From Thermococcus eurythermalis (lineage in GTDB: Archaea > Methanobacteriota_B > Thermococci > Thermococcales > Thermococcaceae): a stretch of 64,000 nucleotides of DNA. The stretch is taken from contig NZ_CP008887.1 in assembly GCF_000769655.1 (NCBI RefSeq), positions 434,001 to 498,000 on the forward strand. Direction: 5' to 3'. This document shows positions 1 to 64,000 of the stretch, piece by piece. How positions within the stretch are numbered: the stretch's first letter is position 1; each line of letters opens with the position of its first letter. A program made the position numbers and the translations under genes. The notes below the pieces were generated by a model. The model did not search any database, was not told the DNA's origin, and saw only the letters and a program-made list of their open reading frames with translations.

Positions 1-1
1 T

Positions 2-265
2 TCCGCTTTAAAAGGAAGTCCTTTAATAGCAGCTGTGATATCTGCCCTTGTCTTAATGGTTTACCTATTGTTGATTCGGAGGAGTATTCATTATAAAAAA
101 CGGAAGTTATGGCTCTTGTGGGGTCTCTACAGAAACATGACCCGGAATATTGACAAAGAAGAGGGCAAAAGGATCGTGGCTCTTTTTATTTCTCGTGAAA
201 AGAATCTTGAGCATAGGCGAGTTTTAGAGAAATATTCTCAGATTCTCATTGATGGTGAAGTGTAA
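2..265 (+). CDS. C-terminal part of a membrane protein, cut by the window start
   Basis: The reading frame is open from base 2 to the TAA at 263-265, so this is the 3' end of a gene that begins outside the window. The visible 87 residues hold one hydrophobic segment (about residues 7-25, rich in Ala, Val and Leu) followed by a very basic stretch (RRSIHYKKRK) and a soluble helical tail of about 45 residues. The basic residues after the membrane span suggest that the tail lies in the cytoplasm. I do not recognise the family. A GTG at 35 could act as a start, but the frame continues upstream of it without a stop and no ribosome site precedes it, so a partial gene is more likely. Confidence 0.5.
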   Translation, partial: SALKGSPLIAAVISALVLMVYLLLIRRSIHYKKRKLWLLWGLYRNMTRNIDKEEGKRIVALFISREKNLEHRRVLEKYSQILIDGEV

Positions 266-361
266 TGAGTGCATGTGGAATAACTCTAGTGTAGAATAAG
301 TGTTGTGTATAAGTGTCATCAACTGAGAAGCATATTCGTAGATTAATCCGGGGGTAGGAAA

Positions 362-871
362 ATGAAGTGGTGGGTACTGATATTATTGACAGTCTTGGCT
401 TTGGGATGTATTTCCCCCACCTATTCCAAAGGGGATATGGTCCCCTACTGGCACTCTATCAAGTCCTTCTCCGCCGAAGAGACAATAAAAATCGGCAATC
501 AGACGTTTGAGAGCTACGTAAACTTTACAAAGCCCGACGAAATCTCCCGGGCCGACTACATAAACGGCTCCCTAATTCAGAAGGTTGTTATCAAAAACGG
601 GATTGAGAAAATTGTAACCTCCAACGGGACTTTTACGCTCAACGCCACCATATATGACGTCAACGCCCTCGACCCATTCGCAGCAATACTCAACAACCTT
701 GACTCCTTCAATGTTACGATGGGAGGTAACACTCTCATCTTGAAGCCGAAAAAGCCCGGCATGCCCGCTTACGAAGTTGAACTCAACGGAAAACTTCCAA
801 AGAAAATTACAATAAAGCAGGACGGTTTGGTTGTTGTCGTTGAGTATCGGAAGATTACGACTAAGGCCTAA
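362..871 (+). CDS. Predicted lipoprotein, possibly LolA-like beta fold
   Basis: A 169-residue secreted protein. The N-terminus is a typical lipoprotein signal: a short basic start, a hydrophobic core, then a lipobox LALGC with Cys16 as the expected lipidated residue. The mature part alternates short strands and turns and carries many N-x-S/T sequons, as is usual for archaeal surface proteins. The pattern of an asparagine/glycine-rich strand pair around residues 75-95 recalls LolA/LppX-like lipid-binding proteins, but this is a weak resemblance. The ATG at 362 is preceded by GGGGGTAGG, a good ribosome site. It stands alone between the partial gene upstream and the transporter downstream. Confidence 0.7.
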   Translation: MKWWVLILLTVLALGCISPTYSKGDMVPYWHSIKSFSAEETIKIGNQTFESYVNFTKPDEISRADYINGSLIQKVVIKNGIEKIVTSNGTFTLNATIYDVNALDPFAAILNNLDSFNVTMGGNTLILKPKKPGMPAYEVELNGKLPKKITIKQDGLVVVVEYRKITTKA

Positions 872-1040
872 TTCCGTCCAGCGATTGGCCGTAATGGTAC
901 GTTGGTTAGTTTGATTTCGTCCTTTCATTTCCTCAGCCCTATTTTTGACCCAAAATCTCGTGTGGTACTTTTGCAGGGGGTAATCCTTAAATATGAGTTC
1001 CCCTTCATAAGTAACACACTGCCTGCTTGGGGGTCTGAGC

Positions 1041-2237
1041 TTGGGCTCGAAGGGAGGGCCGGGCTACCGGGCACTGCTGAGAAGCGGCAACATTAAGGCC
1101 TTACTCCCTGCTTACTCTCTAAACATTTTCGCTGTGTCTTACCTCATCGGCTACTACCTGAACATAACACTCGCCTCCATCGGCGGCCCGGCGCTCGTGG
1201 GCCTCTTCGCGACAATCAGCAACGTCTTAGCGGGCTTTCTGCCGATTGTTGCCGGCGCTTTCGCCGATTCACACGGGAGGAGGTATATGATTGTTGTATC
1301 TGCGGTTTTTGAGGTGCTGGCGTTACTTTCTCTCGCCCTTGTGGCCGGTTCCGGAGGTAAGTTAATCGTTCTACCGGCAGTAATGCTCAGCGCCTCTTTT
1401 ACATCCTCCTCCCCAGCGTTGTTCTCCCTCATGGGCGAGTCCGTGCCGGGAGATAGCATGGGAAAGGCCATGTCGCTCCTCTTCATCGCGAGCAGTGCCT
1501 CCGGAATTCTGAGCTATCCCACCTTCGGTTATCTTGCTGGGAGGATTGATGACTCCCGTCTTTTTGTCCTTTCGGCCCTTCTGGTGCTCGTCTCCATCCA
1601 TCTCTACCTTCGCGTTTCTGAAACCGCCGGAAGAAGAGCCGGCAGACCCTTTGAGAGGTTTAAGGAAGCCCTTAAGGGAGTAACCCTTCTTAAAGAGCCT
1701 CCCTTAAAGCTTTTCATGGTTTGCATCTGCTTTGAGCTGTTCGTCAGCTCGATAGCCTCGCCCTTCGTTCCGGTGTTCCTTCAGAAAGTTTACTCGCTCA
1801 GCGTTTCCCAGATTTCCTGGCTGTACTCCGCCATAGGCTTTGCAACCCTTGTGGGTGCGTTTATAGCCGGCTACGTTGTGGACAGAATTGGCAGTCTAAA
1901 CTCCCTAATACTGAAGGACTCTCTTTCGGTGCCCCTGCTAATTCTCTTCGCACTCGCCCCGTTCTCTGGCGCTTTCCTGTTCTTGGCGGTTCTCGCCTTC
2001 ATCGAGCAACTCAACGTCGCTTCCAACAGATACGTGGTCGAGAACACGACACCTGAGCATAGGGGCCTTATTCTTGGCTTTAAGTCATCGCTGGCAAAGC
2101 TCTCCGCGGTTCCGGGACCGGTTGTGGGAACCCTTCTCTGGGGCATCGGTCCGGGGGTGACCTTTATAGTGCCGGCACTGCTAACGCCAATCGGAATCGG
2201 GCTTCTCTTCATGCTTAGGTCTGCTACGATTAGTTGA
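1041..2237 (+). CDS. Major facilitator superfamily transporter
   Basis: A 398-residue integral membrane protein with about twelve hydrophobic segments and a central hydrophilic loop (about residues 190-215), the usual layout of MFS carriers. Residues 76-81 (D-S-H-G-R-R) match MFS motif A between helices 2 and 3. The substrate cannot be read from the sequence; drug or sugar efflux are the common roles of such single MFS genes in Thermococcales. The start is a TTG at 1041, chosen because the first helix follows after about 20 residues and no ATG in frame lies in a better place; GGGGTCTGAG upstream is a moderate ribosome site. The start is therefore less certain than the function class. Confidence 0.85.
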   Translation: MGSKGGPGYRALLRSGNIKALLPAYSLNIFAVSYLIGYYLNITLASIGGPALVGLFATISNVLAGFLPIVAGAFADSHGRRYMIVVSAVFEVLALLSLALVAGSGGKLIVLPAVMLSASFTSSSPALFSLMGESVPGDSMGKAMSLLFIASSASGILSYPTFGYLAGRIDDSRLFVLSALLVLVSIHLYLRVSETAGRRAGRPFERFKEALKGVTLLKEPPLKLFMVCICFELFVSSIASPFVPVFLQKVYSLSVSQISWLYSAIGFATLVGAFIAGYVVDRIGSLNSLILKDSLSVPLLILFALAPFSGAFLFLAVLAFIEQLNVASNRYVVENTTPEHRGLILGFKSSLAKLSAVPGPVVGTLLWGIGPGVTFIVPALLTPIGIGLLFMLRSATIS

Positions 2238-2300
2238 TAGCCCGACTCTTGTTGAGTTTTAGACCCTTTTCCGACACCTTTTTAACTTCCAGGGGAAACA

Positions 2301-2319
2301 CACCCCTTTAAAAGGGGTG
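2301..2319. repeat. Perfect inverted repeat covering the mtaD ribosome site
   Basis: CACCCCTTT-A-AAAGGGGTG is a perfect 9-1-9 inverted repeat just upstream of the deaminase ATG at 2326. The right arm contains the GGGGTG part of the ribosome binding site. In DNA it could be an operator; in RNA it is too tightly spaced to fold fully but could still mask the ribosome site. Confidence 0.6.
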
Positions 2320-2325
2320 GTGATC

Positions 2326-3600
2326 ATGGGCATTCTCATCAAAAACGGCCGCGTTATCTACGGGGAGGGCTTTGAGGTCGTTGAGGCCGACGTTCTCATC
2401 GAAGAAAACCGCATCGTTAAGGTGGCCAAAAACATTACCGAGGCCGCGGATATCGTCATAGACGCAAAAGGAAAGGTCGTCTCTCCGGGCTTCATAAACC
2501 TCCACACCCACTCCCCGATGGGCCTCTTCCGCGGCCTTGCCGACGACCTTCCGCTGATGGACTGGCTCCAGAACCACATCTGGCCGAGGGAAGCGAAGCT
2601 GACAAGGGATTACACCAAGGTCGGTGCCTATCTCGGTGCCTTGGAGATGATAAAGACGGGCACGACTACGTTCCTCGACATGTACTTCTTCATGGACGCG
2701 GTTGCCGAGGTCGTCGAGGAGTCCGGGCTCAGGGGCTACCTCTCATACGGAATGATAGACCTCGGAGACCCTGGGAAGACTGAAAAGGAGGTAAAAGAGG
2801 CTCTCCGCACGATGGAGTTCATAGATAAGCTCGGCTCGGAGAGAGTTCACTTCGTCTTCGGGCCCCACGCGCCCTACACTTGCTCCATAGCCCTGCTCAA
2901 GGAAGTCAGGAAGCTGGCGAACGAGCATGGGAAGCTGATAACGATCCACGTCAGCGAGACGATGGCGGAGATGGGCCAGATAAGCGAGCGCTACGGCAAG
3001 AGCCCCGTTGTCCTGCTCGATGAAATCGGCTTCTTCGGGAGCGACGTCATAATAGCCCATGGGGTCTGGCTCGACAGCAGGGACATACAGATACTCGCGA
3101 GGCACGGCGTTACTGTTGCCCACAACCCCGGCAGCAACATGAAGCTCGCCAGCGGCGTGATGCCCCTCCAGAGGCTCATCAACGCCGGTATAAACGTCGG
3201 CCTCGGCACAGACGGCGCCGCCAGCAACAACAACCTCGACATGGTGGAGGAGATGAAGCTGGCCGCCCTGCTCCACAAAGTCCACAACCTCGACCCGACC
3301 GTCGCCGATGCAAAGACTGTCTTCAAGATGGCCACCCTCAACGGCGCGAGGGCGCTCCGCCTCAACGCCGGCGTGATAAAGCCGGACTACCTGGCGGACG
3401 TGGTCATCTTCGACTTCAACAAGCCCCACCTGAGGCCGATAAACGACGTCGTGAGCCACATTGTCTATTCGGCAAACGGCAACGACGTCGAGACGACGAT
3501 AGTGGACGGAAAAATCCTCATGCTCGACCGCGAGGTTCTCACGCTGGACGAAGAGAAAATCCTCGATGAGGCCGAAAAAACTATAGAAAAGCTGGCTTAG
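2326..3600 (+). CDS. mtaD: 5-methylthioadenosine/S-adenosylhomocysteine deaminase
   Basis: A 424-residue metal-dependent amidohydrolase of the MtaD/TrzA (chlorohydrolase-like) family, expected to deaminate methylthioadenosine and S-adenosylhomocysteine to the inosine forms in purine and methionine salvage. The metal ligands are visible: H60 and H62 (HTH after strand 1), H208, and D296 in GTDGA; E211 and H245 are at the expected catalytic positions. The TIM-barrel core is flanked by the usual small beta domain (residues 1-55 and the C-terminus). The ATG at 2326 is preferred over the in-frame GTGs at 2317 and 2320 because GGGGTGGTGATC is then a correctly spaced ribosome site. Related proteins are often labelled N-ethylammeline chlorohydrolase. 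Confidence 0.9.
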   Translation: MGILIKNGRVIYGEGFEVVEADVLIEENRIVKVAKNITEAADIVIDAKGKVVSPGFINLHTHSPMGLFRGLADDLPLMDWLQNHIWPREAKLTRDYTKVGAYLGALEMIKTGTTTFLDMYFFMDAVAEVVEESGLRGYLSYGMIDLGDPGKTEKEVKEALRTMEFIDKLGSERVHFVFGPHAPYTCSIALLKEVRKLANEHGKLITIHVSETMAEMGQISERYGKSPVVLLDEIGFFGSDVIIAHGVWLDSRDIQILARHGVTVAHNPGSNMKLASGVMPLQRLINAGINVGLGTDGAASNNNLDMVEEMKLAALLHKVHNLDPTVADAKTVFKMATLNGARALRLNAGVIKPDYLADVVIFDFNKPHLRPINDVVSHIVYSANGNDVETTIVDGKILMLDREVLTLDEEKILDEAEKTIEKLA

Positions 3601-3771
3601 CTCGACAGTTGGTTACAGAAGGACTACTTTTGAGTCCTCTTTCCCTCATATATCTTTCTATGCCGTTAGGTCTCAAATATTTCGGGTGTTAGAGGGTGGC
3701 GGAAAGGTTTTAATGCTTGAGGGAAATTTAACCTTGGGTAGATGTGTGTAAGCTACAGCCGGTGAGCGGTA

Positions 3772-4743
3772 ATGATAGAGTTTGTTTTTGGCGTGGCGCT
3801 TCTCGTGTCGTACGTCCTGCTCTTCTACAACTATCACCTGACTGGGCGGAAGGCGCTTTTTTACTACGCCCTGGCCTGGGTCAGTCTCTCCGTGCCCTTC
3901 TTCGTCCCGCGGGAGTCAGTATATATGACTGGCCTCGCCGTTTTTGCGTTCCTTATCTGGCTGGGGAACATAAAGGCCTCGGATGAGCTTCTGTGCTCCA
4001 TTAAATATTCCAGGGAGCTGAGGTACTTTTCCGTTGTTCCCATAGCCGGGTTGCTTTTCCTGTTTCCCAAGCATCTCTTAGCTTCGCTTGCGGTTCTCTC
4101 GATTAGTGTAATGTTTGCCGGAACGTACTTAATTCTAACCGGAAACAGCGATTTTAAGCTTATGGGCTCCCTTGAAGTTCTCTTTGGGGTCGTCTCGTTT
4201 TTTAGGGGCTACTACTTTTCTAACCTCCCCCTAAGTCTGGTTGAGGCTGTTTTGGCCTTTGTTCTCGCCTACGTTTCCATAAAGGCCTTCCTCGATAGTT
4301 CGTTCATCGGCGAGTTTGGGGAGATGAGGGATGTAAAGACCAAGCTGAAACCGGGCGTGGTCATGCTTAATCCGGTTCCAGAGGATATCCTCGAGGGTGC
4401 CTTGGTGTTTTCGCGGAAGAAGAATGAGGCTCCCAACTGGTTCTGGATAACCACGGTGTCCAGCGAGGGAATCGCCCCCACCAACCTTCCCAAAATGCTC
4501 GATATTGCCGTTAAATTCATGAAGATGGCCAGCGAGCACGGAAAACACCCCGTCATAGTTATCGACGGTCTTGAGTATTTGACCCTGCAGAACGGATTTC
4601 CTGCTGTTACCAAATTCCTGGCAACGCTGAGGGACTACGCCCTTCTCCATAACGCGACCGTCATTATCTCCGGAGACGATTCTTTCCTTGATGAAAGGGA
4701 GCGGGCAATACTCCGCAAGCTCCTTGACTGGTCGGCTGAATAG
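3772..4743 (+). CDS. Membrane protein with C-terminal DUF835 domain
   Basis: A 323-residue protein with about six to seven hydrophobic segments in residues 1-165 and a soluble C-terminal domain (about 190-320). The soluble part matches the DUF835 pattern seen in Thermococcales and methanogens: a strand with LNPVPE, a W-x-W-x-T strand, and a VIVIDGLEYL strand followed by a segment ending in HNATVIISGDD. DUF835 has a Rossmann-like arrangement and is often attached to sensor or membrane modules; its function is unknown. The ATG at 3772 has GGTGAG six bases upstream. A TATA-like box lies near 3705-3715. It stands alone on its own promoter. Confidence 0.8.
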   Translation: MIEFVFGVALLVSYVLLFYNYHLTGRKALFYYALAWVSLSVPFFVPRESVYMTGLAVFAFLIWLGNIKASDELLCSIKYSRELRYFSVVPIAGLLFLFPKHLLASLAVLSISVMFAGTYLILTGNSDFKLMGSLEVLFGVVSFFRGYYFSNLPLSLVEAVLAFVLAYVSIKAFLDSSFIGEFGEMRDVKTKLKPGVVMLNPVPEDILEGALVFSRKKNEAPNWFWITTVSSEGIAPTNLPKMLDIAVKFMKMASEHGKHPVIVIDGLEYLTLQNGFPAVTKFLATLRDYALLHNATVIISGDDSFLDERERAILRKLLDWSAE

Positions 4744-4775
4744 GCTCCTCCGGTGAACTGAGTGGGGGTGAGTCC

Positions 4776-5324
4776 ATGGTTCACTTTGAGATTGTCCGCG
4801 GGGACATAACCCGATTTCCGGCAGAGGCCATAGTCAACGCCGCCAACAGATACCTTGAGCACGGCGGCGGTGTTGCTTATGCAATAGCAAAAGCGGCCGT
4901 GGGAGACGTCAGAGAGTACATCAGGATAAGCAAGGAGGCCATGCAGGAGCAGGTTGGGAAGGATTACGTTGAACACGGCGAGGTTGTGGTCACGCCCGCC
5001 ATGAGGCTCGAAAAGGACGGAATCAAGTACGTCATCCACACGGTTGGCCCCTACTGCGGCGGCGTCTGGGACGGGGACAAAAAGGAGAAGCTCAGGAAGG
5101 CAATTCTCGGCGCGCTGAGGAAGGCTGACGAGCTGGGCGTTAAAACTATAGCCTTTCCCGCTATAAGCGCCGGCATCTACGGCTGTCCGCTTGAAGAGGT
5201 CGTGAAGACCTTTAAGGAGGTTGTGGAGAAGTTCTCAAAGGAAGCGAAGAGCGTGGAGAAGGTTTATCTGGTGCTGTACTCTGAAGAGAGCTATCGGAAA
5301 GCGCTGGAAGTTCTCAACGGGTGA
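4776..5324 (+). CDS. Macro domain protein, probable ADP-ribose hydrolase
   Basis: A 182-residue single macro domain. Residues D10, N21-A-A-N24 and G30-G-G-V-A34 form the ADP-ribose pocket of the MacroD/AF1521 type, and the VIHTVGP and PAISAGIYGCP segments are the other conserved loops. Proteins of this class remove ADP-ribose from acidic residues or deacetylate O-acetyl-ADP-ribose. The gene starts at an ATG with GGGGGTGAG before it and lies 43 bases upstream of the NAD(P)HX repair enzyme. The two may be co-transcribed, which would group two nicotinamide-nucleotide clean-up activities. Confidence 0.88.
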   Translation: MVHFEIVRGDITRFPAEAIVNAANRYLEHGGGVAYAIAKAAVGDVREYIRISKEAMQEQVGKDYVEHGEVVVTPAMRLEKDGIKYVIHTVGPYCGGVWDGDKKEKLRKAILGALRKADELGVKTIAFPAISAGIYGCPLEEVVKTFKEVVEKFSKEAKSVEKVYLVLYSEESYRKALEVLNG

Positions 5325-5367
5325 AGTTTTTATCGCCGGTTTCTAAATATTCTCTTGGGTGGTGCTC

Positions 5368-6810
5368 ATGCGCATCGAGGACGTTTACATCTGGGACATC
5401 AACGCCAAGTGGCTCGGGATTACCCCTTACCAGCTTATGGAGAACGCCGGTGCTGGAGTTGCACGGGTGATTGAGAAGCGCTTTGGAAAGGGCCTCAGGG
5501 TAGCAGTCTTCTCCGGAACCGGGAACAACGGCGGTGACGGCTTCGTTGCCGCGAGACACCTGAGCTTTGAGAACGAGGTTACCCTTTTCCTCGTCGGCGA
5601 TGAGGCCAAGATAAGAAGCGAGGAAGCCAGGCACAACTGGGAAATCCTGAAGGGCCTCGACTTCGTGAAAATCAAAGTGCTGAAGGACTCGGCCTACATA
5701 AAGTCTCTCGACCTGAGCGGCTACGACGTCATCGTTGACGCCCTCCTAGGGGCGGGCACAAAGGGCGAGCCGCGCGAGCCAATCCGCTCTGCTATTGAGA
5801 AAATCAACGAGTACGCCGGGAAGGCAAAGATAGTCAGCATCGACCTGCCGAGCGGCTATCCAAGCAACGTACTCGTTAAGGCAGACTTCGCGGTGACATT
5901 CCAGTGGGACAAGGAGGAGTACGGGGGTTTTGAGCGTGTTATAGTAACGATAGGCTACCCGAGGGAGCTCTACCACCTCGTCGGGCCCGGTGACGCGAAG
6001 TTCGCTCTGAGGAAGAAGGGAGAGCACAAGGGCCAGAACGGGAAGCTGCTCGTAATCGGCGGGAGCGAGGACTACTTCGGCGCGCCGTATCTCGCCTCCA
6101 AAGCGGCGGGCTACCTCGTGGACTTGGTCTACCTCACGATGCCGGAATACTCAGCAAAGCGCATAACAGACCCGGACGTTATCCTTAGGCCTGTTGAGGG
6201 AAGGAACTTCACAGAAGAGCACCTTGAGGACGTGCTGAAACTGGCGGAAAAAGCCGACGCCGTCGTCATTGGCCCGGGAATAGGCCTCGCGGAGGAGACA
6301 AAAAGGTTCGTGAGGGAGTTCGTAAGGCGCTGTGAAAAGCCGATGGTTATTGACGCCGACGCTCTCAAGGCGGTGGCTGAGGACTTGAGCGTTCTGGAAG
6401 GGAAGACCTTCGTCCTGACCCCGCACGCGGGAGAGTTCAAGGTTCTGTTCGGAGAGAAGCCAGAGGGTTCGCTCATGGAGAAGGCAAAGCTCGTGACGGA
6501 AAAGGCCGGTCAGGTTGACGGTGTCGTCCTCCTCAAGGGCGCCTACGACATCATAAGCGATGGAAAAACATGGAAATACAACAAGACAGGGAACAGGGGA
6601 ATGACTACCGGTGGAACGGGCGATGTTCTTGCCGGCCTCGTTGGTGCACTCCTCGCGCTCGGCAACGAACCGCTGAGGGCCGCTTCGGTCGGGGCATTCC
6701 TCAACGGCCTCGCCGGGGACATGGTAAAGGAAGAACTCGGCGAGAACTTTACCGCGCTGGAGCTGGCGAAGAGAGTGCCAAAGGCCGTTAAGTGGGTGAT
6801 GGAGTTCTGA
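5368..6810 (+). CDS. nnr: Bifunctional NAD(P)H-hydrate repair enzyme (epimerase and ADP-dependent dehydratase)
   Basis: A 480-residue fusion of a YjeF-N epimerase domain (about 1-210) and a ribokinase-like YjeF-C dehydratase domain (about 215-480). It repairs heat- or enzyme-damaged NADHX and NADPHX: the first domain interconverts the R and S forms, the second dehydrates the S form using ADP in archaea. Visible motifs are GTGNNGGDG with the following AARHL helix in the N domain, then KLLVIGGS, GPGIG, LTPHAGEF and the GGTGDVLAG nucleotide loop in the C domain. The ATG at 5368 is preferred to the GTG at 5359 because GGGTGGTGCTC then serves as ribosome site. Such repair is important at high temperature. 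Confidence 0.92.
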   Translation: MRIEDVYIWDINAKWLGITPYQLMENAGAGVARVIEKRFGKGLRVAVFSGTGNNGGDGFVAARHLSFENEVTLFLVGDEAKIRSEEARHNWEILKGLDFVKIKVLKDSAYIKSLDLSGYDVIVDALLGAGTKGEPREPIRSAIEKINEYAGKAKIVSIDLPSGYPSNVLVKADFAVTFQWDKEEYGGFERVIVTIGYPRELYHLVGPGDAKFALRKKGEHKGQNGKLLVIGGSEDYFGAPYLASKAAGYLVDLVYLTMPEYSAKRITDPDVILRPVEGRNFTEEHLEDVLKLAEKADAVVIGPGIGLAEETKRFVREFVRRCEKPMVIDADALKAVAEDLSVLEGKTFVLTPHAGEFKVLFGEKPEGSLMEKAKLVTEKAGQVDGVVLLKGAYDIISDGKTWKYNKTGNRGMTTGGTGDVLAGLVGALLALGNEPLRAASVGAFLNGLAGDMVKEELGENFTALELAKRVPKAVKWVMEF

Positions 6811-6879
6811 GGTGGCGTGGCGAAACCCGGAGGGTCTTTTCTTTTCTCAAGTTTATCTTTCTGGCTCTGGTTAGGGAAA

Positions 6880-7081
6880 TCCTGAAAAATCAAAGAGTCT
6901 CGTTTGTTTTCCTTCCAAGCTTCAAACGAGACGACCTGCGTGAACGAGAGCGTTGAAGTCTTTGGAAGGGCTTGTGAGATTTCTACGGAAATAATCAACG
7001 AAAACGGAGATGGTCATCCGGTTGAGTATATGATTATATCATCCTCCTGGTATTTGTTGCATCCCCGTGCAACTTTTTTTT
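6880..7081 (+). ncRNA. Candidate structured RNA ending in a hairpin terminator
   Basis: The gene-free stretch 6811-7319 holds nested complementarity. CAAAGA (6891-6896) can pair with TCTTTG (6959-6964) around two inner hairpins: GTCTCGTTTG/CAAACGAGAC (6897-6906 with 6923-6932) and AACG-AGAG-CGTT (6943-6954). The 16-base loop of the first contains CCTTCC, complementary to GGAAGG at 6964-6969. The stretch closes with the terminator hairpin at 7056-7081. A weak TATA-like AAGTTTATC lies at about 6849-6858. The region is less GC-rich than known stable archaeal RNAs, and a 10-bp repeat alone could occur by chance, so this is only a candidate. Confidence 0.3.
7056..7081 (+). terminator. Hairpin plus oligo-T terminator
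   Basis: GTTGCA (7056-7061), loop TCCCCG, TGCAAC (7068-7073) and a run of eight T residues. It resembles a bacterial intrinsic terminator; the T run alone is the usual archaeal stop signal. It ends any plus-strand transcript coming from nnr or from the candidate RNA upstream. Confidence 0.7.
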
Positions 7082-7150
7082 ACATTTTTCTTTTGAAAGC
7101 CTCGCCCTTCAGGGCGGGGAGGAGGTCAGCCGTACTCCGCTACGGTAATT
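7081..7150 (+). mobile_element. IS605-family right-end / omega-RNA-like element, copy A
   Basis: Bases 7081-7129 match 22925-22973 with only three differences. The core CCTCGCCC-TTCA-GGGCGGGG-AGG folds into a strong hairpin followed by AGGTCAG. From knowledge of IS200/IS605 elements, this hairpin plus GGAGGAGGTCAG is typical of the right end and of the omega-RNA scaffold that overlaps the 3' end of tnpB; the frame reads KASPFRAGRRS, like a TnpB tail. Directly after it a second hairpin, CCGTA-CTCCGC-TACGG (7130-7145), is seen. No tnpA or tnpB is present nearby, so this is a relic or a stand-alone RNA. Confidence 0.55.
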
Positions 7151-7319
7151 TCGCTCCTCTGGACGCTTCTTTTGTTCTGGATTGGGTTGAAAACGGGGAC
7201 CTGGGAGTTTCTGGCGGTTTCCCCTCCAGGGGACGGGTAGGGCCTTTTAACTACTGAACTCCGGAGTTGAAACGGCTTTTGATGGGAACTAAAAGAATAA
7301 TTAAAAACGGGGCGAAAGT

Positions 7320-8705
7320 TCAGCCCACCCCGCAGTAGCTCCAGACGGAGTAGCCGTAATAGCCGTTGGCCGGGTCGTGGGCAGGGGCCTCGAGGTACAC
7401 CCACCCGCTTGAGTCCACCCACTTGTCCACCCAGCCGCCGAGGTTGCCGGTGTACTCGTGGATGCACGCTCCCGCGAACTTCGGAACGTAGACCCACCTC
7501 CCGGCCTTGCTCGAGCCTAGGTTGATGTAGGTTATAAGCCCCGGCTTGTCCCCGTAGCCGTTCCTGACGAAGATGAGTTCATCGTTATCGTAGTAGACTA
7601 TGTCGGTGCTTCCACCGGCGAGGTGGTCGTGTATCCAGATGAGGTTCTTGAGCCTGTCCTTGTTGAGCCACTCCTCGTAGTCGCGGTAGAATATCGTCGG
7701 CTGGCCCTCGTAGGTGAGGATGAAGGCGTAGGCCGGGTACTTGTTCCAAATTATGTCCGTGTCGTGGTTTGCAACGAAGGTTACGGCCTTAAACGGGTCG
7801 CGGCTGACGACTGTGCCCCCGTTCTTGAGGGCCTCGACGAGTGCGGGAATGTTCTTGTTGTCAAAGGCCGCGTCCATCTTGTAGTAGAGCGGGAAGTCGA
7901 AGACTTTTGCATCGCTCGAGTAGGCCCAGTTGAGCAGTGCATCAACGTTTGTGTCCCAGTACTCCCCGACGGCCCAGCCTCCCCACCAGTCCAGCCAGTC
8001 CTTGACGACCCACGCTCCGTAGCCCTTGACGTAGTCGAAGCGCCATGCGTCAACGCCGATGCTCCTGAGGTAGGCGGCGTAGCTCTCGTTGCTCGCCCAG
8101 AGCCAGTACTGGTCCCAGCTCTTCTCGTGGGCTATGTCCGGGAACCCTCCAAAGGTGCCCTCGTCGCAGCACTTGACCTCGTTGGGGTGGAAGTCGAGGT
8201 AGTTGGCCGTGTACTTGCCGGAAGCGACCTTCGAGAAGTCCGTCCAGGTGTAGTCATTGACGAAGGGGTTCCACTCAAGGTCTCCTCCGGCGCGGTGGTT
8301 GATTACTATGTCTGCGATGACCTTGATGCCGTAGGCGTGGGCGGTGTTTATCATGTTCACGAGCTCCTGCTTGGAGCCAAAGCGCGTCTCTACCGTTCCC
8401 TTCTGGTCGTACTCACCGAGGTCAAAGAAGTCGTAGGGGTCGTAGCCCATCGAATAGGCGCCGCCCATGCCCTTGCTCGCCGGGGGAATCCATATTGCGG
8501 AGATTCCGGCATCGTACCACTCCGGTATCTTCTGCCGTATTGTGTCCCACCATATTCCTCCTGAAGGCACGTCCCAGTAGAACGCCTGCATTATGACGCC
8601 GCCCTCTTCGAGCTCCAGGTACTTGGCCGCCCCCGCGGGCTGGGCGTAGAGCCCCGCGAGGATAGAGACTACGAGCACAAAGACGAGGAGTTTCGCAGGC
8701 TTCAT
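7320..8705 (-). CDS. Secreted GH13 alpha-amylase
   Basis: A 461-residue precursor of the calcium-dependent extracellular alpha-amylase of Pyrococcus and Thermococcus. It hydrolyses internal alpha-1,4 bonds of starch. The signal peptide is residues 1-26 with cleavage expected after AGA, leaving [10 protein letters not shown] as the mature start, identical to the known family N-terminus. Catalytic residues sit in [10 protein letters not shown] (Asp nucleophile), AVGEYWD (Glu acid/base) and FVANHDTD (Asp); VINHRAG is the first conserved GH13 region. The paired cysteines in the CC-x-E-G-T-F segment are also typical. The ATG at 8705 is chosen because it begins the signal peptide; AAGGT just before it is a weak ribosome site. 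The gene has its own regulated promoter. Confidence 0.96.
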
Positions 8706-8751
8706 ACCTTCGCACCCCACTTATTTGAAGCCTCGTTTTAGGTCATCGGCC

Positions 8752-8790
8752 CAATATGTATCACCGATGGTGAGATATTTAAGCTTTTGC
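8752..8790 (-). promoter_or_regulatory. Amylase promoter with Tgr/TrmBL1 (TGM-like) site
   Basis: On the minus strand AAAAGCTTAAATATC (8774-8788) is a BRE/TATA element. Directly downstream, at 8759-8777, lies TATCACCGATGGTGAgaTA (plus-strand reading), which matches the Thermococcales glycolytic motif TATCAC-N5-GTGATA apart from an extra GA in the right arm. From published work on Tgr/TrmBL1, a site downstream of the TATA box represses, and repression is lifted by maltodextrins. This fits an amylase gene. Confidence 0.7.
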
Positions 8791-8915
8791 CATTAATGGC
8801 CATCAGAGAATATTTCTGTTCATCAATCAAAAATTCGTTCCTGTCCGGGCGTGTAACACTGCTCACAAAACTCTCCCGTCCCTGCTGGAACCACGGGACG
8901 GTGCAAATAAAATAA

Positions 8916-9473
8916 CTAAAACTGGAGGAGCTTCTTCATTTCTTTGGCCTTCTCACACATCTCACAGCTCTGGAGGAACACCAGCACGTTGAGAAAATGG
9001 AACGTCTCTATTTCGCTCAGCTCCACGTTGGCCTCGGATATTTTCTTTATTATTGGCTGTGAACTGACTTCAATTTCATTTAAAACGTCCTTTATGAGCT
9101 CTTTCAGCCTTTCTCTGTCCGTAACCTCGATTCCTGCCTTTTCGAGAATCCCTACCAGGCGCTCGGCCTCCACCTGGAGGTACGACTGCCTGAAGTTCTC
9201 AACACTCTCGTCCGGCTCGGCCTTTATTAGGAAGAGCCTTGCAGTCCTGCCGTAGAGCTTCTCATTGCCTTCACTGCCAAGCTCCTCGACAAAGCCCGCA
9301 TTCTCAAGGGCCTTTATGTGCCGATAGATGGTTGTCCTGTCCTTTCCGAGCGCTATGCTGAGCTCCCATACAGTCATTGGCCTCTGCCTGAGAAGCTGGA
9401 GTATCTTAAACCTGGTCTCCTCGGACAGGATTTTAACTTTCTCAGGCTGTGTGATTATTATTACTTCTTTCAA
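8916..9473 (-). CDS. ArsR-like winged-helix transcription regulator
   Basis: A 185-residue protein with an N-terminal winged helix-turn-helix (about residues 10-85): ETRFKILQLLRQRPMT, then a recognition helix around GKDRTTIYRHIKALENAG and a wing containing LYGRTARLF. The rest (90-185) is charged and helical, probably for dimerisation or sensing, and contains a CEMC motif near the C-terminus (SCEMCEKAKEM) that could bind a metal or be redox-active. It is the last gene of a three-gene operon with a DUF211 protein and a second regulator of similar build, three bases after the DUF211 stop. The target is unknown; the amylase promoter is the next locus but runs the same way. Confidence 0.85.
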   Translation of the reverse strand: MKEVIIITQPEKVKILSEETRFKILQLLRQRPMTVWELSIALGKDRTTIYRHIKALENAGFVEELGSEGNEKLYGRTARLFLIKAEPDESVENFRQSYLQVEAERLVGILEKAGIEVTDRERLKELIKDVLNEIEVSSQPIIKKISEANVELSEIETFHFLNVLVFLQSCEMCEKAKEMKKLLQF

Positions 9474-9476
9474 CCG

Positions 9477-9779
9477 CTACTCCTCCAGCTTGTCCTGTGG
9501 GGTTTCCTCTTCCTCAATGATTCTTTTCCCGGCGGCAACCATGTCAATGCTGTGCACGACCCCGCCGAACTCCTCGATCGTCCGGACTATCTCGTCGTAG
9601 TCAAGGTCGTCGCCCATTATCGTTATCTTGACGTTTTCGGTCTCCTTGTCAATCTCCACGAGCGTTATGTTGACTCCGTCCACGCCTTCTAGCTCGCTGA
9701 GACCCAGGGCCAGCTCCGTGACCATCGGCTGGTGGGGCTTCAACACATCGAGGACGAGAAGTCTTATTCCCCGCGCCAT
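9477..9779 (-). CDS. DUF211 family protein
   Basis: A 100-residue protein of the archaeal DUF211 family, a small ferredoxin-like fold (beta-alpha-beta repeats) related in shape to ACT or metal-binding domains. The recognisable stretches are the basic start followed by LLVLDVLKPHQP, a VDGVNITLVEID strand, and an EFGGVVHSIDMV strand. No enzyme activity is known. The ATG at 9779 is chosen over an in-frame upstream GTG at 9788, since GTGATAGC before it is a usable ribosome site and family members start with this MARGIR-like sequence. It lies between two winged-helix regulators, suggesting that it senses a ligand or partners with them. Confidence 0.85.
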   Translation of the reverse strand: MARGIRLLVLDVLKPHQPMVTELALGLSELEGVDGVNITLVEIDKETENVKITIMGDDLDYDEIVRTIEEFGGVVHSIDMVAAGKRIIEEEETPQDKLEE

Positions 9780-9784
9780 TGCTA

Positions 9785-10360
9785 TCACTTCTTGAGGAGC
9801 TCTCCAAGCTTTTTAAGCAGTTCTATGCTCTCCTCGTCTCTACCCATCTTGGCCATGGCAAGCCACTCAATTGCGTGGATTATGTCTTCGTTCGAGAAGT
9901 CCTTGAGCTTGTCTTCGTTTGCTTCAATCTCTTTGGATATTTCTGTTTTGAACTCGTGTTCCTTTTTGAGGAGCCTGTCCATGACGTTGAGGAGTTCCTC
10001 ATCGTTGAACTCGTATCCGAGGGCCTTGAATATGTCGAGCTTGGTCTTGAGCCTTGAGCGGGCGAAGTAGCGGAGCTCCTCGTCTCCGAGGTAGAGGTTG
10101 ATGTAGAACGCGTCGGCCGTTCTTCCGTAGTACTTCTCAACGAGGTTGCCCTTCATTTCTGTCCTCTTGACCTCGACGAGGCCCGCCTCCTTGAGCTTTT
10201 CGATGTGGTGGTAGACCGTCTGGGGTGTCTTTCCCAGTATCTCACTGAGCTGGGAGATTGTCATCTCTCTGTTTCTGAGCAGGGCCAGTATCTTCCTTCT
10301 CGTGTCTTCCAGCATCAGTTTTATCACTTCTGGGTCTGTTATGACCTTCACCTTGGGCAT
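9785..10360 (-). CDS. ArsR-like winged-helix transcription regulator, first gene of operon
   Basis: A 191-residue protein similar in plan to the regulator at 8916. The N-terminal winged helix shows DTRRKILALLRNREMT, a recognition helix around GKTPQTVYHHIEKLKEAG and a wing ending KYYGRTADAFYINL. The second half is strongly helical and charged. ATG 10360 follows GGTGGTCGTG. The promoter on the minus strand is GCGTTTAAAAGAGC near 10390-10402, divergent from the acyl-CoA synthetase promoter. The pair of regulators probably arose by duplication; unlike the other copy, this one lacks the CEMC motif. Confidence 0.85.
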   Translation of the reverse strand: MPKVKVITDPEVIKLMLEDTRRKILALLRNREMTISQLSEILGKTPQTVYHHIEKLKEAGLVEVKRTEMKGNLVEKYYGRTADAFYINLYLGDEELRYFARSRLKTKLDIFKALGYEFNDEELLNVMDRLLKKEHEFKTEISKEIEANEDKLKDFSNEDIIHAIEWLAMAKMGRDEESIELLKKLGELLKK

Positions 10361-10542
10361 CACGACCACCCAATCTTAACGCTCCAATGCTCTTTTAAAC
10401 GCTTAATTGTTTTAACCTTTTCCGTTCCGGTAGCTTTATATATGTAAAGGAACACGGCATTTTAAAAAGCCCATTGGATAAAATGTCCACTTTCGGAACC
10501 CTTAAATAGATATGGCCGAAAAACTTTCGGAGGTGGAGAAAG

Positions 10543-11952
10543 GTGGAGGCTCCAAACCTTGACTTCCTGTTTTACCCCCGGAGCGTCGCTGTTATAGGCG
10601 CTTCCAACGTGCCAGGGAAGGTCGGAAACGCTATAATGCGCTCCATGACGCTCCGCTTTGACGGCAAAGTCTACGCAGTCAACGTTAAGGGTGGTGAAAT
10701 CGAGATAAACGGGAAGAAGTTCCCCGTTTACAGGAGCATTAAGGACATACCCGACGAGGTTGACGTCGCCGTCATAGCCGTTCCGGCTAAGTTTGTTCCT
10801 GACGTCATCGACGAGTGCGGCGAGAAGGGCGTCAAGGGCGCAGTCGTTATCTCTGCCGGCTTCAAGGAAGCCGGAAGGGCCGACCTTGAGGAGGAGATTG
10901 TGAAGCGCGCCAGGAAGTGGGGAATAAGGCTCGTCGGCCCAAACTGTCTCGGCGTCACCAACCTTGAGAACGGCTTCGACTGCAACTTCAACCCGCCGGA
11001 GAGACAGGCCAGGCCGCCCTTCGGAAAGGTCGCCTTCATGAGCCAGAGCGGTGCTTTCGGAGCGGCGATTCTCGACTGGGCCGCAAACCACAAGATAGGC
11101 ATGAGCAAGTTCATTAGCCTCGGAAACATGGCAGACCTCGACGAGAGCGACTTCATGGCCTACCTCGGCGACGACCCCAAAACCGGCGTTATCACCGGCT
11201 ACATAGAAGGCGTCAAGGACGGAAGGAAGTTCTTCAACACCGCCAAGGAGGTCACGCTCAAGAAGCCCATCATTATTCTCAAGGCGGGAAGGACTGAGGC
11301 CGGCGCCAAGGCCGCCGCCAGTCACACCGGCTCCCTTGCGGGCTCCTTCAAGATATACGAGGCCGCCTTTGAGCAGACCGGTGTTTTAAGCGCCAAGAGC
11401 ATGCGCCAGCTCTTCAACTACGCCAAGGCCCTGGCAATGCAGAAGCCCGCGAAGGGCAATCGTGTTGCCATAGTCACCAACGGCGGCGGTGCCGGAGTCA
11501 TGATGAGCGACGGCCTGCTTGAGAGCGGCATGAAGCTCGCCGAGCTGAGCGAAGAGACGAACGAGAAGTTCAGGAAGGACATCGAGGCCGGAAAGCTGCC
11601 CGCCCACATGTCCTACAAGAACCCGATAGACGTCATCGGCGACGCCCCGTCGAGCAGATACGAGGTTGCCATGCGCTACGCGCTGGAAGACCCGAACGTC
11701 GACGTCCTCGTCGTCATAGCCCTCTTCCAGAGCCCGGCCCTCGACGAGGGAATAGTTGATGCCGTCGCAAAGATGCAGGAGTACGGCAAGCCGATAGTCT
11801 TCGTTGCCCCGGGTGGTGAGTACCCGCACAAGATGGCGAGGAACATCGAGCTCAGGGGCGTTCCAGTTTACGAGACCGTCGAGGACGGCGTTGATGCGGT
11901 CTACGCCCTCGTCAAGTACGGCGAGTGGCTTATGGAGAACGGAAGGCTCTGA
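10543..11952 (+). CDS. ADP-forming acyl-CoA synthetase, alpha subunit
   Basis: A 469-residue alpha subunit of the archaeal nucleoside-diphosphate-forming acetyl-CoA synthetase family. These enzymes turn acyl-CoA, ADP and phosphate into acid, CoA and ATP, the main energy-saving step of peptide and sugar fermentation in Thermococcales. Seen are the N-terminal CoA-binding Rossmann domain (SVAVIGASNVPGKVGNAI), the SQSGAFGAA ligase segment, and the ASHTGSLAGS loop whose H261 is the expected phospho-histidine. The start is GTG at 10543 with GGAGGTGGAG upstream; TATA is CTTAAATAG near 10500. The beta subunit is not in this window. By context (amylase and regulators next to it) it resembles the T. 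kodakarensis alpha subunit reported to work in a succinyl-CoA synthetase; that link is inferred. Confidence 0.93.
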   Translation: MEAPNLDFLFYPRSVAVIGASNVPGKVGNAIMRSMTLRFDGKVYAVNVKGGEIEINGKKFPVYRSIKDIPDEVDVAVIAVPAKFVPDVIDECGEKGVKGAVVISAGFKEAGRADLEEEIVKRARKWGIRLVGPNCLGVTNLENGFDCNFNPPERQARPPFGKVAFMSQSGAFGAAILDWAANHKIGMSKFISLGNMADLDESDFMAYLGDDPKTGVITGYIEGVKDGRKFFNTAKEVTLKKPIIILKAGRTEAGAKAAASHTGSLAGSFKIYEAAFEQTGVLSAKSMRQLFNYAKALAMQKPAKGNRVAIVTNGGGAGVMMSDGLLESGMKLAELSEETNEKFRKDIEAGKLPAHMSYKNPIDVIGDAPSSRYEVAMRYALEDPNVDVLVVIALFQSPALDEGIVDAVAKMQEYGKPIVFVAPGGEYPHKMARNIELRGVPVYETVEDGVDAVYALVKYGEWLMENGRL

Positions 11953-12000
11953 GCTTTTTCTCTCTTTGTATTTTGTATCACGTTCATAAGTCCTATTTTC

Positions 12001-12432
12001 CAGAACTCTTGTTTTTGGTCGTGAGTTTTGCCGTATAGAGTTCTGTTTGGGTTTTGTAAATCGGTTTTTGCTCTTTTGGAATTGTGACATTATGTTGTGG
12101 TTTGAGCAGGTATTTGTAACGAATTTTTTGTGGAAATTTGAATGGGGGAAGCTTACCCCTCCGTTGGCCTTAAACCCTGTTGAAAATGCTGTTTTTCATT
12201 ATTTTGGGAACTTTAAGGGAAATTGCTCGAAATACCTTCCCTTTGGGGCCCTGGAAATCTCGTGTACTTTGATGTTCATTGTATTTTTTAAGGGGTTTAT
12301 TTGGTTGCTGAAGACGGCAAAGGGCTCCAATCAGGGGCCTTTGGGGGGCTTTTTACCGCCGTTTTCCAGAAAAGCTTAAATATTTGGGTGTCTATAGCCC
12401 TCTGTTGGGCGAATGGGCGAATTTTCCGCCCT
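12001..12432 (+). promoter_or_regulatory. CRISPR leader
   Basis: An AT-rich gene-free stretch directly before the first repeat. The last 70 bases contain GCTTAAATATTTG (TATA CTTAAATAT at 12375-12383), GTCTATAGCCC and GGGCGAATGGGCGAATTTTCCGCCCT, the arrangement of Thermococcales CRISPR leaders. The expected transcription start is near 12403, so the array is read on the plus strand. An ORF at 12047-12379 has no ribosome site, unusual composition and no family likeness, and is not counted as a gene. Confidence 0.8.
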
Positions 12433-15400
12433 GTTGCAATAAGACTCTAGGAGAATTGAAAGTCGAATACACCTGGACGACCTGAGAGTTCGGCTGTACG
12501 TTGCAATAAGACTCTAGGAGAATTGAAAGTGTCGTGGAACTGGGCGCCGAGCACTTCGCTAAGCGTCGTTGCAATAAGACTCTAGGAGAATTGAAAGCCA
12601 AGTCAGTAATATCTACAAACGCCACGCCCCGTCACGTTGCAATAAGACTCTAGGAGAATTGAAAGGTCTTATTAGCAATCTCATAGTAATCCCCCATACT
12701 ACGTTGCAATAAGACTCTAGGAGAATTGAAAGTAGAGAACTCAAGGAAAAAGCGGAGAAGAAAGGGGAGTTGCAATAAGACTCTAGGAGAATTGAAAGTT
12801 TTAAGGGATATAGCCTTAGTAGGTTCGAGGTGGTGAGTTGCAATAAGACTCTAGGAGAATTGAAAGGAGGAGAGTATGCGGTTCCCCAATCATCGGAAGG
12901 GCCGGTTGCAATAAGACTCTAGGAGAATTGAAAGGTATAAGCGAATTTAACTGCTTCTTCTGTTGGGTCATCGTTGCAATAAGACTCTAGGAGAATTGAA
13001 AGCGGAAGATACCGCGCCCTGCCACCGTGTCGCCGTTCGTTGCAATAAGACTCTAGGAGAATTGAAAGTCGTCACCCGCCAGAAGAGTTCGTACCAAAAG
13101 TAATGTTGCAATAAGACTCTAGGAGAATTGAAAGCGGCCTCCGCAGCGGAAGCCTCAGCCCGATTTCGAGGTTGCAATAAGACTCTAGGAGAATTGAAAG
13201 TCGCAGAGGTTGGCGGCATCCCGGTCGGCTCGGACATGTTGCAATAAGACTCTAGGAGAATTGAAAGCGTGTACGCGTCGAGCTGGAAGAAGAGTAATTT
13301 CCGAGTTGCAATAAGACTCTAGGAGAATTGAAAGAAGAAAGTAATGTGGTTAGGGTCAGCGTCTGAAAGCGTTGCAATAAGACTCTAGGAGAATTGAAAG
13401 AGGATTACGGAAGGAGGGGTGGATGAGATAATAGAGGTTGCAATAAGACTCTAGGAGAATTGAAAGCTGAAAAACTGGAAAAAGCGGGTCTGGTGGTGGG
13501 CGGGTTGCAATAAGACTCTAGGAGAATTGAAAGAAGTCCTCCGTGCCCTTGCTACGCACGACCAAGTGGGTTGCAATAAGACTCTAGGAGAATTGAAAGA
13601 AACGTTACTGAGCTGATTGAGATTAACAAACTCATTGTTGCAATAAGACTCTAGGAGAATTGAAAGATGTGAACAACCCGAAGAAGCACCCGCCGGAGCA
13701 GGTGAGTTGCAATAAGACTCTAGGAGAATTGAAAGCTGCTCGTAGTTGTCGAAGGAGTAGTAGCCGAGGCTCCAGTTGCAATAAGACTCTAGGAGAATTG
13801 AAAGCTCTTACCATTTACGGCGACGACCTTGCGAGGATAAAGTTGCAATAAGACTCTAGGAGAATTGAAAGGATTTCGTCCATCTGGCCCTTAATCTTGT
13901 GCTCATAGGTTGCAATAAGACTCTAGGAGAATTGAAAGTCGGTAGAATCTTTTCTGCCGGAACACCCTCAAAGAGTTGCAATAAGACTCTAGGAGAATTG
14001 AAAGCATAAACCCGAACTCTGCCACTAACCAGGTTACTAGTTGCAATAAGACTCTAGGAGAATTGAAAGACGAGTTCCTTCGCGGTGGGGAGTACACGAT
14101 GGAGGAGGTTGCAATAAGACTCTAGGAGAATTGAAAGGATGGGCTGGGTCGCCGACAAGATGGGCCACCCCGAGGTTGCAATAAGACTCTAGGAGAATTG
14201 AAAGCTCGAACTCCTCCTGAAAGAGCCGGTCGTACTCCTCAAGTTGCAATAAGACTCTAGGAGAATTGAAAGATGATAAGTTTCCCATTGAAAATAATAG
14301 GACATTCATGTTGCAATAAGACTCTAGGAGAATTGAAAGCAAGCTCGCCGAGCTCTTCCTTTAATGAAACGTATCGTTGCAATAAGACTCTAGGAGAATT
14401 GAAAGTGACTGCTGACCCTTCTTATTTCGTTCTTTCGGAAAGGTTGCAATAAGACTCTAGGAGAATTGAAAGCGACTGACAGCGACTACACTCACCGCGA
14501 TAACTCACTGTTGCAATAAGACTCTAGGAGAATTGAAAGGCTAATTATGGTAAAGATAGCCTCAGTTGCCGTAGCGTTGCAATAAGACTCTAGGAGAATT
14601 GAAAGAGAGCACCGCCGAAGGTGGTAGCCATGCCGACAGTTAGGTTGCAATAAGACTCTAGGAGAATTGAAAGTGAAGGGCTCAAGGGCCGTCGTGGTCG
14701 CCAAAAGGGGTTGCAATAAGACTCTAGGAGAATTGAAAGCCGTTGTTGTTGCTACAGTTGTTCCTCCTCCTGCTGCAGGTTGCAATAAGACTCTAGGAGA
14801 ATTGAAAGAATATCAGGTGACGATGTCCCCCAGCATAAGCGAACGTTGCAATAAGACTCTAGGAGAATTGAAAGAAAGGAAAATGTAGCCGAGGCGCTTG
14901 AGGGTGCTGTCGTTGCAATAAGACTCTAGGAGAATTGAAAGCATCGTCCGCGAGATGGAAGAAGGGGGTCGCGAGGAGGTTGCAATAAGACTCTAGGAGA
15001 ATTGAAAGAGTGGAGGGGCTACGCAGTCTTCGGAGCACTGTTCCGTTGCAATAAGACTCTAGGAGAATTGAAAGGTACAAAGCACTGGGAAGACTTGTAC
15101 GCAGACTTTGCCAGGTTGCAATAAGACTCTAGGAGAATTGAAAGCCGAGGGCCCTTCCGGGGAGAACCATAAGCGAGTACGGTTGCAATAAGACTCTAGG
15201 AGAATTGAAAGTGGTCCTGTGCTATTATCCTTAGTGCCTGCGAGAATGGTTGCAATAAGACTCTAGGAGAATTGAAAGTGAGCCGTACAGCGCCCGGCAG
15301 TGGCTGGTCAAGCTGTTGCAATAAGACTCTAGGAGAATTGAAAGGTATCCTCAAGGAGTATAACCTTTACCTTCTACGACACGTTGCAATAAGACTCTAG

Positions 15401-15953
15401 GAGAATTGAAAGCTCGACGAAGGCCCAGGGCACGTAGTAGCCCTTGCCCCAGTTGCAATAAGACTCTAGGAGAATTGAAAGTGATGTGGACGGTCTTGTC
15501 GCTGTTGGGGGGGTTCTCTAGTTGCAATAAGACTCTAGGAGAATTGAAAGACACATCTGGTTTGAGATAGGGAATTAGGTCGTCATGTTGCAATAAGACT
15601 CTAGGAGAATTGAAAGAGCCGAGAACTCCGCGAGGAACGGCGCCGCAGAAACGATGTTGCAATAAGACTCTAGGAGAATTGAAAGTGAAAATGTTCTTTA
15701 TGTTGTCCACAATCCCCATCTCATGTTGCAATAAGACTCTAGGAGAATTGAAAGACTATTGAGGGGGTGGGGTAATGGCGACCTGGCAGAAGGTTGCAAT
15801 AAGACTCCAGGAGAATTGAAAGTTGAACTCTGGGGGAACGGTGAGGCTCTCGACAAACGTTGCAATAAGACTCTAAGAGAATTGAAAGAGTCGCGAACAT
15901 CGAGATGGAAGACGAGAAAATCAAGGTTGCAATAAGACTCTAAGAGAATTGAG
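12433..15953 (+). CRISPR. CRISPR array, 53 repeats and 52 spacers, no adjacent cas genes
   Basis: The 30-base repeat GTTGCAATAAGACTCTAGGA + GAATTGAAAG occurs 53 times, first at 12433-12462 and last from 15926. Spacers are 35-40 bases. The repeat 3' end ATTGAAAG is the usual 8-base handle of type I/III crRNAs in Pyrococcus and Thermococcus, which sets the direction. The distal end is degenerate: repeat 51 (15793) has ACTCCAGG, repeats 52 (15859) and 53 (15926) have ACTCTAAG, and the last one loses its final bases (TTGAGGTG), as expected for the oldest end. No cas gene lies in the window, so Cas proteins must come from elsewhere in the genome. Many short ORFs reading FNSPRVLLQ or SILLESYCN are artefacts of this repeat. 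Confidence 0.98.
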
Positions 15954-15959
15954 GTGTGA

Positions 15960-16064
15960 CTGCTTCATTGGCCCGAACCTGTAGGCACAGGTTCTAATAA
16001 ATGGAGAACGGGAAAAGCAGAACAAAGACGGCTCTTCTACGACTTCTTTACAAGGGTGTAATAA
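15960..16064 (+). pseudogene. 3' remnant of a transporter-like gene
   Basis: From 15960 to the tandem stops TAA TAA at 16059-16064 one frame reads a 33-residue tail ending in RLFYDFFTRV, with coding-like composition. A TGA at 15957-15959 and the CRISPR end lie directly upstream, so no start exists. Three bases after the stops an ATG opens a small membrane ORF in the same frame. This large-then-small arrangement recalls the end of a neurotransmitter:sodium symporter (NSS) gene followed by its MetS-type small subunit. The NSS assignment is inferred from this layout and not from conserved transporter motifs. Confidence 0.35.
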
Positions 16065-16067
16065 GCC

Positions 16068-16220
16068 ATGGCCAAGAAGACGATGTACATTCCCACTGCC
16101 AGTATCACCGCTGTGATGTTTGGCTCGGTGCTTGTTTGGTCGTTCTTGCAACGACTCCATACAGCTGTGTGTCTATTAGCATATCACACCACCAGTATGA
16201 GCATTGTGTTTGAAAATTAA
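16068..16220 (+). CDS. Small membrane peptide, MetS-like, possibly decayed
   Basis: A 50-residue ORF starting at ATG 16068. Residues 1-27 (a basic MAKKTMY start, then a span containing S-x-T-A-V-M-F-G-S-V-L-V-W) have the P-x-x-S-x-x-x-x-M-x-F-G-x-x-x-x-W look of MetS-type small subunits of NSS transporters. After residue 28 the sequence becomes unlike any such protein and AT-rich, so the true peptide may once have ended elsewhere. There is no ribosome site; translation could have been coupled to the upstream stop three bases away. Probably a remnant together with the fragment upstream. Confidence 0.35.
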   Translation: MAKKTMYIPTASITAVMFGSVLVWSFLQRLHTAVCLLAYHTTSMSIVFEN

Positions 16221-16300
16221 AACTATTCGCGTGGTGTAGTACTATATGCAACCCTTTGTCAATTTCGATACTGTATTGTTGAGAGGGCCCAATTGGACAA

Positions 16301-16326
16301 GTTTTGACTCTGGAGGAGTTGAAATG
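16301..16326 (+). repeat. Possible decayed CRISPR repeat
   Basis: GTTTTGACTCTGGAGGAGTTGAAATG lies 375 bases beyond the last recognisable repeat. Over its central 19 bases, GACTCT...TTGAAA, it matches the array repeat at 15 positions. The match may be a fossil of an older, longer array, or chance. Confidence 0.3.
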
Positions 16327-16419
16327 CACTCTGATGGTAGATGCTGATGGGGTTTCGGTCCTCTTTCTTACGACTGGATAAACGAAAAACATTTAATTCA
16401 AAAATCAAAAAGTATAAAC

Positions 16420-16635
16420 ATGGGTCTCAGGAGAAAGATCAGATCTTTTGTTGAGGACTACCTAGTAGTGATTCTGATAGCGGCGATACCCGTTATTCTC
16501 CTCCTGTTCCGCTCTCTTCTACTCATTTCCTACTACCTGACCGGTGGTTTTCTCCTTGGGGTGATCTTAGTCTTCTTGGCGATTTTTTGTATAGCATTGA
16601 TTTTGAAGCCTGCAGACCTTAGAAGGCAGATCTAA
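16420..16635 (+). CDS. Small membrane protein, two transmembrane segments
   Basis: A 71-residue protein with two hydrophobic spans (about 15-38 and 40-62) between basic ends (MGLRRKIR and DLRRQI), predicting both termini in the cytoplasm. There is no ribosome site before ATG 16420, but a BRE/TATA-like CGAAAAACATTTAAT at 16381-16395 is about 25-30 bases upstream, so the transcript is probably leaderless. No family was recognised. It converges with the metallo-hydrolase gene and overlaps its end by four bases. Confidence 0.55.
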   Translation: MGLRRKIRSFVEDYLVVILIAAIPVILLLFRSLLLISYYLTGGFLLGVILVFLAIFCIALILKPADLRRQI

Positions 16636-17399
16636 ACTTCAATCCACGTGAAGTCCCTCGAGACTTCCCCAGCGACGCCGCTTTCCCTGACCCTCTTCTC
16701 TAGGACTTCGTGGGGGTAGTTGCTGTGGCTTATGTGGGCGAAGACCGTGTAACCAGCGCCAACCCTCTTTGCGAGCTCTATGGCCTCTTTGACTCCAAGG
16801 TGTGTGCCTGGGATTGCCTCCCTGTGCGTCATCTCGGCTATGAGAAGGTCGGCCCCCTCCATCAGCTTTAGGGCCCTCTCGTCCTTTAGAATCTCCGGCC
16901 CGGTGTCCCCGGTTACAGCTATCCTCTTGCCCTTCACCTCTATGACGAAGCCCCCCGCCGTTGTCGTGTGCACGACGGGGAAATGCGTGACCTTCATGTC
17001 CCCTATTCCGGTTTCTTCCCACGGTTCGAGCTCGTGGTAGCTCCAATCGTACCCCTCCGGGTTCTCCGAGCCGAAGGCCAGCCTGGCGATGCTCTTCGCG
17101 ACCTCAATCGTCTCCCTGCGGGAGTAGAACTCCATCCTCTTGAAGACCTGAAGTTCCGGCAGGCCGAAGACGTGGTCGAAGTGGCCGTGCGTGATTAAGA
17201 CTCGCTCCACCTTCTTGTTCAGCCTCTCAAGGTGGTAGTGCAGGTCTGGGCTCGGGTCGACCAGAGTTCCCTCAAAGTACACCGAGAACCTTGTCCTCCT
17301 CGATGCCGGATTGACCCTCGCCCGCGAGCAGTTCTCGCAGGTGCACATTGGCTTTGGAGTCCCGCTGTAGGAACCGGAACCCAGGATTACGACCTTCAT
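16632..17399 (-). CDS. Metallo-beta-lactamase fold hydrolase, PhnP-like
   Basis: A 255-residue hydrolase. LITHGHFDHVFGLP carries the HxHxDH metal motif (about residues 72-77), VVHTTTAGG and AVTGDTGPE the later ligands, and HISHSNYP the C-terminal histidine. A cysteine group near the N-terminus (CTCENCSRAR) is the structural zinc site of PhnP-type cyclic phosphodiesterases, so a phosphoribosyl cyclic phosphodiesterase-like or related phosphodiesterase role is the best guess. The gene overlaps the transporter upstream by four bases (stop and start shared), so the two form an operon. Confidence 0.85.
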   Translation of the reverse strand: MKVVILGSGSYSGTPKPMCTCENCSRARVNPASRRTRFSVYFEGTLVDPSPDLHYHLERLNKKVERVLITHGHFDHVFGLPELQVFKRMEFYSRRETIEVAKSIARLAFGSENPEGYDWSYHELEPWEETGIGDMKVTHFPVVHTTTAGGFVIEVKGKRIAVTGDTGPEILKDERALKLMEGADLLIAEMTHREAIPGTHLGVKEAIELAKRVGAGYTVFAHISHSNYPHEVLEKRVRESGVAGEVSRDFTWIEV

Positions 17400-18241
17400 T
17401 TTACCACCTCACTTTCTTCCCTGCTGATGGTCAGCGTTCCGATGGTTATTAAAGCTAATCCCGCCAGGTGGTATGCCGTAACCTCCTCCCCGAGGACGGC
17501 GGTTGAGATTAGCACGGTTAAAGCAGGGGCTGGGGTCAAGATGGCGGTTGCCTTCGAGAGGTTGATCCGCGCTATCGCCATGTACCAGAGGCCCTGGGTC
17601 AGCGCGATTATAATGCCCTCTGCCAACGCGAACTCTGTGAAGGCGAAGCCAGTTATTACTGCCGGGACGAGGAGGAGAAGCCCGCCGAAGGTGTTCCTCA
17701 ATGCCGCTATGGTCAGCGGGCTGTAGTTGGTCTTCTTCGCCACCGCGTGCCCGAGCTGCCAGAAGAGGGGGGTCAGGAGAAGCAAGATATCGCCCTTCAG
17801 GAGTTCGGGCCTCTCCCCTTGTGTGACCACGAGGAACACGCCCGCGATTAGGGCGAGTGCAGAGAGCACGGCCCTTCCGCTTATCCTCTCCCTCAGGAGA
17901 AGCCACGAGATTAGAAACGAGTAGAACACCTCGAAGCGCGTTATTATGGCGGAGTTTATGGCCGAGCTCAGCCTGGTTCCGTAAGCGAAGAGTGAGTACG
18001 CTATAGCCGTCGCGAAAAGACCCGTGAGGAACGTCTTCTTTATCTCGCCCGGCCTCTCAAGGACTTCCTTTGCCTGGCTCCGGAGCAGGACGAGGGGCCA
18101 GAGGACTAAAGACGCGACTATAGCCGAAAGCGAGGCGAAGGCGAACGGGCTAACGGGGTTGGCCTTGATTACAACCGGCTCGAGACCGAGCAGTACAAGC
18201 ACCGCGAATGCCAGCAGGGTTCCTTCGGTCTCGCTGTTCAT
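17396..18241 (-). CDS. DMT superfamily transporter (EamA)
   Basis: A 281-residue membrane protein with about ten hydrophobic segments arranged as two EamA repeats (1-140 and 145-281). The second repeat includes a long loop with a TNYSPLTIAALRNTFGG helix start and ends with the typical P-A-x-x-x-L-x-x-x-x-L-G-E segment. Members export amino acids, nucleosides or other metabolites; the substrate cannot be told. It starts at ATG 18241 and runs into the PhnP-like hydrolase with a four-base overlap. Its start region is back-to-back with the trpS promoter region. Confidence 0.85.
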   Translation of the reverse strand: MNSETEGTLLAFAVLVLLGLEPVVIKANPVSPFAFASLSAIVASLVLWPLVLLRSQAKEVLERPGEIKKTFLTGLFATAIAYSLFAYGTRLSSAINSAIITRFEVFYSFLISWLLLRERISGRAVLSALALIAGVFLVVTQGERPELLKGDILLLLTPLFWQLGHAVAKKTNYSPLTIAALRNTFGGLLLLVPAVITGFAFTEFALAEGIIIALTQGLWYMAIARINLSKATAILTPAPALTVLISTAVLGEEVTAYHLAGLALITIGTLTISREESEVVK

Positions 18242-18283
18242 GGTGGGCCGTATAGGTTGGCCGGGTTTTTATGGTCTTCGTCC

Positions 18284-18414
18284 AAAAACTTTAAATGCTC
18301 CCGCCCCCTTTTTCAACCCATGTTCGGTGGTTGTTTTTGGCCTTGGTGAAGCCCTCCTCTTCTGCACCGCCTTAGTCTTGAGTTTCGTTTCCACTGGAAA
18401 TGGAGGTGTTTTGA
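18284..18414 (+). promoter_or_regulatory. trpS promoter and leader, possible Trp attenuator
   Basis: The TATA box CTTTAAATG (18289-18297, within AAAACTTTAAATGC) predicts a transcript start near 18317 and a leader of about 100 bases. The leader begins almost at once with a nine-codon ORF holding two Trp codons (18320-18349). Two bases after its stop comes CCCTCCTC (18351-18358), complementary to the trpS ribosome site GGAGG (about 18402-18406). A second small hairpin, TTTCC-ACT-GGAAA, lies at about 18388-18400. A regulatory role is inferred. Confidence 0.5.
18320..18349 (+). CDS. Putative leader peptide MFGGCFWPW upstream of trpS
   Basis: ATG at 18320 opens a nine-residue ORF with Trp at positions 7 and 9 and a TGA at 18347-18349. 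It would be leaderless, since the predicted transcript start is only about three bases upstream. Two Trp codons in nine, directly ahead of the tryptophanyl-tRNA synthetase gene, is the hallmark of a ribosome-stalling leader peptide in bacteria. Chance cannot be excluded for so short an ORF. Confidence 0.45.
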   Translation: MFGGCFWPW

Positions 18415-19566
18415 ATGGACGAATTTAAGGTTACCCCATGGGACGTTGAGGGTCTGGTGGACTACGACAGGCTGATAGAGGAGTTCGGAACGAGCCCGCT
18501 GACCGATGAACTGCTGGAGAAGACCGCAAGGCTCACGAAGAGCGAACTGCCGATATTCTTCAGGAGGAGGTTCTTCTTCTCCCACAGGGACTATGATAAA
18601 ATCCTTGCCGACTACGAGAGCGGAAGGGGCTTCTTCCTGTACACGGGGAGGGGCCCGAGCGGGCCGATGCACATAGGTCACATAATCCCGTTCTACGCGA
18701 CCAAGTGGCTCCAGGAGAAGTTTGGCGTCAACCTCTACATACAGATAACCGATGACGAGAAGTTCCTCTTCAAGAACCTCACCCTGGACGAGACAAAGAG
18801 ATGGGCCTACGAGAACATACTCGACATCATAGCGGTCGGCTTCGACCCCGACAGGACCTTCATCTTCCAGGACAGCGAGTTCACGAAGATTTACGAGATG
18901 GCCCTTCCGATAGCCAAGAAGATAAACTTCTCGATGGCTAGAGCAGTTTTTGGCTTCACCGACCAGAGCAAGATTGGAATGATTTTCTACCCTGCCATAC
19001 AGGCCGCACCGACCTTCTTCGAGAAGAAGCGCTGTTTAATTCCAGCAGCAATTGACCAGGACCCCTACTGGAGGCTCCAGAGGGACTTCGCCGAGAGCCT
19101 CGGCTACTACAAGACCGCTGCTTTGCACTCGAAGTTCGTCCCGCCGCTGACGGGCCTTGAGGGGAAGATGAGCGCCAGCAAGCCGGAAACTGCCGTTTAC
19201 CTCACCGATGACCCTGAGGAAGCTGGAAAGAAAATCTGGAAGTTCGCCTTAACGGGCGGTCAGCCGACGCTCAAAGAGCAGAGGGAGAAGGGCGGAAACC
19301 CGGAGAAGTGCGTCGTCTTCAAATGGCTTGAAATCTTCTTCGAGGAGGACGACAAGAAGCTGATGGAGCGCTATCACGCGTGTAAAGCTGGAGAGCTTAC
19401 CTGCGGTGAGTGCAAGCGCTACCTCATCAAGAAGGTGCAGGAGTTCCTGAAGGAGCACCAGAAGAAGCGCAAGGAGGCCGAGAAGAAGGTCGAGAAGTTC
19501 AAGTACACCGGCGAGCTGGCAAGGGACCAGTGGGATAAGGCGATTCCTGAGCCGTTAAAGAACTGA
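18415..19566 (+). CDS. trpS: Tryptophanyl-tRNA synthetase
   Basis: A 383-residue class I aminoacyl-tRNA synthetase of the archaeal/eukaryotic TrpRS type. It charges tRNA-Trp with tryptophan. The HIGH-type motif is GPMHIGH within TGRGPSGPMHIGH, and the KMSKS motif is KMSAS in GLEGKMSASKPE. Both Trp-pocket segments typical of the family are present (QITDDEKFLFK and IDQDPYWRLQRD). A C-x(2)-C element (TCGECKRYL) sits in the anticodon-binding part. The ATG at 18415 has GGAGGTGTTTTGA before it. See the leader entry for possible control by Trp codons. Confidence 0.96.
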   Translation: MDEFKVTPWDVEGLVDYDRLIEEFGTSPLTDELLEKTARLTKSELPIFFRRRFFFSHRDYDKILADYESGRGFFLYTGRGPSGPMHIGHIIPFYATKWLQEKFGVNLYIQITDDEKFLFKNLTLDETKRWAYENILDIIAVGFDPDRTFIFQDSEFTKIYEMALPIAKKINFSMARAVFGFTDQSKIGMIFYPAIQAAPTFFEKKRCLIPAAIDQDPYWRLQRDFAESLGYYKTAALHSKFVPPLTGLEGKMSASKPETAVYLTDDPEEAGKKIWKFALTGGQPTLKEQREKGGNPEKCVVFKWLEIFFEEDDKKLMERYHACKAGELTCGECKRYLIKKVQEFLKEHQKKRKEAEKKVEKFKYTGELARDQWDKAIPEPLKN

Positions 19567-19568
19567 AA

Positions 19569-20261
19569 TCAGGGGCGGCCGGGGAGGCCGTTCCTTAATT
19601 TTCTAAGTTCTTGATAAACCTTCCTCGCGAGTTCCACCTCCTCGCGGGTTCTTTCCATTATGGCCTGATATTCCCCTGCATCGTATAGTTCCCACACGGT
19701 TGTGCCGCTCGGTTTTCTTCTTCCGTCTCCGAGGAGGTTCCGAACTGCCCAGTTCTGTGACACAGGGGCGAGCACTTTTCTGTTCCTGCTCTCGGGGAGT
19801 ACAGGGGCGGAGGCGACGCTGAGGTCGAAGTGCCTGAGTTTAAAGTATGTGTCGTAGAGCCTCTCCAGCTCGGCTATTCCGTGAATTAGACTCCTGACAA
19901 AAAGCACGGGAATATCGAGGCGCGTTATCCCGAAGCCTACTGCCATCGGCTCCGTCAGCCCGGGGTCTTTGCCCAACAGTTCCCACCGTGTCCAGCTCTC
20001 CCTGAAGTAGAGGTATATTTTCTCCAAGAGATTCTTCTCCTGCTCCACGACGTCCTTACCTTCCATGTCCCATATCCAGAACTCCTCCTTCTTTTCCGGC
20101 TTCTCATCTATGGGGAAGTACCTCTGGAAGACGCCGCCCATGACGAAGCTTCCGTTCAGGTAGGGGTTGGCTCTTAATCCGGGCCCGTTCCGGTGTTCTC
20201 TGGGAACGTAGTATTCAATGTCAAAGAAAATAACGTGTGTAACCCCGCGTTTAAACCTCAT
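19569..20261 (-). CDS. Predicted DnaQ-like 3'-5' exonuclease fold protein
   Basis: A 230-residue protein of a small archaeal group. The N-terminal VIFFDIEYYVP (D14 and E16) resembles the first exonuclease motif (DxE) of the RNase H-like DEDD nucleases. GITRLDIPVLFVRSL in the middle could supply the second acidic motif. The last third is helical and basic and does not show a clear third motif, so activity is uncertain. It starts at ATG 20261 and converges with trpS, whose end is two bases away. What else it could be: an inactive RNase H-fold protein. Confidence 0.5.
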   Translation of the reverse strand: MRFKRGVTHVIFFDIEYYVPREHRNGPGLRANPYLNGSFVMGGVFQRYFPIDEKPEKKEEFWIWDMEGKDVVEQEKNLLEKIYLYFRESWTRWELLGKDPGLTEPMAVGFGITRLDIPVLFVRSLIHGIAELERLYDTYFKLRHFDLSVASAPVLPESRNRKVLAPVSQNWAVRNLLGDGRRKPSGTTVWELYDAGEYQAIMERTREEVELARKVYQELRKLRNGLPGRP

Positions 20262-20306
20262 GTTGAATCCTCCCCCGGTTGTAATGCCATCAAAAAAGTA
20301 AGGATA

Positions 20307-20549
20307 TCAGAACCAGTTGCCAATATCAAAAATATCATCAACGTCTGTTCCTTCCTCTGATGCCAGCATTATTTCTTCGACAACCCAGTCCTCGAACTCG
20401 TCGTCATTGTTCTTCGAGTTCCTCGCGGCGGCGCTCATGGCCCTGGCCTTGAAGCCCTCGTCCGCCTTGACGGCCCTTCCGCTGTCCACTGCGCTCTGTA
20501 TTCTCCTCGCGGCCTCCCATGTCATGGGTTTGGAACCCTTCTTGCCCAT
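20307..20549 (-). CDS. Small protein resembling seed-maturation (SMP) domains
   Basis: An 80-residue soluble protein. Residues 8-45 carry W-E-A-A-R-R-I-Q-S-A-V-D, a glycine turn, then F-K-A-R-A-M-S-A-A-A-R-N, a pattern close to the SMP/LEA-type repeat known from plant seed proteins and from some archaea and bacteria. The C-terminal third is acidic (DDEFEDWVVEEIML and DVDDIFDIG). The ATG at 20549 is preferred over upstream in-frame starts because GGAGGTGATAC directly precedes it. A stress or desiccation-type protective role is the family guess. It diverges from the AT-rich regulator-like gene. Confidence 0.65.
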   Translation of the reverse strand: MGKKGSKPMTWEAARRIQSAVDSGRAVKADEGFKARAMSAAARNSKNNDDEFEDWVVEEIMLASEEGTDVDDIFDIGNWF

Positions 20550-20661
20550 GGTATCACCTCCGAAAACTGTCAATACTTATTTCGCAGTTTACTTTATAAG
20601 GGGGTATTCTCAAAAAGAAACACTTTTTTGTGAATACCTACTAACCATAACGGGGGCCTAT

Positions 20662-21741
20662 ATGGGGAGGTTAAAAGATACTGAGGAATTCACTGAGATT
20701 GCATACCGAATAATTGAACTTGCACAGGAGGGTAAAGAACTTACCGTGTATAACCTCTCAAAAGAACTTGGAAAACGACAAGAGTCTGTTCGAAGGGTCT
20801 TGAATGAGCTTGTGCGTTTGAAGGTTTTGGACGATCCTATTCCTGTGCAAAACTCGCAGGGAAGACAAAAGAAGCCCTATAAACTTCTTTGGGACCCTGA
20901 AAAAGCCAAGGCGATTATAGAGTGCTGGAAGGAGTTTTATTCTTTACAACAGAAGCTTAAATTTTTGAAACATCTTGCTGATTCTAAAGAGAATGAGCCT
21001 GAGCTTTCAGAGTTGTCATACAAGTTTTGCCCTTACATTGTTCTTATCGGAATTGATTGGATTGAGGGACTCTCGGGCTTTCTTGGGAAGTTTGATTGGA
21101 AAACTTTCCTGGACAAGGCTATTCCTCTCTACTGGGCGGTGTTTTCGCTAAGGCACGATAAAAAACTCAGAATGCTGAATGAAGGGTACGCCGGTGGAAA
21201 TTTCTTTATTGTCGCGGGCAAAAATTCATGCATATTCTTTGAAGAAGCCCGGTGGGTTGAGTATGTGTCTCGCAGAAAGGCCAAAATGGAGATTGAAAAT
21301 AAGCTTTTGGAGATGTTCTATGGAGGGAATGACTTTCACTGTTTAAGCGTTCACTATGGAGACAGTGCAGGAACGCTTTCAAATTACATCTTTGGAGTTA
21401 GGTATTTTATTGGGGATTCACGTCTTGTTATCTTTGATTTCTCTCCAAATCCCTTTCTGAAAGGAACTGATGATAACGAAGTTATGAGGGCCTTTGAACT
21501 TTTGCTTGAATATCTGCAGGAAAAATATCCTGAAGTAAAGTCTGTTCAAGTTAGGTCAGTGTCCCGCGTTATGGAGAATTTTTTAGCCTCCCTTGGATTT
21601 GAGGAACGGAAAGAGCTGTATCTATATACAAAAACTGAAAAGTTGCCCGGCAGTTCAAGGTTTATCATTGAACTCTCTAAGAATCCTCCTTCTGTAAGTG
21701 AAATGGAATGGGTAGTAAGAATTTTTGAAAAAAGGCTTTAA
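20662..21741 (+). CDS. Winged-helix protein with unknown effector region, AT-rich
   Basis: A 359-residue protein. The N-terminus (about 10-75) is a winged helix-turn-helix: LSKELGKRQESVRRVLNELVRLKVL, then a wing with GRQKKPYKLLW. The rest has no recognised domain; the segment around residues 240-350 (mixed strands and helices, ending SLGFEERKELYLYTK) faintly recalls GNAT acyltransferases. The codon use and base composition are clearly richer in A and T than the flanking genes, so recent acquisition is likely. The ATG at 20662 marks the start of the coherent domain; an open frame runs further upstream into the SMP gene region but has no ribosome site and reads as shadow. Confidence 0.6.
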   Translation: MGRLKDTEEFTEIAYRIIELAQEGKELTVYNLSKELGKRQESVRRVLNELVRLKVLDDPIPVQNSQGRQKKPYKLLWDPEKAKAIIECWKEFYSLQQKLKFLKHLADSKENEPELSELSYKFCPYIVLIGIDWIEGLSGFLGKFDWKTFLDKAIPLYWAVFSLRHDKKLRMLNEGYAGGNFFIVAGKNSCIFFEEARWVEYVSRRKAKMEIENKLLEMFYGGNDFHCLSVHYGDSAGTLSNYIFGVRYFIGDSRLVIFDFSPNPFLKGTDDNEVMRAFELLLEYLQEKYPEVKSVQVRSVSRVMENFLASLGFEERKELYLYTKTEKLPGSSRFIIELSKNPPSVSEMEWVVRIFEKRL

Positions 21742-21764
21742 GTTCTTGTTAGTGCTTAAAGCTT

Positions 21765-21866
21765 ATGCCTAGCCTCGTGGTTAAGTTCAGGAGGGTACAG
21801 GAGGACATTACAAGAGGTAAGAGACAATCCTCAACCGTTGAGAGGCTGAACAAATTCAGCAGGTAA
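21765..21866 (+). CDS. Possible 33-residue basic peptide
   Basis: A short ORF beginning 23 bases after the winged-helix gene. It reads MPSLVVKFRRVQEDITRGKR and ends in ERLNKFSR. It is basic, without hydrophobic spans, and ends at TAA 21864-21866. There is no clear ribosome site; CTTAAAGCTT before the ATG could be a TATA box only if further upstream. It may be the remnant of a larger gene or a real small DNA- or RNA-binding peptide. Confidence 0.3.
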   Translation: MPSLVVKFRRVQEDITRGKRQSSTVERLNKFSR

Positions 21867-21984
21867 CTCTCTCGTCTCCCGTTCGTTTCTTTCTCTTTAG
21901 CTCCCGAACTTTTCTGTGCCAGCTTTAAGGAGATATTAGGAAAAGTACTTAACCCGCCCTTGCCAATGGTGGTTGGGTGAAAAC

Positions 21985-22191
21985 ATGAATCAGATATGGG
22001 GAGTTGTTATGGCCGCGGTGGGCCTTTTCATGCTGGTTTCTGGCGTTACCCGGAGCAACTTCGTCGTTTACAGGCTCCTGGTTGCGCGCTCCAAGATGTT
22101 CTGGGGCGAAAACGTGCACCGGTTCTACCAGGCCGTGGGGACGGTTCTAATCGTTCTAGGGGTTCTGGCGGCACTTGGTGTCATTTGGTGA
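21985..22191 (+). CDS. Small membrane protein, two transmembrane segments
   Basis: A 68-residue protein with two hydrophobic spans (about 4-24 and 46-66) and a basic/aromatic loop between them containing VARSKMFWGENVHRFYQ. The ATG at 21985 is used because GGTTGGGTGA lies seven bases before it; an upstream TTG at 21973 is less likely. The family is not recognised; similar two-span proteins are common in Thermococcus and mostly uncharacterised. Confidence 0.65.
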   Translation: MNQIWGVVMAAVGLFMLVSGVTRSNFVVYRLLVARSKMFWGENVHRFYQAVGTVLIVLGVLAALGVIW

Positions 22192-22296
22192 CTGCATGCT
22201 GTCCTCGATAGCGGTTCAAGTGACTTTATTCAGACCCCCGCGAAAGTACCATCATAGTTATATTCCGCAGGAACGTTTTCTAAACAGGTGGTCGCC

Positions 22297-22908
22297 GTGA
22301 AGTCCACGAAAAAACGTTCGGTGATGGCGTGGCTTGAAGAGTACTGGCCGATCTCGACGCCCTTTCTCGCAGTATACATAACGGTTGTGCTGGTTCTGTT
22401 CGTCCTCAAAGAGAACTTCGCCCTCTTCCTCATCTGGCTGCAGACGCCGGTCTACTGGGTGCACCAGTTCGAGGAATACATCTGCCCCGGCGGCTTCGTG
22501 GAGTTCTTCAACAGGAAAGTCCTGGGCTCAAAGCGGGAGGACTGGCCGCTCACAAAAACACACGCCCTTTGGATCAACGTTCCGATAATCTTCGTCGCGT
22601 TCCCGCTCTCGGCCATACTTGCGAGTCTTATTGATATTTCACTCGGAATATGGACGGCCTATTTCTCAATCCTAAACGCCCTCTCGCACGTGGGCATGTT
22701 CTTCAGGCACGGCTACAATCCGGGCCTCGTGGCGAGCGCGCTGCTCAACATACCCGTTGGCGCTTACACGGTTTACTACTTCGCCACCAGCCACCCGCTC
22801 TCGCTCGGTGCACATATCGCTGGCTTTCTCGTCGCTCTGGCAATCCAGGGAGCGCTGATGGTCTGGGGACTGAAGTTCATGAGGGGGAAGGCAGGGCAGC
22901 CCTCCTGA
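22297..22908 (+). CDS. HXXEE-domain membrane protein
   Basis: A 203-residue membrane protein with five or six hydrophobic segments. The hallmark HQFEE sits at residues 56-60 (H-x-x-E-E), with further conserved histidines in NALSHVGMFFRHGYNPG, which together define the HXXEE family. The histidines and glutamates may bind a metal within the membrane; the function is unknown. The GTG at 22297 is taken as start because GGTGGTC lies directly before it; GTG 22288 is within that ribosome site. The gene stands alone; the omega-RNA-like copy B follows. Confidence 0.8.
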   Translation: MKSTKKRSVMAWLEEYWPISTPFLAVYITVVLVLFVLKENFALFLIWLQTPVYWVHQFEEYICPGGFVEFFNRKVLGSKREDWPLTKTHALWINVPIIFVAFPLSAILASLIDISLGIWTAYFSILNALSHVGMFFRHGYNPGLVASALLNIPVGAYTVYYFATSHPLSLGAHIAGFLVALAIQGALMVWGLKFMRGKAGQPS

Positions 22909-22924
22909 GTGCTTCTGCGGCCTT

Positions 22925-23005
22925 TATATTTTTCTTTCGAAAGCCTCGCCCTTCAGGGCAGGGAGGAGGTCAGGCCGGAGTGGCTTTCCGGCCCTGTACT
23001 CTGTA
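22925..23005 (+). mobile_element. IS605-family right-end / omega-RNA-like element, copy B
   Basis: Bases 22925-22973 repeat copy A (7081-7129) with three differences, one of which weakens the main hairpin (GGGCAGGG for GGGCGGGG). The element is again followed by a separate, longer hairpin with a different sequence, GGCCGGA-gtggctt-TCCGGCC (about 22973-22992). TTTATATTTTTC at its left edge could act as a TATA box placing a transcript start near the hairpin. The frame reads KASPFRAGRRSG. No transposase gene is present. The remaining 180 bases to the next gene show only a promoter-like AT-rich stretch. Confidence 0.55.
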
Positions 23006-23193
23006 GGTGTTCATGTATCCATTCGACCAATAAAGAAATTCCTTGAAAATTTTTTCATGCTCTGCTGTTCTTTGTTGTTCATTTCTCTTTACTCCAGTTC
23101 ATTTTGGCATATTATAGAGGCCTCAGGCCTGTGTTTTTTGCGGGAAAAGGGATATTAGCTCCGAAAAGCCTTCATTCTAATGGGGGTGGTCTT

Positions 23194-24234
23194 ATGAAAA
23201 GGAGTGAAGCCCTCGCAGTTTTAATTGGGACTCAAATAGGGGCCGGTGTCCTCGGATTACCTTACGCGGCCAAGGAAGTAGGCCTAATCCCCGCAGTCCT
23301 CGTGCTCGTTGGGGTAATGCTCCTCATGCTCTTCACGGCCAGAATCGTCCTGTACTTCTCGGCAAGGATGGGCGGCGCCCAGCTGAGCACAATGGCCAGA
23401 AAGATGCTCGGGCCCGGCGGCGGCCTCATAATGTTTGCGAGCGTGACTTTCATGAGCTTCGGGGCCCTCCTCGCGTACATCGCGGGAATGGGGGACGTGT
23501 TCGCGGCCCTCTTTGGGGTGAGCCCTAAAGTAGGCGCCCTAATCTTCTGGGTTCTCGCGTCCATAGTGATATACCTCGGCCTTGAAGCGAGCGGAAAGAG
23601 CGAGCTTGCCATGAGCCTTGTGATGCTCGCCCTCTTCCTGGCCGTTGGAGTGATGCTCCTCCCGAAGGGAAGGCTTGAGAACGCGCTGTACTCGGACACT
23701 TCAACCCTCTGGAAGATTATCGGAGTCTCAATATTCGCCCTCGGCTGCCACTCTGTCATTCCAGACGTTTACAAGGGGCTCGGAAGCTACGAGGAGACCA
23801 AGAAGCTACTCACGTGGGCCTTTGTTATACCAACCGCAATCTACACCCTCTTCATGGCGTCGTTCCTGCTCGTCTTCGGAAGGGACACGCCCCAGATAGC
23901 CACCCAGGCCCTTGAGAGCCTCTTCGGCAGGACTGGCTTCCTCGTTGGAAACCTTATTCCGCTCTTCGCTATAACCACGAGCTACATAGGAATCGGCCTC
24001 GCCCAGCTCAGCAACATGGAGGAGTACCTGAAACTGGACAGAAAGCTTGCGTGGGCGATAACGGTCGTCCCGCCGCTGGCGGTTTACCTCTCCGGAGTCG
24101 GGGACTTCGTGAGCGTCCTGGGGCTTGCAGGAGACACCGGCGACCTCATGGCGTTCATAGTGCTGCCCCTCGTCCTCTATATAACCTACAAGCTCGGCTT
24201 TGCGACCGTCGAGGGAGAGGCCGAAGCTGGGTGA
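23194..24234 (+). CDS. Aromatic/hydroxy amino acid permease-like transporter
   Basis: A 346-residue transporter with about ten to eleven membrane segments. The first helix carries GTQIGAGVLGLPYAAKEVG, the substrate and ion-site signature of the amino acid/auxin permease and HAAAP (Trp/Tyr/Ser) group. The family imports amino acids with protons or sodium. The ATG at 23194 with GGGGGTGGT before it is preferred over a longer frame from 23104, which adds a non-hydrophobic leader with no ribosome site. The ends of the hydrophobic segments agree with a complete protein. The gene is isolated on its own promoter (GGCATATTATAG near 23108-23119). Confidence 0.85.
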   Translation: MKRSEALAVLIGTQIGAGVLGLPYAAKEVGLIPAVLVLVGVMLLMLFTARIVLYFSARMGGAQLSTMARKMLGPGGGLIMFASVTFMSFGALLAYIAGMGDVFAALFGVSPKVGALIFWVLASIVIYLGLEASGKSELAMSLVMLALFLAVGVMLLPKGRLENALYSDTSTLWKIIGVSIFALGCHSVIPDVYKGLGSYEETKKLLTWAFVIPTAIYTLFMASFLLVFGRDTPQIATQALESLFGRTGFLVGNLIPLFAITTSYIGIGLAQLSNMEEYLKLDRKLAWAITVVPPLAVYLSGVGDFVSVLGLAGDTGDLMAFIVLPLVLYITYKLGFATVEGEAEAG

Positions 24235-24300
24235 ACTTTCTCCCTTTATTTTTTCGGAAAGGTTTAATTCCAGTTCCGTGATTGAGGTGTAGGTGGTATC

Positions 24301-24978
24301 ATGGTCAGGCTTCCCTACATGGACGGCTTCTACGAGCTACGCCCGAGCAAGATTGTGGCTTTAGCTAAGAACTACGCCGAGCACGCAAAGGAGATGGAGA
24401 GTGACGTCCCGGAAAGGCCGGTTTTCTTTCTTAAACCGCCGAGTGCTCTAATCGGTCCCGGAGAACCGATAATCCTGCCGAGGATTAGCAGGCGCGTTGA
24501 CCACGAGGTTGAGCTGGCCGTCATAATAGGAAAGCGCGCCAGGCGCGTGCCGGCTGAAAAGGCAATGGACTACGTGATGGGCTACACGATACTGCTAGAT
24601 ATAACTGCCAGAGACCTTCAGGCCGAGGCGAGGAAGAAGGGCCTCCCCTGGACGGTGGCGAAGGGCTTCGACACTTTCGCACCCGTCGGGCCGAGGATTG
24701 TGGACAGGCGAGAGCTGAAGATAGACGACCTTGAAATCGGCCTCAAGGTGAACGGCCAGGTTAGACAGCTCGGGCGGACGAGCGAGATGGTCTTCAAGGT
24801 TCCGGAGCTGATAGAGTACATAAGCTCGATAATGACGCTTGAGCCCGGCGACATCATAGCGACGGGGACTCCGGCCGGCGTCGGCCCGCTGAGGCACGGG
24901 GACAAAATAGAGGCGTGGGTAGAGGGCATCGGAAAGGTCGAGTTCGACGTTCTGGCGGAGAACTCGATACTGTGCTGA
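24301..24978 (+). CDS. Fumarylacetoacetate hydrolase family protein
   Basis: A 225-residue protein with the FAH catalytic fold. PSKIVALAKNYAEHAKE is the typical N-terminal segment; VDHEVELAVIIGKRAR and TARDLQAEARKKGLPWTVAKGFDTFAPVGP carry the acidic metal ligands and the catalytic loop; GDIIATGTPAGVGPL is the conserved C-terminal loop. Members hydrolyse or decarboxylate 2-keto-acid derivatives such as acylpyruvates or oxaloacetate; the exact substrate is not clear. The ATG at 24301 has GGTGGTATC before it, and a TATA-like AGGTTTAATT lies near 24260. Confidence 0.88.
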   Translation: MVRLPYMDGFYELRPSKIVALAKNYAEHAKEMESDVPERPVFFLKPPSALIGPGEPIILPRISRRVDHEVELAVIIGKRARRVPAEKAMDYVMGYTILLDITARDLQAEARKKGLPWTVAKGFDTFAPVGPRIVDRRELKIDDLEIGLKVNGQVRQLGRTSEMVFKVPELIEYISSIMTLEPGDIIATGTPAGVGPLRHGDKIEAWVEGIGKVEFDVLAENSILC

Positions 24979-25072
24979 TGGGTTTTTCTCTTTAGACTTA
25001 ACAATTCTTTTAAGGCCGGGAGAAACCTTTCCTGCCGGGAAAACAGGGAAAATGAAAGGCCGTCAAAAGGGC

Positions 25073-25225
25073 TCAAAGGCGCCTGATGCGCTCCTTGACG
25101 TCCTCTGCCTCGTACCTTTCGAGGAAGGCGCGCCACTCCTCCTCGATTTCTTCCATTCTCGTCTTCTTCCGCTTCCTCCCCGTCATGAGCTCGACCATGG
25201 AGGGGTTCAGTATCGCCGCGAACAT
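25073..25225 (-). CDS. 50-residue conserved-looking protein at the end of the phosphate operon
   Basis: ATG 25225 to TGA 25073, 50 residues. The start reads MFAAILNPSMVELM, followed by a strongly basic stretch (GRKRKKTR) and a charged amphipathic helix rich in Glu/Arg (EEIEEEWRAFLERYEAE). GGTGA lies six bases before the ATG. The gene follows phoU by 62 bases in the same direction and has its own promoter, which shares a 23-bp motif and exact spacing with the pstS promoter (see those entries). This strongly argues for a real gene that is controlled by phosphate. I recognise no family; the helical, charged form suggests a small binding protein acting on PhoU, a regulator or the transporter. Confidence 0.65.
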   Translation of the reverse strand: MFAAILNPSMVELMTGRKRKKTRMEEIEEEWRAFLERYEAEDVKERIRRL

Positions 25226-25255
25226 ATCCTTCACCGGTTGAATATATCATGACAA

Positions 25256-25287
25256 AAATATAAAGATTTTCGCAATAATCTATATAG
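25256..25287 (-). promoter_or_regulatory. Promoter of the 50-residue gene with putative Pho motif
   Basis: On the plus strand AAATATAAAGATTTTCGCAATAA (23 bases, 25256-25278) matches the pstS promoter at 22 of 23 positions. On the minus strand it gives TATA CTTTATATTT preceded by TTATTGCGAAAATC. Its left edge is 31 bases from the ATG, exactly as for pstS. CTATATAG follows at 25280-25287. Confidence 0.65.
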
Positions 25288-25878
25288 TTATACTCGCCTG
25301 CCCTCGCGAATATATATCACCCTCGCGCCTATCTCCTTGGAGTGGTCGCTTATCCGTTCGAGGTGGCGCATTATCAGCGCGTCCGCGGCCTTCTCCGGGC
25401 TCTCGTTCAGGGCCTCGAGGGAGAGCAGGTAGTACTTGTCAATCTGTCTGTCTATCTCGAGGAGCCTGCCGACGAGGGTCTCGTCGAGTTCCCTGAACGC
25501 GTCAACCGAGAGCCTGACGGCCTCCTCGGTTAAGGGAAAGGCCTTTCTCGACAGCTCCACTGAACCCTTGACAATCCTCGTCGTCCTCTCTATTTCCATA
25601 GCATACCTCGAAATCCTGTAGAGGTCGTAGGAGACGTCTATGGCGCTCTGGATGAAGCGCAGGTCGCTCGCAACCGGCGAGTAGCGGACGAGGAGTTCTG
25701 TGGCTAGCTCAAGGACGTCTGCCCTTATTATGTGGAGCCTGCTAGATATTTCCTCAGTCGAGTCGAAGTCGCCTTCTATGCTCCTCCTCGCCGACTCGAG
25801 GGCCTCCATCGAGCCGTTCGCCATCTCCCTAATCATCTTCTTCATCTGTTCAATCCCTATGTCGAGGAGCTTCCTCAT
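25288..25878 (-). CDS. phoU: PhoU-type phosphate regulator
   Basis: A 196-residue all-helical protein with two PhoU repeats (about 10-95 and 100-190). Typical features are the SSRLHIIRADVLELATELLVRYSPVASDLRF helix pair, the SYDLYRISRYAMEIERTTR segment and a second copy MRHLERISDHSKEIGARVIYIREGR with the E-x-x-x-D metal-cluster pattern. PhoU proteins bind the Pst transporter and damp phosphate uptake. It is the last gene of the block that starts with pstS, nine bases after a diverged PhoU-like gene. Confidence 0.92.
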   Translation of the reverse strand: MRKLLDIGIEQMKKMIREMANGSMEALESARRSIEGDFDSTEEISSRLHIIRADVLELATELLVRYSPVASDLRFIQSAIDVSYDLYRISRYAMEIERTTRIVKGSVELSRKAFPLTEEAVRLSVDAFRELDETLVGRLLEIDRQIDKYYLLSLEALNESPEKAADALIMRHLERISDHSKEIGARVIYIREGRRV

Positions 25879-25887
25879 GCTATCACC

Positions 25888-26493
25888 TCACGAGATGAAG
25901 AGTATCGGGGTCCTCTCGAGCCCCTTCGAGCCCTCAAGGTAGTAGAGGGCCGAACGGAGGATATCCTTGGTGTGGTTGTAGATGCCTTCGCAGTGCATCA
26001 GCATTCCCATGGCCGTCGGGCTCTCCGTCTTCACGTTCTCATTCCAGAAGTCCTCGAAGGACGACTCGAGGAAGGGGAGCTCCTCCACCGGGTATGGCCT
26101 GCCACGGGTTAGGGCCTCCAGCCCGATGGTCAGCCACGGTCTGATGAGGTTCATTCCCCCGACGGCCACGTCCCGGGCGCACTCGGGGCTGCCTATGAAG
26201 AGCAGCGCCTCCATGCGCGAGAGGTGCCTCGCTATCCTGTAGAGGTCGTAGGATGAGTCGAGGGCCGAGCGGACGAAGCGCAACTCCCTCGCGAGGGGCT
26301 GGTAGCGGAGGAGTATCTCTATGAGCACGTCGTTGAGCTTCATCCTCAGGTCCACCGCCTCCCAGAAGAGCTCCTCGACTTCGCCGGGCTCGTTTTCCTT
26401 GGCTTCCCTTTCGAGGGTCTCCATGGCGGTCAGTACCGTTCCCCCGAGCTCCTCTAAAAGGTTCCGGGCCTTCTCCATCGCCTTCCACTTCAT
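25888..26493 (-). CDS. Diverged PhoU-like protein
   Basis: A 201-residue helical protein clearly related to the phoU product next door: [43 protein letters not shown] aligns with its neighbour's first repeat. The second half is less conserved; [22 protein letters not shown] stands where PhoU has its RxxERIxDH-type metal motif, so the metal site looks altered. It may be a regulatory partner rather than a second PhoU of equal role. The start ATG overlaps the end of pstB by four bases. Confidence 0.85.
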
Positions 26494-27248
26494 CCCAGCG
26501 CCCCCGTCACGTACTTCTCGGTCAGCTCGTGCTCCGGGTTCTCGAAGACCTTCCTCGTCGGGCCCACCTCTATCAGCTTCCCGAGGTAGAGGAACGCCAC
26601 CCAGTCCGAGACGCGCGCCGCCTGGGCCGGGGAGTGGGTGACGAGGACTATGGTGTACTCCTCCTTCAGCTCGAACAGGAGCTCCTCAATCTTCGCTGTT
26701 CCAACGGGGTCTATGTTCGCGGTCGGCTCGTCCATCAGGAGGATTCTCGGCCTCATCGCGAGGGCCCGCGCTATGACGAGCCTCTGCCTCTGGCCGCCGG
26801 ACAGGTTGGAGGGGTAGTCGTCGAGCCTGTCCTTGACCTCGTCCCAGAGGGCCGCCTTCTTCAGCGCCCACTCGACCCTCTTCGGTATCTCATCCTTCGG
26901 GAGCAGGTTGTTCAACTTCAGCCCGAGGGCCACGTTCTCGTAAATCGTCAGGTGAGGGAAGGGGTTCGGGTACTGAAAGACCATCCCCACCTGCCTCCTG
27001 ACCTCTATCGGGTCAACATCGGGGGAGTAGATGTTCCTCCCGAAGAGCCTGACCTCCCCCTCGACCCTCGCGCTCTCATTGAGCTCTATCAGCCTGTTGA
27101 ACGTCCTCAGCATCGTTGATTTTCCGCAGCCGCTCGGCCCCATGAGCGCGAAGACGCCCTTCTCGGGAATATGGAGGTCAACGCCCTTGATAACGTGGTT
27201 TGAGCCGTAGTAGACGTTCAGGTTCTTCGTCTCAATCGCGTGGTTCAC
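26490..27248 (-). CDS. pstB: Phosphate ABC transporter ATP-binding protein
   Basis: A 252-residue ABC ATPase that drives phosphate import through PstC and PstA. Visible are Walker [10 protein letters not shown], the Q-loop region [18 protein letters not shown], the signature LSGGQRQR, Walker B ILLMDEP with TANIDPVGT after it, and the H-loop [13 protein letters not shown] in the Q loop is typical of PstB. The GTG at 27248 is chosen over the longer open frame because GGAGGTGAAACT precedes it and it overlaps the pstA stop by four bases. Confidence 0.95.
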
Positions 27249-28078
27249 AGTTTCACCTCCCTCAGGCTGAGCCTTATGGGGACGAATATCCCGAGGAAAA
27301 TCAGCAGGAGGACGAGCGAGGCCCCCCACGCCGTCAGGTGGTCGGCCTTACTCGGGCTCTGGACGAGCTGGTAGATGAGGAGGGGGATGGCCCCCACGGG
27401 CTTCGTCACGGAGTGGGGGTAGCTCTCGTAGAGCCCGCCGGCGGTGAAGAGGAGCGGTGCCGTCTCTCCGGCAACCTTGGCGAGGCCTATGAGGACTCCG
27501 GTCAGGACTCCGCGCTTTGCCATCGGCGCTAAGACCCGGAAGAGGACCTTCGCCCTCGTGAGTCCGAGGGAGAAGGCCGCCTCGCGGTAGGTGAATGGTA
27601 TCTCGCGCATGGCCTCGTGGGTGTAGACTGCCACGTAGGGCGTGAGGATTATCGCGAGGGCCAGCGCGCCGGCTATGGCAGAGTAGGTCCCCATCGGGAC
27701 CACTAAGACCTGCATCACAAAGACCCCTACGAGTATCGTCGGGAATTCGAGCATTATCTGGAGGAGCGTCTTCGTCCACCTGCCTATGGTGCTGTTCGGG
27801 AACTCGTAGGCGTAGAGGCCGACGAGGAAGGCAACCGGAAGCCCGAGGAGGGCCGAGAGGAAGGTCAGCAGGAAGGTTCCGGCCACGGCCGGCCCAATTC
27901 CGCCCTCGGAGAGCGTCCCAGTGATGAACTTCCCCCCGCGCTCCGCTATGACGGGCAGGCCCTTCGCGGTTACCGTGAGGATGATGTGGAAGAGAGGCAG
28001 GATTGCGAGGAAGGTTAAGGCTCCAACGCAGGCCAAAAAGACCTTCTCCTTCAGCTTTCTTGCGTTAAGCCTTGACAT
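27245..28078 (-). CDS. pstA: Phosphate ABC transporter permease PstA
   Basis: A 277-residue permease with six membrane segments. The binding-protein-dependent permease loop (EAA) is seen in [25 protein letters not shown], the site of contact with Pst[18 protein letters not shown] and [12 protein letters not shown] are characteristic PstA segments. The start is ATG 28078, inside the end of pstC (14-base overlap), and the stop overlaps pstB, so the three transporter subunits are translationally linked. Confidence 0.93.
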
Positions 28079-28979
28079 TCTCCTCCCACCTCCCCAGAAT
28101 CCTGAGGCCGAGCAGGTTCACGGCGAGGCCTATCGCGAAGAGCGCAAGTCCAGCGGCGTAGAGGGCCGGCGTCATGTACTCGTAGATGAACGCGTTGCCG
28201 AACTGGTTCGCTATGAGCGACGAAACGGTGTAACCGGGAGCGAAGAGTTCCCAAGTCATGTTGAATGTGTTGCCTATAACCAGGGACACCGCGACGGTCT
28301 CTCCTATCGCCCTCCCGAAGGCGAGTATCGTCCCTGAAACTATTGCGGGCCTTATGTAGCCGAGGAGGAGCCTCGTCGCCTCGAACCTCGTCGCGCCGAG
28401 CGCGTAGACCGCCTCGCGGTAGGTGAAGGGGACCATCGAGTAGGCCCCCCTGATTATGGCCGAGGCGAAGGGTGTAATCATAATCGCGAGCAGTACGCCG
28501 GCCGAGAAGTAGCTGTAGCCGGTCGTCGGCGGGTAGGAGAAGAGCGGGATAAAGGAGAGGTGCTCGTGAAGGGGCTTCATGACGTGCTCCCTGAGGAACG
28601 GGACGAGGACGAGGGCCCCCCAGAGGCCGTAGATTATCGTCGGGAGCCCGGCCATTATGTCGGAGATGATGATGAGGGGGTTCTTGAGCCACTTGGGTGC
28701 GTAATCAACGACGAAGATGGAATAAGAAATCGAAAGCGGGAGCGCGAGCGCTATTGCAATCAGCGAGGTGTAGATGCTCCCCCATATGGCAGCGGCGACG
28801 CCGTAGATCTCGTCTTCCGGGTTCTCGGCGGCTATCCACACGTTCTTCAGGTAGACGTCAATTCCGAAGCGGTGGAAGGCCGGCACGGCGTGGGTGAAGT
28901 AGACGAACAGCATGCCGGCGAAGAGGATAAAAACCGCGAGGACAGCTGGAAACGTCATCGCCTTAAAGGCATCCCCCAT
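28065..28979 (-). CDS. pstC: Phosphate ABC transporter permease PstC
   Basis: A 304-residue permease with six membrane segments and, between the first two, an extracytoplasmic loop of about 35 residues as in PstC proteins. The EAA-type loop is EAVYALGATRFEATRLLLGYIRPAIVSG. SISYSIFVVDYAPKWL and IMAGLPTIIYGLWG are the PstC hallmarks. The ATG at 28979 lies inside the end of the TIM-barrel gene (25-base overlap). Confidence 0.94.
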   Translation of the reverse strand: MGDAFKAMTFPAVLAVFILFAGMLFVYFTHAVPAFHRFGIDVYLKNVWIAAENPEDEIYGVAAAIWGSIYTSLIAIALALPLSISYSIFVVDYAPKWLKNPLIIISDIMAGLPTIIYGLWGALVLVPFLREHVMKPLHEHLSFIPLFSYPPTTGYSYFSAGVLLAIMITPFASAIIRGAYSMVPFTYREAVYALGATRFEATRLLLGYIRPAIVSGTILAFGRAIGETVAVSLVIGNTFNMTWELFAPGYTVSSLIANQFGNAFIYEYMTPALYAAGLALFAIGLAVNLLGLRILGRWEENVKA

Positions 28980-29764
28980 ACGGCCACCCCCTTAACCTCG
29001 ACCTTTTTGAGGGACTTGACGAAATCTATCGCCTCGAAGACGCTCTCGGGCCTTGAATAGCGCCTGATTTCGAGAACCGCATATTCCGGCTCGACGGCCT
29101 CGATGAGCCGCCCTATGTAGTTCTTCCCTATCATCCCCTCCTCCGGTGGGAGGTGCTCGTCCATAATCCCGTTGTTGTCGTGGACGTGAATTTCCTCAGC
29201 CTCCAGCAGGGCGAACTCGTCCATTGGAACGCCGTACTTCATGGCCGTTAGGAAGGCGTGACCGACGTCGAGGCATATCCCGACGTTCTCCTCCACGAAG
29301 GGCAGCAGCTCATGGGGAAAGGCCCCTATCCTGCCGTCCGTGAGGTTCTCGATGAGGAACTTGACCCCGTAGTCCTCGGCTATGGCCGAGATCTCCATAA
29401 GCTGTCTCCTCGTGTTCGCGAATGCCCTGTGGTAGCTCCCCCTTATATCTCCCCCATGAACGACCACAACATTGGCGTCGAGGGCGCTTGCAATCTTGAG
29501 GACGCGCTCCATCGTCACGATGTTCATCCTGCTGTAGCGGCCGAGGTCGACGCTGACGTTCCTCCCGTCTGAGGTTGGTGCATGCAGGGTGAACTCCGTC
29601 CCGAGGCCGGCGAGGTCCTTTAGGATGCTCCAGTTTATTCCTTCCTCTGTGAGAACCTCGACGTCATCAAAGCCGAGCTCCAAGACTTCAACGCCCAGCT
29701 CCTCAAGGGAAAAGCCCCTTCCGCTGACCTCTTGAACTATGCAGGTGTTTACGCCGACTTTCAT
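28955..29764 (-). CDS. TIM-barrel protein of the sugar phosphate isomerase/endonuclease IV family
   Basis: A 269-residue TIM barrel of the AP-endonuclease-2 superfamily. Metal-ligand style segments follow the family order: FTLHAPTS, VVVHGGD, FLIENLTDGR, CLDVGHAF, IHVHDNNG, and a final LEIRR strand. The family includes sugar phosphate isomerases, epimerases and endonuclease IV. Its position inside the phosphate operon, between alkaline phosphatase and pstC, suggests a role in handling a phosphate ester or a sugar phosphate. The ATG at 29764 is preceded by GGTGGTGGCC; the in-frame GTGs at 29773-29776 form part of this ribosome site. Confidence 0.8.
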   Translation of the reverse strand: MKVGVNTCIVQEVSGRGFSLEELGVEVLELGFDDVEVLTEEGINWSILKDLAGLGTEFTLHAPTSDGRNVSVDLGRYSRMNIVTMERVLKIASALDANVVVVHGGDIRGSYHRAFANTRRQLMEISAIAEDYGVKFLIENLTDGRIGAFPHELLPFVEENVGICLDVGHAFLTAMKYGVPMDEFALLEAEEIHVHDNNGIMDEHLPPEEGMIGKNYIGRLIEAVEPEYAVLEIRRYSRPESVFEAIDFVKSLKKVEVKGVAVWGMPLRR

Positions 29765-29789
29765 GGCCACCACCAAAAAAGAGGGAAAG

Positions 29790-31286
29790 TCAAGCTTCCT
29801 GGAGAATCAACATGACGTCATTTAAGTCAACCATGCCGTTGTTGTCTATATCGACTCTCTTTTCAATTTCATTATCCACTTTTTCTCCGAGAAACATCAT
29901 GAGCGTAACGTAGGCATCCTTCTCATCAACCCTGTAATCACCGGTTATGTCTCCCTTAACACTGCTCACGCTTGAAATGGTAACTGGAATATTCCTCCTT
30001 CCAAAGAGCATTAACTTTGCAACTAATCTTGCTGTATCCACATGGTGTAAGAAACCTCTGAAGTTCTCTGCCCCGGGACCGTAAGCTAAGAGCGGAACTG
30101 GAACTCCTGTATGCTCATAGGAGGTGAATCCAACACCAATACGCCTGTTTATAACATCGGCTACTGCATTTGAGAGGGCATACTTGTTTGTCGAGTGCAG
30201 CGCATTCTCAATATACTTGACTTCTTCCTCTGTTGGGACAAATCCGGCATACCTTTTGAGGACCTCTTTTACACTACTCCCTGCCTTAACCTCTTTGGCC
30301 ATCCTCAACGTGCTTGCTTTTATTTTTCTTATGGCATCTTCATCGATTGCATTTCCATACGTTAGACCTATTGCAAGACCTCCAGTTTCGTGATCGGCAA
30401 GCACTATTACCAAGGTATCTCCCCTCTTCTTCGCATATTCCAGCACGTATCTGACAACATCGTCAAACTCCTTAGTTTCTGCAACAACCGATGCGACATC
30501 GTTTCCATGGGCTGCATGGTCAATCCTTCCGCCCTCAACCATGAGAAAGAATCCGCTCGGGTTCTTCTCGAGTATTGAAATTGCCTTTTTGGCCATTTCT
30601 AAAAGTCCAACATCATCGGGTTTTCTATCCAATACGTAAGGGATGTGACTTTCTGCAAAGAGTCCTAGGACATAATCTCCTTCAACTTTTTCAAGCTCTT
30701 CCTTCGTGAAAACTACTTTGTATCCCTGCTTTTTGGCCAGCTCCAAATTTTTCTCATCGAATTTCTCCCTTCCACCACCCAACAAGACGTTAACTTTGTG
30801 CATTATGAGTTGCTTTGCTATCTCCCCCTCCATATCCCTATCTGGGACATGGGACGCAAAAACTGCTGGAGTTGCATGGGTAATCCTTGTAGTGGTGACC
30901 AGTCCTGTTGACTTCCCAAGCTCTTGAGCCACTTCAAGTAGGGTTGTTAAGTTAACTATCTTTCCGGTTATGTTGGTTACTGAAATCATACCATTATACG
31001 TTTTAGCTCCAGTGGATATTGCAGTTCCTGCCGCAGCAGAATCTGTAACTTCACCACTTAGGGAATCAGTAAGCTCAAATCCAGTAACTGGAAAGTTTTC
31101 CATGTTTAAGTGTCCATAAACGAGCTTTGTAATTTCTACATGCCCAAGACCCATGCCGTCTCCAACCAGGATTATGATGTTTTTGACACCGCCGTGTGGG
31201 GAGTATGCAAAGCTTGGCTGGAATGAAATCAGGCTCAAAATTAAAAGACCCAACAACAGACCGCTAACAAGAGACTTTCCTTTCAT
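29790..31286 (-). CDS. phoA: Secreted alkaline phosphatase with dockerin-like tail
   Basis: A 498-residue exported alkaline phosphatase that releases phosphate from organic esters. Residues 1-28 form a signal peptide. VGDGMGLGH supplies the first metal Asp, VTDSAAAGTAISTG the catalytic Ser, and later motifs include GGRIDHAAHGND, VLADHETGG and SYEHTGVPVPLLAYGPGA. The last 58 residues (from about 441) hold two calcium-loop-like segments, DITGDYRVDEKDA and DIDNNGMVDLNDV, the pattern of type I dockerin repeats. Base composition is visibly more AT-rich than the genes on both sides, suggesting transfer. ATG 31286 has GGGGGTGAAAA before it. It lies 48 bases after pstS. Confidence 0.93.
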   Translation of the reverse strand: MKGKSLVSGLLLGLLILSLISFQPSFAYSPHGGVKNIIILVGDGMGLGHVEITKLVYGHLNMENFPVTGFELTDSLSGEVTDSAAAGTAISTGAKTYNGMISVTNITGKIVNLTTLLEVAQELGKSTGLVTTTRITHATPAVFASHVPDRDMEGEIAKQLIMHKVNVLLGGGREKFDEKNLELAKKQGYKVVFTKEELEKVEGDYVLGLFAESHIPYVLDRKPDDVGLLEMAKKAISILEKNPSGFFLMVEGGRIDHAAHGNDVASVVAETKEFDDVVRYVLEYAKKRGDTLVIVLADHETGGLAIGLTYGNAIDEDAIRKIKASTLRMAKEVKAGSSVKEVLKRYAGFVPTEEEVKYIENALHSTNKYALSNAVADVINRRIGVGFTSYEHTGVPVPLLAYGPGAENFRGFLHHVDTARLVAKLMLFGRRNIPVTISSVSSVKGDITGDYRVDEKDAYVTLMMFLGEKVDNEIEKRVDIDNNGMVDLNDVMLILQEA

Positions 31287-31334
31287 TTTTTCACCCCCAT
31301 TCTTTTTGCTTTTCGACAAAAGGGAAATGAAAAA

Positions 31335-32498
31335 TCACCCCTCCTGTATCATATCAACGGCCTTGAGACCTATTTCGGCAACTTCTTTCGGTAGGCCTAC
31401 ATATCCTGGAGCGATGTATTCATTCTTCTGGCCCTCCGTGAGGACCCACTTCAGGAACTCCTTTATTGCCCTGGCCTTCTCGGGGCTGTAGTGCTTTCCT
31501 CCCTTGTTCTGCCAGACGAGGAGGTGGGTGAAGGCCACTATCGGGTAGGCGTTATCGCCGGGCGCGTTGAGGAGCCCCTTGAGGTCCTCCTTGTAGCCCT
31601 CGGTCGGGTCTGGGATGTAGGCCTTCACGGCCGAGACCGCTGCCTTGATGCTCTCATCGGTCGGCTTCACGAACTTCCCTGCCCGGTTCTTCAGGGCGAC
31701 GACCTTGAGGTTATCCTCTATAGCAAAGGAGAGCTCGGTGTAGGCTATGCTGTACTTGGTGCTCTTGAGGGCCTGAACAACACCGGGGTTGCCCTTTCCG
31801 CCGATTCCCCTTCCCATCTTGTCCACCGGCCAGTTGACGAGCTTTCCTGCACCAACTTTCTCGGCAAACTCCCTGCTCACGAGGGTGAGGTAGGTGGTGA
31901 ATATTGCCGTCGTTCCGCTCGCGTCGCTCCTGTGGACGACGATTATCTTCTCGTGCGGGAGTTTCGCGCTGGGATTGAGACCCTTTATGGCCTCATCGTC
32001 CCAGTATTCTATCTCGCCCATGAAGATCTTCGCAAGGGTTTCGCCATCGAGCCTGAGCTCATCGATACCGGGAACGTTGTAGACAACGACAACGGCGCCG
32101 ACTATCTCCGGGAACTGGAGGGGCTGGTCTCCGGTTTCCAAGAACTTCTTCCACGTTGACTCCTTGACGGGTGGGTCAGTCCTCCCAATGTCGGTCAGGC
32201 CCTTTAGAAACGCCTCCTGCCCGTGGCCGCTTCCGCCACCTTCATACTCAATCTTAATGTCCGGGTGGGCCTTCATGTAGGCCTTAATCCACTTCTGAAT
32301 CTGATACTGCGGGAAGGTCGCCCCCGTCGTGCGGAGGGTTATGGCCTTGATGTCGGCTTTAGCACCGGGTGACTGAGTCTGCTTCCCCTTCTCGGGGCTC
32401 GGCTTCGTGCTGCTCTTCTCTTCCGAGCCTATACACCCGCTCGACAGGACGGCAATCCCGAGGAGGAACACCAGCAACAGTGCCGCGAGCCGTTTCAT
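31335..32498 (-). CDS. pstS: Phosphate-binding lipoprotein PstS
   Basis: A 387-residue binding protein that delivers phosphate to PstCA. It begins with a lipoprotein signal whose Cys22 follows VLSSG, then a short acidic/Ser-Lys-Pro linker. The phosphate-binding loops are recognisable: TGATFPQYQIQKW, GGGSGHGQEAFLKG with TDIGRTDPPV, and HRSDASGTTAIFT. The ATG at 32498 is used because GGTGA lies five bases upstream and it begins the signal; the longer frame from 32564 lies within the promoter. First gene of the phosphate operon. Confidence 0.95.
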   Translation of the reverse strand: MKRLAALLLVFLLGIAVLSSGCIGSEEKSSTKPSPEKGKQTQSPGAKADIKAITLRTTGATFPQYQIQKWIKAYMKAHPDIKIEYEGGGSGHGQEAFLKGLTDIGRTDPPVKESTWKKFLETGDQPLQFPEIVGAVVVVYNVPGIDELRLDGETLAKIFMGEIEYWDDEAIKGLNPSAKLPHEKIIVVHRSDASGTTAIFTTYLTLVSREFAEKVGAGKLVNWPVDKMGRGIGGKGNPGVVQALKSTKYSIAYTELSFAIEDNLKVVALKNRAGKFVKPTDESIKAAVSAVKAYIPDPTEGYKEDLKGLLNAPGDNAYPIVAFTHLLVWQNKGGKHYSPEKARAIKEFLKWVLTEGQKNEYIAPGYVGLPKEVAEIGLKAVDMIQEG

Positions 32499-32528
32499 TG
32501 GTTTCACCGACTGGGGAATAACGATATG

Positions 32529-32579
32529 AAATATAAAGATTGTCGCAATAAAACATAGTGCCACACAAAAACTATATAG
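32529..32579 (-). promoter_or_regulatory. pstS promoter with putative Pho motif
   Basis: The 23-base AAATATAAAGATTGTCGCAATAA at 32529-32551 (plus-strand reading) differs at one base from the motif upstream of the 50-residue gene. It comprises the TATA box on the minus strand and TTATTGCGACAATC on its upstream side. CTATATAG occurs at 32572-32579. The motif edge is 31 bases from the pstS ATG. Confidence 0.65.
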
Positions 32580-32607
32580 ATGTATAATCTATAGGGCTGT
32601 TGGTAGG

Positions 32608-32994
32608 CTACTTCTTGTCCACCAGCTTCACCGAAATCCACTGCATGCCATTCTCCTCGTTTTTGACGACGAGGACGTAGTCCCCTTTGGGGATTTTGAC
32701 GTCCTTGAGCTCGACGCTCTTCACGTGCTCCCAGGCCCGGTAGTAGTCGAAGGGCTCGCCGTCCTTGAGCTTTTTGAAATCGTCCTTCGTGATGATGTAG
32801 ACGCTTATCTCTCCGTCCGCCCTCACGTAGCCGTTTAAAGTTGAATCCCCCAAGAGTCCGTACTCTTTATAGTCGTTGAGATTGGTCTTCCACTGATAGG
32901 TAATAGTGCAATAGTGGGTTACTAAGTAGTACGTTCCGGCACTTATCGCCACGACCAGCCCGATGGTCAGCAGGATTATGGAGACCTTCTTCAT
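32608..32994 (-). CDS. Exported or membrane-anchored protein of unknown function
   Basis: A 128-residue protein with an N-terminal hydrophobic segment (about 4-26) and an extracytoplasmic domain of about 100 residues with mostly beta-strand character (GEISVYIITKDDFKKL, VPKGDYVLVVKNEENGMQW-like ending). This recalls small beta-sandwich domains found on archaeal surface proteins. The ATG at 32994 with GGGTGGTC before it is preferred to the longer frame from 33024. The gene is just upstream of the phosphate operon in the same direction but separated by the pst promoter. No family recognised. Confidence 0.65.
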   Translation of the reverse strand: MKKVSIILLTIGLVVAISAGTYYLVTHYCTITYQWKTNLNDYKEYGLLGDSTLNGYVRADGEISVYIITKDDFKKLKDGEPFDYYRAWEHVKSVELKDVKIPKGDYVLVVKNEENGMQWISVKLVDKK

Positions 32995-33035
32995 ATGACC
33001 ACCCAATGGAGTATAATACCACATGCTTATAAGTT

Positions 33036-33209
33036 TTGTTTGCTGTGGTTCTGGCGTTGGTTGTCTTCACAACTGTCCTTGGGGTCCTAATCTTTGTTCG
33101 GCCCTTTGATTTGTTCTCCTCAACTTCTTTTGAAACTGCTGATGTTATGGGTAATTGTTCACATCCCTCTACTACTTTTCTAAATTTTTTCGAGTGGTTG
33201 ATGTCGTAA
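33036..33209 (+). pseudogene. Possible remnant or small exported ORF
   Basis: In the 409-base gap before the OPT gene one frame reads 57 residues with a strong hydrophobic segment (ALVVFTTVLGVLIFV) followed by a polar Ser/Thr-rich tail, and stops at TAA 33207-33209. The only starts are TTG 33036 or GTG 33045, without ribosome site. A TATA-like GCTTATAAG lies at 33025-33033, too close for either start. It is more likely the broken end of an old gene than an active one. The rest of the gap up to 33330 shows nothing else. Confidence 0.25.
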
Positions 33210-33433
33210 TGTGCGCTGGTGTTCATTTGTTCATTCTGTTGATGTGTTTTTATCCATGTTGGAACTTAAAAAGGCAAAAAGGCCTCTTTTGACCCATTAA
33301 AGGTTTTATCGTGGCTTTCTTGACTTTTACAGGTCTAAAAAACTTTAAATTTCGTAACGGGGCAACATTATCGGTTTGCACATTCGTCCCTTACATGGAC
33401 ATGGGTGCACAAAATTGTACAGGGGGTTGAGAG

Positions 33434-35152
33434 ATGGTAGAAGCCGGTTCGAAGAAGGGGACCTACCGTGAGATAACTCCCGCGGCGATAGTTCTCGGTG
33501 TCATCTGGGGCGCCTTCATGGCGGCCAGCTTTACCTACGCGGGAATGATAATGGGCTTCACCTCCGGCGGTTCGGCAATCGCTGCCATCGTCGGCTGGGG
33601 AGTCCTCAGGGGAATCCTCAAGAAGGGGACCATCGTTGAGAACAACATCGTCCAGACCATAGCCTCTGCGGTCAACATCTCCGTTTCGGGAGTCATCTTC
33701 ACCATCCCGGCGCTCTACATCATGGGGCTCCACGAAGAGATAAACATGCTGTACTTCTTCCTTGCCACCGCGGCGGGAGCGATACTGGGAATCACATTCA
33801 TAATCCCGCTGAGGAAGCAGATGATCGAGATTGACAGGCTCCGCTTCCCGACCGGAACGGCAGTTGCGACCGTCCTCAAGACCCCGGGAAGCGGAATCGA
33901 GAAGGCCAGGCTCCTCTTCATAGGCATGGCCGTCAGCGCACTCATCTACCTCGTCCAGCAGTTCCCGGTGCTCGGCCTTCCGGAGATAATCCCCGAGTAC
34001 GTTGACCTCGGTGCAGTGCTCCACCTCCCGGAGTGGATTGACTTCAGCATGGCCCTCTCTCTGATGGTCTTTGGAATGGGTCTCATCACCGGAAGGAACG
34101 GTCTCATAGTCCTCGCCGGCGGAATACTCTCATACTACATCATCACGCCAATAGTCAAGGCCCTCGGCTGGCTCCCGAGCGACGTCACCGGTGCGGCGGT
34201 CAGCGGCTTCGTTTACTCCAACATGACCAGGCCGCTCGGTATCGGAATGCTCCTCGGCGGCTCGATAGCGGGCCTCATACTCTCGATGCCAGTCATCGTC
34301 GTGGCCCTCAGGAGCATAGCCAGCGCGAGCAAGCTCGGAACAGGCAGGAACGAGGAGCTCCCGATAAAGTACCTCTACGCCGGAATAGCCCTTGCATTCG
34401 CCCTGTTGCTGATCATCACCTACCAGATTGGCGGTCTCGGCCTCGGCAGGAGCCTGCTCACTGCGCTCGTCGGTGTCGCCTGGATATTCGTCGCCTCACT
34501 GCTCGTCGCCATGGCAACTGGAATGACCGACTGGAGCCCGGTTTCCGGTCTCTCCCTCGTGTCGGTCATGATACTCCTCTACCTCACCGGCAAGCAGGTT
34601 CCGCTCACCATACTCCTCGGAGCCACCGTCGGTGTCGCCATCTCCGGTGCCGCCGACATGATGCAGGACCTCAAGACCGGCCACCTCGTCGGTGGAATTC
34701 CCTCTAGGCAGCAGAAGGTCGAGCTCCTCACCGCCTGGATAGGCCCGATAATAGCCCTCACCGTCGTTGACCTCATCTGGAGGGCCTACGGTATCGGAAA
34801 CGAGACCGTTCCTGCCCCGCAGGCAATGGCCCTCAAGTCCATGGTCGATGCTATCCTCGGCGGCAACGTCCCGGTGGACAAGTTCTTAGCTGGAGGAATC
34901 CTCGGCTTTGCGCTCTCAATGAGCGGAATACCCGGACTTGGAGTCCTCGTGGGTCTCTCAATGTACCTGCCGATGCTCTACATCCTGCCCTACGGACTTG
35001 GCTGTGTCGTCCATGACGTCCTCAAGAGGAAGAGGGGCCACGAGTTCATAACTGAGAAGGTGCTCCCGGTCGCGGCAGGGCTTATGGTCGGAGAGGCGGC
35101 AATGACGCTCCTGTTCGCCGTCCTCACAGTCATGGGAGTGCTCCACCCGTGA
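33434..35152 (+). CDS. OPT family oligopeptide/metal-chelate transporter
   Basis: A 572-residue membrane protein with about fifteen hydrophobic segments. The start motif ITPAAIVLGVIWGAFMAASFTYAGM and the repeated PLRKQMIEIDRLRFPTGTAVATVL segment are hallmarks of the OPT/YSL superfamily (prokaryotic branch). These proteins import peptides or metal chelates with protons. The ATG at 33434 has GGGGGTTGAGAG before it, and TATA CTTTAAATTT lies near 33342-33351. It forms an operon with a small one-to-two-span protein, ten bases downstream. Confidence 0.93.
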   Translation: MVEAGSKKGTYREITPAAIVLGVIWGAFMAASFTYAGMIMGFTSGGSAIAAIVGWGVLRGILKKGTIVENNIVQTIASAVNISVSGVIFTIPALYIMGLHEEINMLYFFLATAAGAILGITFIIPLRKQMIEIDRLRFPTGTAVATVLKTPGSGIEKARLLFIGMAVSALIYLVQQFPVLGLPEIIPEYVDLGAVLHLPEWIDFSMALSLMVFGMGLITGRNGLIVLAGGILSYYIITPIVKALGWLPSDVTGAAVSGFVYSNMTRPLGIGMLLGGSIAGLILSMPVIVVALRSIASASKLGTGRNEELPIKYLYAGIALAFALLLIITYQIGGLGLGRSLLTALVGVAWIFVASLLVAMATGMTDWSPVSGLSLVSVMILLYLTGKQVPLTILLGATVGVAISGAADMMQDLKTGHLVGGIPSRQQKVELLTAWIGPIIALTVVDLIWRAYGIGNETVPAPQAMALKSMVDAILGGNVPVDKFLAGGILGFALSMSGIPGLGVLVGLSMYLPMLYILPYGLGCVVHDVLKRKRGHEFITEKVLPVAAGLMVGEAAMTLLFAVLTVMGVLHP

Positions 35153-35162
35153 GGTGATGGAA

Positions 35163-35675
35163 ATGAAGAAGCTCGTCGGAAACGTCCTGCTCACAGCGGG
35201 CCTCATCGTCGGCGCAATAACCGCCGCGAGGATACCGCCCATGTGGGGCGGTGTGGCCGTTTCCCTGGCCATAATGGGCGTTGGTATCTTCCTCAGGCGC
35301 CAGGGTGAGAAGGAGGAGCTCCACAGGGCGGCAGAGAGCGGAACCGGTGGCGTCAAGGAGCTCGACGCCCTCCTCACCGATGCCATCAGCAGGATTGAGA
35401 AGATAATGGACGCCCCGCGCGAGGAGGTCGTCAGGGAGCTCACCAAAGTCCTTGAGGAGCTCGAGGAGTTCGCCGAGAAGGCCCAGCCCCTCAGGATAGA
35501 GGGCCTCATGACCTACGGAAACATCATGAGCATCTTCAGCAGGGGCGAGAGAGCCCTCAACAGGGCCTGGAGCGCCTTCGCAGACGGCTACGAAGAAGAG
35601 GGAAGGAAGTACCTCCGCTACGGCTACGAAGACCTAAAGGAGACCCTCAGCGCGGTTAGGGCTCTGAAGGTCTGA
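35163..35675 (+). CDS. OPT-linked membrane protein with helical cytoplasmic domain
   Basis: A 170-residue protein. Two hydrophobic segments (about 5-20 and 27-43) are followed by a long helical, charged domain: repeated heptad-like stretches VKELDALLTDAISRIEKIM and REELTKVLEELEEFAEK-like helices. It follows the OPT transporter directly; GAGGTGATGG supports ATG 35163 rather than GTG 35154. The pairing suggests an accessory or assembly protein of the transporter. No known family was recognised. Confidence 0.75.
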   Translation: MKKLVGNVLLTAGLIVGAITAARIPPMWGGVAVSLAIMGVGIFLRRQGEKEELHRAAESGTGGVKELDALLTDAISRIEKIMDAPREEVVRELTKVLEELEEFAEKAQPLRIEGLMTYGNIMSIFSRGERALNRAWSAFADGYEEEGRKYLRYGYEDLKETLSAVRALKV

Positions 35676-35698
35676 GCCCTCTCCTTTCTTCTCTTTGG

Positions 35699-36820
<1,122 letters not shown>

Positions 36821-36955
36821 TTAAGCTTTTGCTGAGCTAATAACAATACCATCAATACTCTACCCTGTGCTTTTTATAACTTAATTATCAAGTTGAGTAC
36901 GTATTCAAATGATGATCTCTAGTTGTATATTGCGACATTTTGCTTATTGTTGGAA

Positions 36956-37002
36956 AGTTCGTTTGTCGAACTGTTAATTTTTATGAACGTAACTTTTATA
37001 TG
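36956..37002 (+). promoter_or_regulatory. Promoter of the radical SAM gene with an adjacent inverted repeat
   Basis: AGTTCG-TTTGT-CGAACT (36956-36972) is a perfect 6-bp inverted repeat about 20 bases upstream of a TATA box CTTTTATATG (36993-37002). The transcript would start near 37025. The repeat is a candidate operator. The 240-base gap upstream is AT-rich and otherwise empty. Confidence 0.5.
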
Positions 37003-37037
37003 CTTGGATGTTATAGAATTATACGTGGTGAATGTAA

Positions 37038-38534
37038 ATGGAGAGCGAGGAATTCATTAGTTCACTGTATCTTGATAAAATACTAGATGAATACCTTCTG
37101 TTCTCACCAAAGACACTCCACCTTATTCGGTTGGATAATGAGAGTTATGAGCTACTGAATCACATTAAAAAGTATGGAATTAACGAGGGCGTTAGTGAGT
37201 TCTTAAAAAGGCACCCTAGACTCAATCGTGAAGATGTGGACAGGATAATAGAAAGCTTGAGGGCCTTGGATGCTGTTCCTTATTGCTTGAACGATGATTA
37301 TAACTCCCCGGAAGTCGTTCCTGCTTCTGTTGCTCTCTATCTCACGAGTGCATGTAACTTTAAATGCGTGTATTGTTATGAACAGCAGCATGGGATTCCG
37401 CTGTTTATGATCCGTGATGAGAATGATGCAGATGACATAATTGAGTTTTTACTTTCTAAGGGATCCTCCAAGCTCTCCGTTGGTTTCTTCGGGGGTGAGC
37501 CTCTCCTGAATTTCCGCATACTTAGATACATTGCAGAAACCCTTTCACGGAGGGCAACCTTATTAGGAAAGGCTGTTAATTTCAGCATCACAACCAACGG
37601 TTACTTGATAACGCCTTCTGTTGTGGATTTCTTCAAAAAATTCCGCTTTAATGTCGTTTTCAGTATGGATGGGCCCAGAGAGATACAGAATCACAACCGG
37701 CCCACTAAAACAGGTGATTCAACGTTTGACGTGGTCATGAAAAATCTTCGGCTTCTCATTGCCAGTGGTGTTCCTGTGACTGTGAGGGCGACCATACTTC
37801 CGGAGCAGATTGACAAGTATTTTGAAATTTTTAGATTTTTTGTAGAAAACGGTGTTGGAAGTGTTCACATTGAGCCCGCATCTATTGGCTCAAATAGCTT
37901 CCGCGAGATAATACCACCACTGAAAGAGCAATTGAGACTCGTTGCCGAGTACGAACTTCAGCACATAGAGGAGACAGCGATGTTCAGGTATTCCCACTTT
38001 AGGAAGTATTTTGCTATCCTGGCCTCGAGGCGCGCCCTTCTCTATCCCTGCGGTGCTGGTAGGAAACTTTTTGGGATATCCTCAGACGGAAGGCTTTATC
38101 CATGTCAAAGGTTTGTGGGAATGGACGGGTTCGTTATAGGGGACATTAGATCTGGCGTTGATATTAGTTCTGAGGTAATACAAAAAATACTTCTCAATCC
38201 CCCAAGGGAGCCATGTAGCCAGTGTTGGGCTTATCCCTTGTGCAGAGGGGGTTGTTATTACATAAACTACATGTATTCAGGGGATATTCACAAACCTGAT
38301 CCCTATTACTGTGAGTTTATTAGAGAGCTGATACGGCTTTCCATGTGGCTTTACATCAAAGTTAAGCGGAGTCACCCGGTGGTTTTCGAGAAAATGCTGA
38401 AATCACTTAAGTACAACTCACCCCTTGCCGGGGTGAGCGAGGCCTCGGCCGATGAGTCAAAAATTAAAAGGAGGTTGGTGAAGTATGGAGTTCGAAGTCG
38501 TGAACCCCGGAGACAACACCAAGTCTGGAAATAG
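37038..38534 (+). CDS. Radical SAM/SPASM peptide maturase
   Basis: A 498-residue enzyme expected to modify a ribosomal peptide. Residues 1-85 are helical and resemble a PqqD-like precursor-recognition element (YLLFSPKTLHLIRLDNESYELL). The radical SAM motif is C106-x3-C110-x2-C113 (CNFKCVYC), followed by GGEPL. The C-terminus has a complete SPASM set: C338, C356 (in GRLYPC), then C393-x2-C396-x5-C402-x3-C406 and C425, fitting two auxiliary iron-sulfur clusters. The start is ATG 37038 with GGTGA upstream. The composition is more AT-rich than the flanking genes. Its last 50 bases overlap a four-Cys peptide ORF in another frame, the likely substrate. Sactipeptide- or ranthipeptide-type thioether formation is the best guess. 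Confidence 0.9.
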   Translation: MESEEFISSLYLDKILDEYLLFSPKTLHLIRLDNESYELLNHIKKYGINEGVSEFLKRHPRLNREDVDRIIESLRALDAVPYCLNDDYNSPEVVPASVALYLTSACNFKCVYCYEQQHGIPLFMIRDENDADDIIEFLLSKGSSKLSVGFFGGEPLLNFRILRYIAETLSRRATLLGKAVNFSITTNGYLITPSVVDFFKKFRFNVVFSMDGPREIQNHNRPTKTGDSTFDVVMKNLRLLIASGVPVTVRATILPEQIDKYFEIFRFFVENGVGSVHIEPASIGSNSFREIIPPLKEQLRLVAEYELQHIEETAMFRYSHFRKYFAILASRRALLYPCGAGRKLFGISSDGRLYPCQRFVGMDGFVIGDIRSGVDISSEVIQKILLNPPREPCSQCWAYPLCRGGCYYINYMYSGDIHKPDPYYCEFIRELIRLSMWLYIKVKRSHPVVFEKMLKSLKYNSPLAGVSEASADESKIKRRLVKYGVRSREPRRQHQVWK

Positions 38535-38631
38535 ACCTTGCCCACTTTTTGACCATGGCGGCTGCCCGTTCCCGAAGGACATGGAGTGTTGGTGGCCAGA
38601 GGACATATGCTACAGGCCTGAGCCAATCTGA
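38485..38631 (+). CDS. Four-cysteine precursor peptide (putative RiPP)
   Basis: A 48-residue ORF at ATG 38485, with GGAGGTTGGTGA directly upstream, the best ribosome site in the locus. Residues 1-17 form a leader-like part with acidic start and GDNTKSGN; the C-terminal part holds Cys at 19, 27, 35 and 42 (spacing 7, 7 and 6), each followed by Pro or an aromatic residue (CP, CP, CW, CY). The overlap with the 3' end of the maturase gene indicates coupled translation. The even Cys spacing and the neighbour support a substrate for thioether cross-linking. No leader-cleavage protease was found nearby. Function, such as bacteriocin or redox peptide, is unknown. Confidence 0.75.
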   Translation: MEFEVVNPGDNTKSGNRPCPLFDHGGCPFPKDMECWWPEDICYRPEPI

Positions 38632-38633
38632 TG

Positions 38634-38662
38634 AGATTTTCTTTAAAAATCTTTACTTTTTT
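38634..38662 (+). terminator. Possible terminator or attenuator after the peptide gene
   Basis: AGATTTT (38634-38640), a short loop, AAAATCT (38646-38652), then TTACTTTTTT. A partial stop here would make more of the peptide message than of the permease messages. Confidence 0.4.
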
Positions 38663-38698
38663 CCACTGTCCAGTGTCTAATCTAGGGGATGATGCAAA

Positions 38699-39733
38699 AT
38701 GAAGCTCCCGTTCAAGAGCATTGCCCGGCTGGTGGCGATATACCTCTGCGTCCTTCTGGTTATTGTCCTCGTTGCGGGGGCCGCTGCCAACAAACGTACT
38801 TGGAACTACGTTTATGACGCTGTAGAGTCCTTCAGGATTTTTAATCCCGAGTTCTACTCCGAGCTTGAACGAAACGCCACCCGCGAGGGAATCAGCGTTG
38901 AGGAGTACTACTATAGAATCCTGACCAAGAGTGCGGGGGTGCGAACCCACAACCTGTTCGTTATGGGTATAGACCTGCTGAAGAAGAGTTTCAAGTACCT
39001 TTCGACTCAGAATGACTACGACCTGGGACGTTCAATCGGGGTCTCTATTCTGGTGCTGGCCGTCTCTATGCTGGCCATCATGCTCGGCGGCTACATCATC
39101 GGTCGGCTCGCCGTGAAGAGGAAACGGCTCTCAACGGTCGTTGACAACCTGGCACTTTTCTTCGCTGGGCTGCCCTCTTGGTGGGTCGGTGCCGTCCTTG
39201 TGTCGGTTTTCGCGGTCAAACTTGACCTTCTGCCCATCAGCGGGATAACAACCGTTCCTCCAAAAACAGGGTTTGCACTCGTCCTGGACGTTTTGAAGCA
39301 CCTGGTTCTCCCTGTGGGGGCGATTTTCCTTATCCACGTCTGGGAGTTCGCTTCGGTGGTTGCCCATGCGTCCAGGGAGGAGCTTGGCAAGCCCTACATC
39401 CTCGCGGAAGTGGCTAAAGGAATTCCGGAGGGGGTTATCTTCCGAAAGCACGTGCTCCGGAACATCTCAATACTGCTCGCGTCCTTCAGCGTCCAGAAGT
39501 TCATGGAAATGACCACCGACTACCTAATTGTGGATGCCTTCTTCGGCCTTGGCGGGCTTGGCGTCCTTCTGAGGAACAGCTTCGTACGCACGGTCGTGGT
39601 TCCCCAAGGAGTGGTCATGAGGTTTAACTATCACCTGTTTTTCGTGGTTCTGCTGTCAATAGCCACCATCGGCTTTCTGATGTCCCTGCTCCTTGAACTT
39701 GTTAAGGGCATACTTGACCCGAGGGTGAGCTGA
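38699..39733 (+). CDS. ABC transporter permease, DppB-like
   Basis: A 344-residue permease of the oligopeptide/nickel (DppB/OppB) type. After the first hydrophobic segment there is an unusually long extracytoplasmic region (about residues 30-105), then five more membrane spans. The EAA-type loop sits around REELGKPYILAEVAKGIPEGVIFRKHVLRN, where the ATPase would dock. LPSWWVGAVLV is a DppB hallmark segment. The ATG at 38699 has GGGGATGATG before it. It lies 67 bases after the four-Cys peptide and one base before the second permease. No ATPase or binding-protein gene is in the cluster. Confidence 0.88.
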   Translation: MKLPFKSIARLVAIYLCVLLVIVLVAGAAANKRTWNYVYDAVESFRIFNPEFYSELERNATREGISVEEYYYRILTKSAGVRTHNLFVMGIDLLKKSFKYLSTQNDYDLGRSIGVSILVLAVSMLAIMLGGYIIGRLAVKRKRLSTVVDNLALFFAGLPSWWVGAVLVSVFAVKLDLLPISGITTVPPKTGFALVLDVLKHLVLPVGAIFLIHVWEFASVVAHASREELGKPYILAEVAKGIPEGVIFRKHVLRNISILLASFSVQKFMEMTTDYLIVDAFFGLGGLGVLLRNSFVRTVVVPQGVVMRFNYHLFFVVLLSIATIGFLMSLLLELVKGILDPRVS

Positions 39734-39734
39734 G

Positions 39735-41006
39735 ATGAGGCGGAAGGTGGGCGCTCTGATACTGGCCTGTTTCCTGCTCTTTGTCGCTGTTTCGAACCTC
39801 ACCGTGGATAGAGAAAAGCTTGAGAGGTGGGAGGACATAAACTACTGGAAGGACTACCCGAGGAGGGCTTATCCCTCCTGGTTCTCTACGTTCCGCGACT
39901 TAACTCCCACCGTAACGCTCTCCCCTGAGGTTTCGGAAGAAAACGGGACTTTTGTGTACCGCTTTGTTTACAATCACAGGGCCTCCGACAAGCCAAACGA
40001 CGTAAGGTTCTACGGCCTTTCGCGCCAGGTTAAGGTTGAAATAAGCGTCACCCGGCCGGACGGCATCGAGGTGACCCTTTACAGGGGGAGACCCGTTTCG
40101 GAAAACATGAGCCTGAACGTCAATATGAAGTCCGGGGTTGAAAGCCAGATATCTTCTGTGTTCGGCCTCTCTGTGGAGAGCTACGTCCTGCGGCCCCCCA
40201 CACACCTCCTTTTCATCGCGGACGCTTCCTTTGAGACCCTTAAAGGTGAGTACGTCTTTGAGGTCAGGTCGCCGGAGCCGCTTTCCCCGCAGATGCAGGT
40301 TATAGGAACGTGCTACGGCCTGATGGGCACTGATTCAAGGGGTCGGGACCTCTGGGTCGGCTTTGTCAAGGCAATGAACAACACCCTGTTCCTGGCCTTC
40401 TTCACCGCTGTGTTCGTCGTTGTCCTGGGCGTCATAATCGGGATGGTCTCTGGCTACGTTGGTGGGGCAGTGGGCGAGGCTTTGAGCTTCATTCTGGAGG
40501 TTCTTATGACCCTCCCCCTCCTTCCGATGCTCGTTGTCCTCGTCTGGCTGTTCTCTACCCAGGGTCTGAGGGAGCAGGTGCAGATTAACCCGGTGGTTTT
40601 CATGCTGCTCGTTGCTGTAATGATAATGGGCAAGCTCGCAAAGACCATCAAGATGATGACCGTGAAGGAGAAGGTTAACGAGTACGTCAAGGCCGCGGAA
40701 ATCATGGGAGCTGGGACACTGTGGGTCCTCAGGAAGCACATATTCCCGCCGATTCTGAGCTTCTCGGCCAGGTACTTCGCGACGCTCCTGGTTAGAGTCG
40801 TGGCGCTTATTTCCCTCTTTGGGTTCTTCGGGCTAATCCCAGGCACAAACTGGGGTTCCTTCATGATAGAGGCAATGATGGAGGGGGCAATCTACGGTGG
40901 CTGCTGGTGGTGGATACTTCCCCCGGGACTCGCCATGGCTGTCCTGAGCGCCGGTTTAGTTTTAATACTGCCCTCGGGAGAGGTCCAGTCCGTCACCATT
41001 GGGTAG
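39735..41006 (+). CDS. ABC transporter permease, DppC-like with large external domain
   Basis: A 423-residue permease. After one N-terminal span, residues about 22-205 form a large extracytoplasmic domain with strands and N-x-S/T sites, far longer than in normal DppC. GTDSRGRDLWVGFVKAMNNTL is the typical DppC transition into the core, which has five membrane spans and an EAA-type loop in YVKAAEIMGAGTLWVLRKHIFPPI. LPLLPMLVVLVWL matches DppC helix 4. The gene follows the DppB-like permease after one base. The extra domain might handle the modified peptide or a binding protein. Confidence 0.88.
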   Translation: MRRKVGALILACFLLFVAVSNLTVDREKLERWEDINYWKDYPRRAYPSWFSTFRDLTPTVTLSPEVSEENGTFVYRFVYNHRASDKPNDVRFYGLSRQVKVEISVTRPDGIEVTLYRGRPVSENMSLNVNMKSGVESQISSVFGLSVESYVLRPPTHLLFIADASFETLKGEYVFEVRSPEPLSPQMQVIGTCYGLMGTDSRGRDLWVGFVKAMNNTLFLAFFTAVFVVVLGVIIGMVSGYVGGAVGEALSFILEVLMTLPLLPMLVVLVWLFSTQGLREQVQINPVVFMLLVAVMIMGKLAKTIKMMTVKEKVNEYVKAAEIMGAGTLWVLRKHIFPPILSFSARYFATLLVRVVALISLFGFFGLIPGTNWGSFMIEAMMEGAIYGGCWWWILPPGLAMAVLSAGLVLILPSGEVQSVTIG

Positions 41007-42080
41007 TCACTCCAGTATCGCTATGACCCCTTTCCACTTCTTCCCGAAGCACTCGCTCGCTATGACGCTCTTTCCGGTCAGTTCCTCAAGGAACTTTAAA
41101 GCTGAGTCGCACTTCTTGAAGCCGGTCGCTATGCCGACGGTTACCCCCTCGATTTCCCTCACGCCGGCCCTCTTCTGGTTGTCCAGCTTTTCCATAAGCT
41201 CGTCCCCAAAGCGCCAGAGGATTCTTCTCGGGTCGACTAAAAGCTCCTTCTCAACGCCCTCGAGGACGTCCTCAAAGTCCCAGGCGAAGTCTCTGTTCCT
41301 CTCTTCCTCGCTCGCGAAGAGGGTAAAGCGACCTGTCTGCCACTCCCTCAGGAGCCACCTCGCTGTTTCCTCAAGGTCTACCTCTCCGCCGGCCTTTATG
41401 AGGCCCCTCTTCTCCCCTATTTGCCTCAGAATTTCCTCCTCGCTCTCAAACTCCTTTATGCCGAACTTCTCGGTTATCGCTTTCTTTCTCGTCTCAAGGA
41501 TTCTGGATATGAGCTTCAGCGCCGGCTTGACCGGCTCTTCAATCTTGTCCGCCGGGAAGCCGCCCTTTATGACGAGCTCGTCGAAGTCGTCTATCGGCAC
41601 TACTCCGGGGCTGTCAAGGAGCCAGAGCCTCTTGCTGAGCCTTATCAGCTGTTTGCCCTTTGTGTAGCCGGGTATGGGCGCTGTCCCAACTGCCCTCTTC
41701 CCCTTAAGGGTGTTTATTATCGTGCTCTTGCCGACGTTGGGATAGCCTATCAGGGCCACCTTGACCTTCTCTTTCTCGCCTAACAGGGGCTTTGCGAGCT
41801 TTTTGAGCTCCCTCCTGAGGATTCCGGTTCCCTTCCTCTCGCGGGCGGATATGAAAACCACGGGTATCTCGCTCTTCCTCTTGTACTCCTCGGCCCACTC
41901 TTTGGGCACGAGGTCTGCCTTGTTCATGACTATGAGGAGCGGTTTGCCCTCCTCCTGGATGAGCCTCTCCAGCTTCCTGTTGCGGGTCCCTATTGGGTCC
42001 CTGGCGTCAACTACCTCAACGACCACGTCGGCCTCGTCTATGACTTCCTTAACGACCTTCCAGGCCTTCTTCTGCTTCAT
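41007..42080 (-). CDS. Circularly permuted GTPase (YlqF/NOG2-like)
   Basis: A 357-residue GTPase with permuted motif order: G4 MNKADLVP and G5 ISARERKG come first (about 50-85), then G1 GYPNVGKST, the G2 segment around GTAPIPGYTKG, and G3 LLDSPGV. This is the YlqF/YawG family, which helps assemble the large ribosomal subunit. A helical C-terminal half follows, as in archaeal members. The ATG at 42080 has GGTGGTTAGAG before it and lies inside the end of the TIGR04076 gene (32-base overlap), so the two are co-translated. Confidence 0.9.
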   Translation of the reverse strand: MKQKKAWKVVKEVIDEADVVVEVVDARDPIGTRNRKLERLIQEEGKPLLIVMNKADLVPKEWAEEYKRKSEIPVVFISARERKGTGILRRELKKLAKPLLGEKEKVKVALIGYPNVGKSTIINTLKGKRAVGTAPIPGYTKGKQLIRLSKRLWLLDSPGVVPIDDFDELVIKGGFPADKIEEPVKPALKLISRILETRKKAITEKFGIKEFESEEEILRQIGEKRGLIKAGGEVDLEETARWLLREWQTGRFTLFASEEERNRDFAWDFEDVLEGVEKELLVDPRRILWRFGDELMEKLDNQKRAGVREIEGVTVGIATGFKKCDSALKFLEELTGKSVIASECFGKKWKGVIAILE

Positions 42081-42369
42081 CTCTAACCACCGTTATCTCA
42101 AAGATTACGGTTCCTCCGTCGGTGTACGGCGGTCCCGGGTCGAGACACTGGACGTATGCCTTGTCTCCTTTGCCCAAGCCTAACTCGCTCGGTTTAATAC
42201 CCTTTCGTAGCGCAACTATGTACGGCAGTAGCGATGCGAATGCATGGGTGCATACCGCATCGGTCTCGTCGAGCTTGACCCTTGGGCCTTCTACAACGAT
42301 TCTGTCACCTTTTTTGAAAACTGGACATTTTCCTCTCACTTCTTTGACAACTATTTCCAATCGCTCCAC
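42049..42369 (-). CDS. TIGR04076 family protein
   Basis: A 106-residue protein with the layout of TIGR04076: VVKEVRGKCPVFKKGDRIVVEG at the N-terminus, CTHAFASLLPYIVALRKG in the middle and VQCLDPGPPYTDGGTVIFEI near the end. Three cysteines (KC, VC, QC) are in conserved surroundings. The family is widespread in anaerobes and its role is unknown. It is the first gene of a pair with the permuted GTPase. Confidence 0.85.
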   Translation of the reverse strand: MERLEIVVKEVRGKCPVFKKGDRIVVEGPRVKLDETDAVCTHAFASLLPYIVALRKGIKPSELGLGKGDKAYVQCLDPGPPYTDGGTVIFEITVVRDEAEEGLEGR

Positions 42370-42457
42370 GTTCCCACCGAAACGTAAATAAGGATTAAGA
42401 ACTCAAAAACTATTCGGGACATAATACATTGCGATAACTGTTATGGTGGTGCTCAAA

Positions 42458-43906
42458 GTGGCTGAGGATATTGAGGCGAAAATACGGCGTCTGAGGGAGC
42501 TCGGGAAGGTAACTACCGAACCCGAGGCTCCTCCGGTTAAACCACCAACGGCTTCGGCGAAGAAGCCCCCCCGCAGACCCCGCTCCATCAGCACTATCCG
42601 CGAGAAGGAGAGGCGTAGGAGAGTCCTTGTTGGAGCGTCTGTTTTAATCATAGTACTCCTTCTAATCTCTGTTGGCGTCTACTCATACCTTCAGAGCAGA
42701 AGCACGGCCAAGCTAAACGAGCTCCGCACCAGTAAAATCAACGAACTCAACACCTATTTTTCAAGCTACAACTTCTCCAATAGAGACTGTGTCCAAAAGG
42801 CGCTCCAGTTTAAAGACCTGGCTCTACGGCAGATTCAGAGTGCAGGTAGCGTTGATGAGCTCGAGGGGATAAACGTTAGGGCTTACTTCGATAAGGCAGT
42901 TCAGGCATACTCTGAGTGCGTCCGCGAGCAGGAGAGAATAGCCTATGAAAAACAGCTGAACCAGACAAAACAGGCCAAAGTCAGGGCAATTAAAACTGCA
43001 TTCCAGCCGCTTCTCTCGATGCCGCTTCCAGACAGCATAAGAACCAAGGTCGTCTCTGCAATGAAGACCCTTGAGACCCAGGTCGCCAACGCTCAGACCA
43101 TTGAGGAAGTTGAATCCATAAGCCCGGACTCATACCTGCTCTCGCTCTGGAAAGACTACTACTTCTGGAAGATTGACGAGATTCCCGGTAACGAGATTAT
43201 CCTTGAGAGGGGTGGCTCCAAGCAGCTGGTTTCCAAGTCTGAGGCGAAGGCCCTGCTCGGCGCGGCCACTGATTACGCCGAGCTTCTGCAGTACAGTGTC
43301 CACGAAGTTCAGTACGTTGAGATTGCCCTTGTGCTTCCAAGGGAGAGGATTACCGGCGGGTTCCTCACCCCGGGAGACCCCGTGATGTTCTTTGCCAAGA
43401 ACGGTACTCAGGGCCTCTACCGTGAGATAGTGAACCAGGGCTACGTTGAACTCGTCCTGCTGCCGACTGATGCCGGTCGTATCTCGGCCAGTGAATCTCA
43501 GAGCCAGAGCAGCTCGACGGGCTCATCAACTTCAACGACCTACCAGGAGAACCATGCCTCTGAGTACAACCCCGGTAGCTTCCAGTACTCGAACGGCACC
43601 CAGGTCTCGGACACCTACTCAAACTCCCAGAGCTCCAGCCAGAGCTCCTCAGCCAGCTATTCCTACAACGTTGACCTCAAGGAGATACTGAAGGCGATAG
43701 CCGCCGGAAAGATACAGGCGAGTGACCAGGCCAAGCAGGCCCTTGAGAACTACGGCTGGAAGATTATTGACCTTGAGCAGTCTTCCGACATGCTCGTGCT
43801 GTCCCCGGATACGGAGTTCCTCGTGATCGTCAGGGTTCCGTCAATCTTCGTCCCGGATATACTCCAGAACCAGCAGTACCTCTACATAGCGAAGGTATCA
43901 ACGTGA
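42458..43906 (+). CDS. DUF515 protein of the pilus/secretion operon
   Basis: A 482-residue protein with a basic, proline-rich cytoplasmic start (PPRRPRS), one transmembrane span (about 45-65) and a long external part. The external part begins with coiled-coil helices (RSTAKLNELRTSKINEL and YEKQLNQTKQAKVRAIK), then a beta domain, a low-complexity Ser/Gln/Tyr-rich linker (SESQSQSSSTGSSTSTT and SNSQSSSQSSS), and a final small domain. This matches DUF515, a Thermococcales protein found with KlbA ATPase genes. GTG 42458 is preferred over ATG 42443 because GGTGGTGCTC then serves as ribosome site; this choice is not certain. First gene of a five-gene operon. Confidence 0.8.
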   Translation: MAEDIEAKIRRLRELGKVTTEPEAPPVKPPTASAKKPPRRPRSISTIREKERRRRVLVGASVLIIVLLLISVGVYSYLQSRSTAKLNELRTSKINELNTYFSSYNFSNRDCVQKALQFKDLALRQIQSAGSVDELEGINVRAYFDKAVQAYSECVREQERIAYEKQLNQTKQAKVRAIKTAFQPLLSMPLPDSIRTKVVSAMKTLETQVANAQTIEEVESISPDSYLLSLWKDYYFWKIDEIPGNEIILERGGSKQLVSKSEAKALLGAATDYAELLQYSVHEVQYVEIALVLPRERITGGFLTPGDPVMFFAKNGTQGLYREIVNQGYVELVLLPTDAGRISASESQSQSSSTGSSTSTTYQENHASEYNPGSFQYSNGTQVSDTYSNSQSSSQSSSASYSYNVDLKEILKAIAAGKIQASDQAKQALENYGWKIIDLEQSSDMLVLSPDTEFLVIVRVPSIFVPDILQNQQYLYIAKVST

Positions 43907-43916
43907 GGTGGTGCCC

Positions 43917-44945
43917 ATGAGGAAGCCCCTTTCCATTCTTTTGATTTTCGTAGTGTTGCTTTCAGCCCCTGCATTCTCTCTGGCCAAAGATTACAGCCTT
44001 CCGGGCGCTATTTCGGGGGGAATCACCTACAACAACATAGGCCTCTACGGTGAAATCATGGTTGATTTCAACGTCACGCTCGTTAACACTGCTCCGTATC
44101 CCAAATACGTCATGGTTAACCCGAGGTATGACTTTAAGGTTCTCCGGGGGAACGGTAGTGAGTACCATTACAATTACAGAACCAGCGATGGAAACATCAA
44201 AGGGGCGATTTCGAGGGAACTCGTTTCCAGGTCCGTTAACTACGTCACCGGCTTTTGGCTGGCCCCTTACGAAACCGTCGTTGTTAACTTCAGGATAAAC
44301 GAAAACGCGTCTTATCCAGTTCCCCTTGTCGATTTCAGGTCTCACTGTGGCAATCTAGGCAAACTGACAGAGCTCACATATGAAAACGGCACTCTCGTAG
44401 GTGTGGTTCTTGACAACAACGGGGGCCTGGACGGGTTAATCTGTGATTCCCTCTACCCCTATCTCGTGAACAGCCCGATGTTCCTGAGTGTCCGCTCGAT
44501 GTTTCCTATTCCTGACCGGAACATAGAGGTGCTTAAGTACGAGGGCGTCGTTAACTTCAGGATTACAAACGTTCCTAACTTTGAAAACAAGGATAAGCTC
44601 TTCGACGTTTTCTTCGCAGTTGCACAGCCCGTGGTGTTCCTCGACGGCGAGACCTACGGCTACAGTCCGAACTATACGATGACATACAGTGAGTACGTCC
44701 AGAAGTTCGTTTGGGAGTACTCCGGCAGGAGCAGGCCTGAGAAAAAGGCCCCAAGCGTTTCAGTTCCTGAGAACGGCCTCTTCAAGCTCACGGACACCCT
44801 GATTTCGGGCGTTGAGGTTGGCTCGCCTTTGAAGGTGGAGAGAAAGTCTTATAGCGGTCCGGATTTCCCTGTATGGATAGTATTCATGGGAGACAGGGTT
44901 GATATAACATACCGTGTGAGCTGGAATAACAACTCCGGACGGTGA
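43917..44945 (+). CDS. Secreted protein of the pilus/secretion operon
   Basis: A 342-residue exported protein with a signal peptide (residues 1-24, cleavage near SLA). The mature part is beta-rich with a bracket of aromatic residues and several N-x-S/T sites; no membrane span is seen at the C-terminus. It may be a surface component or adhesin secreted or anchored by the machine encoded downstream. The ATG at 43917 has GAGGTGGTGCCC before it, directly after the DUF515 stop. No family was recognised beyond its constant place next to DUF515 and KlbA. Confidence 0.7.
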   Translation: MRKPLSILLIFVVLLSAPAFSLAKDYSLPGAISGGITYNNIGLYGEIMVDFNVTLVNTAPYPKYVMVNPRYDFKVLRGNGSEYHYNYRTSDGNIKGAISRELVSRSVNYVTGFWLAPYETVVVNFRINENASYPVPLVDFRSHCGNLGKLTELTYENGTLVGVVLDNNGGLDGLICDSLYPYLVNSPMFLSVRSMFPIPDRNIEVLKYEGVVNFRITNVPNFENKDKLFDVFFAVAQPVVFLDGETYGYSPNYTMTYSEYVQKFVWEYSGRSRPEKKAPSVSVPENGLFKLTDTLISGVEVGSPLKVERKSYSGPDFPVWIVFMGDRVDITYRVSWNNNSGR

Positions 44946-44951
44946 GAGTTC

Positions 44952-47900
44952 GTGTTCGGCGAGAAAAAGAAAAAGGAGGAGGGCTTTTCCTGGATAGACG
45001 AGATACTCTCCGGTAATGCGGATCCATTAGAGAATGTTCTCAAAAAGAAGGGGGAAGAGAAGCCGCCCCTTCCATTTTCTTCCTCAGAGGGCTCTCTTGA
45101 GGATATCCTTGGAGGCGTTTCAAAAGAAGGGACAGAAGCCAAGAAGGGGCCGGAGCAGACGTCTGCTGACATACTGAGCTCCATACTCGGGGGAGAGTCA
45201 TCTAAACCAAGGCCGGAACCCCAGCCCCCAAAGCCGGAGACCGGTGCTGATATTCTGAGTTCCCTTCTCGGTTCCTCTCCAGCCCCTGAGCCGAAGCCCC
45301 GGCCAAAGCCCGTTGAATCAAAGCCTCCTGAAACTCCTGCTGGTCTGGTGGGACTGCCCTCCACTGGCGGCGGTACCGGTGTTGATGTCCTGAGCGAGAT
45401 TCTCGGGAAACCCTCCTCAAGTGCCCCTCCAAAGAAAACTCTCCCAGTTCCGCCTGGAAGGCCCCCAAGCGATATCCATGATATCCTTGGCTCTTCGCCC
45501 TCCGAAGAGTCGTCCCTGGCCGGAAGGGGTGAGGTACTTGACGCGTACGGCAATGTCCGTATCATCAGGGTCAAGGGAGAACCCGTTCCAATTTACGAGG
45601 TTCGCTTCCCCAAGCTCAGCGCAGAAGAGCAAAGGCTCTTCCGGCGCATCAAAGAGAGGGCTATAACCGAGATTCAAATTGACCCGACGGCCATACCAAA
45701 CCCCGAGGAGCGCAGGAAGGTCTTCATGAACGCAGTGAAAAAGATGATTAAGGAGGAAGCCCCCCACTACTCGGAGGGCAGAATTGAGGTTCTGGCCGAC
45801 ATGATAGTCCAGCAGATGATAGGCTACGGCAAGCTTGACCCTCTCGTCAGGGACGACAACCTTGAGGAAATCATGGTCATAGGCACCAACAGGCCTGTTT
45901 ACGTCTGGCACAGGCGCTTCAACATGTGTAAGACCAACATAGTCTTCCCGGAGGACAAGGAGATACTCAACATAATCGAGAGAATAGCGAGGGAAGTTGG
46001 CAGGAGAATTGACCAGCAGAGCCCCCTCCTGGACGCCCGTCTCCCGGACGGAAGCCGTGTTAACGCCACTATTCCCCCAATCAGCTTGGACGGTCCGACG
46101 ATAACCATACGTAAGTTCAAGAAAGACCCGCTCACCATAATAGACCTTATCAAGTACGGTACCATAAGCCCTGAGATAGCGGCGTTTTTCTGGGTTCTTG
46201 TTGACGGACTAGGAGTTAAGCCCGCGAACATTCTTGTGGCCGGAGGAACGGGTTCCGGAAAGACGACGATGCTTAACTCCCTTGGAATGTTCATTCCACC
46301 GAGCGAGCGCGTTATCACCATCGAGGACACCGCCGAGCTCCAGCTCCCCGTTGAGCACTGGGTAAGGCTTGAGACCAGGCCGCCGAACCTTGAGGGTAAG
46401 GGAGAGGTCACGATGGACGACCTCGTCAAGAACACCCTCCGTATGCGTCCGGATAGAATCATCGTCGGTGAGGTTCGTGGCCCAGAAGCAAGAACGATGT
46501 TCACTGCTATGAACACGGGCCATAATGGTGCCCTCTACGACTTCTCGGTCATACAGCTCTCAGACGGGCGCTTTGTCCTCATCGGCGACCTTCTTGAGGA
46601 GCTCTTTGCCAAATACTCCGACAGAATCGAGACATACAAAGATCTGGAGTATGTGGTTCTCAATGAAGAGGACAGGTTTGAGGTCGTCAGTGTCGGGCCC
46701 GACTTAAAGGCGGGGAAGCACATTGTTTCGAGAGTCTGGCGGAGGAAGGTGAGGCCCGGCGAGAAGCTCATTCGTGTTAGGACGAGGACTGGCAACGAAG
46801 TTATACTCACAAAGACCCACCCGTTCTTTGTGTTCTCGGACGGTGACGTGGTCAGGAAAGAGGCGGAGAAGCTAAAGCCCGGGGACAGGGTTGCGGTTAT
46901 GAGAAAACCGCCGAAGCCACCCCAAAAGAAGGCTGTCATCAACCCCGAACTCTACGCTGGAATAAGCGACTACTACCTCGTTCCCAATGGAAATGGCCTC
47001 GTAAAGGTTCCGAACGATGGAATTCCGCCGGAGACGGCCCAGTATCTGCTCTCAGTTAACTCCAAACCGGTGAGGATAGTCCGTGAAGTGGACGAGGGAC
47101 TCTCCTATGCCGTTGGAGTCCTCCTCGGGGACGGCTATATATCCTCCGACGGCTACTACATCTCGGCAACATTCGATGATGAGTCGTACATGGAAGCCTT
47201 CACCTCTTCCCTCTCAGAGTTCCTCCCTGAGAGCAGGCCGCAGGTCAAACGCGAATCAGCGTACACCGTGGTGACGTACGGATCAAAGCCCTTTGCGGAG
47301 TTCCTGCACAGAGCCTTTGGAGTACCTAAGGGACACAAGGAACAGATTGATGTCCCTGACCTGGTTCTGGCAAACGATGAACTGCTGAGGCACTTCATAG
47401 CGGGTCTGTTCGATGCCGATGCCTACGTTGATGAGAAGGGCCCCGCTGTCATTTTAACCACGAGAAGCGAGAACCTGGCGAGAAAGGTCTGGTACGCCCT
47501 CCAGAGGCTCGGAATAATAAGCACGGTCTCCCGTGTGAAGAACAGGGGTTACAAGGAGGGTATAATCTTCAGGGTCACCGTCAGGGGCGTTGATGACCTC
47601 ATTAAGTTCCACCGCTACATCCCGCTCAGGCACTCGAGGAAGAGGGCAAAGCTTGAGGAAGTCATAAAGAGGTACAGGTCGTACCGCGTTAAGAGGACCG
47701 ACCGCGTCCCGATTTCCCCGGTGATGCTCGAACCGCTCAGGAGAAAGCTTAACCTCACGGTTTCAGAGCTTTCAAGGCTCGCCTCAACCTACGCGGGCGA
47801 GAAAATATCGGAGAGTCTTATAAGGCACGTCGAGAAGGGCAGAACGAAGGAAATCAGGCGCTCTGCCCTGAAAGGAATAGCACTCGCCCTGCAGCAGGTT

Positions 47901-48590
47901 GCTGATGACTTAAAGGACGAGGACGCGTGGGTTCAGGCCAAGAGGCTTGAGCTGATAGCCGATGGAGACGTCTACTGGGATGAGGTTGTGAGCGTTGAAG
48001 AAGTCGAGCCGGGGGAGCTTGGCATAGAGTATCTCTACGATCTCACCGTTGAGGAGGATCACAACTACGTGGCCAACGGGATTCTCGTCTCGAACTGTAT
48101 GGGTACCATCCACGCAAACAGCGCCAGAGAAACGATTGTCAGGCTTGAGAGCCCGCCGATGAATGTCCCGAGGATCATGATTCCTGCCCTGGACATCATC
48201 ATTATGCAGGTTCGTTTCCACAGCAGAAAGAAGGGAACGATAAGACGTGTTACGGAAATAGCTGAGGTATCGGGAATAGAAGGGGAGAGCGTACAGCTCA
48301 ACAAGCTCTACAAATACGACCCTGCCAAGGATGAACTCGTCCCGACGGGCGTGCCGAGCAAGACCCTCAACACACTCGCCCACCACACCGGCATGAGCGT
48401 AAAGGAAATTGAGCTTGAAATAGAAAAACGCAAGATAATCCTTGAGTGGATGATCGAGAACGGCATCAGGGGCATAAACGAGGTAGGCTACTACATCAGG
48501 CAGTTCTACATCGACGAGGAGGAGCTCATGAAGAAGATAGCCTCCGAGAGCAGTGTTGAGACTAGCAAACAGATTCAACGGATGATGTGA
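44952..48590 (+). CDS. klbA: Type II/IV secretion ATPase KlbA with intein
   Basis: A 1212-codon gene; the mature ATPase is 690 residues after removal of a 522-residue intein. Residues 1-195 are a Ser/Pro/Glu-rich region with repeated short motifs (ILSSILGG, ILSSLLGS, VLSEILGK, IHDILGSS). Residues about 195-526 and 1049-1212 form a VirB11/GspE-type ATPase: GGTGSGKTT (Walker A), the Asp box DTAELQLP, MRPDRIIVGEVRGPEA (Walker B) and, after the intein, CMGTIHANSARE (His box). It powers assembly of a type IV pilus or Tad-like secretion system. The start GTG at 44952 is close to the previous stop; the gene lies between DUF515/secreted protein and two membrane-platform genes. Confidence 0.95.
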   Translation: MFGEKKKKEEGFSWIDEILSGNADPLENVLKKKGEEKPPLPFSSSEGSLEDILGGVSKEGTEAKKGPEQTSADILSSILGGESSKPRPEPQPPKPETGADILSSLLGSSPAPEPKPRPKPVESKPPETPAGLVGLPSTGGGTGVDVLSEILGKPSSSAPPKKTLPVPPGRPPSDIHDILGSSPSEESSLAGRGEVLDAYGNVRIIRVKGEPVPIYEVRFPKLSAEEQRLFRRIKERAITEIQIDPTAIPNPEERRKVFMNAVKKMIKEEAPHYSEGRIEVLADMIVQQMIGYGKLDPLVRDDNLEEIMVIGTNRPVYVWHRRFNMCKTNIVFPEDKEILNIIERIAREVGRRIDQQSPLLDARLPDGSRVNATIPPISLDGPTITIRKFKKDPLTIIDLIKYGTISPEIAAFFWVLVDGLGVKPANILVAGGTGSGKTTMLNSLGMFIPPSERVITIEDTAELQLPVEHWVRLETRPPNLEGKGEVTMDDLVKNTLRMRPDRIIVGEVRGPEARTMFTAMNTGHNGALYDFSVIQLSDGRFVLIGDLLEELFAKYSDRIETYKDLEYVVLNEEDRFEVVSVGPDLKAGKHIVSRVWRRKVRPGEKLIRVRTRTGNEVILTKTHPFFVFSDGDVVRKEAEKLKPGDRVAVMRKPPKPPQKKAVINPELYAGISDYYLVPNGNGLVKVPNDGIPPETAQYLLSVNSKPVRIVREVDEGLSYAVGVLLGDGYISSDGYYISATFDDESYMEAFTSSLSEFLPESRPQVKRESAYTVVTYGSKPFAEFLHRAFGVPKGHKEQIDVPDLVLANDELLRHFIAGLFDADAYVDEKGPAVILTTRSENLARKVWYALQRLGIISTVSRVKNRGYKEGIIFRVTVRGVDDLIKFHRYIPLRHSRKRAKLEEVIKRYRSYRVKRTDRVPISPVMLEPLRRKLNLTVSELSRLASTYAGEKISESLIRHVEKGRTKEIRRSALKGIALALQQVADDLKDEDAWVQAKRLELIADGDVYWDEVVSVEEVEPGELGIEYLYDLTVEEDHNYVANGILVSNCMGTIHANSARETIVRLESPPMNVPRIMIPALDIIIMQVRFHSRKKGTIRRVTEIAEVSGIEGESVQLNKLYKYDPAKDELVPTGVPSKTLNTLAHHTGMSVKEIELEIEKRKIILEWMIENGIRGINEVGYYIRQFYIDEEELMKKIASESSVETSKQIQRMM
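46530..48095 (+). mobile_element. KlbA intein with LAGLIDADG endonuclease
   Basis: Codons 527-1048 interrupt the conserved NTGHNG/CMGTIHANS sequence of the ATPase. The intein begins with Ala (ALYDFSV), not Cys or Ser, and ends in VSN before Cys+1, as in the known class 2 KlbA inteins, where Cys+1 attacks directly. Block B is THPFFVF, block F YLYDLTVEEDHNYVANG. The homing endonuclease shows two LAGLIDADG-like helices, AVGVLLGDGY and FIAGLFDADAY. The segment around SPVMLEPLRRKLNLTVSEL resembles a helix-turn-helix seen between endonuclease and C-terminal splicing domain. All splicing residues appear intact. Confidence 0.93.
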
Positions 48591-48599
48591 GGTGTTCGC

Positions 48600-49652
48600 A
48601 TGGGGTTCATAGAGTTCCTTGAGAAGTTGGGTGGCAAGACCATAGAGATTACCGAGAAGCCGATGCGCCGTATCCCTCAGGGTAAGTCAATCCAGGAGAG
48701 GCTTCGCGCTCTAAAAGAGCTCCAGAAGGAAATAGAGGAAGAAAAGAAAGAAAGCGAGCAGGAGAAGTTCGTTGAAGAGGTCATTGAATGGCGCAAAGAG
48801 GAAATTGGCCAATCCTTCTCTGAGAGACTCGCGGAGGCTATGCTCAAGTACTTCAGAGGCCCGATAGAGTCCCTTACCCAGTCAATCAAGGGCCTTGACC
48901 AGGACCTTTACAGGGCCAGCATCTTCATGCCGAAGGAGAAGTACGTAGCTTATATGCTTGGAGTTTCAATGATGGCGGCGTTCTTTGGGTTTGTCTTTGC
49001 CTACCTCCTCTACATGCCCATAGACACCGCCCTCCTCATAGGGCTCCTTGGGTTCTTCGGCGGGTTCTTCTACATGAGGCAGTATCCAAAGATGGTATGG
49101 CGGAAGCGCGTGACTGAAGTGGAGAGGACTATGCCCTACGCACTCAGACACATGGCGTCCCTCCTCAGCGCGGGAGTTGGCATTGCCGAGGCCATACTTT
49201 CAGTTGCAAAGGCCGACTACGGAGTGCTCTCAGAGGAGTTTGAGCTCATCTTGAGGGACATGAGGACTGGCTCCTCTTTCGAGGATGCCCTGACGAAGTT
49301 CGAGGAGAAAATGGCATCTGAGAACATAAGCAGGGTCGTTAAGCAGATTCTTAGGGCCGTTAAGTTCGGTGGAAACCTTGCAGACATCCTATACAAAATG
49401 GCTGAGGACTTCTCATTTGAATACAGGATGAAGCTTGTGGAGTATGTCCAGAAGGTCAACGGTATAGCCTTTATCTACATGTTCATGACAATAGTTATGC
49501 CGACGATGTTCGTGGTTGGTGTCCTGGCCGGTTCAGTTATGGCTCAGCAGCTAATCTTTGACGTCCAGACCCTTGCGGTCATCTTAATACTGGCGTTCCC
49601 GGCCATCTCGCTGATTATCGTTAACATGATTAAGAAGGCTGAACCGAGGTGA
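48600..49652 (+). CDS. Secretion/pilus membrane platform protein, TadB-like
   Basis: A 350-residue protein of the GspF/TadB/FlaJ type. It has a helical, charged cytoplasmic start with a coiled-coil stretch (ERLRALKELQKEIEEEKKESEQEK), two membrane spans (about 120-160), a cytoplasmic T2SF domain (ERTMPYALRHMASLLSAGVGIAEAI, residues about 178-275) and two C-terminal spans. It would form the inner platform on which the KlbA ATPase works. The ATG at 48600 follows GAGGTGTTC; the gene starts nine bases after klbA. Confidence 0.88.
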   Translation: MGFIEFLEKLGGKTIEITEKPMRRIPQGKSIQERLRALKELQKEIEEEKKESEQEKFVEEVIEWRKEEIGQSFSERLAEAMLKYFRGPIESLTQSIKGLDQDLYRASIFMPKEKYVAYMLGVSMMAAFFGFVFAYLLYMPIDTALLIGLLGFFGGFFYMRQYPKMVWRKRVTEVERTMPYALRHMASLLSAGVGIAEAILSVAKADYGVLSEEFELILRDMRTGSSFEDALTKFEEKMASENISRVVKQILRAVKFGGNLADILYKMAEDFSFEYRMKLVEYVQKVNGIAFIYMFMTIVMPTMFVVGVLAGSVMAQQLIFDVQTLAVILILAFPAISLIIVNMIKKAEPR

Positions 49653-49657
49653 GAACG

Positions 49658-50569
49658 TTGGCTCGCGGAGGCGTCTCACAGCTTCTTGTCACATTGTTTG
49701 AGAAAATTATTCCCCAGAAATACCTCAAACGGTATGAGCTGTACATCTATTCTGCCGGTATAAACTTCCTAGCGGCGGAGTACCTGGTGATTTCGTTCTT
49801 AATGGGGCTTATCTTTGCGCTCGTCGTATCTTTCCTGGGCAATACCCTTTACAGTGTAGTTGCCTTTATTGGTGGCTTCATTGGAATGGCGTTTATCTAC
49901 CCCTACTGGAGGATCTCCAAAAGGATAGAGGACATGGAGAAGAACCTTCCTGATGCGTTTTTCTACCTAGCGAGCTCCCTGAGAGCGGGTATATCCTTCT
50001 CCGAGGCCCTTGAGGAGCTGACGACTGCCAAGTTTGGGGCTTTGACCGACGAGTTCAAGAGAACCGTTGCGGAGATAAAGAAAGGCCGTCCAACCGTTGA
50101 TGCTCTCAGAGCCTTTGCCCTAAGGAACAAAAAATCTCCAGTTATCTATCGCTCGATGATGATTATCATCGAGGCCCTTGAAAGGGGTGCGCCGATGAGC
50201 GATGTCCTGGTGTCAGTCGGAAACGATGTCCGTGAGGTTCTCAGAATAAAACAGGAGAGAAAGGCTTCAACCGGAATGCAGGCAATGTTCTTTATAATCA
50301 CGAGCGGTTTCGTGGGCCCGCTGATTCTGGGGATAGTTACAAAGGTTATGGAGTCAATGAGCGGTGCCGGGACTGGAGTTCACTTGCCAGTGGAGTCCAT
50401 GACAAACGTGCTCATGGCGTTCGTGGTGGCGCAGGCACTTGTTTCAGGGCTCGGAATAGGGGTAATAAGAGAAGGGAGCTACAACGCCGGTTTGAAGTAC
50501 GCGGCGTTGCTCGTTGCAATGGGCTCAATTGTCTTCAAGGGCGCTGCCCTCATCAACATCGGCTTCTGA
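49658..50569 (+). CDS. Secretion/pilus membrane platform protein, TadC-like
   Basis: A 303-residue T2SF-domain protein, the partner of the upstream platform gene. Two spans near 40-85, then the cytoplasmic domain starting EKNLPDAFFYLASSLRAGISFSEALEEL, and three spans at the C-terminus. The likely start is TTG 49658 with GAGGTGA before it; GTG 49649, overlapping the stop of the previous gene, is the alternative. Last gene of the operon. Its 3' end overlaps the convergent FKBP gene by 45 bases. Confidence 0.85.
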   Translation: MARGGVSQLLVTLFEKIIPQKYLKRYELYIYSAGINFLAAEYLVISFLMGLIFALVVSFLGNTLYSVVAFIGGFIGMAFIYPYWRISKRIEDMEKNLPDAFFYLASSLRAGISFSEALEELTTAKFGALTDEFKRTVAEIKKGRPTVDALRAFALRNKKSPVIYRSMMIIIEALERGAPMSDVLVSVGNDVREVLRIKQERKASTGMQAMFFIITSGFVGPLILGIVTKVMESMSGAGTGVHLPVESMTNVLMAFVVAQALVSGLGIGVIREGSYNAGLKYAALLVAMGSIVFKGAALINIGF

Positions 50570-51025
50570 CTTCTTTATCTCCATTATCTCGACTTCAAAG
50601 ATGAGGGTCTTCCCTGCGAGCGGGTGGTTGAAGTCGAGGGACACCATGCTCTCCTCGACCTTCAGGATCTTCGCTATCCCTGAGTCAGTCATAACGTAGA
50701 GCCCTTCCTGGGGCTCGAGTCCTGCTTTTGTGAACTCCTCGATGGGAACCTTGATTATGAGCTCCGGTTTGGGCATGCCATAGGCCTTCTCTGGCGGGAC
50801 GGTGACCGTCTTCTTCTCGCCCTTCTCCATCCCTATGAGGGCCTCGTCGAGACCCGGAATAATCTCGCCAACTCCAATCCTTGCCCACATCGGGCCGTAC
50901 TCCCTTTCCTCAACGTAAATGCCGTGTTCCCTGGCGAGCTCCTCTATGCTCGTGTCAAAAACTTCACCGTTCTCAAACCTTCCAACGTAGTTAAACAGAA
51001 CGTAATCACCAGCTTCAACCTTCAT
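50525..51025 (-). CDS. FKBP-type peptidyl-prolyl isomerase
   Basis: A 166-residue archaeal FKBP of the long, SlyD-like type: the FKBP halves (AGDYVLFNYVGRFENGEVFDTS at the start, NHPLAGKTLIFEVEIMEI at the end) enclose an insert-in-flap chaperone domain (about 85-135, PPEKAYGMPKPELII and following). It speeds proline isomerisation and binds unfolded chains in the cytoplasm. The ATG at 51025 begins the FKBP fold; the frame is open further upstream, but that part is unlike the family and lies in the promoter of the opposite gene. Confidence 0.92.
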   Translation of the reverse strand: MKVEAGDYVLFNYVGRFENGEVFDTSIEELAREHGIYVEEREYGPMWARIGVGEIIPGLDEALIGMEKGEKKTVTVPPEKAYGMPKPELIIKVPIEEFTKAGLEPQEGLYVMTDSGIAKILKVEESMVSLDFNHPLAGKTLIFEVEIMEIKKSEADVDEGSALEDN

Positions 51026-51151
51026 TTCCTTCAACTCCAAAAATTGCTTCACTGAGGACTTACTTCGGCCCTTTATAACCCTTTTGGTTTCTCGCTTTTT
51101 TGTGCGGTAGGTATATAAGTACCTTTGCTCAATGTTATCATGGTGATCGAT

Positions 51152-51448
51152 ATGGGATACCTTTCTGACGTTCTTCGGGACGAGTACGGCAACCTCGAGG
51201 TTCGTAAGGTTTACTCCTCGAAGCTCGGGGACACCGATGTTGAGATAGTCGAAGTGAGCTCCGGTGGTGAGAAGTTCATAGCGATGTTCCAGAGCATTCC
51301 GGTTAAGGACGAAATCTACAAGTGGTCTCTGATTATAACGAGCGCCCACAACACGCGCACGATAAAGGGAATGGACAGGCTCGACGCCATAAACCTCGCC
51401 TTGAGGTCGAGCATCGAGGCGATAATAAAGGGGATAAAGGGTGAGTGA
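51152..51448 (+). CDS. Small conserved-looking protein of unknown function
   Basis: A 98-residue soluble protein with alternating strands and helices: LEVRKVYSSKLGDTDVEIVEVSSGGEKFIAMFQ, then WSLIITSAHNT and a helix ending INLALRSSIEAIIKGI. No motif is recognised. The ATG at 51152 is preferred because TGGTGATCGAT is a correctly spaced ribosome site; starts at 51125 or 51140 would include it in the protein. It diverges from the FKBP gene. Confidence 0.7.
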   Translation: MGYLSDVLRDEYGNLEVRKVYSSKLGDTDVEIVEVSSGGEKFIAMFQSIPVKDEIYKWSLIITSAHNTRTIKGMDRLDAINLALRSSIEAIIKGIKGE

Positions 51449-51940
51449 CTACTTCTCTGGGAGAATGTAGTAGACGTAGTGGGGCCTGTTGGTTATCTCG
51501 TCAATGAACACCACAGTCCCGTTCCTCGGTGGCTTCAGGTAGTGGATCTCTCCCTTCCTTGTCGTTACCGCCGCGAAGGCATCGCCCGTCCTCACCCTGT
51601 TGCCGACGTTGGCTATCAATGTCTTCGTGAAGCCCTCAACGGGGAGGAGCATCAGCTCGTCGCCCTTCTTGAGGTAACTCCTTGTCCTGCCGTCAGGGAG
51701 GACGAGGATAGCGTCTGCGCTCATCTTGTGGGCTGTCCTGTCAACGTAGAGGTAAAAGCGGTCGTAGACTTCCTTGATGAGGAACTTTGCCTTCTCGCTC
51801 ACGAACTCGGGCACGGGCTCTCCCTTCCTGAGCCACACCTCTACGTTGCCGTCTATTATCACGCAGTCGCCGGTTACTTTCCCGTCCTTCACGCACTCCT
51901 CCCTTGTGCTCTCGACGTAGAGCTTTGGAACCTTCTCCAT
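51449..51940 (-). CDS. DUF2118 protein, biotinyl/lipoyl-like fold
   Basis: A 163-residue protein of the archaeal DUF2118 family. The C-terminal half (about 85-160) has the beta-hammerhead pattern of biotin carrier domains: VEGFTKTLIANVGNRVRTGDAFAAVTTRKGE followed by a second set of strands, but the usual M-K-M biotinylation motif is absent. The N-terminal part has CVIIDGNVEVWLRKGEPVP. The function is unknown. It starts at ATG 51940 and its stop directly abuts the end of the gene at 51448 (convergent). Confidence 0.82.
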   Translation of the reverse strand: MEKVPKLYVESTREECVKDGKVTGDCVIIDGNVEVWLRKGEPVPEFVSEKAKFLIKEVYDRFYLYVDRTAHKMSADAILVLPDGRTRSYLKKGDELMLLPVEGFTKTLIANVGNRVRTGDAFAAVTTRKGEIHYLKPPRNGTVVFIDEITNRPHYVYYILPEK

Positions 51941-52000
51941 GCTACCACCAAGGTTTAACTTGCATAAAAGCTTTTAAACGTGCTCTTCCTACTGTACGTG

Positions 52001-52846
52001 ATGAAAATGTCCATCAGGGTAAAGTCACTGTCCCTGCTGGTTCTTCTGTTTTCATTGATGACGCTTCTAGTGAGGTACAGCGTCAGGACGGAGGAGTTAA
52101 AAAGAACTTCTGCGTCATCAATAGGAATCCTCCTGGGTGCCGCCGCGGCAGTCTCGGCGCTGGCCCTCCTCTTTATAGTTCTCAGCTGGCGAGACCCCAC
52201 TTCCAGGTGGGAATTTAAACCCTCGTCTTCGATTTCGTGGGTTGCAATTTTTATCGGGCTTCTGGGATATTATTTTGTTCTCCTCATTATGGGCCAAACG
52301 GAGACTCCCCTTCCTTCCAACTCGTCCTTCAACGCCACCACCAACCACACTTCCGTGGGCGGGCCGGCGCTTCCCGAATATAACGTCACTTCAACAAACG
52401 CTACCCACAGAGTTTTTTCTTCGCCCGTTTACATTTTCTACGCCGCCATCATCGTTTTCGTGGTGGCTGTTGCCTACTTTGCTGTTGCCTATTACCGCGA
52501 TGCCCTCAAGAAAAGGAAGCTCCGGGAGATGAGGCAAAGGGCTGAGCTTTTCGACAGAAAGGTGGAGGAATTGGGTCTCGATATGTTCAGCGACCCGAGG
52601 GAGGCCGTTGTTGGAATATACAAGAACGCTGTCCTCTGGCTTGAGGTTCTCGGCGTTCCATACAAGGAGAGCTGGACTCACTGGGAGCACGCAAGGCGGG
52701 TAAGGTTCAGGAAGGAAGCCTTCACCGAGCTGACAAGACTGTTTGAGAAGGCCAAGTACGCACCCGAAAAAGTAACCTGGGAAGACGCTGAACGGGCTTT
52801 GAGCCTCTATAGGGAGATCAGGAGGGGGATAGATGAAAATACGTAA
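52001..52846 (+). CDS. Membrane protein with DUF4129 domain
   Basis: A 281-residue protein with three hydrophobic segments (near 5-22, 40-60 and 75-95), an external loop rich in Asn/Thr/Ser with several N-x-S/T sites, one more span (about 145-170), and a C-terminal cytoplasmic DUF4129 helix domain (EAVVGIYKNAVLWLEVLGVPYKESWTHWE). DUF4129 proteins are found with MoxR, DUF58 and transglutaminase genes. TATA-like CTTTTAAAC near 51971-51979 predicts a transcript start at about 52000, so ATG 52001 is probably leaderless; 52007 is the next choice. First gene of a five-gene operon. Confidence 0.8.
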   Translation: MKMSIRVKSLSLLVLLFSLMTLLVRYSVRTEELKRTSASSIGILLGAAAAVSALALLFIVLSWRDPTSRWEFKPSSSISWVAIFIGLLGYYFVLLIMGQTETPLPSNSSFNATTNHTSVGGPALPEYNVTSTNATHRVFSSPVYIFYAAIIVFVVAVAYFAVAYYRDALKKRKLREMRQRAELFDRKVEELGLDMFSDPREAVVGIYKNAVLWLEVLGVPYKESWTHWEHARRVRFRKEAFTELTRLFEKAKYAPEKVTWEDAERALSLYREIRRGIDENT

Positions 52847-53264
52847 ATCGTTTCTGATCCTAATCTCCCTGCCCCTGATAGGTGGCGTGGTGTTTGGGAC
52901 CTATATGCTCAGGTGGCTCTCTGTGCTGGCATTATCGCTTATCACACTCGCATACCTCTTCGGAGAAGAGCTAAAGATTTCGTACCCCTCCGTTACCAGA
53001 AGGCAGAGTGTAAAGAGAAGAGACGAAGTCAAAAGGATCGCCAAGATAATCGAGAAAGCAAAGAAAAGCCCCCTCTCCAGGTCAATACTGAAAGAGCAAA
53101 TAATCGAGATCTACATGACCCTTTCGGACGATCAAGCCAAGACATATAGGGAGCTCCATGAAAAGCCCAACAAAGCCCTCCTCTTACTTGATAAGGAGGG
53201 GGATTTTGTGGAGAACCTTGAGAAGGCCTTGAAGGTTGTTGAGGTGGACATAAATGAAAGTTGA
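52833..53264 (+). CDS. Small membrane protein of the MoxR cluster
   Basis: A 143-residue protein with two hydrophobic segments (about 5-22 and 25-43) and a basic, helical cytoplasmic tail ([25 protein letters not shown] and [23 protein letters not shown]). It overlaps the DUF4129 gene by 14 bases and moxR by 11 bases. It likely forms part of the same membrane complex. No family recognised. Confidence 0.75.
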
Positions 53265-54207
53265 GGAAGTTCAACTGAAGGGTAACGAAGTCCTTAAGGA
53301 AGTTAAGAAGGCAATAGTTGGAAAGGACGAGGTGCTCAAGCTTATACTGACGACGATCCTGGCAGACGGCCACATCCTGCTGGAGGATCTGCCGGGCCTT
53401 GCAAAGACCCTCATGGCCAAGAGCTTCGCCAGAGCCCTTGGGGTCGAGTTCAGGCGTGTCCAGTTTACGCCGGATCTGCTCCCAAGCGATATACTCGGCG
53501 TTTCAGTCTTCAACCAGAAAACCCTTGAGTTCGAGTTCAGGAAGGGACCTGTCTTCACCAACGTCCTCCTGGCCGATGAAATAAACCGCGCTCCCCCGAA
53601 GACCCAGTCCGCTCTGCTTGAAGCAATGCAGGAGAGACAGGTGACGGTTGAAGGCAAGACCTACGAGCTCCCAGAGCCCTTCATAGTTATAGCCACACAG
53701 AACCCGATAGAACAGGAGGGCACTTATCCCCTGCCCGAGGCCCAGCTCGATCGTTTCCTCGTCAGACTGCGCGTCGGCTACCCAAGCAAGGAGGAAGAAA
53801 TCGAGATACTGCGCCGGAGGGTGGAAAGGAAGAAGGAAGAGGTAGATATCCAGTCTGTAACGACGCCCAGGGAAGTCGTGGAGATGCAGAAAGCCATCGA
53901 AGACGTCTACGTAAGCGATGCGATTCTAGAGTACATAACTAACATCGTCACCGCAACGCGAGAGGACAAGAAGGAGATCGAGGTTGGCGCATCCCCGAGG
54001 GGAAGCTTGGCCCTGCTCAAGCTCTCTAGGGCATACGCGGCACTCAACGGAAGGGACTACGTAATCCCCGATGACGTCAAAGCCGTTGCCGTTCCCGCAC
54101 TGAGTCACAGGCTCATCCTCAAGCGCGAGCTCTGGTACACAAGGGTCAGTCAAGAGAGTATACTGGAGACGATTCTCGACCGGGTTCCAGTTCCAAAGTT
54201 CGAGTGA
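53254..54207 (+). CDS. MoxR-family AAA+ ATPase
   Basis: A 317-residue AAA+ ATPase. Walker A is in [11 protein letters not shown], Walker B in [23 protein letters not shown], sensor 1 in [24 protein letters not shown] and sensor 2 near [18 protein letters not shown]. MoxR proteins act as chaperone-type ATPases that mature or activate partner proteins, commonly with DUF58 and von Willebrand A-type partners. It is followed by DUF58 with overlapping stop and start. Confidence 0.93.
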
Positions 54208-55457
54208 TGGCTATGGCAGAGGAAATCAAGCCCGAACTGACAGAGAGAGGGGCAGAGACCCTGTTCGCGATGTGGGTTATAATAATCTCCGCCTTTTTGT
54301 TCCTGCGCTGGGAGTTAGTCTACCTGATGCTCCCAATACTCTGGGTATCCTTCGTGTCGCTGTTCTTCTTCAGGCCGGGGATAAAGCTCGAAATCCAGAG
54401 GGAGATCCCCCACGATAGGATGCTCGAAGGAGAGATCGCGGAGATAAAGCTTAGGATAAAGTCCAGTACAAGGATACCCAGTCTCAAAATCGAAGAAGAC
54501 CTCCCGGAGGGCCTTGAACTGGTCGAGGGGAGCAGAGAACACGTGCTCTCGCTTGGAAAAGATGAAGAACGGGTAATAACGTACAAGGTTAAGGTCAAAC
54601 GAGGGATACATGAATTCAACGGCGTGAGGGTGAGTTACCGGGATCCAATGGGCTTCTTCAAGCTCGATCACTTCATAGAGCACTACACAGAACTCATAGG
54701 AATGCCCCTAATAGAGGACGTCCCAACACCCTACTCAACCAAGGGCACCAAGATCACCGCGGGCCCGCTCCCATCTCCCAGAGTCGGAGAAGGAGTCGAG
54801 TTCCACGCAATAAGGGAGTACCAGCCGGGAGACCCGCTGAAGATAATCAACTGGAAGGCAACCGCAAAGACGGGCAGGATAATGGCCAACGAATACGAGA
54901 GCGAAAGAAAGGTGGACGTCATTTTCATAGTCGATGCCTCTTACAAAAGCCAGAGGGTCTTTGATTATCTCATCCGAGCTGCTGCCTCGCTAATGCTCAA
55001 CGCCCTAAACAATGGAACGAGCTTTGGTCTGCTCCTGGCCGAGGCAGTGCCCCTGTGGGTTCGCGTTGACTACGGGAAGAGGCACTTCTTCAAGTGCATT
55101 GACTTCCTCAGCACGGCCCGGCCCGACAAAAACAATATGATAGCCTACCAGGTCGAGCACCTTATCAGGTCTCGTTTTCCCCCCAGGGCACAGCTCCTTT
55201 ACTTTTCCACCCTTCAGACCGAGGAGAGCAGGGAGGCCCTCAGAACCATGGCTTCCTACGGCTACCGCGTCGTTGTGATTTCCCCAGATCCGTACAGTGG
55301 TGTAGAGCCCAAAACTAAGGAAGAAGAGCTGGCCCTCAAGCTACTGAGGCTCAAGAGGAAGGTGCACCTCAAAAAGATGGCCGCCCACGGCATTATAATA
55401 GACTGGGATGTCAAGAAACCTCTAAAAGCCGCCATCGCAGAGGTGATCCTCCTATGA
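54207..55457 (+). CDS. DUF58 protein
   Basis: A 416-residue protein with two membrane spans near the N-terminus (about 18-55), a beta domain (60-150), and a C-terminal von Willebrand A-like DUF58 region. The DUF58 hallmark is EFHAIREYQPGDPLKIINWKATAKTG; VDVIFIVDASYKSQR supplies a D-x-S metal-binding-like motif. It is the usual partner of MoxR. Start ATG 54207 shares bases with the moxR stop; GTG 54204 is an alternative. Confidence 0.92.
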   Translation: MAMAEEIKPELTERGAETLFAMWVIIISAFLFLRWELVYLMLPILWVSFVSLFFFRPGIKLEIQREIPHDRMLEGEIAEIKLRIKSSTRIPSLKIEEDLPEGLELVEGSREHVLSLGKDEERVITYKVKVKRGIHEFNGVRVSYRDPMGFFKLDHFIEHYTELIGMPLIEDVPTPYSTKGTKITAGPLPSPRVGEGVEFHAIREYQPGDPLKIINWKATAKTGRIMANEYESERKVDVIFIVDASYKSQRVFDYLIRAAASLMLNALNNGTSFGLLLAEAVPLWVRVDYGKRHFFKCIDFLSTARPDKNNMIAYQVEHLIRSRFPPRAQLLYFSTLQTEESREALRTMASYGYRVVVISPDPYSGVEPKTKEEELALKLLRLKRKVHLKKMAAHGIIIDWDVKKPLKAAIAEVILL

Positions 55458-55885
55458 GAAGGCTCCAAAGGAGGCTCTACTCGTTGATTCCCCTGGTGCT
55501 CTCAGGTTACCTGCTCTACACCACAGCAGGAGAATGGGCCCTCCTTCTCTTCCCGCTGGCGTTGATAGGAATACACTGGCACTTCTTTGGCATGATATTC
55601 CTGATTGGGACGGGGATAATACTCGTTTACAAAAATATCGGGGGAGTACTCGGGCTGTCCATCGTCGCACTGGCACTTCTGGCGGTTGAAATGGGCCAAA
55701 TGGACAGGGAGAGGGCCCCTTATGAGCACTACGCCGTTCTGGTACTGGCAACTTTCCTGAGCATTCCAACGTACCTGTTGATCTACACGATATCCCCCTT
55801 CCTGCCCAAACTGGAGGTCACCGCAATAGCGGCCGGCCTCGTGCTGGCTCTTTACCTGTTTACAAAAACCGCAGGGGAGGGCTAA
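55454..55885 (+). CDS. Small polytopic membrane protein
   Basis: A 143-residue protein with about five hydrophobic segments. It overlaps the end of the DUF58 gene by four bases and closes the operon. No charged functional motif is seen; a structural or stabilising role in the DUF4129/MoxR/DUF58 complex is likely. Its end overlaps the convergent sugar kinase gene by four bases. Confidence 0.7.
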   Translation: MRRLQRRLYSLIPLVLSGYLLYTTAGEWALLLFPLALIGIHWHFFGMIFLIGTGIILVYKNIGGVLGLSIVALALLAVEMGQMDRERAPYEHYAVLVLATFLSIPTYLLIYTISPFLPKLEVTAIAAGLVLALYLFTKTAGEG

Positions 55886-56715
55886 ACGCTCCAGCTCCCC
55901 TTTTTCTTCAAAACTTCCCTCGCCCGCTCCAGCCCGAGCTTTATGCAGGCCTCCAGCGGCTCTCCCCTGGAGTAGCCAGCCAGGAAGCCGCCGGCAAAGG
56001 CGTCCCCGGCACCGGTGGGGTCAACGATTTCCTCGGGCCTTATTGGAAGTGCAGGGAACTCCCTGAACTGTCCGTCGTAGACAAGGACTCCCCTTTCGCC
56101 GCGGGTTATGACAACGATTTTTGCTCCCCAGTCGTGGAGAACCTCTGCGGCCTCCTCAACGCTCTCCGCGCGGGTTATGAGGAGTGCCTCCCTCTCGTTC
56201 GGGAAGACCACCTCGGCCCGCGAGACGATTTCTCTCATGAGGTCTCTTTTCTCCATGTAGTCGTCCATATATGTCGGGTTGAAGTCGAGGCTTATCCTCT
56301 TCCCTTCAAGCCTTTTAACGACCTTCAACTGTTCCTCCGGCGGAATAGGGGCTATATGAAAGACCTCTGCCCCCATGTACTCCTCTGGAATTGGCGTCTC
56401 CCCCATCTTCTCGGCGACTCCCATATCTACCGGTGCGTCAACGCTCCCGTCCTCGTGGTAAATCATGTAGATGTGGATTGTCTTTCCAGGAAGGACTTGG
56501 ACTCCCCTAACATCGAGGATAGAGGCCAGCTTTTCCATCCATTCCTCTGGAAAGTCCTCGCCGACTTTGGTCACGAGACCCACTCTTGCACCGGCAAGGG
56601 CAGCAGAGGTCGCAACGGCCGCCGCAGCCCCACCTGGCAGGAGTATCTCTTCCTTCCCCGGAAAGATGATGTGGTCAACGGAAACGTGCCCCAGGACGAC
56701 CAGGTCGAGCTTCAT
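55882..56715 (-). CDS. PfkB-family carbohydrate or nucleoside kinase
   Basis: A 277-residue ribokinase-family kinase. LVVLGHVSVDHI is the first strand, LLPGGAAAAVATSAALAGARVGLVTKVG the sugar-binding start, and DPTGAGDAFAGGFLAGYSRGE the catalytic anion-hole motif with its Asp base. It phosphorylates a sugar or nucleoside with ATP or ADP; several archaeal members of this length act on nucleosides, but this cannot be read directly. The ATG at 56715 with GGTGGTGAAG before it is chosen over the GTGs at 56721-56727. Confidence 0.88.
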   Translation of the reverse strand: MKLDLVVLGHVSVDHIIFPGKEEILLPGGAAAAVATSAALAGARVGLVTKVGEDFPEEWMEKLASILDVRGVQVLPGKTIHIYMIYHEDGSVDAPVDMGVAEKMGETPIPEEYMGAEVFHIAPIPPEEQLKVVKRLEGKRISLDFNPTYMDDYMEKRDLMREIVSRAEVVFPNEREALLITRAESVEEAAEVLHDWGAKIVVITRGERGVLVYDGQFREFPALPIRPEEIVDPTGAGDAFAGGFLAGYSRGEPLEACIKLGLERAREVLKKKGSWSV

Positions 56716-56861
56716 CTTCACCACCAACTGCGCGTTTTTCGGTGACTACGACCGTCCCTTTAAGCGGTTTCCGGTTGAGTAATCGGCTTTTACCCCCTCG
56801 TTTAGATGTCCATCGAAAAGGTTTAAAAGTTCCGACGCCCAAAATTTTTCGGTGATACCCC

Positions 56862-58361
56862 ATGGAGTCTGTTTTCCAGAACGAGACCATTAAGGAAATT
56901 CTAGCCAAGTACAGGCGCATCTGGGCCATCGGCCACGCTCAGAGCGTTCTCGGCTGGGACATGGAGGTCAACATGCCGAAGGAGGGAATCCTTGAGAGGA
57001 GCGTTGCCCAGGGTGAACTCTCAGTCCTCAGCCAGGAGTTTCTGCTCAAACCGGACTTCGTCGAGCTCGTCGAGAAGGCCAAGGGAATCGAAGACCTCAA
57101 CGAGTACGAGCGCGGTGTTGTTAGAGTCCTTGACAGGCAGATAAGAATCAGCAAGTCGTTCCCGCCGGAGTTCCTCAGGGAGATGAGCGAGGTCACGAGC
57201 CAGGCGACCAAGGCCTGGGAGGAGGCTAAGAGGACAGACGACTACTCAAAGTTCGAGCCCTGGCTCGACAAAATCATAGACCTCGCCAAGAGGGCCGCCG
57301 AGTACCTTGGCTACGAGGACGAGCCCTACGATGCCCTCCTGGATATGTTCGAGGAGGGACTCACGACCAAAGAAGTCGAGAAGATGTTTGACAAGCTCGA
57401 GAAGGAGCTCAAGCCGCTCCTCGAGAGGATAATGGAGGAGGGCAAGGTCCCGAGGGAGCACCCCCTCGAGAAGGAGAAGTATGAGAGGGAGCAGATGGAG
57501 AAGGTGAACCTCTGGATTCTCGAGAAGTTCGGCTTCCCGCTCGGCGTCCGTTCAAGGCTCGACGTTTCGGCCCACCCGTTTACCACAGAGTTTGGAATCC
57601 GCGATGTTAGAATAACCACCCGCTACGAGGGCTACGACTTCAGGAGGACTGTCCTGAGCACCGTCCATGAGTTCGGACACGCGCTCTACGAGCTCCAGGG
57701 GGACGAGAGATTCATGTTCAGCCCGATAGCCGGTGGGGTTTCCCTTGGAATCCACGAGAGCCAGAGCAGGTTCTGGGAGAACATCATTGGACGCTCAAGG
57801 GAGTTCGCGGGGCTAATCTACCCTGTCCTGAAGGAGAACCTGCCCTTCATGACCAACTACACGCCGGAGGACGTTTACCTGTACTTCAACATCGTTCGCC
57901 CGGACTTCATCAGGACTGAAGCCGACGTCGTCACCTACAACTTCCACATACTGCTCCGCTTCAAGCTTGAGAGGATGATGCTCAACGAGGGCGTTAAGGC
58001 GAAGGATTTACCAGAGCTCTGGAACGAGGAGATGGAGAGGCTCCTCGGCATAAGGCCCAAGACCTACGCTGAGGGAATACTCCAGGACATCCACTGGGCG
58101 CACGGAACGATAGGCTACTTCCCGACCTACAGCATCGGAACGCTCCTCGCGAGCCAGATATACTACCACATGAAGAAGGACATCCCGGACTTCGAGGAGA
58201 AGGTCGCTAAAGCCGAGTTCGAGCCGATAAAGGCCTGGCTCCGCGAGAGAATCCACAGGTACGGAAGCATCTACCCGCCGAAGGAGCTCCTCATGAAGGC
58301 CATCGGCGAGGAGCTGAACCCGGACTACTTCATCAGGTGGGTGAAGGAGAGGTATCTTTGA
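56862..58361 (+). CDS. Thermostable carboxypeptidase Taq (M32 family)
   Basis: A 499-residue zinc- or cobalt-dependent carboxypeptidase. The metal site is HEFGHALYE (HExxH), followed by the family motif IHESQSRFWEN with the third ligand. NEYERGVVRVLDR and TRYEGYDFRRTVLSTVHEFGH are M32 landmarks, as is DIHWAHGTIGYFPTYSIG near the C-terminus. It removes residues from peptide C-termini with broad specificity and serves in protein use. ATG 56862 follows GGTGATACCC; the TATA is AGGTTTAAAAG near 56819. Confidence 0.95.
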   Translation: MESVFQNETIKEILAKYRRIWAIGHAQSVLGWDMEVNMPKEGILERSVAQGELSVLSQEFLLKPDFVELVEKAKGIEDLNEYERGVVRVLDRQIRISKSFPPEFLREMSEVTSQATKAWEEAKRTDDYSKFEPWLDKIIDLAKRAAEYLGYEDEPYDALLDMFEEGLTTKEVEKMFDKLEKELKPLLERIMEEGKVPREHPLEKEKYEREQMEKVNLWILEKFGFPLGVRSRLDVSAHPFTTEFGIRDVRITTRYEGYDFRRTVLSTVHEFGHALYELQGDERFMFSPIAGGVSLGIHESQSRFWENIIGRSREFAGLIYPVLKENLPFMTNYTPEDVYLYFNIVRPDFIRTEADVVTYNFHILLRFKLERMMLNEGVKAKDLPELWNEEMERLLGIRPKTYAEGILQDIHWAHGTIGYFPTYSIGTLLASQIYYHMKKDIPDFEEKVAKAEFEPIKAWLRERIHRYGSIYPPKELLMKAIGEELNPDYFIRWVKERYL

Positions 58362-58414
58362 GTTACAGCTTTGCCACTCTTATTTTTCTTCAGAGGATAA
58401 AAGAAAAGGCCGTA

Positions 58415-59833
58415 TCAGCTCTTATCGGCAGAGTCTATGCAGAGTCCGGTTCTCGGGTCACAAATTCCGGGGGATTTCCCGTCCGTCACCGTAACTAAAA
58501 GCATTGGGACGTCAACGTGACGGTAATCGCTTGTGTTTACCTTCATCATGTATACCAACGCGTAACAATCGCGCTCGGGAGTCCCCTTGATGGAGTAAAG
58601 GAACCCGGACTGCTCTCCCGAGTAATAGTGGAATCCGAACGTGAGCGATATTGAGTTCAGAACCTTGGCGAGGTTCGGGTACCTCGATATGAGATCCGTT
58701 TCCTGCAGGGCTTTAACAATTCCCGGCCCAATCGGAACGGAGAGGCTTGACTCGGAGGTGAACCTCCAACTTGAGTGGCCCCTCATATAAACTATCGTCT
58801 GTTCTCCACTCGAGGACAACCAGATTCTTTGCACTTGGGAGGAGTCAGGAACGCGATAGTAATGGGGCTCTGAGGAAATGAAGGGAGACCATAACCCTTT
58901 TGTCCCCTCGACGAACTTGGGCCCATTGGATGTCTCCTCGACAGTGTATCTGCCTTCGGAGATGATTTCAAGGGGATACGTGGCCATTACAGGTAGCTTT
59001 GTGAACTTCTCCGTGTAGCGGTCGTAGGCGAGGACGCCAAAAACCACCACTTGATACTTGACATAAAGATTAACGTAACGCGACCAGACCGAGTCTTCGG
59101 GGTGGATGTTGCCTGGAGTACGGTAGCCTATGTCAATGCCCTTTCCATCAAAATGTTCGCCGAGTTTTTTCGTGTAGACCGTAATGGGTCCAACGTTTAA
59201 TCCCACCGTCCAGTAGGCGTACGTTGAGCGGTGGAAGAACAGCCACGTTTCAAATTCAAGTTTCCGGAGGACGTTGTTTTCGACGCGTATTCCGATGAAG
59301 GATATTGGTTCTGTGATTGTTTTTGATTCGAGGACTTCGACCCAGTTCGTGGTGACATCGTTTGGAACGCAGTACCGGGGTCCCTCGGGAACGTAGCCCT
59401 TTGGACAGGGTTTTGCAGTCATAACGCTTGGCTTGTTGGGGACTTCAAGCGGCTTGAGTACGACTTTGCTTCCCCTGAGGGTGGCGAAGCCGAGTCCTTT
59501 ATCGTTCACGAATATCACGAGGGGAACTGGCTGTGTTCTGAGAACGTTGTTGTTTTCCGCTGAGAATACTCTCAGCCATTCCTCCCGGGGGATTTTGATG
59601 AGGGTTGGGAGGAGCTCCACTTTCCCGGTTTTCAAGAGTTTGACTGAACCGTTTGGAAGGGGGTAGAAGACGGCGTAGTGGCCGGAGCCTTCGAATTCGT
59701 AAAGGTTATAGCCGAGGATTTCAATGGTGGTGTTCTCATCGAGTAACCATACCGTCGCCACAACGATGGACGTAACGCTCCCCGTGAGTAATAACAAGAA
59801 CAGTAACAGCCCAAGTGTCCGCGGGCTCCGCAT
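58415..59833 (-). CDS. Large secreted or membrane-anchored protein of unknown function
   Basis: A 472-residue protein with an N-terminal hydrophobic segment (about 8-30; MRSPRTLG start) serving as signal or anchor, and a long external part of beta-type character with scattered N-x-S/T sites. Two Cys pairs may form disulfides: CPKGYVPEGPRYC in the middle and CDPRTGLC at the C-terminus, plus one Cys in ERDCYALVY. No domain was recognised. AGGAGGTGTCTAT before ATG 59833 is a strong ribosome site, and TATA CTTTTTATAT lies near 59880. It stands alone. Confidence 0.72.
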   Translation of the reverse strand: MRSPRTLGLLLFLLLLTGSVTSIVVATVWLLDENTTIEILGYNLYEFEGSGHYAVFYPLPNGSVKLLKTGKVELLPTLIKIPREEWLRVFSAENNNVLRTQPVPLVIFVNDKGLGFATLRGSKVVLKPLEVPNKPSVMTAKPCPKGYVPEGPRYCVPNDVTTNWVEVLESKTITEPISFIGIRVENNVLRKLEFETWLFFHRSTYAYWTVGLNVGPITVYTKKLGEHFDGKGIDIGYRTPGNIHPEDSVWSRYVNLYVKYQVVVFGVLAYDRYTEKFTKLPVMATYPLEIISEGRYTVEETSNGPKFVEGTKGLWSPFISSEPHYYRVPDSSQVQRIWLSSSGEQTIVYMRGHSSWRFTSESSLSVPIGPGIVKALQETDLISRYPNLAKVLNSISLTFGFHYYSGEQSGFLYSIKGTPERDCYALVYMMKVNTSDYRHVDVPMLLVTVTDGKSPGICDPRTGLCIDSADKS

Positions 59834-59961
59834 ATAGACACCTCCTAATGGTAGTCAATAAAGATTACCTATTAAGAATATAAAAAGTCTTTTGGCGATG
59901 ATTGCTTGTAATACACCTGATGGCGTTAGCGTGCAGATATCCAACCTGGGAGTAACATGCC

Positions 59962-60081
59962 ATGCCTTTTAGAGATTTGCTGATAGCCTCAGTCGCAATC
60001 GCCAACGGCTTGCCCTTAATAACCCTCGACAGAGATTTTGAAGCTCTGAGAGAGCTGGGTTTTGATGTTCACATCATTTAG
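59962..60081 (+). pseudogene. vapC: Remnant of a VapC (PIN domain) toxin gene
   Basis: The frame from ATG 59962 reads 39 residues that look like the end of a VapC PIN ribonuclease: RDLLIASVAIANGLPLITLDRDFEAL followed by GFDVHII and a stop. The D-x-x-I-A-A/S and T-x-D-x-D-F motifs with their acidic residues are visible, but the N-terminal two thirds with the first catalytic Asp are missing. Upstream sequence to 59841 shows no VapB. It overlaps the ASCH gene end by eight bases. It is probably inactive. Confidence 0.7.
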
Positions 60082-60418
60082 GTTCCCCAATCCACGCCAC
60101 CGGTTCGACCTCTATGGCAACGACCCCGTACTTCTTCTCCTTCTCCTCCGAATAAAAGCGCCTGTAGACCTTAACGCCCTCCTCGATGCTCTTCACTCCG
60201 GGCAGGACGTTCTCAAGGCCCTCCTTTTCCAGCATCTCCTTGAATGACGAGTAAACCCTCATGTCCTTGACGACGCAGACGAGCTTGTTCTCGAAGACTA
60301 TCTCATCTCCTGGCTTTATTGCTTGCCTCTTCTCGTCATATAGACGGCCCTCAATCTTCTTTTTGCCCTCGGCTATGGCCTTTAGGTACTCCTCCTGGAG
60401 GCCCATCTTCCACCTCAT
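60074..60418 (-). CDS. ASCH domain protein
   Basis: A 114-residue protein formed by one ASCH domain, a PUA-like beta barrel thought to bind RNA or nucleotides. The characteristic start is LQEEYLKAIAEGKKKIEGRL (the GxKxxExR motif), followed by KPGDEIVFEN and VVKDMRVYSSFKEMLEKEGL. Some small ASCH proteins cut RNA or hydrolyse modified nucleosides. The ATG at 60418 has GTGAGGTGGTAAG before it. It lies nine bases after the flavoprotein gene in the same direction. Confidence 0.88.
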   Translation of the reverse strand: MRWKMGLQEEYLKAIAEGKKKIEGRLYDEKRQAIKPGDEIVFENKLVCVVKDMRVYSSFKEMLEKEGLENVLPGVKSIEEGVKVYRRFYSEEKEKKYGVVAIEVEPVAWIGEPK

Positions 60419-60427
60419 CTTACCACC

Positions 60428-61540
60428 TCACAGCAGGGCTTTTATGAGGCTCGGACTGACCTTTATGAGCTTTGCGAGAAGTCTTGGCCTCTTGAGTATT
60501 GCCTTTGCAGTCCTGAGGTGGTCGTCGAAGTCCGCCTGGCTCTCAATTACCTCCCTCGCTTCCTTACTGCCAAGGACTTCAAATATCTTCTCTATGGCCT
60601 CCTGGTCGAGGCCGAGGAAGAGCTTCCTGAACCTCAGCCCGAAGCTTATCTGGTTCCTCACCCAGGAGCAGTAGTTCCAGTAGTTCTCTGGTTTATCCTC
60701 AAGCAGGGCTTTCCTCAGGGCCCTTGCACAGAGCATCCCGTAGACTATTCCCCCTGCGGTCGTCGGCTTAATCTGCAGAGCGGCGTCGCCTACGAGGGCG
60801 ACGTTTCCCCTGACCCAGGGCTTTCTCCAGCCGAAGCCCACTGGGCCGGCCTTAAACTCTAGAATCTTTGTTGGTTTGAGCATCCTGAGGCGCAGGAACC
60901 TGTTCAGGGACTCTATACTACCGAAAGTCCCCACCCTGGCGGTCTCCTCGTCTATGGGAGCCACCCACGCGAAGAATTCGGGTGTTATCTCCTTGTTAAC
61001 CCAGACTTCGACGTTCCTCTTTTCAAACTCTCCCAGCACCTCAACCTCGTATCCGCTGAGGAACTCGGCCTTCGTCTTCGCTCCCATCGCTTTCGCCACC
61101 GTGCTGTTCACGCCGTCGGCGCCGATGTAGAACTCGGCCCTGACTTCGAGGGTCTCTCCGAGGTGCTGGAGGACTGCTCTCCCGCCTTTGAAGCCCTTAA
61201 ACGTCGTGCTCATAAGGTATTCGGCGCCGTGTTTCATTGCGGACTTTGCGAGCTCCCTTTCAAGCGTTTTCCTGTCAACGAGGTACGCCTGGGGGCTCTT
61301 CCTTCCTATCGAGAAGCTCTGGATTCGCGAATAGAAAGTCGCCCCGTAGAGCTCGTTGAGGATAGCCTTTTTCGGCAGGCTGAGCGTCTCGTAGTTCTCG
61401 GCCCCGATTATTCCGGTGCATGCCTTTCCCCCGAAGGAGTTCTTTTTCTCGACGACGGCGACGCTGTAGTCCCTCGCGAGAATGCTCGCCAGATAGTTGC
61501 CAACGGGTCCGCCGCCGATGATTAGGACATCGTACTTCAT
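60428..61540 (-). CDS. FAD-dependent oxidoreductase, geranylgeranyl reductase family
   Basis: A 370-residue flavoprotein. DVLIIGGGPVGNYLASILA is the FAD dinucleotide loop; ACTGIIGAENYETL follows as in geranylgeranyl reductases; YIGADGVNSTVAKAMG and GNVALVGDAALQIKPTTAGGIVYGM are the second and third family motifs. Archaeal members saturate the isoprenoid chains of membrane lipids or related prenyl compounds; several paralogues exist, so the exact substrate is open. The ATG at 61540 with GGGGTGAGG before it is chosen. It is followed by the ASCH gene. Confidence 0.9.
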   Translation of the reverse strand: MKYDVLIIGGGPVGNYLASILARDYSVAVVEKKNSFGGKACTGIIGAENYETLSLPKKAILNELYGATFYSRIQSFSIGRKSPQAYLVDRKTLERELAKSAMKHGAEYLMSTTFKGFKGGRAVLQHLGETLEVRAEFYIGADGVNSTVAKAMGAKTKAEFLSGYEVEVLGEFEKRNVEVWVNKEITPEFFAWVAPIDEETARVGTFGSIESLNRFLRLRMLKPTKILEFKAGPVGFGWRKPWVRGNVALVGDAALQIKPTTAGGIVYGMLCARALRKALLEDKPENYWNYCSWVRNQISFGLRFRKLFLGLDQEAIEKIFEVLGSKEAREVIESQADFDDHLRTAKAILKRPRLLAKLIKVSPSLIKALL

Positions 61541-61601
61541 CCTCACCCCTCTGTGGGAGGTAGTTTTTAAACTCTAAAAACCTACCTTTCCCGGTGATCG
61601 T

Positions 61602-62201
61602 ATGAAGGTTCTCGTGACGGGTTTCGAGCCCTTCGGTGGTGAGAGCATAAACCCATCGTGGGAGGCCGTTAAAGCACTTCCCGACGAGCTCAACGGCGCA
61701 ACGCTTCTGAAAGTCCAGTTGCCCGTGTCTTTCAAGGGCGTTCGGGAAATTCTTCCGAGGCTGATAACCAAGGAGAAGCCTGACATCGTCCTAATGGCCG
61801 GTCAGGCGGGCGGAAGGCCCAACGTGACAGTTGAAAGGGTTGCAATAAACGTCATGGACTCAACGATGCCGGACAACGACGGCTTTGCGCCCGAGGACGA
61901 GCCTGTCTTTGAGGGCGCTCCAGATGCCTACTTTGCCACGATACCGATTAAGGCCATTGTCAAAGCTCTCAGAGATGCTGGAATCCCGGCTGGGGTCTCC
62001 AACACCGCCGGAACCTACGTCTGCAACACCGCGATGTTTACGGCCCTGCACACGATAGCGGTCTCAGGAATGGAAGCAAAAGCGGGTTTTATCCACGTTC
62101 CATTTAACCATGCCCAGGCCCTCGACAAGCCGAGGCCGTCCATGGCCCAGGAAACGATAAACAGAGCGATAAGGCTCGCCTTGGAACTACTCATTGAATA
62201 G
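61602..62201 (+). CDS. pcp: Pyroglutamyl peptidase (pyrrolidone carboxyl peptidase)
   Basis: A 199-residue cysteine peptidase that removes N-terminal pyroglutamate. The catalytic Glu lies in VERVAINVMD, the catalytic Cys in NTAGTYVCN, and the His in GFIHVPF. VLVTGFEPFGGESINPSWEAV is the family signature at the N-terminus. The ATG at 61602 has CGGTGATCGT before it. The end overlaps the convergent gene by 15 bases. Confidence 0.95.
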   Translation: MKVLVTGFEPFGGESINPSWEAVKALPDELNGATLLKVQLPVSFKGVREILPRLITKEKPDIVLMAGQAGGRPNVTVERVAINVMDSTMPDNDGFAPEDEPVFEGAPDAYFATIPIKAIVKALRDAGIPAGVSNTAGTYVCNTAMFTALHTIAVSGMEAKAGFIHVPFNHAQALDKPRPSMAQETINRAIRLALELLIE

Positions 62202-62522
62202 CTCGTTGAAGTCAATCTCGTAAACCACCGAGCCGTTAAAGCTCTGGGCCTCCCTGAAGCGCGCTATGAGGGAGCTCAGTGTCTCTATCAGCGCTCCCCT
62301 AATTTCGCTCATTATCTTCTCCGCCTCTTCCCTGTTTCTGAGGTCAAAGACTTTGTCCTTGAGCTCGGAGACTCTTATCTCCTCGTCTCCAAGCCGGATT
62401 GGGGGGTCTACTCCGTTGAGAACCTTCTTGAGCTCCTCATCGAACTCAAGCTCCCTAACCCTGACCCTGTACACTCCCCTGAGGACGTCGTACTCCTTGT
62501 CAAAAACAACCCGCATCTTCAT
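62187..62522 (-). CDS. Small protein of unknown function
   Basis: A 111-residue soluble protein with mixed strands (MRVVFDKEYDVLRGVYRVRVRELEF-like beta hairpin at the start) and a charged helix in the second half (NREEAEKIMSEIRGALIETLSSLIARFREAQ). No motif recognised. The ATG at 62522 has GAGGTGATAGC before it. It is divergent from the DUF460 gene and converges with pcp. Confidence 0.75.
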   Translation of the reverse strand: MKMRVVFDKEYDVLRGVYRVRVRELEFDEELKKVLNGVDPPIRLGDEEIRVSELKDKVFDLRNREEAEKIMSEIRGALIETLSSLIARFREAQSFNGSVVYEIDFNELFNE

Positions 62523-62614
62523 GCTATCACCTCTTTAGTGTAATTGGCGTTTCACTAAATAACCATTTTGGTGGCAACTTTTTAAACCACCCTCCCTACT
62601 CCCTGTTAGAGGTG

Positions 62615-64000
62615 GTGCTCATTCTCATACTCGGCATAGATGTGGTTGGCGAGAACCCAAAGCGCTTCGCAGTCGTGAGCTGGTACAACGGGAGGCTTGA
62701 GCGAAAGGGTGAGTTTACACTGTACCGCCTGATCCGCTTCATCAGGACTAAGAGGCCGGACATAGTGGCCATTGACAGCGTCACAGAGCTCGGCGACGAC
62801 CTTAGAAAGTTCCTCCGGGCCCTCCCGCCTGGGACAAAGCTCGTCCAGGTGACCGGCCGTCCCGGGGAGCAGAGGAGCCTGCAGAGCCTTGCAAAGGAGC
62901 ACGGCATAGCCACCGGCGACAGGTTCGACCCCTACGAGGAGGCTAAGCTCTCCGCCCTGCTCGCGAGCAAGGGCGTCGGCTACGAGGTTCTGGCCTTTGA
63001 GGACGAGGTCATAGTCAGGGTCACCCGCGGAAGGAGCCACGGCAAGGGCGGCTGGAGCCAGGACCGCTACAGGAAGCGCGTCCACAACCTCGTCAGGGAC
63101 AAGGTTAGGGAGATTGAAGACAGGCTGAGGCGGGCGGAGATACCCTTCGACCTCGAAACTGAGGAGAAGGACTACGGCCTTGCCAGGGGAGAGTTCAGGA
63201 TATACGCGAGCAGGGAAGAGCTCACCGGAATCGTGAAGCCGATGCGGGGTGGGGATGTCGAGGTCAGAATCCAGCCGGTTGAGAGGGCAGAGCTCGGCTT
63301 TGCCCCTCTTAAAGGAGAGGAGGCCGTGAAGGAGAGGAAGAGCGTTATCGTGGGCATAGACCCGGGTATAACCGTTGGCATAGCCGTGATAGACCTCAGC
63401 GGCAACGTGATAGCCCTCCACAGCGAAAGGAACATGCCCGTAGGTGAAGTGTTCCGGTTCATAAGCGAGATAGGGCACCCTGTTGTTGTCGCGACCGACG
63501 TTTCCCCCGCTCCGGGCTTCGTCGAGAAGATAGCCCGCTCATTCAAGGCCCAGCTCTTCGTCCCGAGGGAGAGCTTGAGGGTTGAAGAGAAGAACGAGCT
63601 GCTGAGGAGCCTTGGCGTCAAGGTCGAAGACGACCACCAGCGCGACGCCCTGGCCGCGGCATACAAGGCCTACCTCCGCCTGAAGCCGAAGCTTGAGCAC
63701 GTCGAGGCCAAGCTCCGCGAGGCGGGACTTCTGAGGAAGGCGGATGAGGTTAAGGCCCTCGTAATTCAGGGCTACAACCTCGGCGAGGCGATGCAGAGGG
63801 TTGCGAGGCGCGAGAGGCCCATGGAAGAGACTCCCGAGCCTGAGGGCGGAGAGAGCGTTGACGTGAGGCCGTACGTGAGGAAAATCCGCGAGCTTGAGGA
63901 GAGGATAGCGCTCCTTGAGAGGGAGAACGAGGAGCTCAGGGGCATCATTAGGGAGCAGAGAAGAACCATCGAGAGGCTTGAGCGTAGAATAGCGGACTAC
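62615..64000 (+). CDS. DUF460 protein, predicted RNase H-like nuclease, cut by window end
   Basis: The frame is open from 62615 to the end of the window (462 codons, no stop). Two RNase H-like modules are visible: GIDVVGENPKRFAVVSWYNG near the start, and VIVGIDPGITVGIAVIDLSGN near residue 250 with later acidic motifs (VVVATDVSPAP, VEDDHQRDALAAAYKAY). The end is a long coiled coil (IRELEERIALLERENEELRG). This is DUF460, a conserved archaeal family predicted to be a nuclease. The start is unclear: GTG 62615 overlaps GGTGGT, while ATT 62621 would be at the usual distance from it; no ATG is available. Confidence 0.88.
   Translation, partial: MLILILGIDVVGENPKRFAVVSWYNGRLERKGEFTLYRLIRFIRTKRPDIVAIDSVTELGDDLRKFLRALPPGTKLVQVTGRPGEQRSLQSLAKEHGIATGDRFDPYEEAKLSALLASKGVGYEVLAFEDEVIVRVTRGRSHGKGGWSQDRYRKRVHNLVRDKVREIEDRLRRAEIPFDLETEEKDYGLARGEFRIYASREELTGIVKPMRGGDVEVRIQPVERAELGFAPLKGEEAVKERKSVIVGIDPGITVGIAVIDLSGNVIALHSERNMPVGEVFRFISEIGHPVVVATDVSPAPGFVEKIARSFKAQLFVPRESLRVEEKNELLRSLGVKVEDDHQRDALAAAYKAYLRLKPKLEHVEAKLREAGLLRKADEVKALVIQGYNLGEAMQRVARRERPMEETPEPEGGESVDVRPYVRKIRELEERIALLERENEELRGIIREQRRTIERLERRIADY

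Follow-up and report, generated by a model that had tools for sequence, protein, structure and literature searches.

A candidate ranthipeptide-type maturase and precursor pair in Thermococcus eurythermalis and related peptide systems in Thermococcales

A stretch of 64,000 nucleotides (hereafter, the window) was analyzed, which corresponds to positions 434001-498000 of the main contig in the 2.13 Mb genome of Thermococcus eurythermalis. It contains a radical SAM peptide-modifying system that is very probably composed of an enzyme and its own substrate peptide. Judging from family scores and from the spacing of Cys and acidic residues, this is likely a ranthipeptide-type RiPP cassette, in which a PapB-like enzyme would make up to four Cys-Asp/Glu thioethers. 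Related systems were detected in other Thermococcales.

Results and Discussion

Organization of the cassette

The sequence-only reading of this DNA had described a maturase, an overlapping four-Cys peptide and two Dpp-type permeases, in this order, and all four genes were found at the places it had given, on the + strand (as are all features listed here). They are flanked by a THUMP-type methyltransferase and a GTPase, both on the opposite strand (names assigned by eye). A TATA-like box read from the sequence (TTTTATATG, 36994..37002) lies 5' of the maturase, and an equivalent TTATA stretch also precedes the maturase remnants of two other genomes, G011 and G008. The ribosome site of the maturase is GGTGA (37027-37031). 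The enzyme itself, a radical SAM/SPASM peptide maturase of 498 aa (37038..38534), was assigned by motif, profile and fold comparisons. Its gene is overlapped at the end by 50 nt of the gene for the 48-aa precursor peptide, MEFEVVNPGDNTKSGNRPCPLFDHGGCPFPKDMECWWPEDICYRPEPI (38485..38631), which was called as an ORF with conservation and whose ATG is preceded by its own ribosome-binding site, GGAGGT, located within the maturase 3' end (38470..38475) and conserved in three orthologues. Between the peptide and the first permease we read a TATA-like sequence, TTTAAAAA (38642..38649), and 3' of it a T-run (38657-38662). The B-type (344 aa, 38699..39733) and C-type (423 aa, 39735..41006) Dpp/Opp ABC permeases, identified by profile match, adjoin the pair, and their link to the peptide is uncertain.

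Elsewhere in the window (44952-48590), a 1212-aa secretion/archaellum-type ATPase carries an intein at residues ~528-1050. Both N- and C-terminal splicing regions were matched, and the gene is uninterrupted in relatives (616-622 aa). This is probably the known KlbA-type intein.

The maturase

The SAM motif of the maturase is C106-X3-C110-X2-C113, and its SPASM domain has seven Cys (338, 356, 393, 396, 402, 406 and 425; spacing CX9-15GX4C, CX2CX5CX3C, C). These three SAM and seven SPASM Cys were invariant among 10 aligned homologues, down to 28% identity, and Pfam detected Radical_SAM (2.7e-22) and SPASM (4.7e-5) above threshold. CteB was the top solved structure both by sequence profile (7.7e-88, residues 7-438) and by fold (TM 0.82 to target, over the whole length including the leader-binding domain); the predicted structure used for the latter had a mean pLDDT of 75.8 and a pTM of 0.78, with a shallow alignment (10 sequences) and a weak SPASM region. 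From alignment with the CteB structure, an N-terminal leader-binding (RRE-like, PqqD-like) domain was placed at residues ~1-80, with no direct match of this region to the PqqD Pfam model. The precursor-binding-like N-terminus, the SAM cysteines and the full set of SPASM cysteines, all noticed earlier from the letters, are therefore present by sequence and fold.

In NCBIfam, the maturase matched PapB best (NF047865; 3e-67, 227 bits against a curated cut-off of 340), followed by QhpD (6e-67, 226 bits against 453), and the SCIFF maturase model TIGR03974 gave 172 bits against 425. As a control, a Paenibacillus ottowii maturase, whose neighbor peptide is of the CX3D type, scored 434 bits on the PapB model. 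With every score below the curated cut-off, membership in the PapB, SCIFF or QhpD family was rejected.

The C-terminus of the window enzyme is unlike that of its orthologues (498 vs 490 aa, with approximately the last 18 residues differing), because an A-run at 38466..38469 has one base fewer than its counterpart in the three orthologues. The peptide frame is unaffected.

The precursor peptide

The peptide consists of a leader of ~18 residues followed by CPLFD, CPFPKD, CWWPED and CYRPE. It had no match in Pfam or NCBIfam, including the freyrasin-like precursor model NF037957, which the Paenibacillus peptide matches weakly. Such a short frame, overlapping a larger gene and lacking a family match, could be a chance ORF, with the maturase acting elsewhere. 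We consider this very improbable, as conservation, the ribosome site and the related loci all contradict it. The window holds 566 ORFs of 25-110 aa; just two of them contain four or more Cys with D/E at +3 to +5, and of these two the 48-aa frame alone has a ribosome site. Across 61 genomes of the genus, the peptide was located in exactly three, the same three that have an orthologous maturase, and always adjoining it; the order of the two genes is thus kept in 4/4 intact orthologous loci. An analogous peptide is also present at every near-complete related locus, as described below.

The frame proved to be conserved at the protein level: the peptides of the three relatives are 74-77% identical to that of the window, with all four Cys kept, and the neighboring maturase is 83% identical. 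Compared with the window, dN was 0.13-0.17 and dS 0.31-0.66 over the whole frame, with dN < dS in all pairs, and the values outside the overlap were 0.17-0.19 and 0.38-0.96, respectively. For 48 codons and three near-identical relatives, this suggests a purifying trend on the peptide. A stronger sign of a real gene is that each Cys is kept together with an acid at the fourth or fifth position after it. In the three relatives, an Asp or Glu invariably stands at the fourth residue after each Cys (CX3D/E); in the window peptide this holds for three of the four, and the fourth is CX4D (CPFPKD; CPFPED in the others). Pooled over the four orthologous precursors known, three of which are nearly identical, the first acidic residue is at X3 for 15 of 16 Cys and at X4 for one.

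Related systems in Thermococcales

When 94 genomes of the family were searched with a maturase profile, 16 proved to encode related enzymes. In the tree, thermococcal maturases fall into four groups, which together are only moderately supported (85/76); the window maturase belongs to type 1. A Cys peptide adjoins the maturase in 20/20 near-complete loci from all four groups, so the pairing proposed by the sequence-only reading recurs at each of them, and homologues regularly lacking such a neighbor were not observed. These loci are in G000, G018, G025 and G035 (type 1), G018, G022, G025, G035, G069, G078 and G084 (type 2), G109 and G117 (type 3), and G004, G022, G023, G067, G089, G092 and a Thermococcus nautili plasmid (type 4). 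The type 4 maturase match in G004 crosses one stop codon near its end. In G062 there is a truncated type 4 maturase, with no peptide in the gap.

Type 2 precursors (for example, MFKKLNAGGNPVEPLCWISDSCKTIDSGGCWLFDSCDYDHGDCKIRDSCGRDYN) combine a conserved leader with CX2-3D cores that vary greatly, occur in one to three copies per locus, and are found in loci that also hold ABC-2-type genes. Their near-constant leader, MFKKLNAG.NPVEP, is followed by strongly differing cores (L086 9330-10327, L082 8922-9233, L087 11184-11497), a pattern that resembles diversifying peptide systems. Type 3 was found in two genomes of other genera, and its precursors are similar to those of type 2. Type 4 peptides have 31-42 aa, mostly of the CX4D...CE form, and are accompanied by an MFS transporter. 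On the 103-kb T. nautili plasmid (NZ_OX281346.1; L208 5947-8986), a 34-aa peptide, MRAMVKTRPKMEDDMLCSRIGDQWCEASDKAEII, lies between a type 4 maturase and an MFS transporter. The gene table of the plasmid, known to have gaps, includes entries for the radical SAM protein and the transporter and none for the intervening peptide, an example of how easily small precursor peptides are missed. A wider contig search yielded only distant maturases, almost all bacterial and many of the SCIFF type, and in a viral sequence collection only distant maturases were matched.

Several other features were observed near these loci or in the same genomes. A LolCE/YbbP-like ABC module (a ~230-aa ATPase and a 651-aa membrane protein) adjoins the type 1 permeases in G011 (L092 1416-4047) and the type 2 maturase in G069 (L207 7543-10150). 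The T. eurythermalis genome has a second radical SAM/SPASM maturase (L094 8167-9637, C1 ~1432166-1433636), whose best NCBIfam match is CefB at 222 bits, below the cut-off, and which has a 39-aa peptide, MKIETLYTTKEEITSGCQVPPNFYGCPNLCITINDEESE, just upstream. A third system combines a maturase and a peptide-export-type ABC transporter with a peptide of 31-35 aa whose C-terminus is GSGN(H/Y)CCCN; it is found in this genome (L101 5916-9072), where the maturase gene is broken into two frames, and in G011 (L102 7355-10527), where it is intact.

Within the openly accessible literature searched, we found no paper naming Thermococcus together with ranthipeptide, and four or more related peptide systems of these archaea appear to lack a published description. 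Genetically tractable hyperthermophiles with at least four maturase-precursor systems would yield heat-stable peptide-stapling enzymes, and the question of archaeal modified peptides in signaling or warfare would become directly testable. A more far-reaching proposal, which we regard as rather improbable, is that thioether-ringed peptides form a family peculiar to Thermococcales, with several types of precursor and with cores that vary, through which these organisms communicate or antagonize one another at high temperature. On this view, the importer-type permeases would take up the peptides or confer immunity, and former producers would retain them.

History of the locus

The permease pair is located between the same two flanking genes in 11 genomes: four have the maturase and peptide, two have maturase remnants and five are without trace of it. 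Only the first 71 maturase codons are left in G011, and ~28 codons with a frameshift in G008, in each case behind the old promoter region; G011 also has an extra ABC module between the permeases and the GTPase. By sequence comparison, the remnants in these two further genomes show that the maturase is old at the locus.

The lower GC content of the maturase gene noticed earlier is real (0.441 vs 0.530 in the window; GC3 0.47 vs 0.70-0.78 in neighbors). The transfer into this genome that it was taken to suggest, however, was not supported. Low GC is common to all orthologues: type 1 maturases have 0.48-0.49, and those of type 2 have 0.47-0.49 in loci of 0.52-0.55, so that low GC is, on this comparison, partly a property of the gene. 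In addition, the window maturase is as diverged as its surroundings, with 84% DNA identity to the three orthologues compared with 79-83% for the flanks, and the remnants indicate an old gene. Recent horizontal import into the window genome is thus unsupported by both orthologue GC and DNA identity along the locus. A different picture was obtained for G018, G025 and G035, whose maturases share 98% DNA identity, whereas the flanking methyltransferase and GTPase share 82-87% and 85-92%, respectively; therefore, the cassette was probably exchanged by recombination among these three genomes.

The permeases

Both permeases match Pfam BPD_transp_1; their NCBIfam matches, to the B and C subunits of Opp/Dpp, score far under every curated cut-off. 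Their EAA-type loops look intact by eye, and in the C-type protein the first membrane helix is followed by a large insertion. Neither a binding protein gene nor an ATPase gene was found beside the pair in the window, where the downstream neighbor is the GTPase on the other strand, and an ATPase would need to be supplied from another locus. The TATA-like sequence TTTAAAAA and the T-run suggest that the permeases may be under their own promoter. The window permeases are 58-65% identical to those of the other ten genomes, which are mutually 71-100% identical; for comparison, the flanking methyltransferase is 86-91% and the maturase 83% identical to orthologues. Replacement by a distant allele would fit this excess divergence.

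The sequence-only reading had spoken of a system with its own permeases. The part of this statement that concerns adjacency stands, as the pair is directly downstream in all four intact loci. The view of the permeases as an inseparable part of the system is weakened, because seven of the 11 genomes keep the pair at the locus without an intact maturase, because the pair has a separate TATA-like box, and because in the C-type permease tree type 2 pairs group with maturase-free pairs and not with type 1. From these same observations, there is close to an even chance that the pair is an unrelated resident transporter, with the maturase and peptide merely upstream of it and a permease phylogeny that does not follow that of the maturase, although Dpp-type pairs recur near three groups of the maturase clade.

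The opposite reading, that the permeases belong to the peptide system (re-import for signaling, or immunity) and that non-producers keep them, protected or eavesdropping, is tentative and on balance doubtful. In its favor are the position of the pair in the intact loci, its intactness in the two genomes with maturase remnants and in the five without maturase, and the presence of a Dpp-type pair close by in type 2 and type 3 loci, with type 2 pairs also outlasting their maturase. Besides the tree, the apparent promoter and the lack of an adjoining binding protein or ATPase gene, it has to contend with the MFS transporter that type 4 systems use instead and with the type 2 cassettes of G084 and G078, which have no permease pair in the stretch read. 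A functional link to the peptide is nevertheless possible, because Dpp-type pairs occur beside 3/4 groups and are kept after maturase loss, as would be the case for uptake or immunity genes.

Proposed chemistry

PapB forms links between Cys and the Asp or Glu of CX3D/E motifs and also accepts CX0-6D (PMC9413430). Several observations support a thioether reading of the window cassette: PapB is the best NCBIfam match and QhpD the next, CX3D/E spacing is found at 15/16 Cys, related thermococcal precursors are rich in CX2-3D (types 2 and 3) or CX4D (type 4) and pair constant leaders with changing cores, the seven-Cys SPASM is invariant, and thioether-forming CteB is on top by sequence and fold. 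Counting against it are the score of 227 vs 340 bits on the PapB model, the position of PapB outside the thermococcal group in the tree (with modest support), the absence of an NCBIfam match for the precursor and the one window motif of four that is CX4D. The same enzyme and substrate could instead form another bond, either sactionine (alpha-carbon) thioethers or a C-C cyclophane to Trp/Tyr/Phe. CteB is the closest solved structure, the same region also gives sub-threshold matches to several maturases of cyclophanes and sactipeptides, aromatic residues are abundant in the core (CPF, ECWW, CYR), and sequence cannot fix the bond type with certainty. We find this alternative unlikely, since sactionine and cyclophane families score far lower (RumMC 91 bits and YhhB 87 bits, vs 227 for PapB), and since what the thermococcal precursor types have in common is the number of Cys and their distance to acidic residues rather than the spacing of aromatics.

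For the thioether reading, leader binding, SAM cleavage and closure onto Asp/Glu are proposed because of family behavior and motif spacing. The overlap and the ribosome site show that the peptide is translated from within the end of the maturase gene, so that enzyme and substrate are made together. The fold of the maturase implies that its N-terminal domain may then bind the short conserved leader (MEFEVVNPGD...). SAM would be cleaved at the CX3CX2C cluster and, with two SPASM auxiliary clusters, a side-chain hydrogen would be taken from the acidic residue, which would be joined to the Cys sulfur approximately four residues upstream. Rings are predicted at CPLFD, CPFPKD, CWWPE(D) and CYRPE, that is, up to four thioethers with a loss of 8 Da. 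A cellular protease might remove the leader; no protease gene was identified in the cassette. It may be speculated that the core, heat-stable, rich in Trp and Pro and locked by its rings, serves as a signal or an antagonist, either extracellularly or at the membrane, and the permease pair may import the product or protect against it.

Comparison with known systems

Genome mining for archaeal RiPPs predicted ranthipeptide/sactipeptide-type clusters across archaea; the survey characterizes lanthipeptides and does not mention Thermococcus or Thermococcales (PMC12144867). With SCIFF/CteB, the window system shares the whole-chain fold including the leader-binding domain and the seven-Cys SPASM of the top solved structure. 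However, clostridial SCIFF precursors carry a CGECQTSCQSACKTSC-type core with six Cys, whereas the window peptide has four in another pattern, and the maturase reaches 172 of 425 bits.

QhpD, the quinohemoprotein amine dehydrogenase maturation protein, matches nearly as well as PapB (6e-67), and joins Cys to the methylene carbons of Asp/Glu. Its substrate is an enzyme subunit whose gene accompanies those of the dehydrogenase, whereas no dehydrogenase genes were seen beside the window maturase.

PapA/PapB and freyrasin, the Paenibacillus ranthipeptides, share with the window system the radical SAM/SPASM domain order, the Cys-X3-Asp/Glu precursor motifs and gene adjacency. The window maturase differs in being ~30% identical and under the PapB cut-off. 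Its precursor carries four Cys-acid motifs, compared with six, in a Trp/Pro-rich sequence where most acceptors are Glu, and is encoded by a gene that overlaps the maturase 3' end, whereas the PapA-type gene precedes the maturase. Finally, the host is an archaeon, and Dpp-type permeases are located next door.
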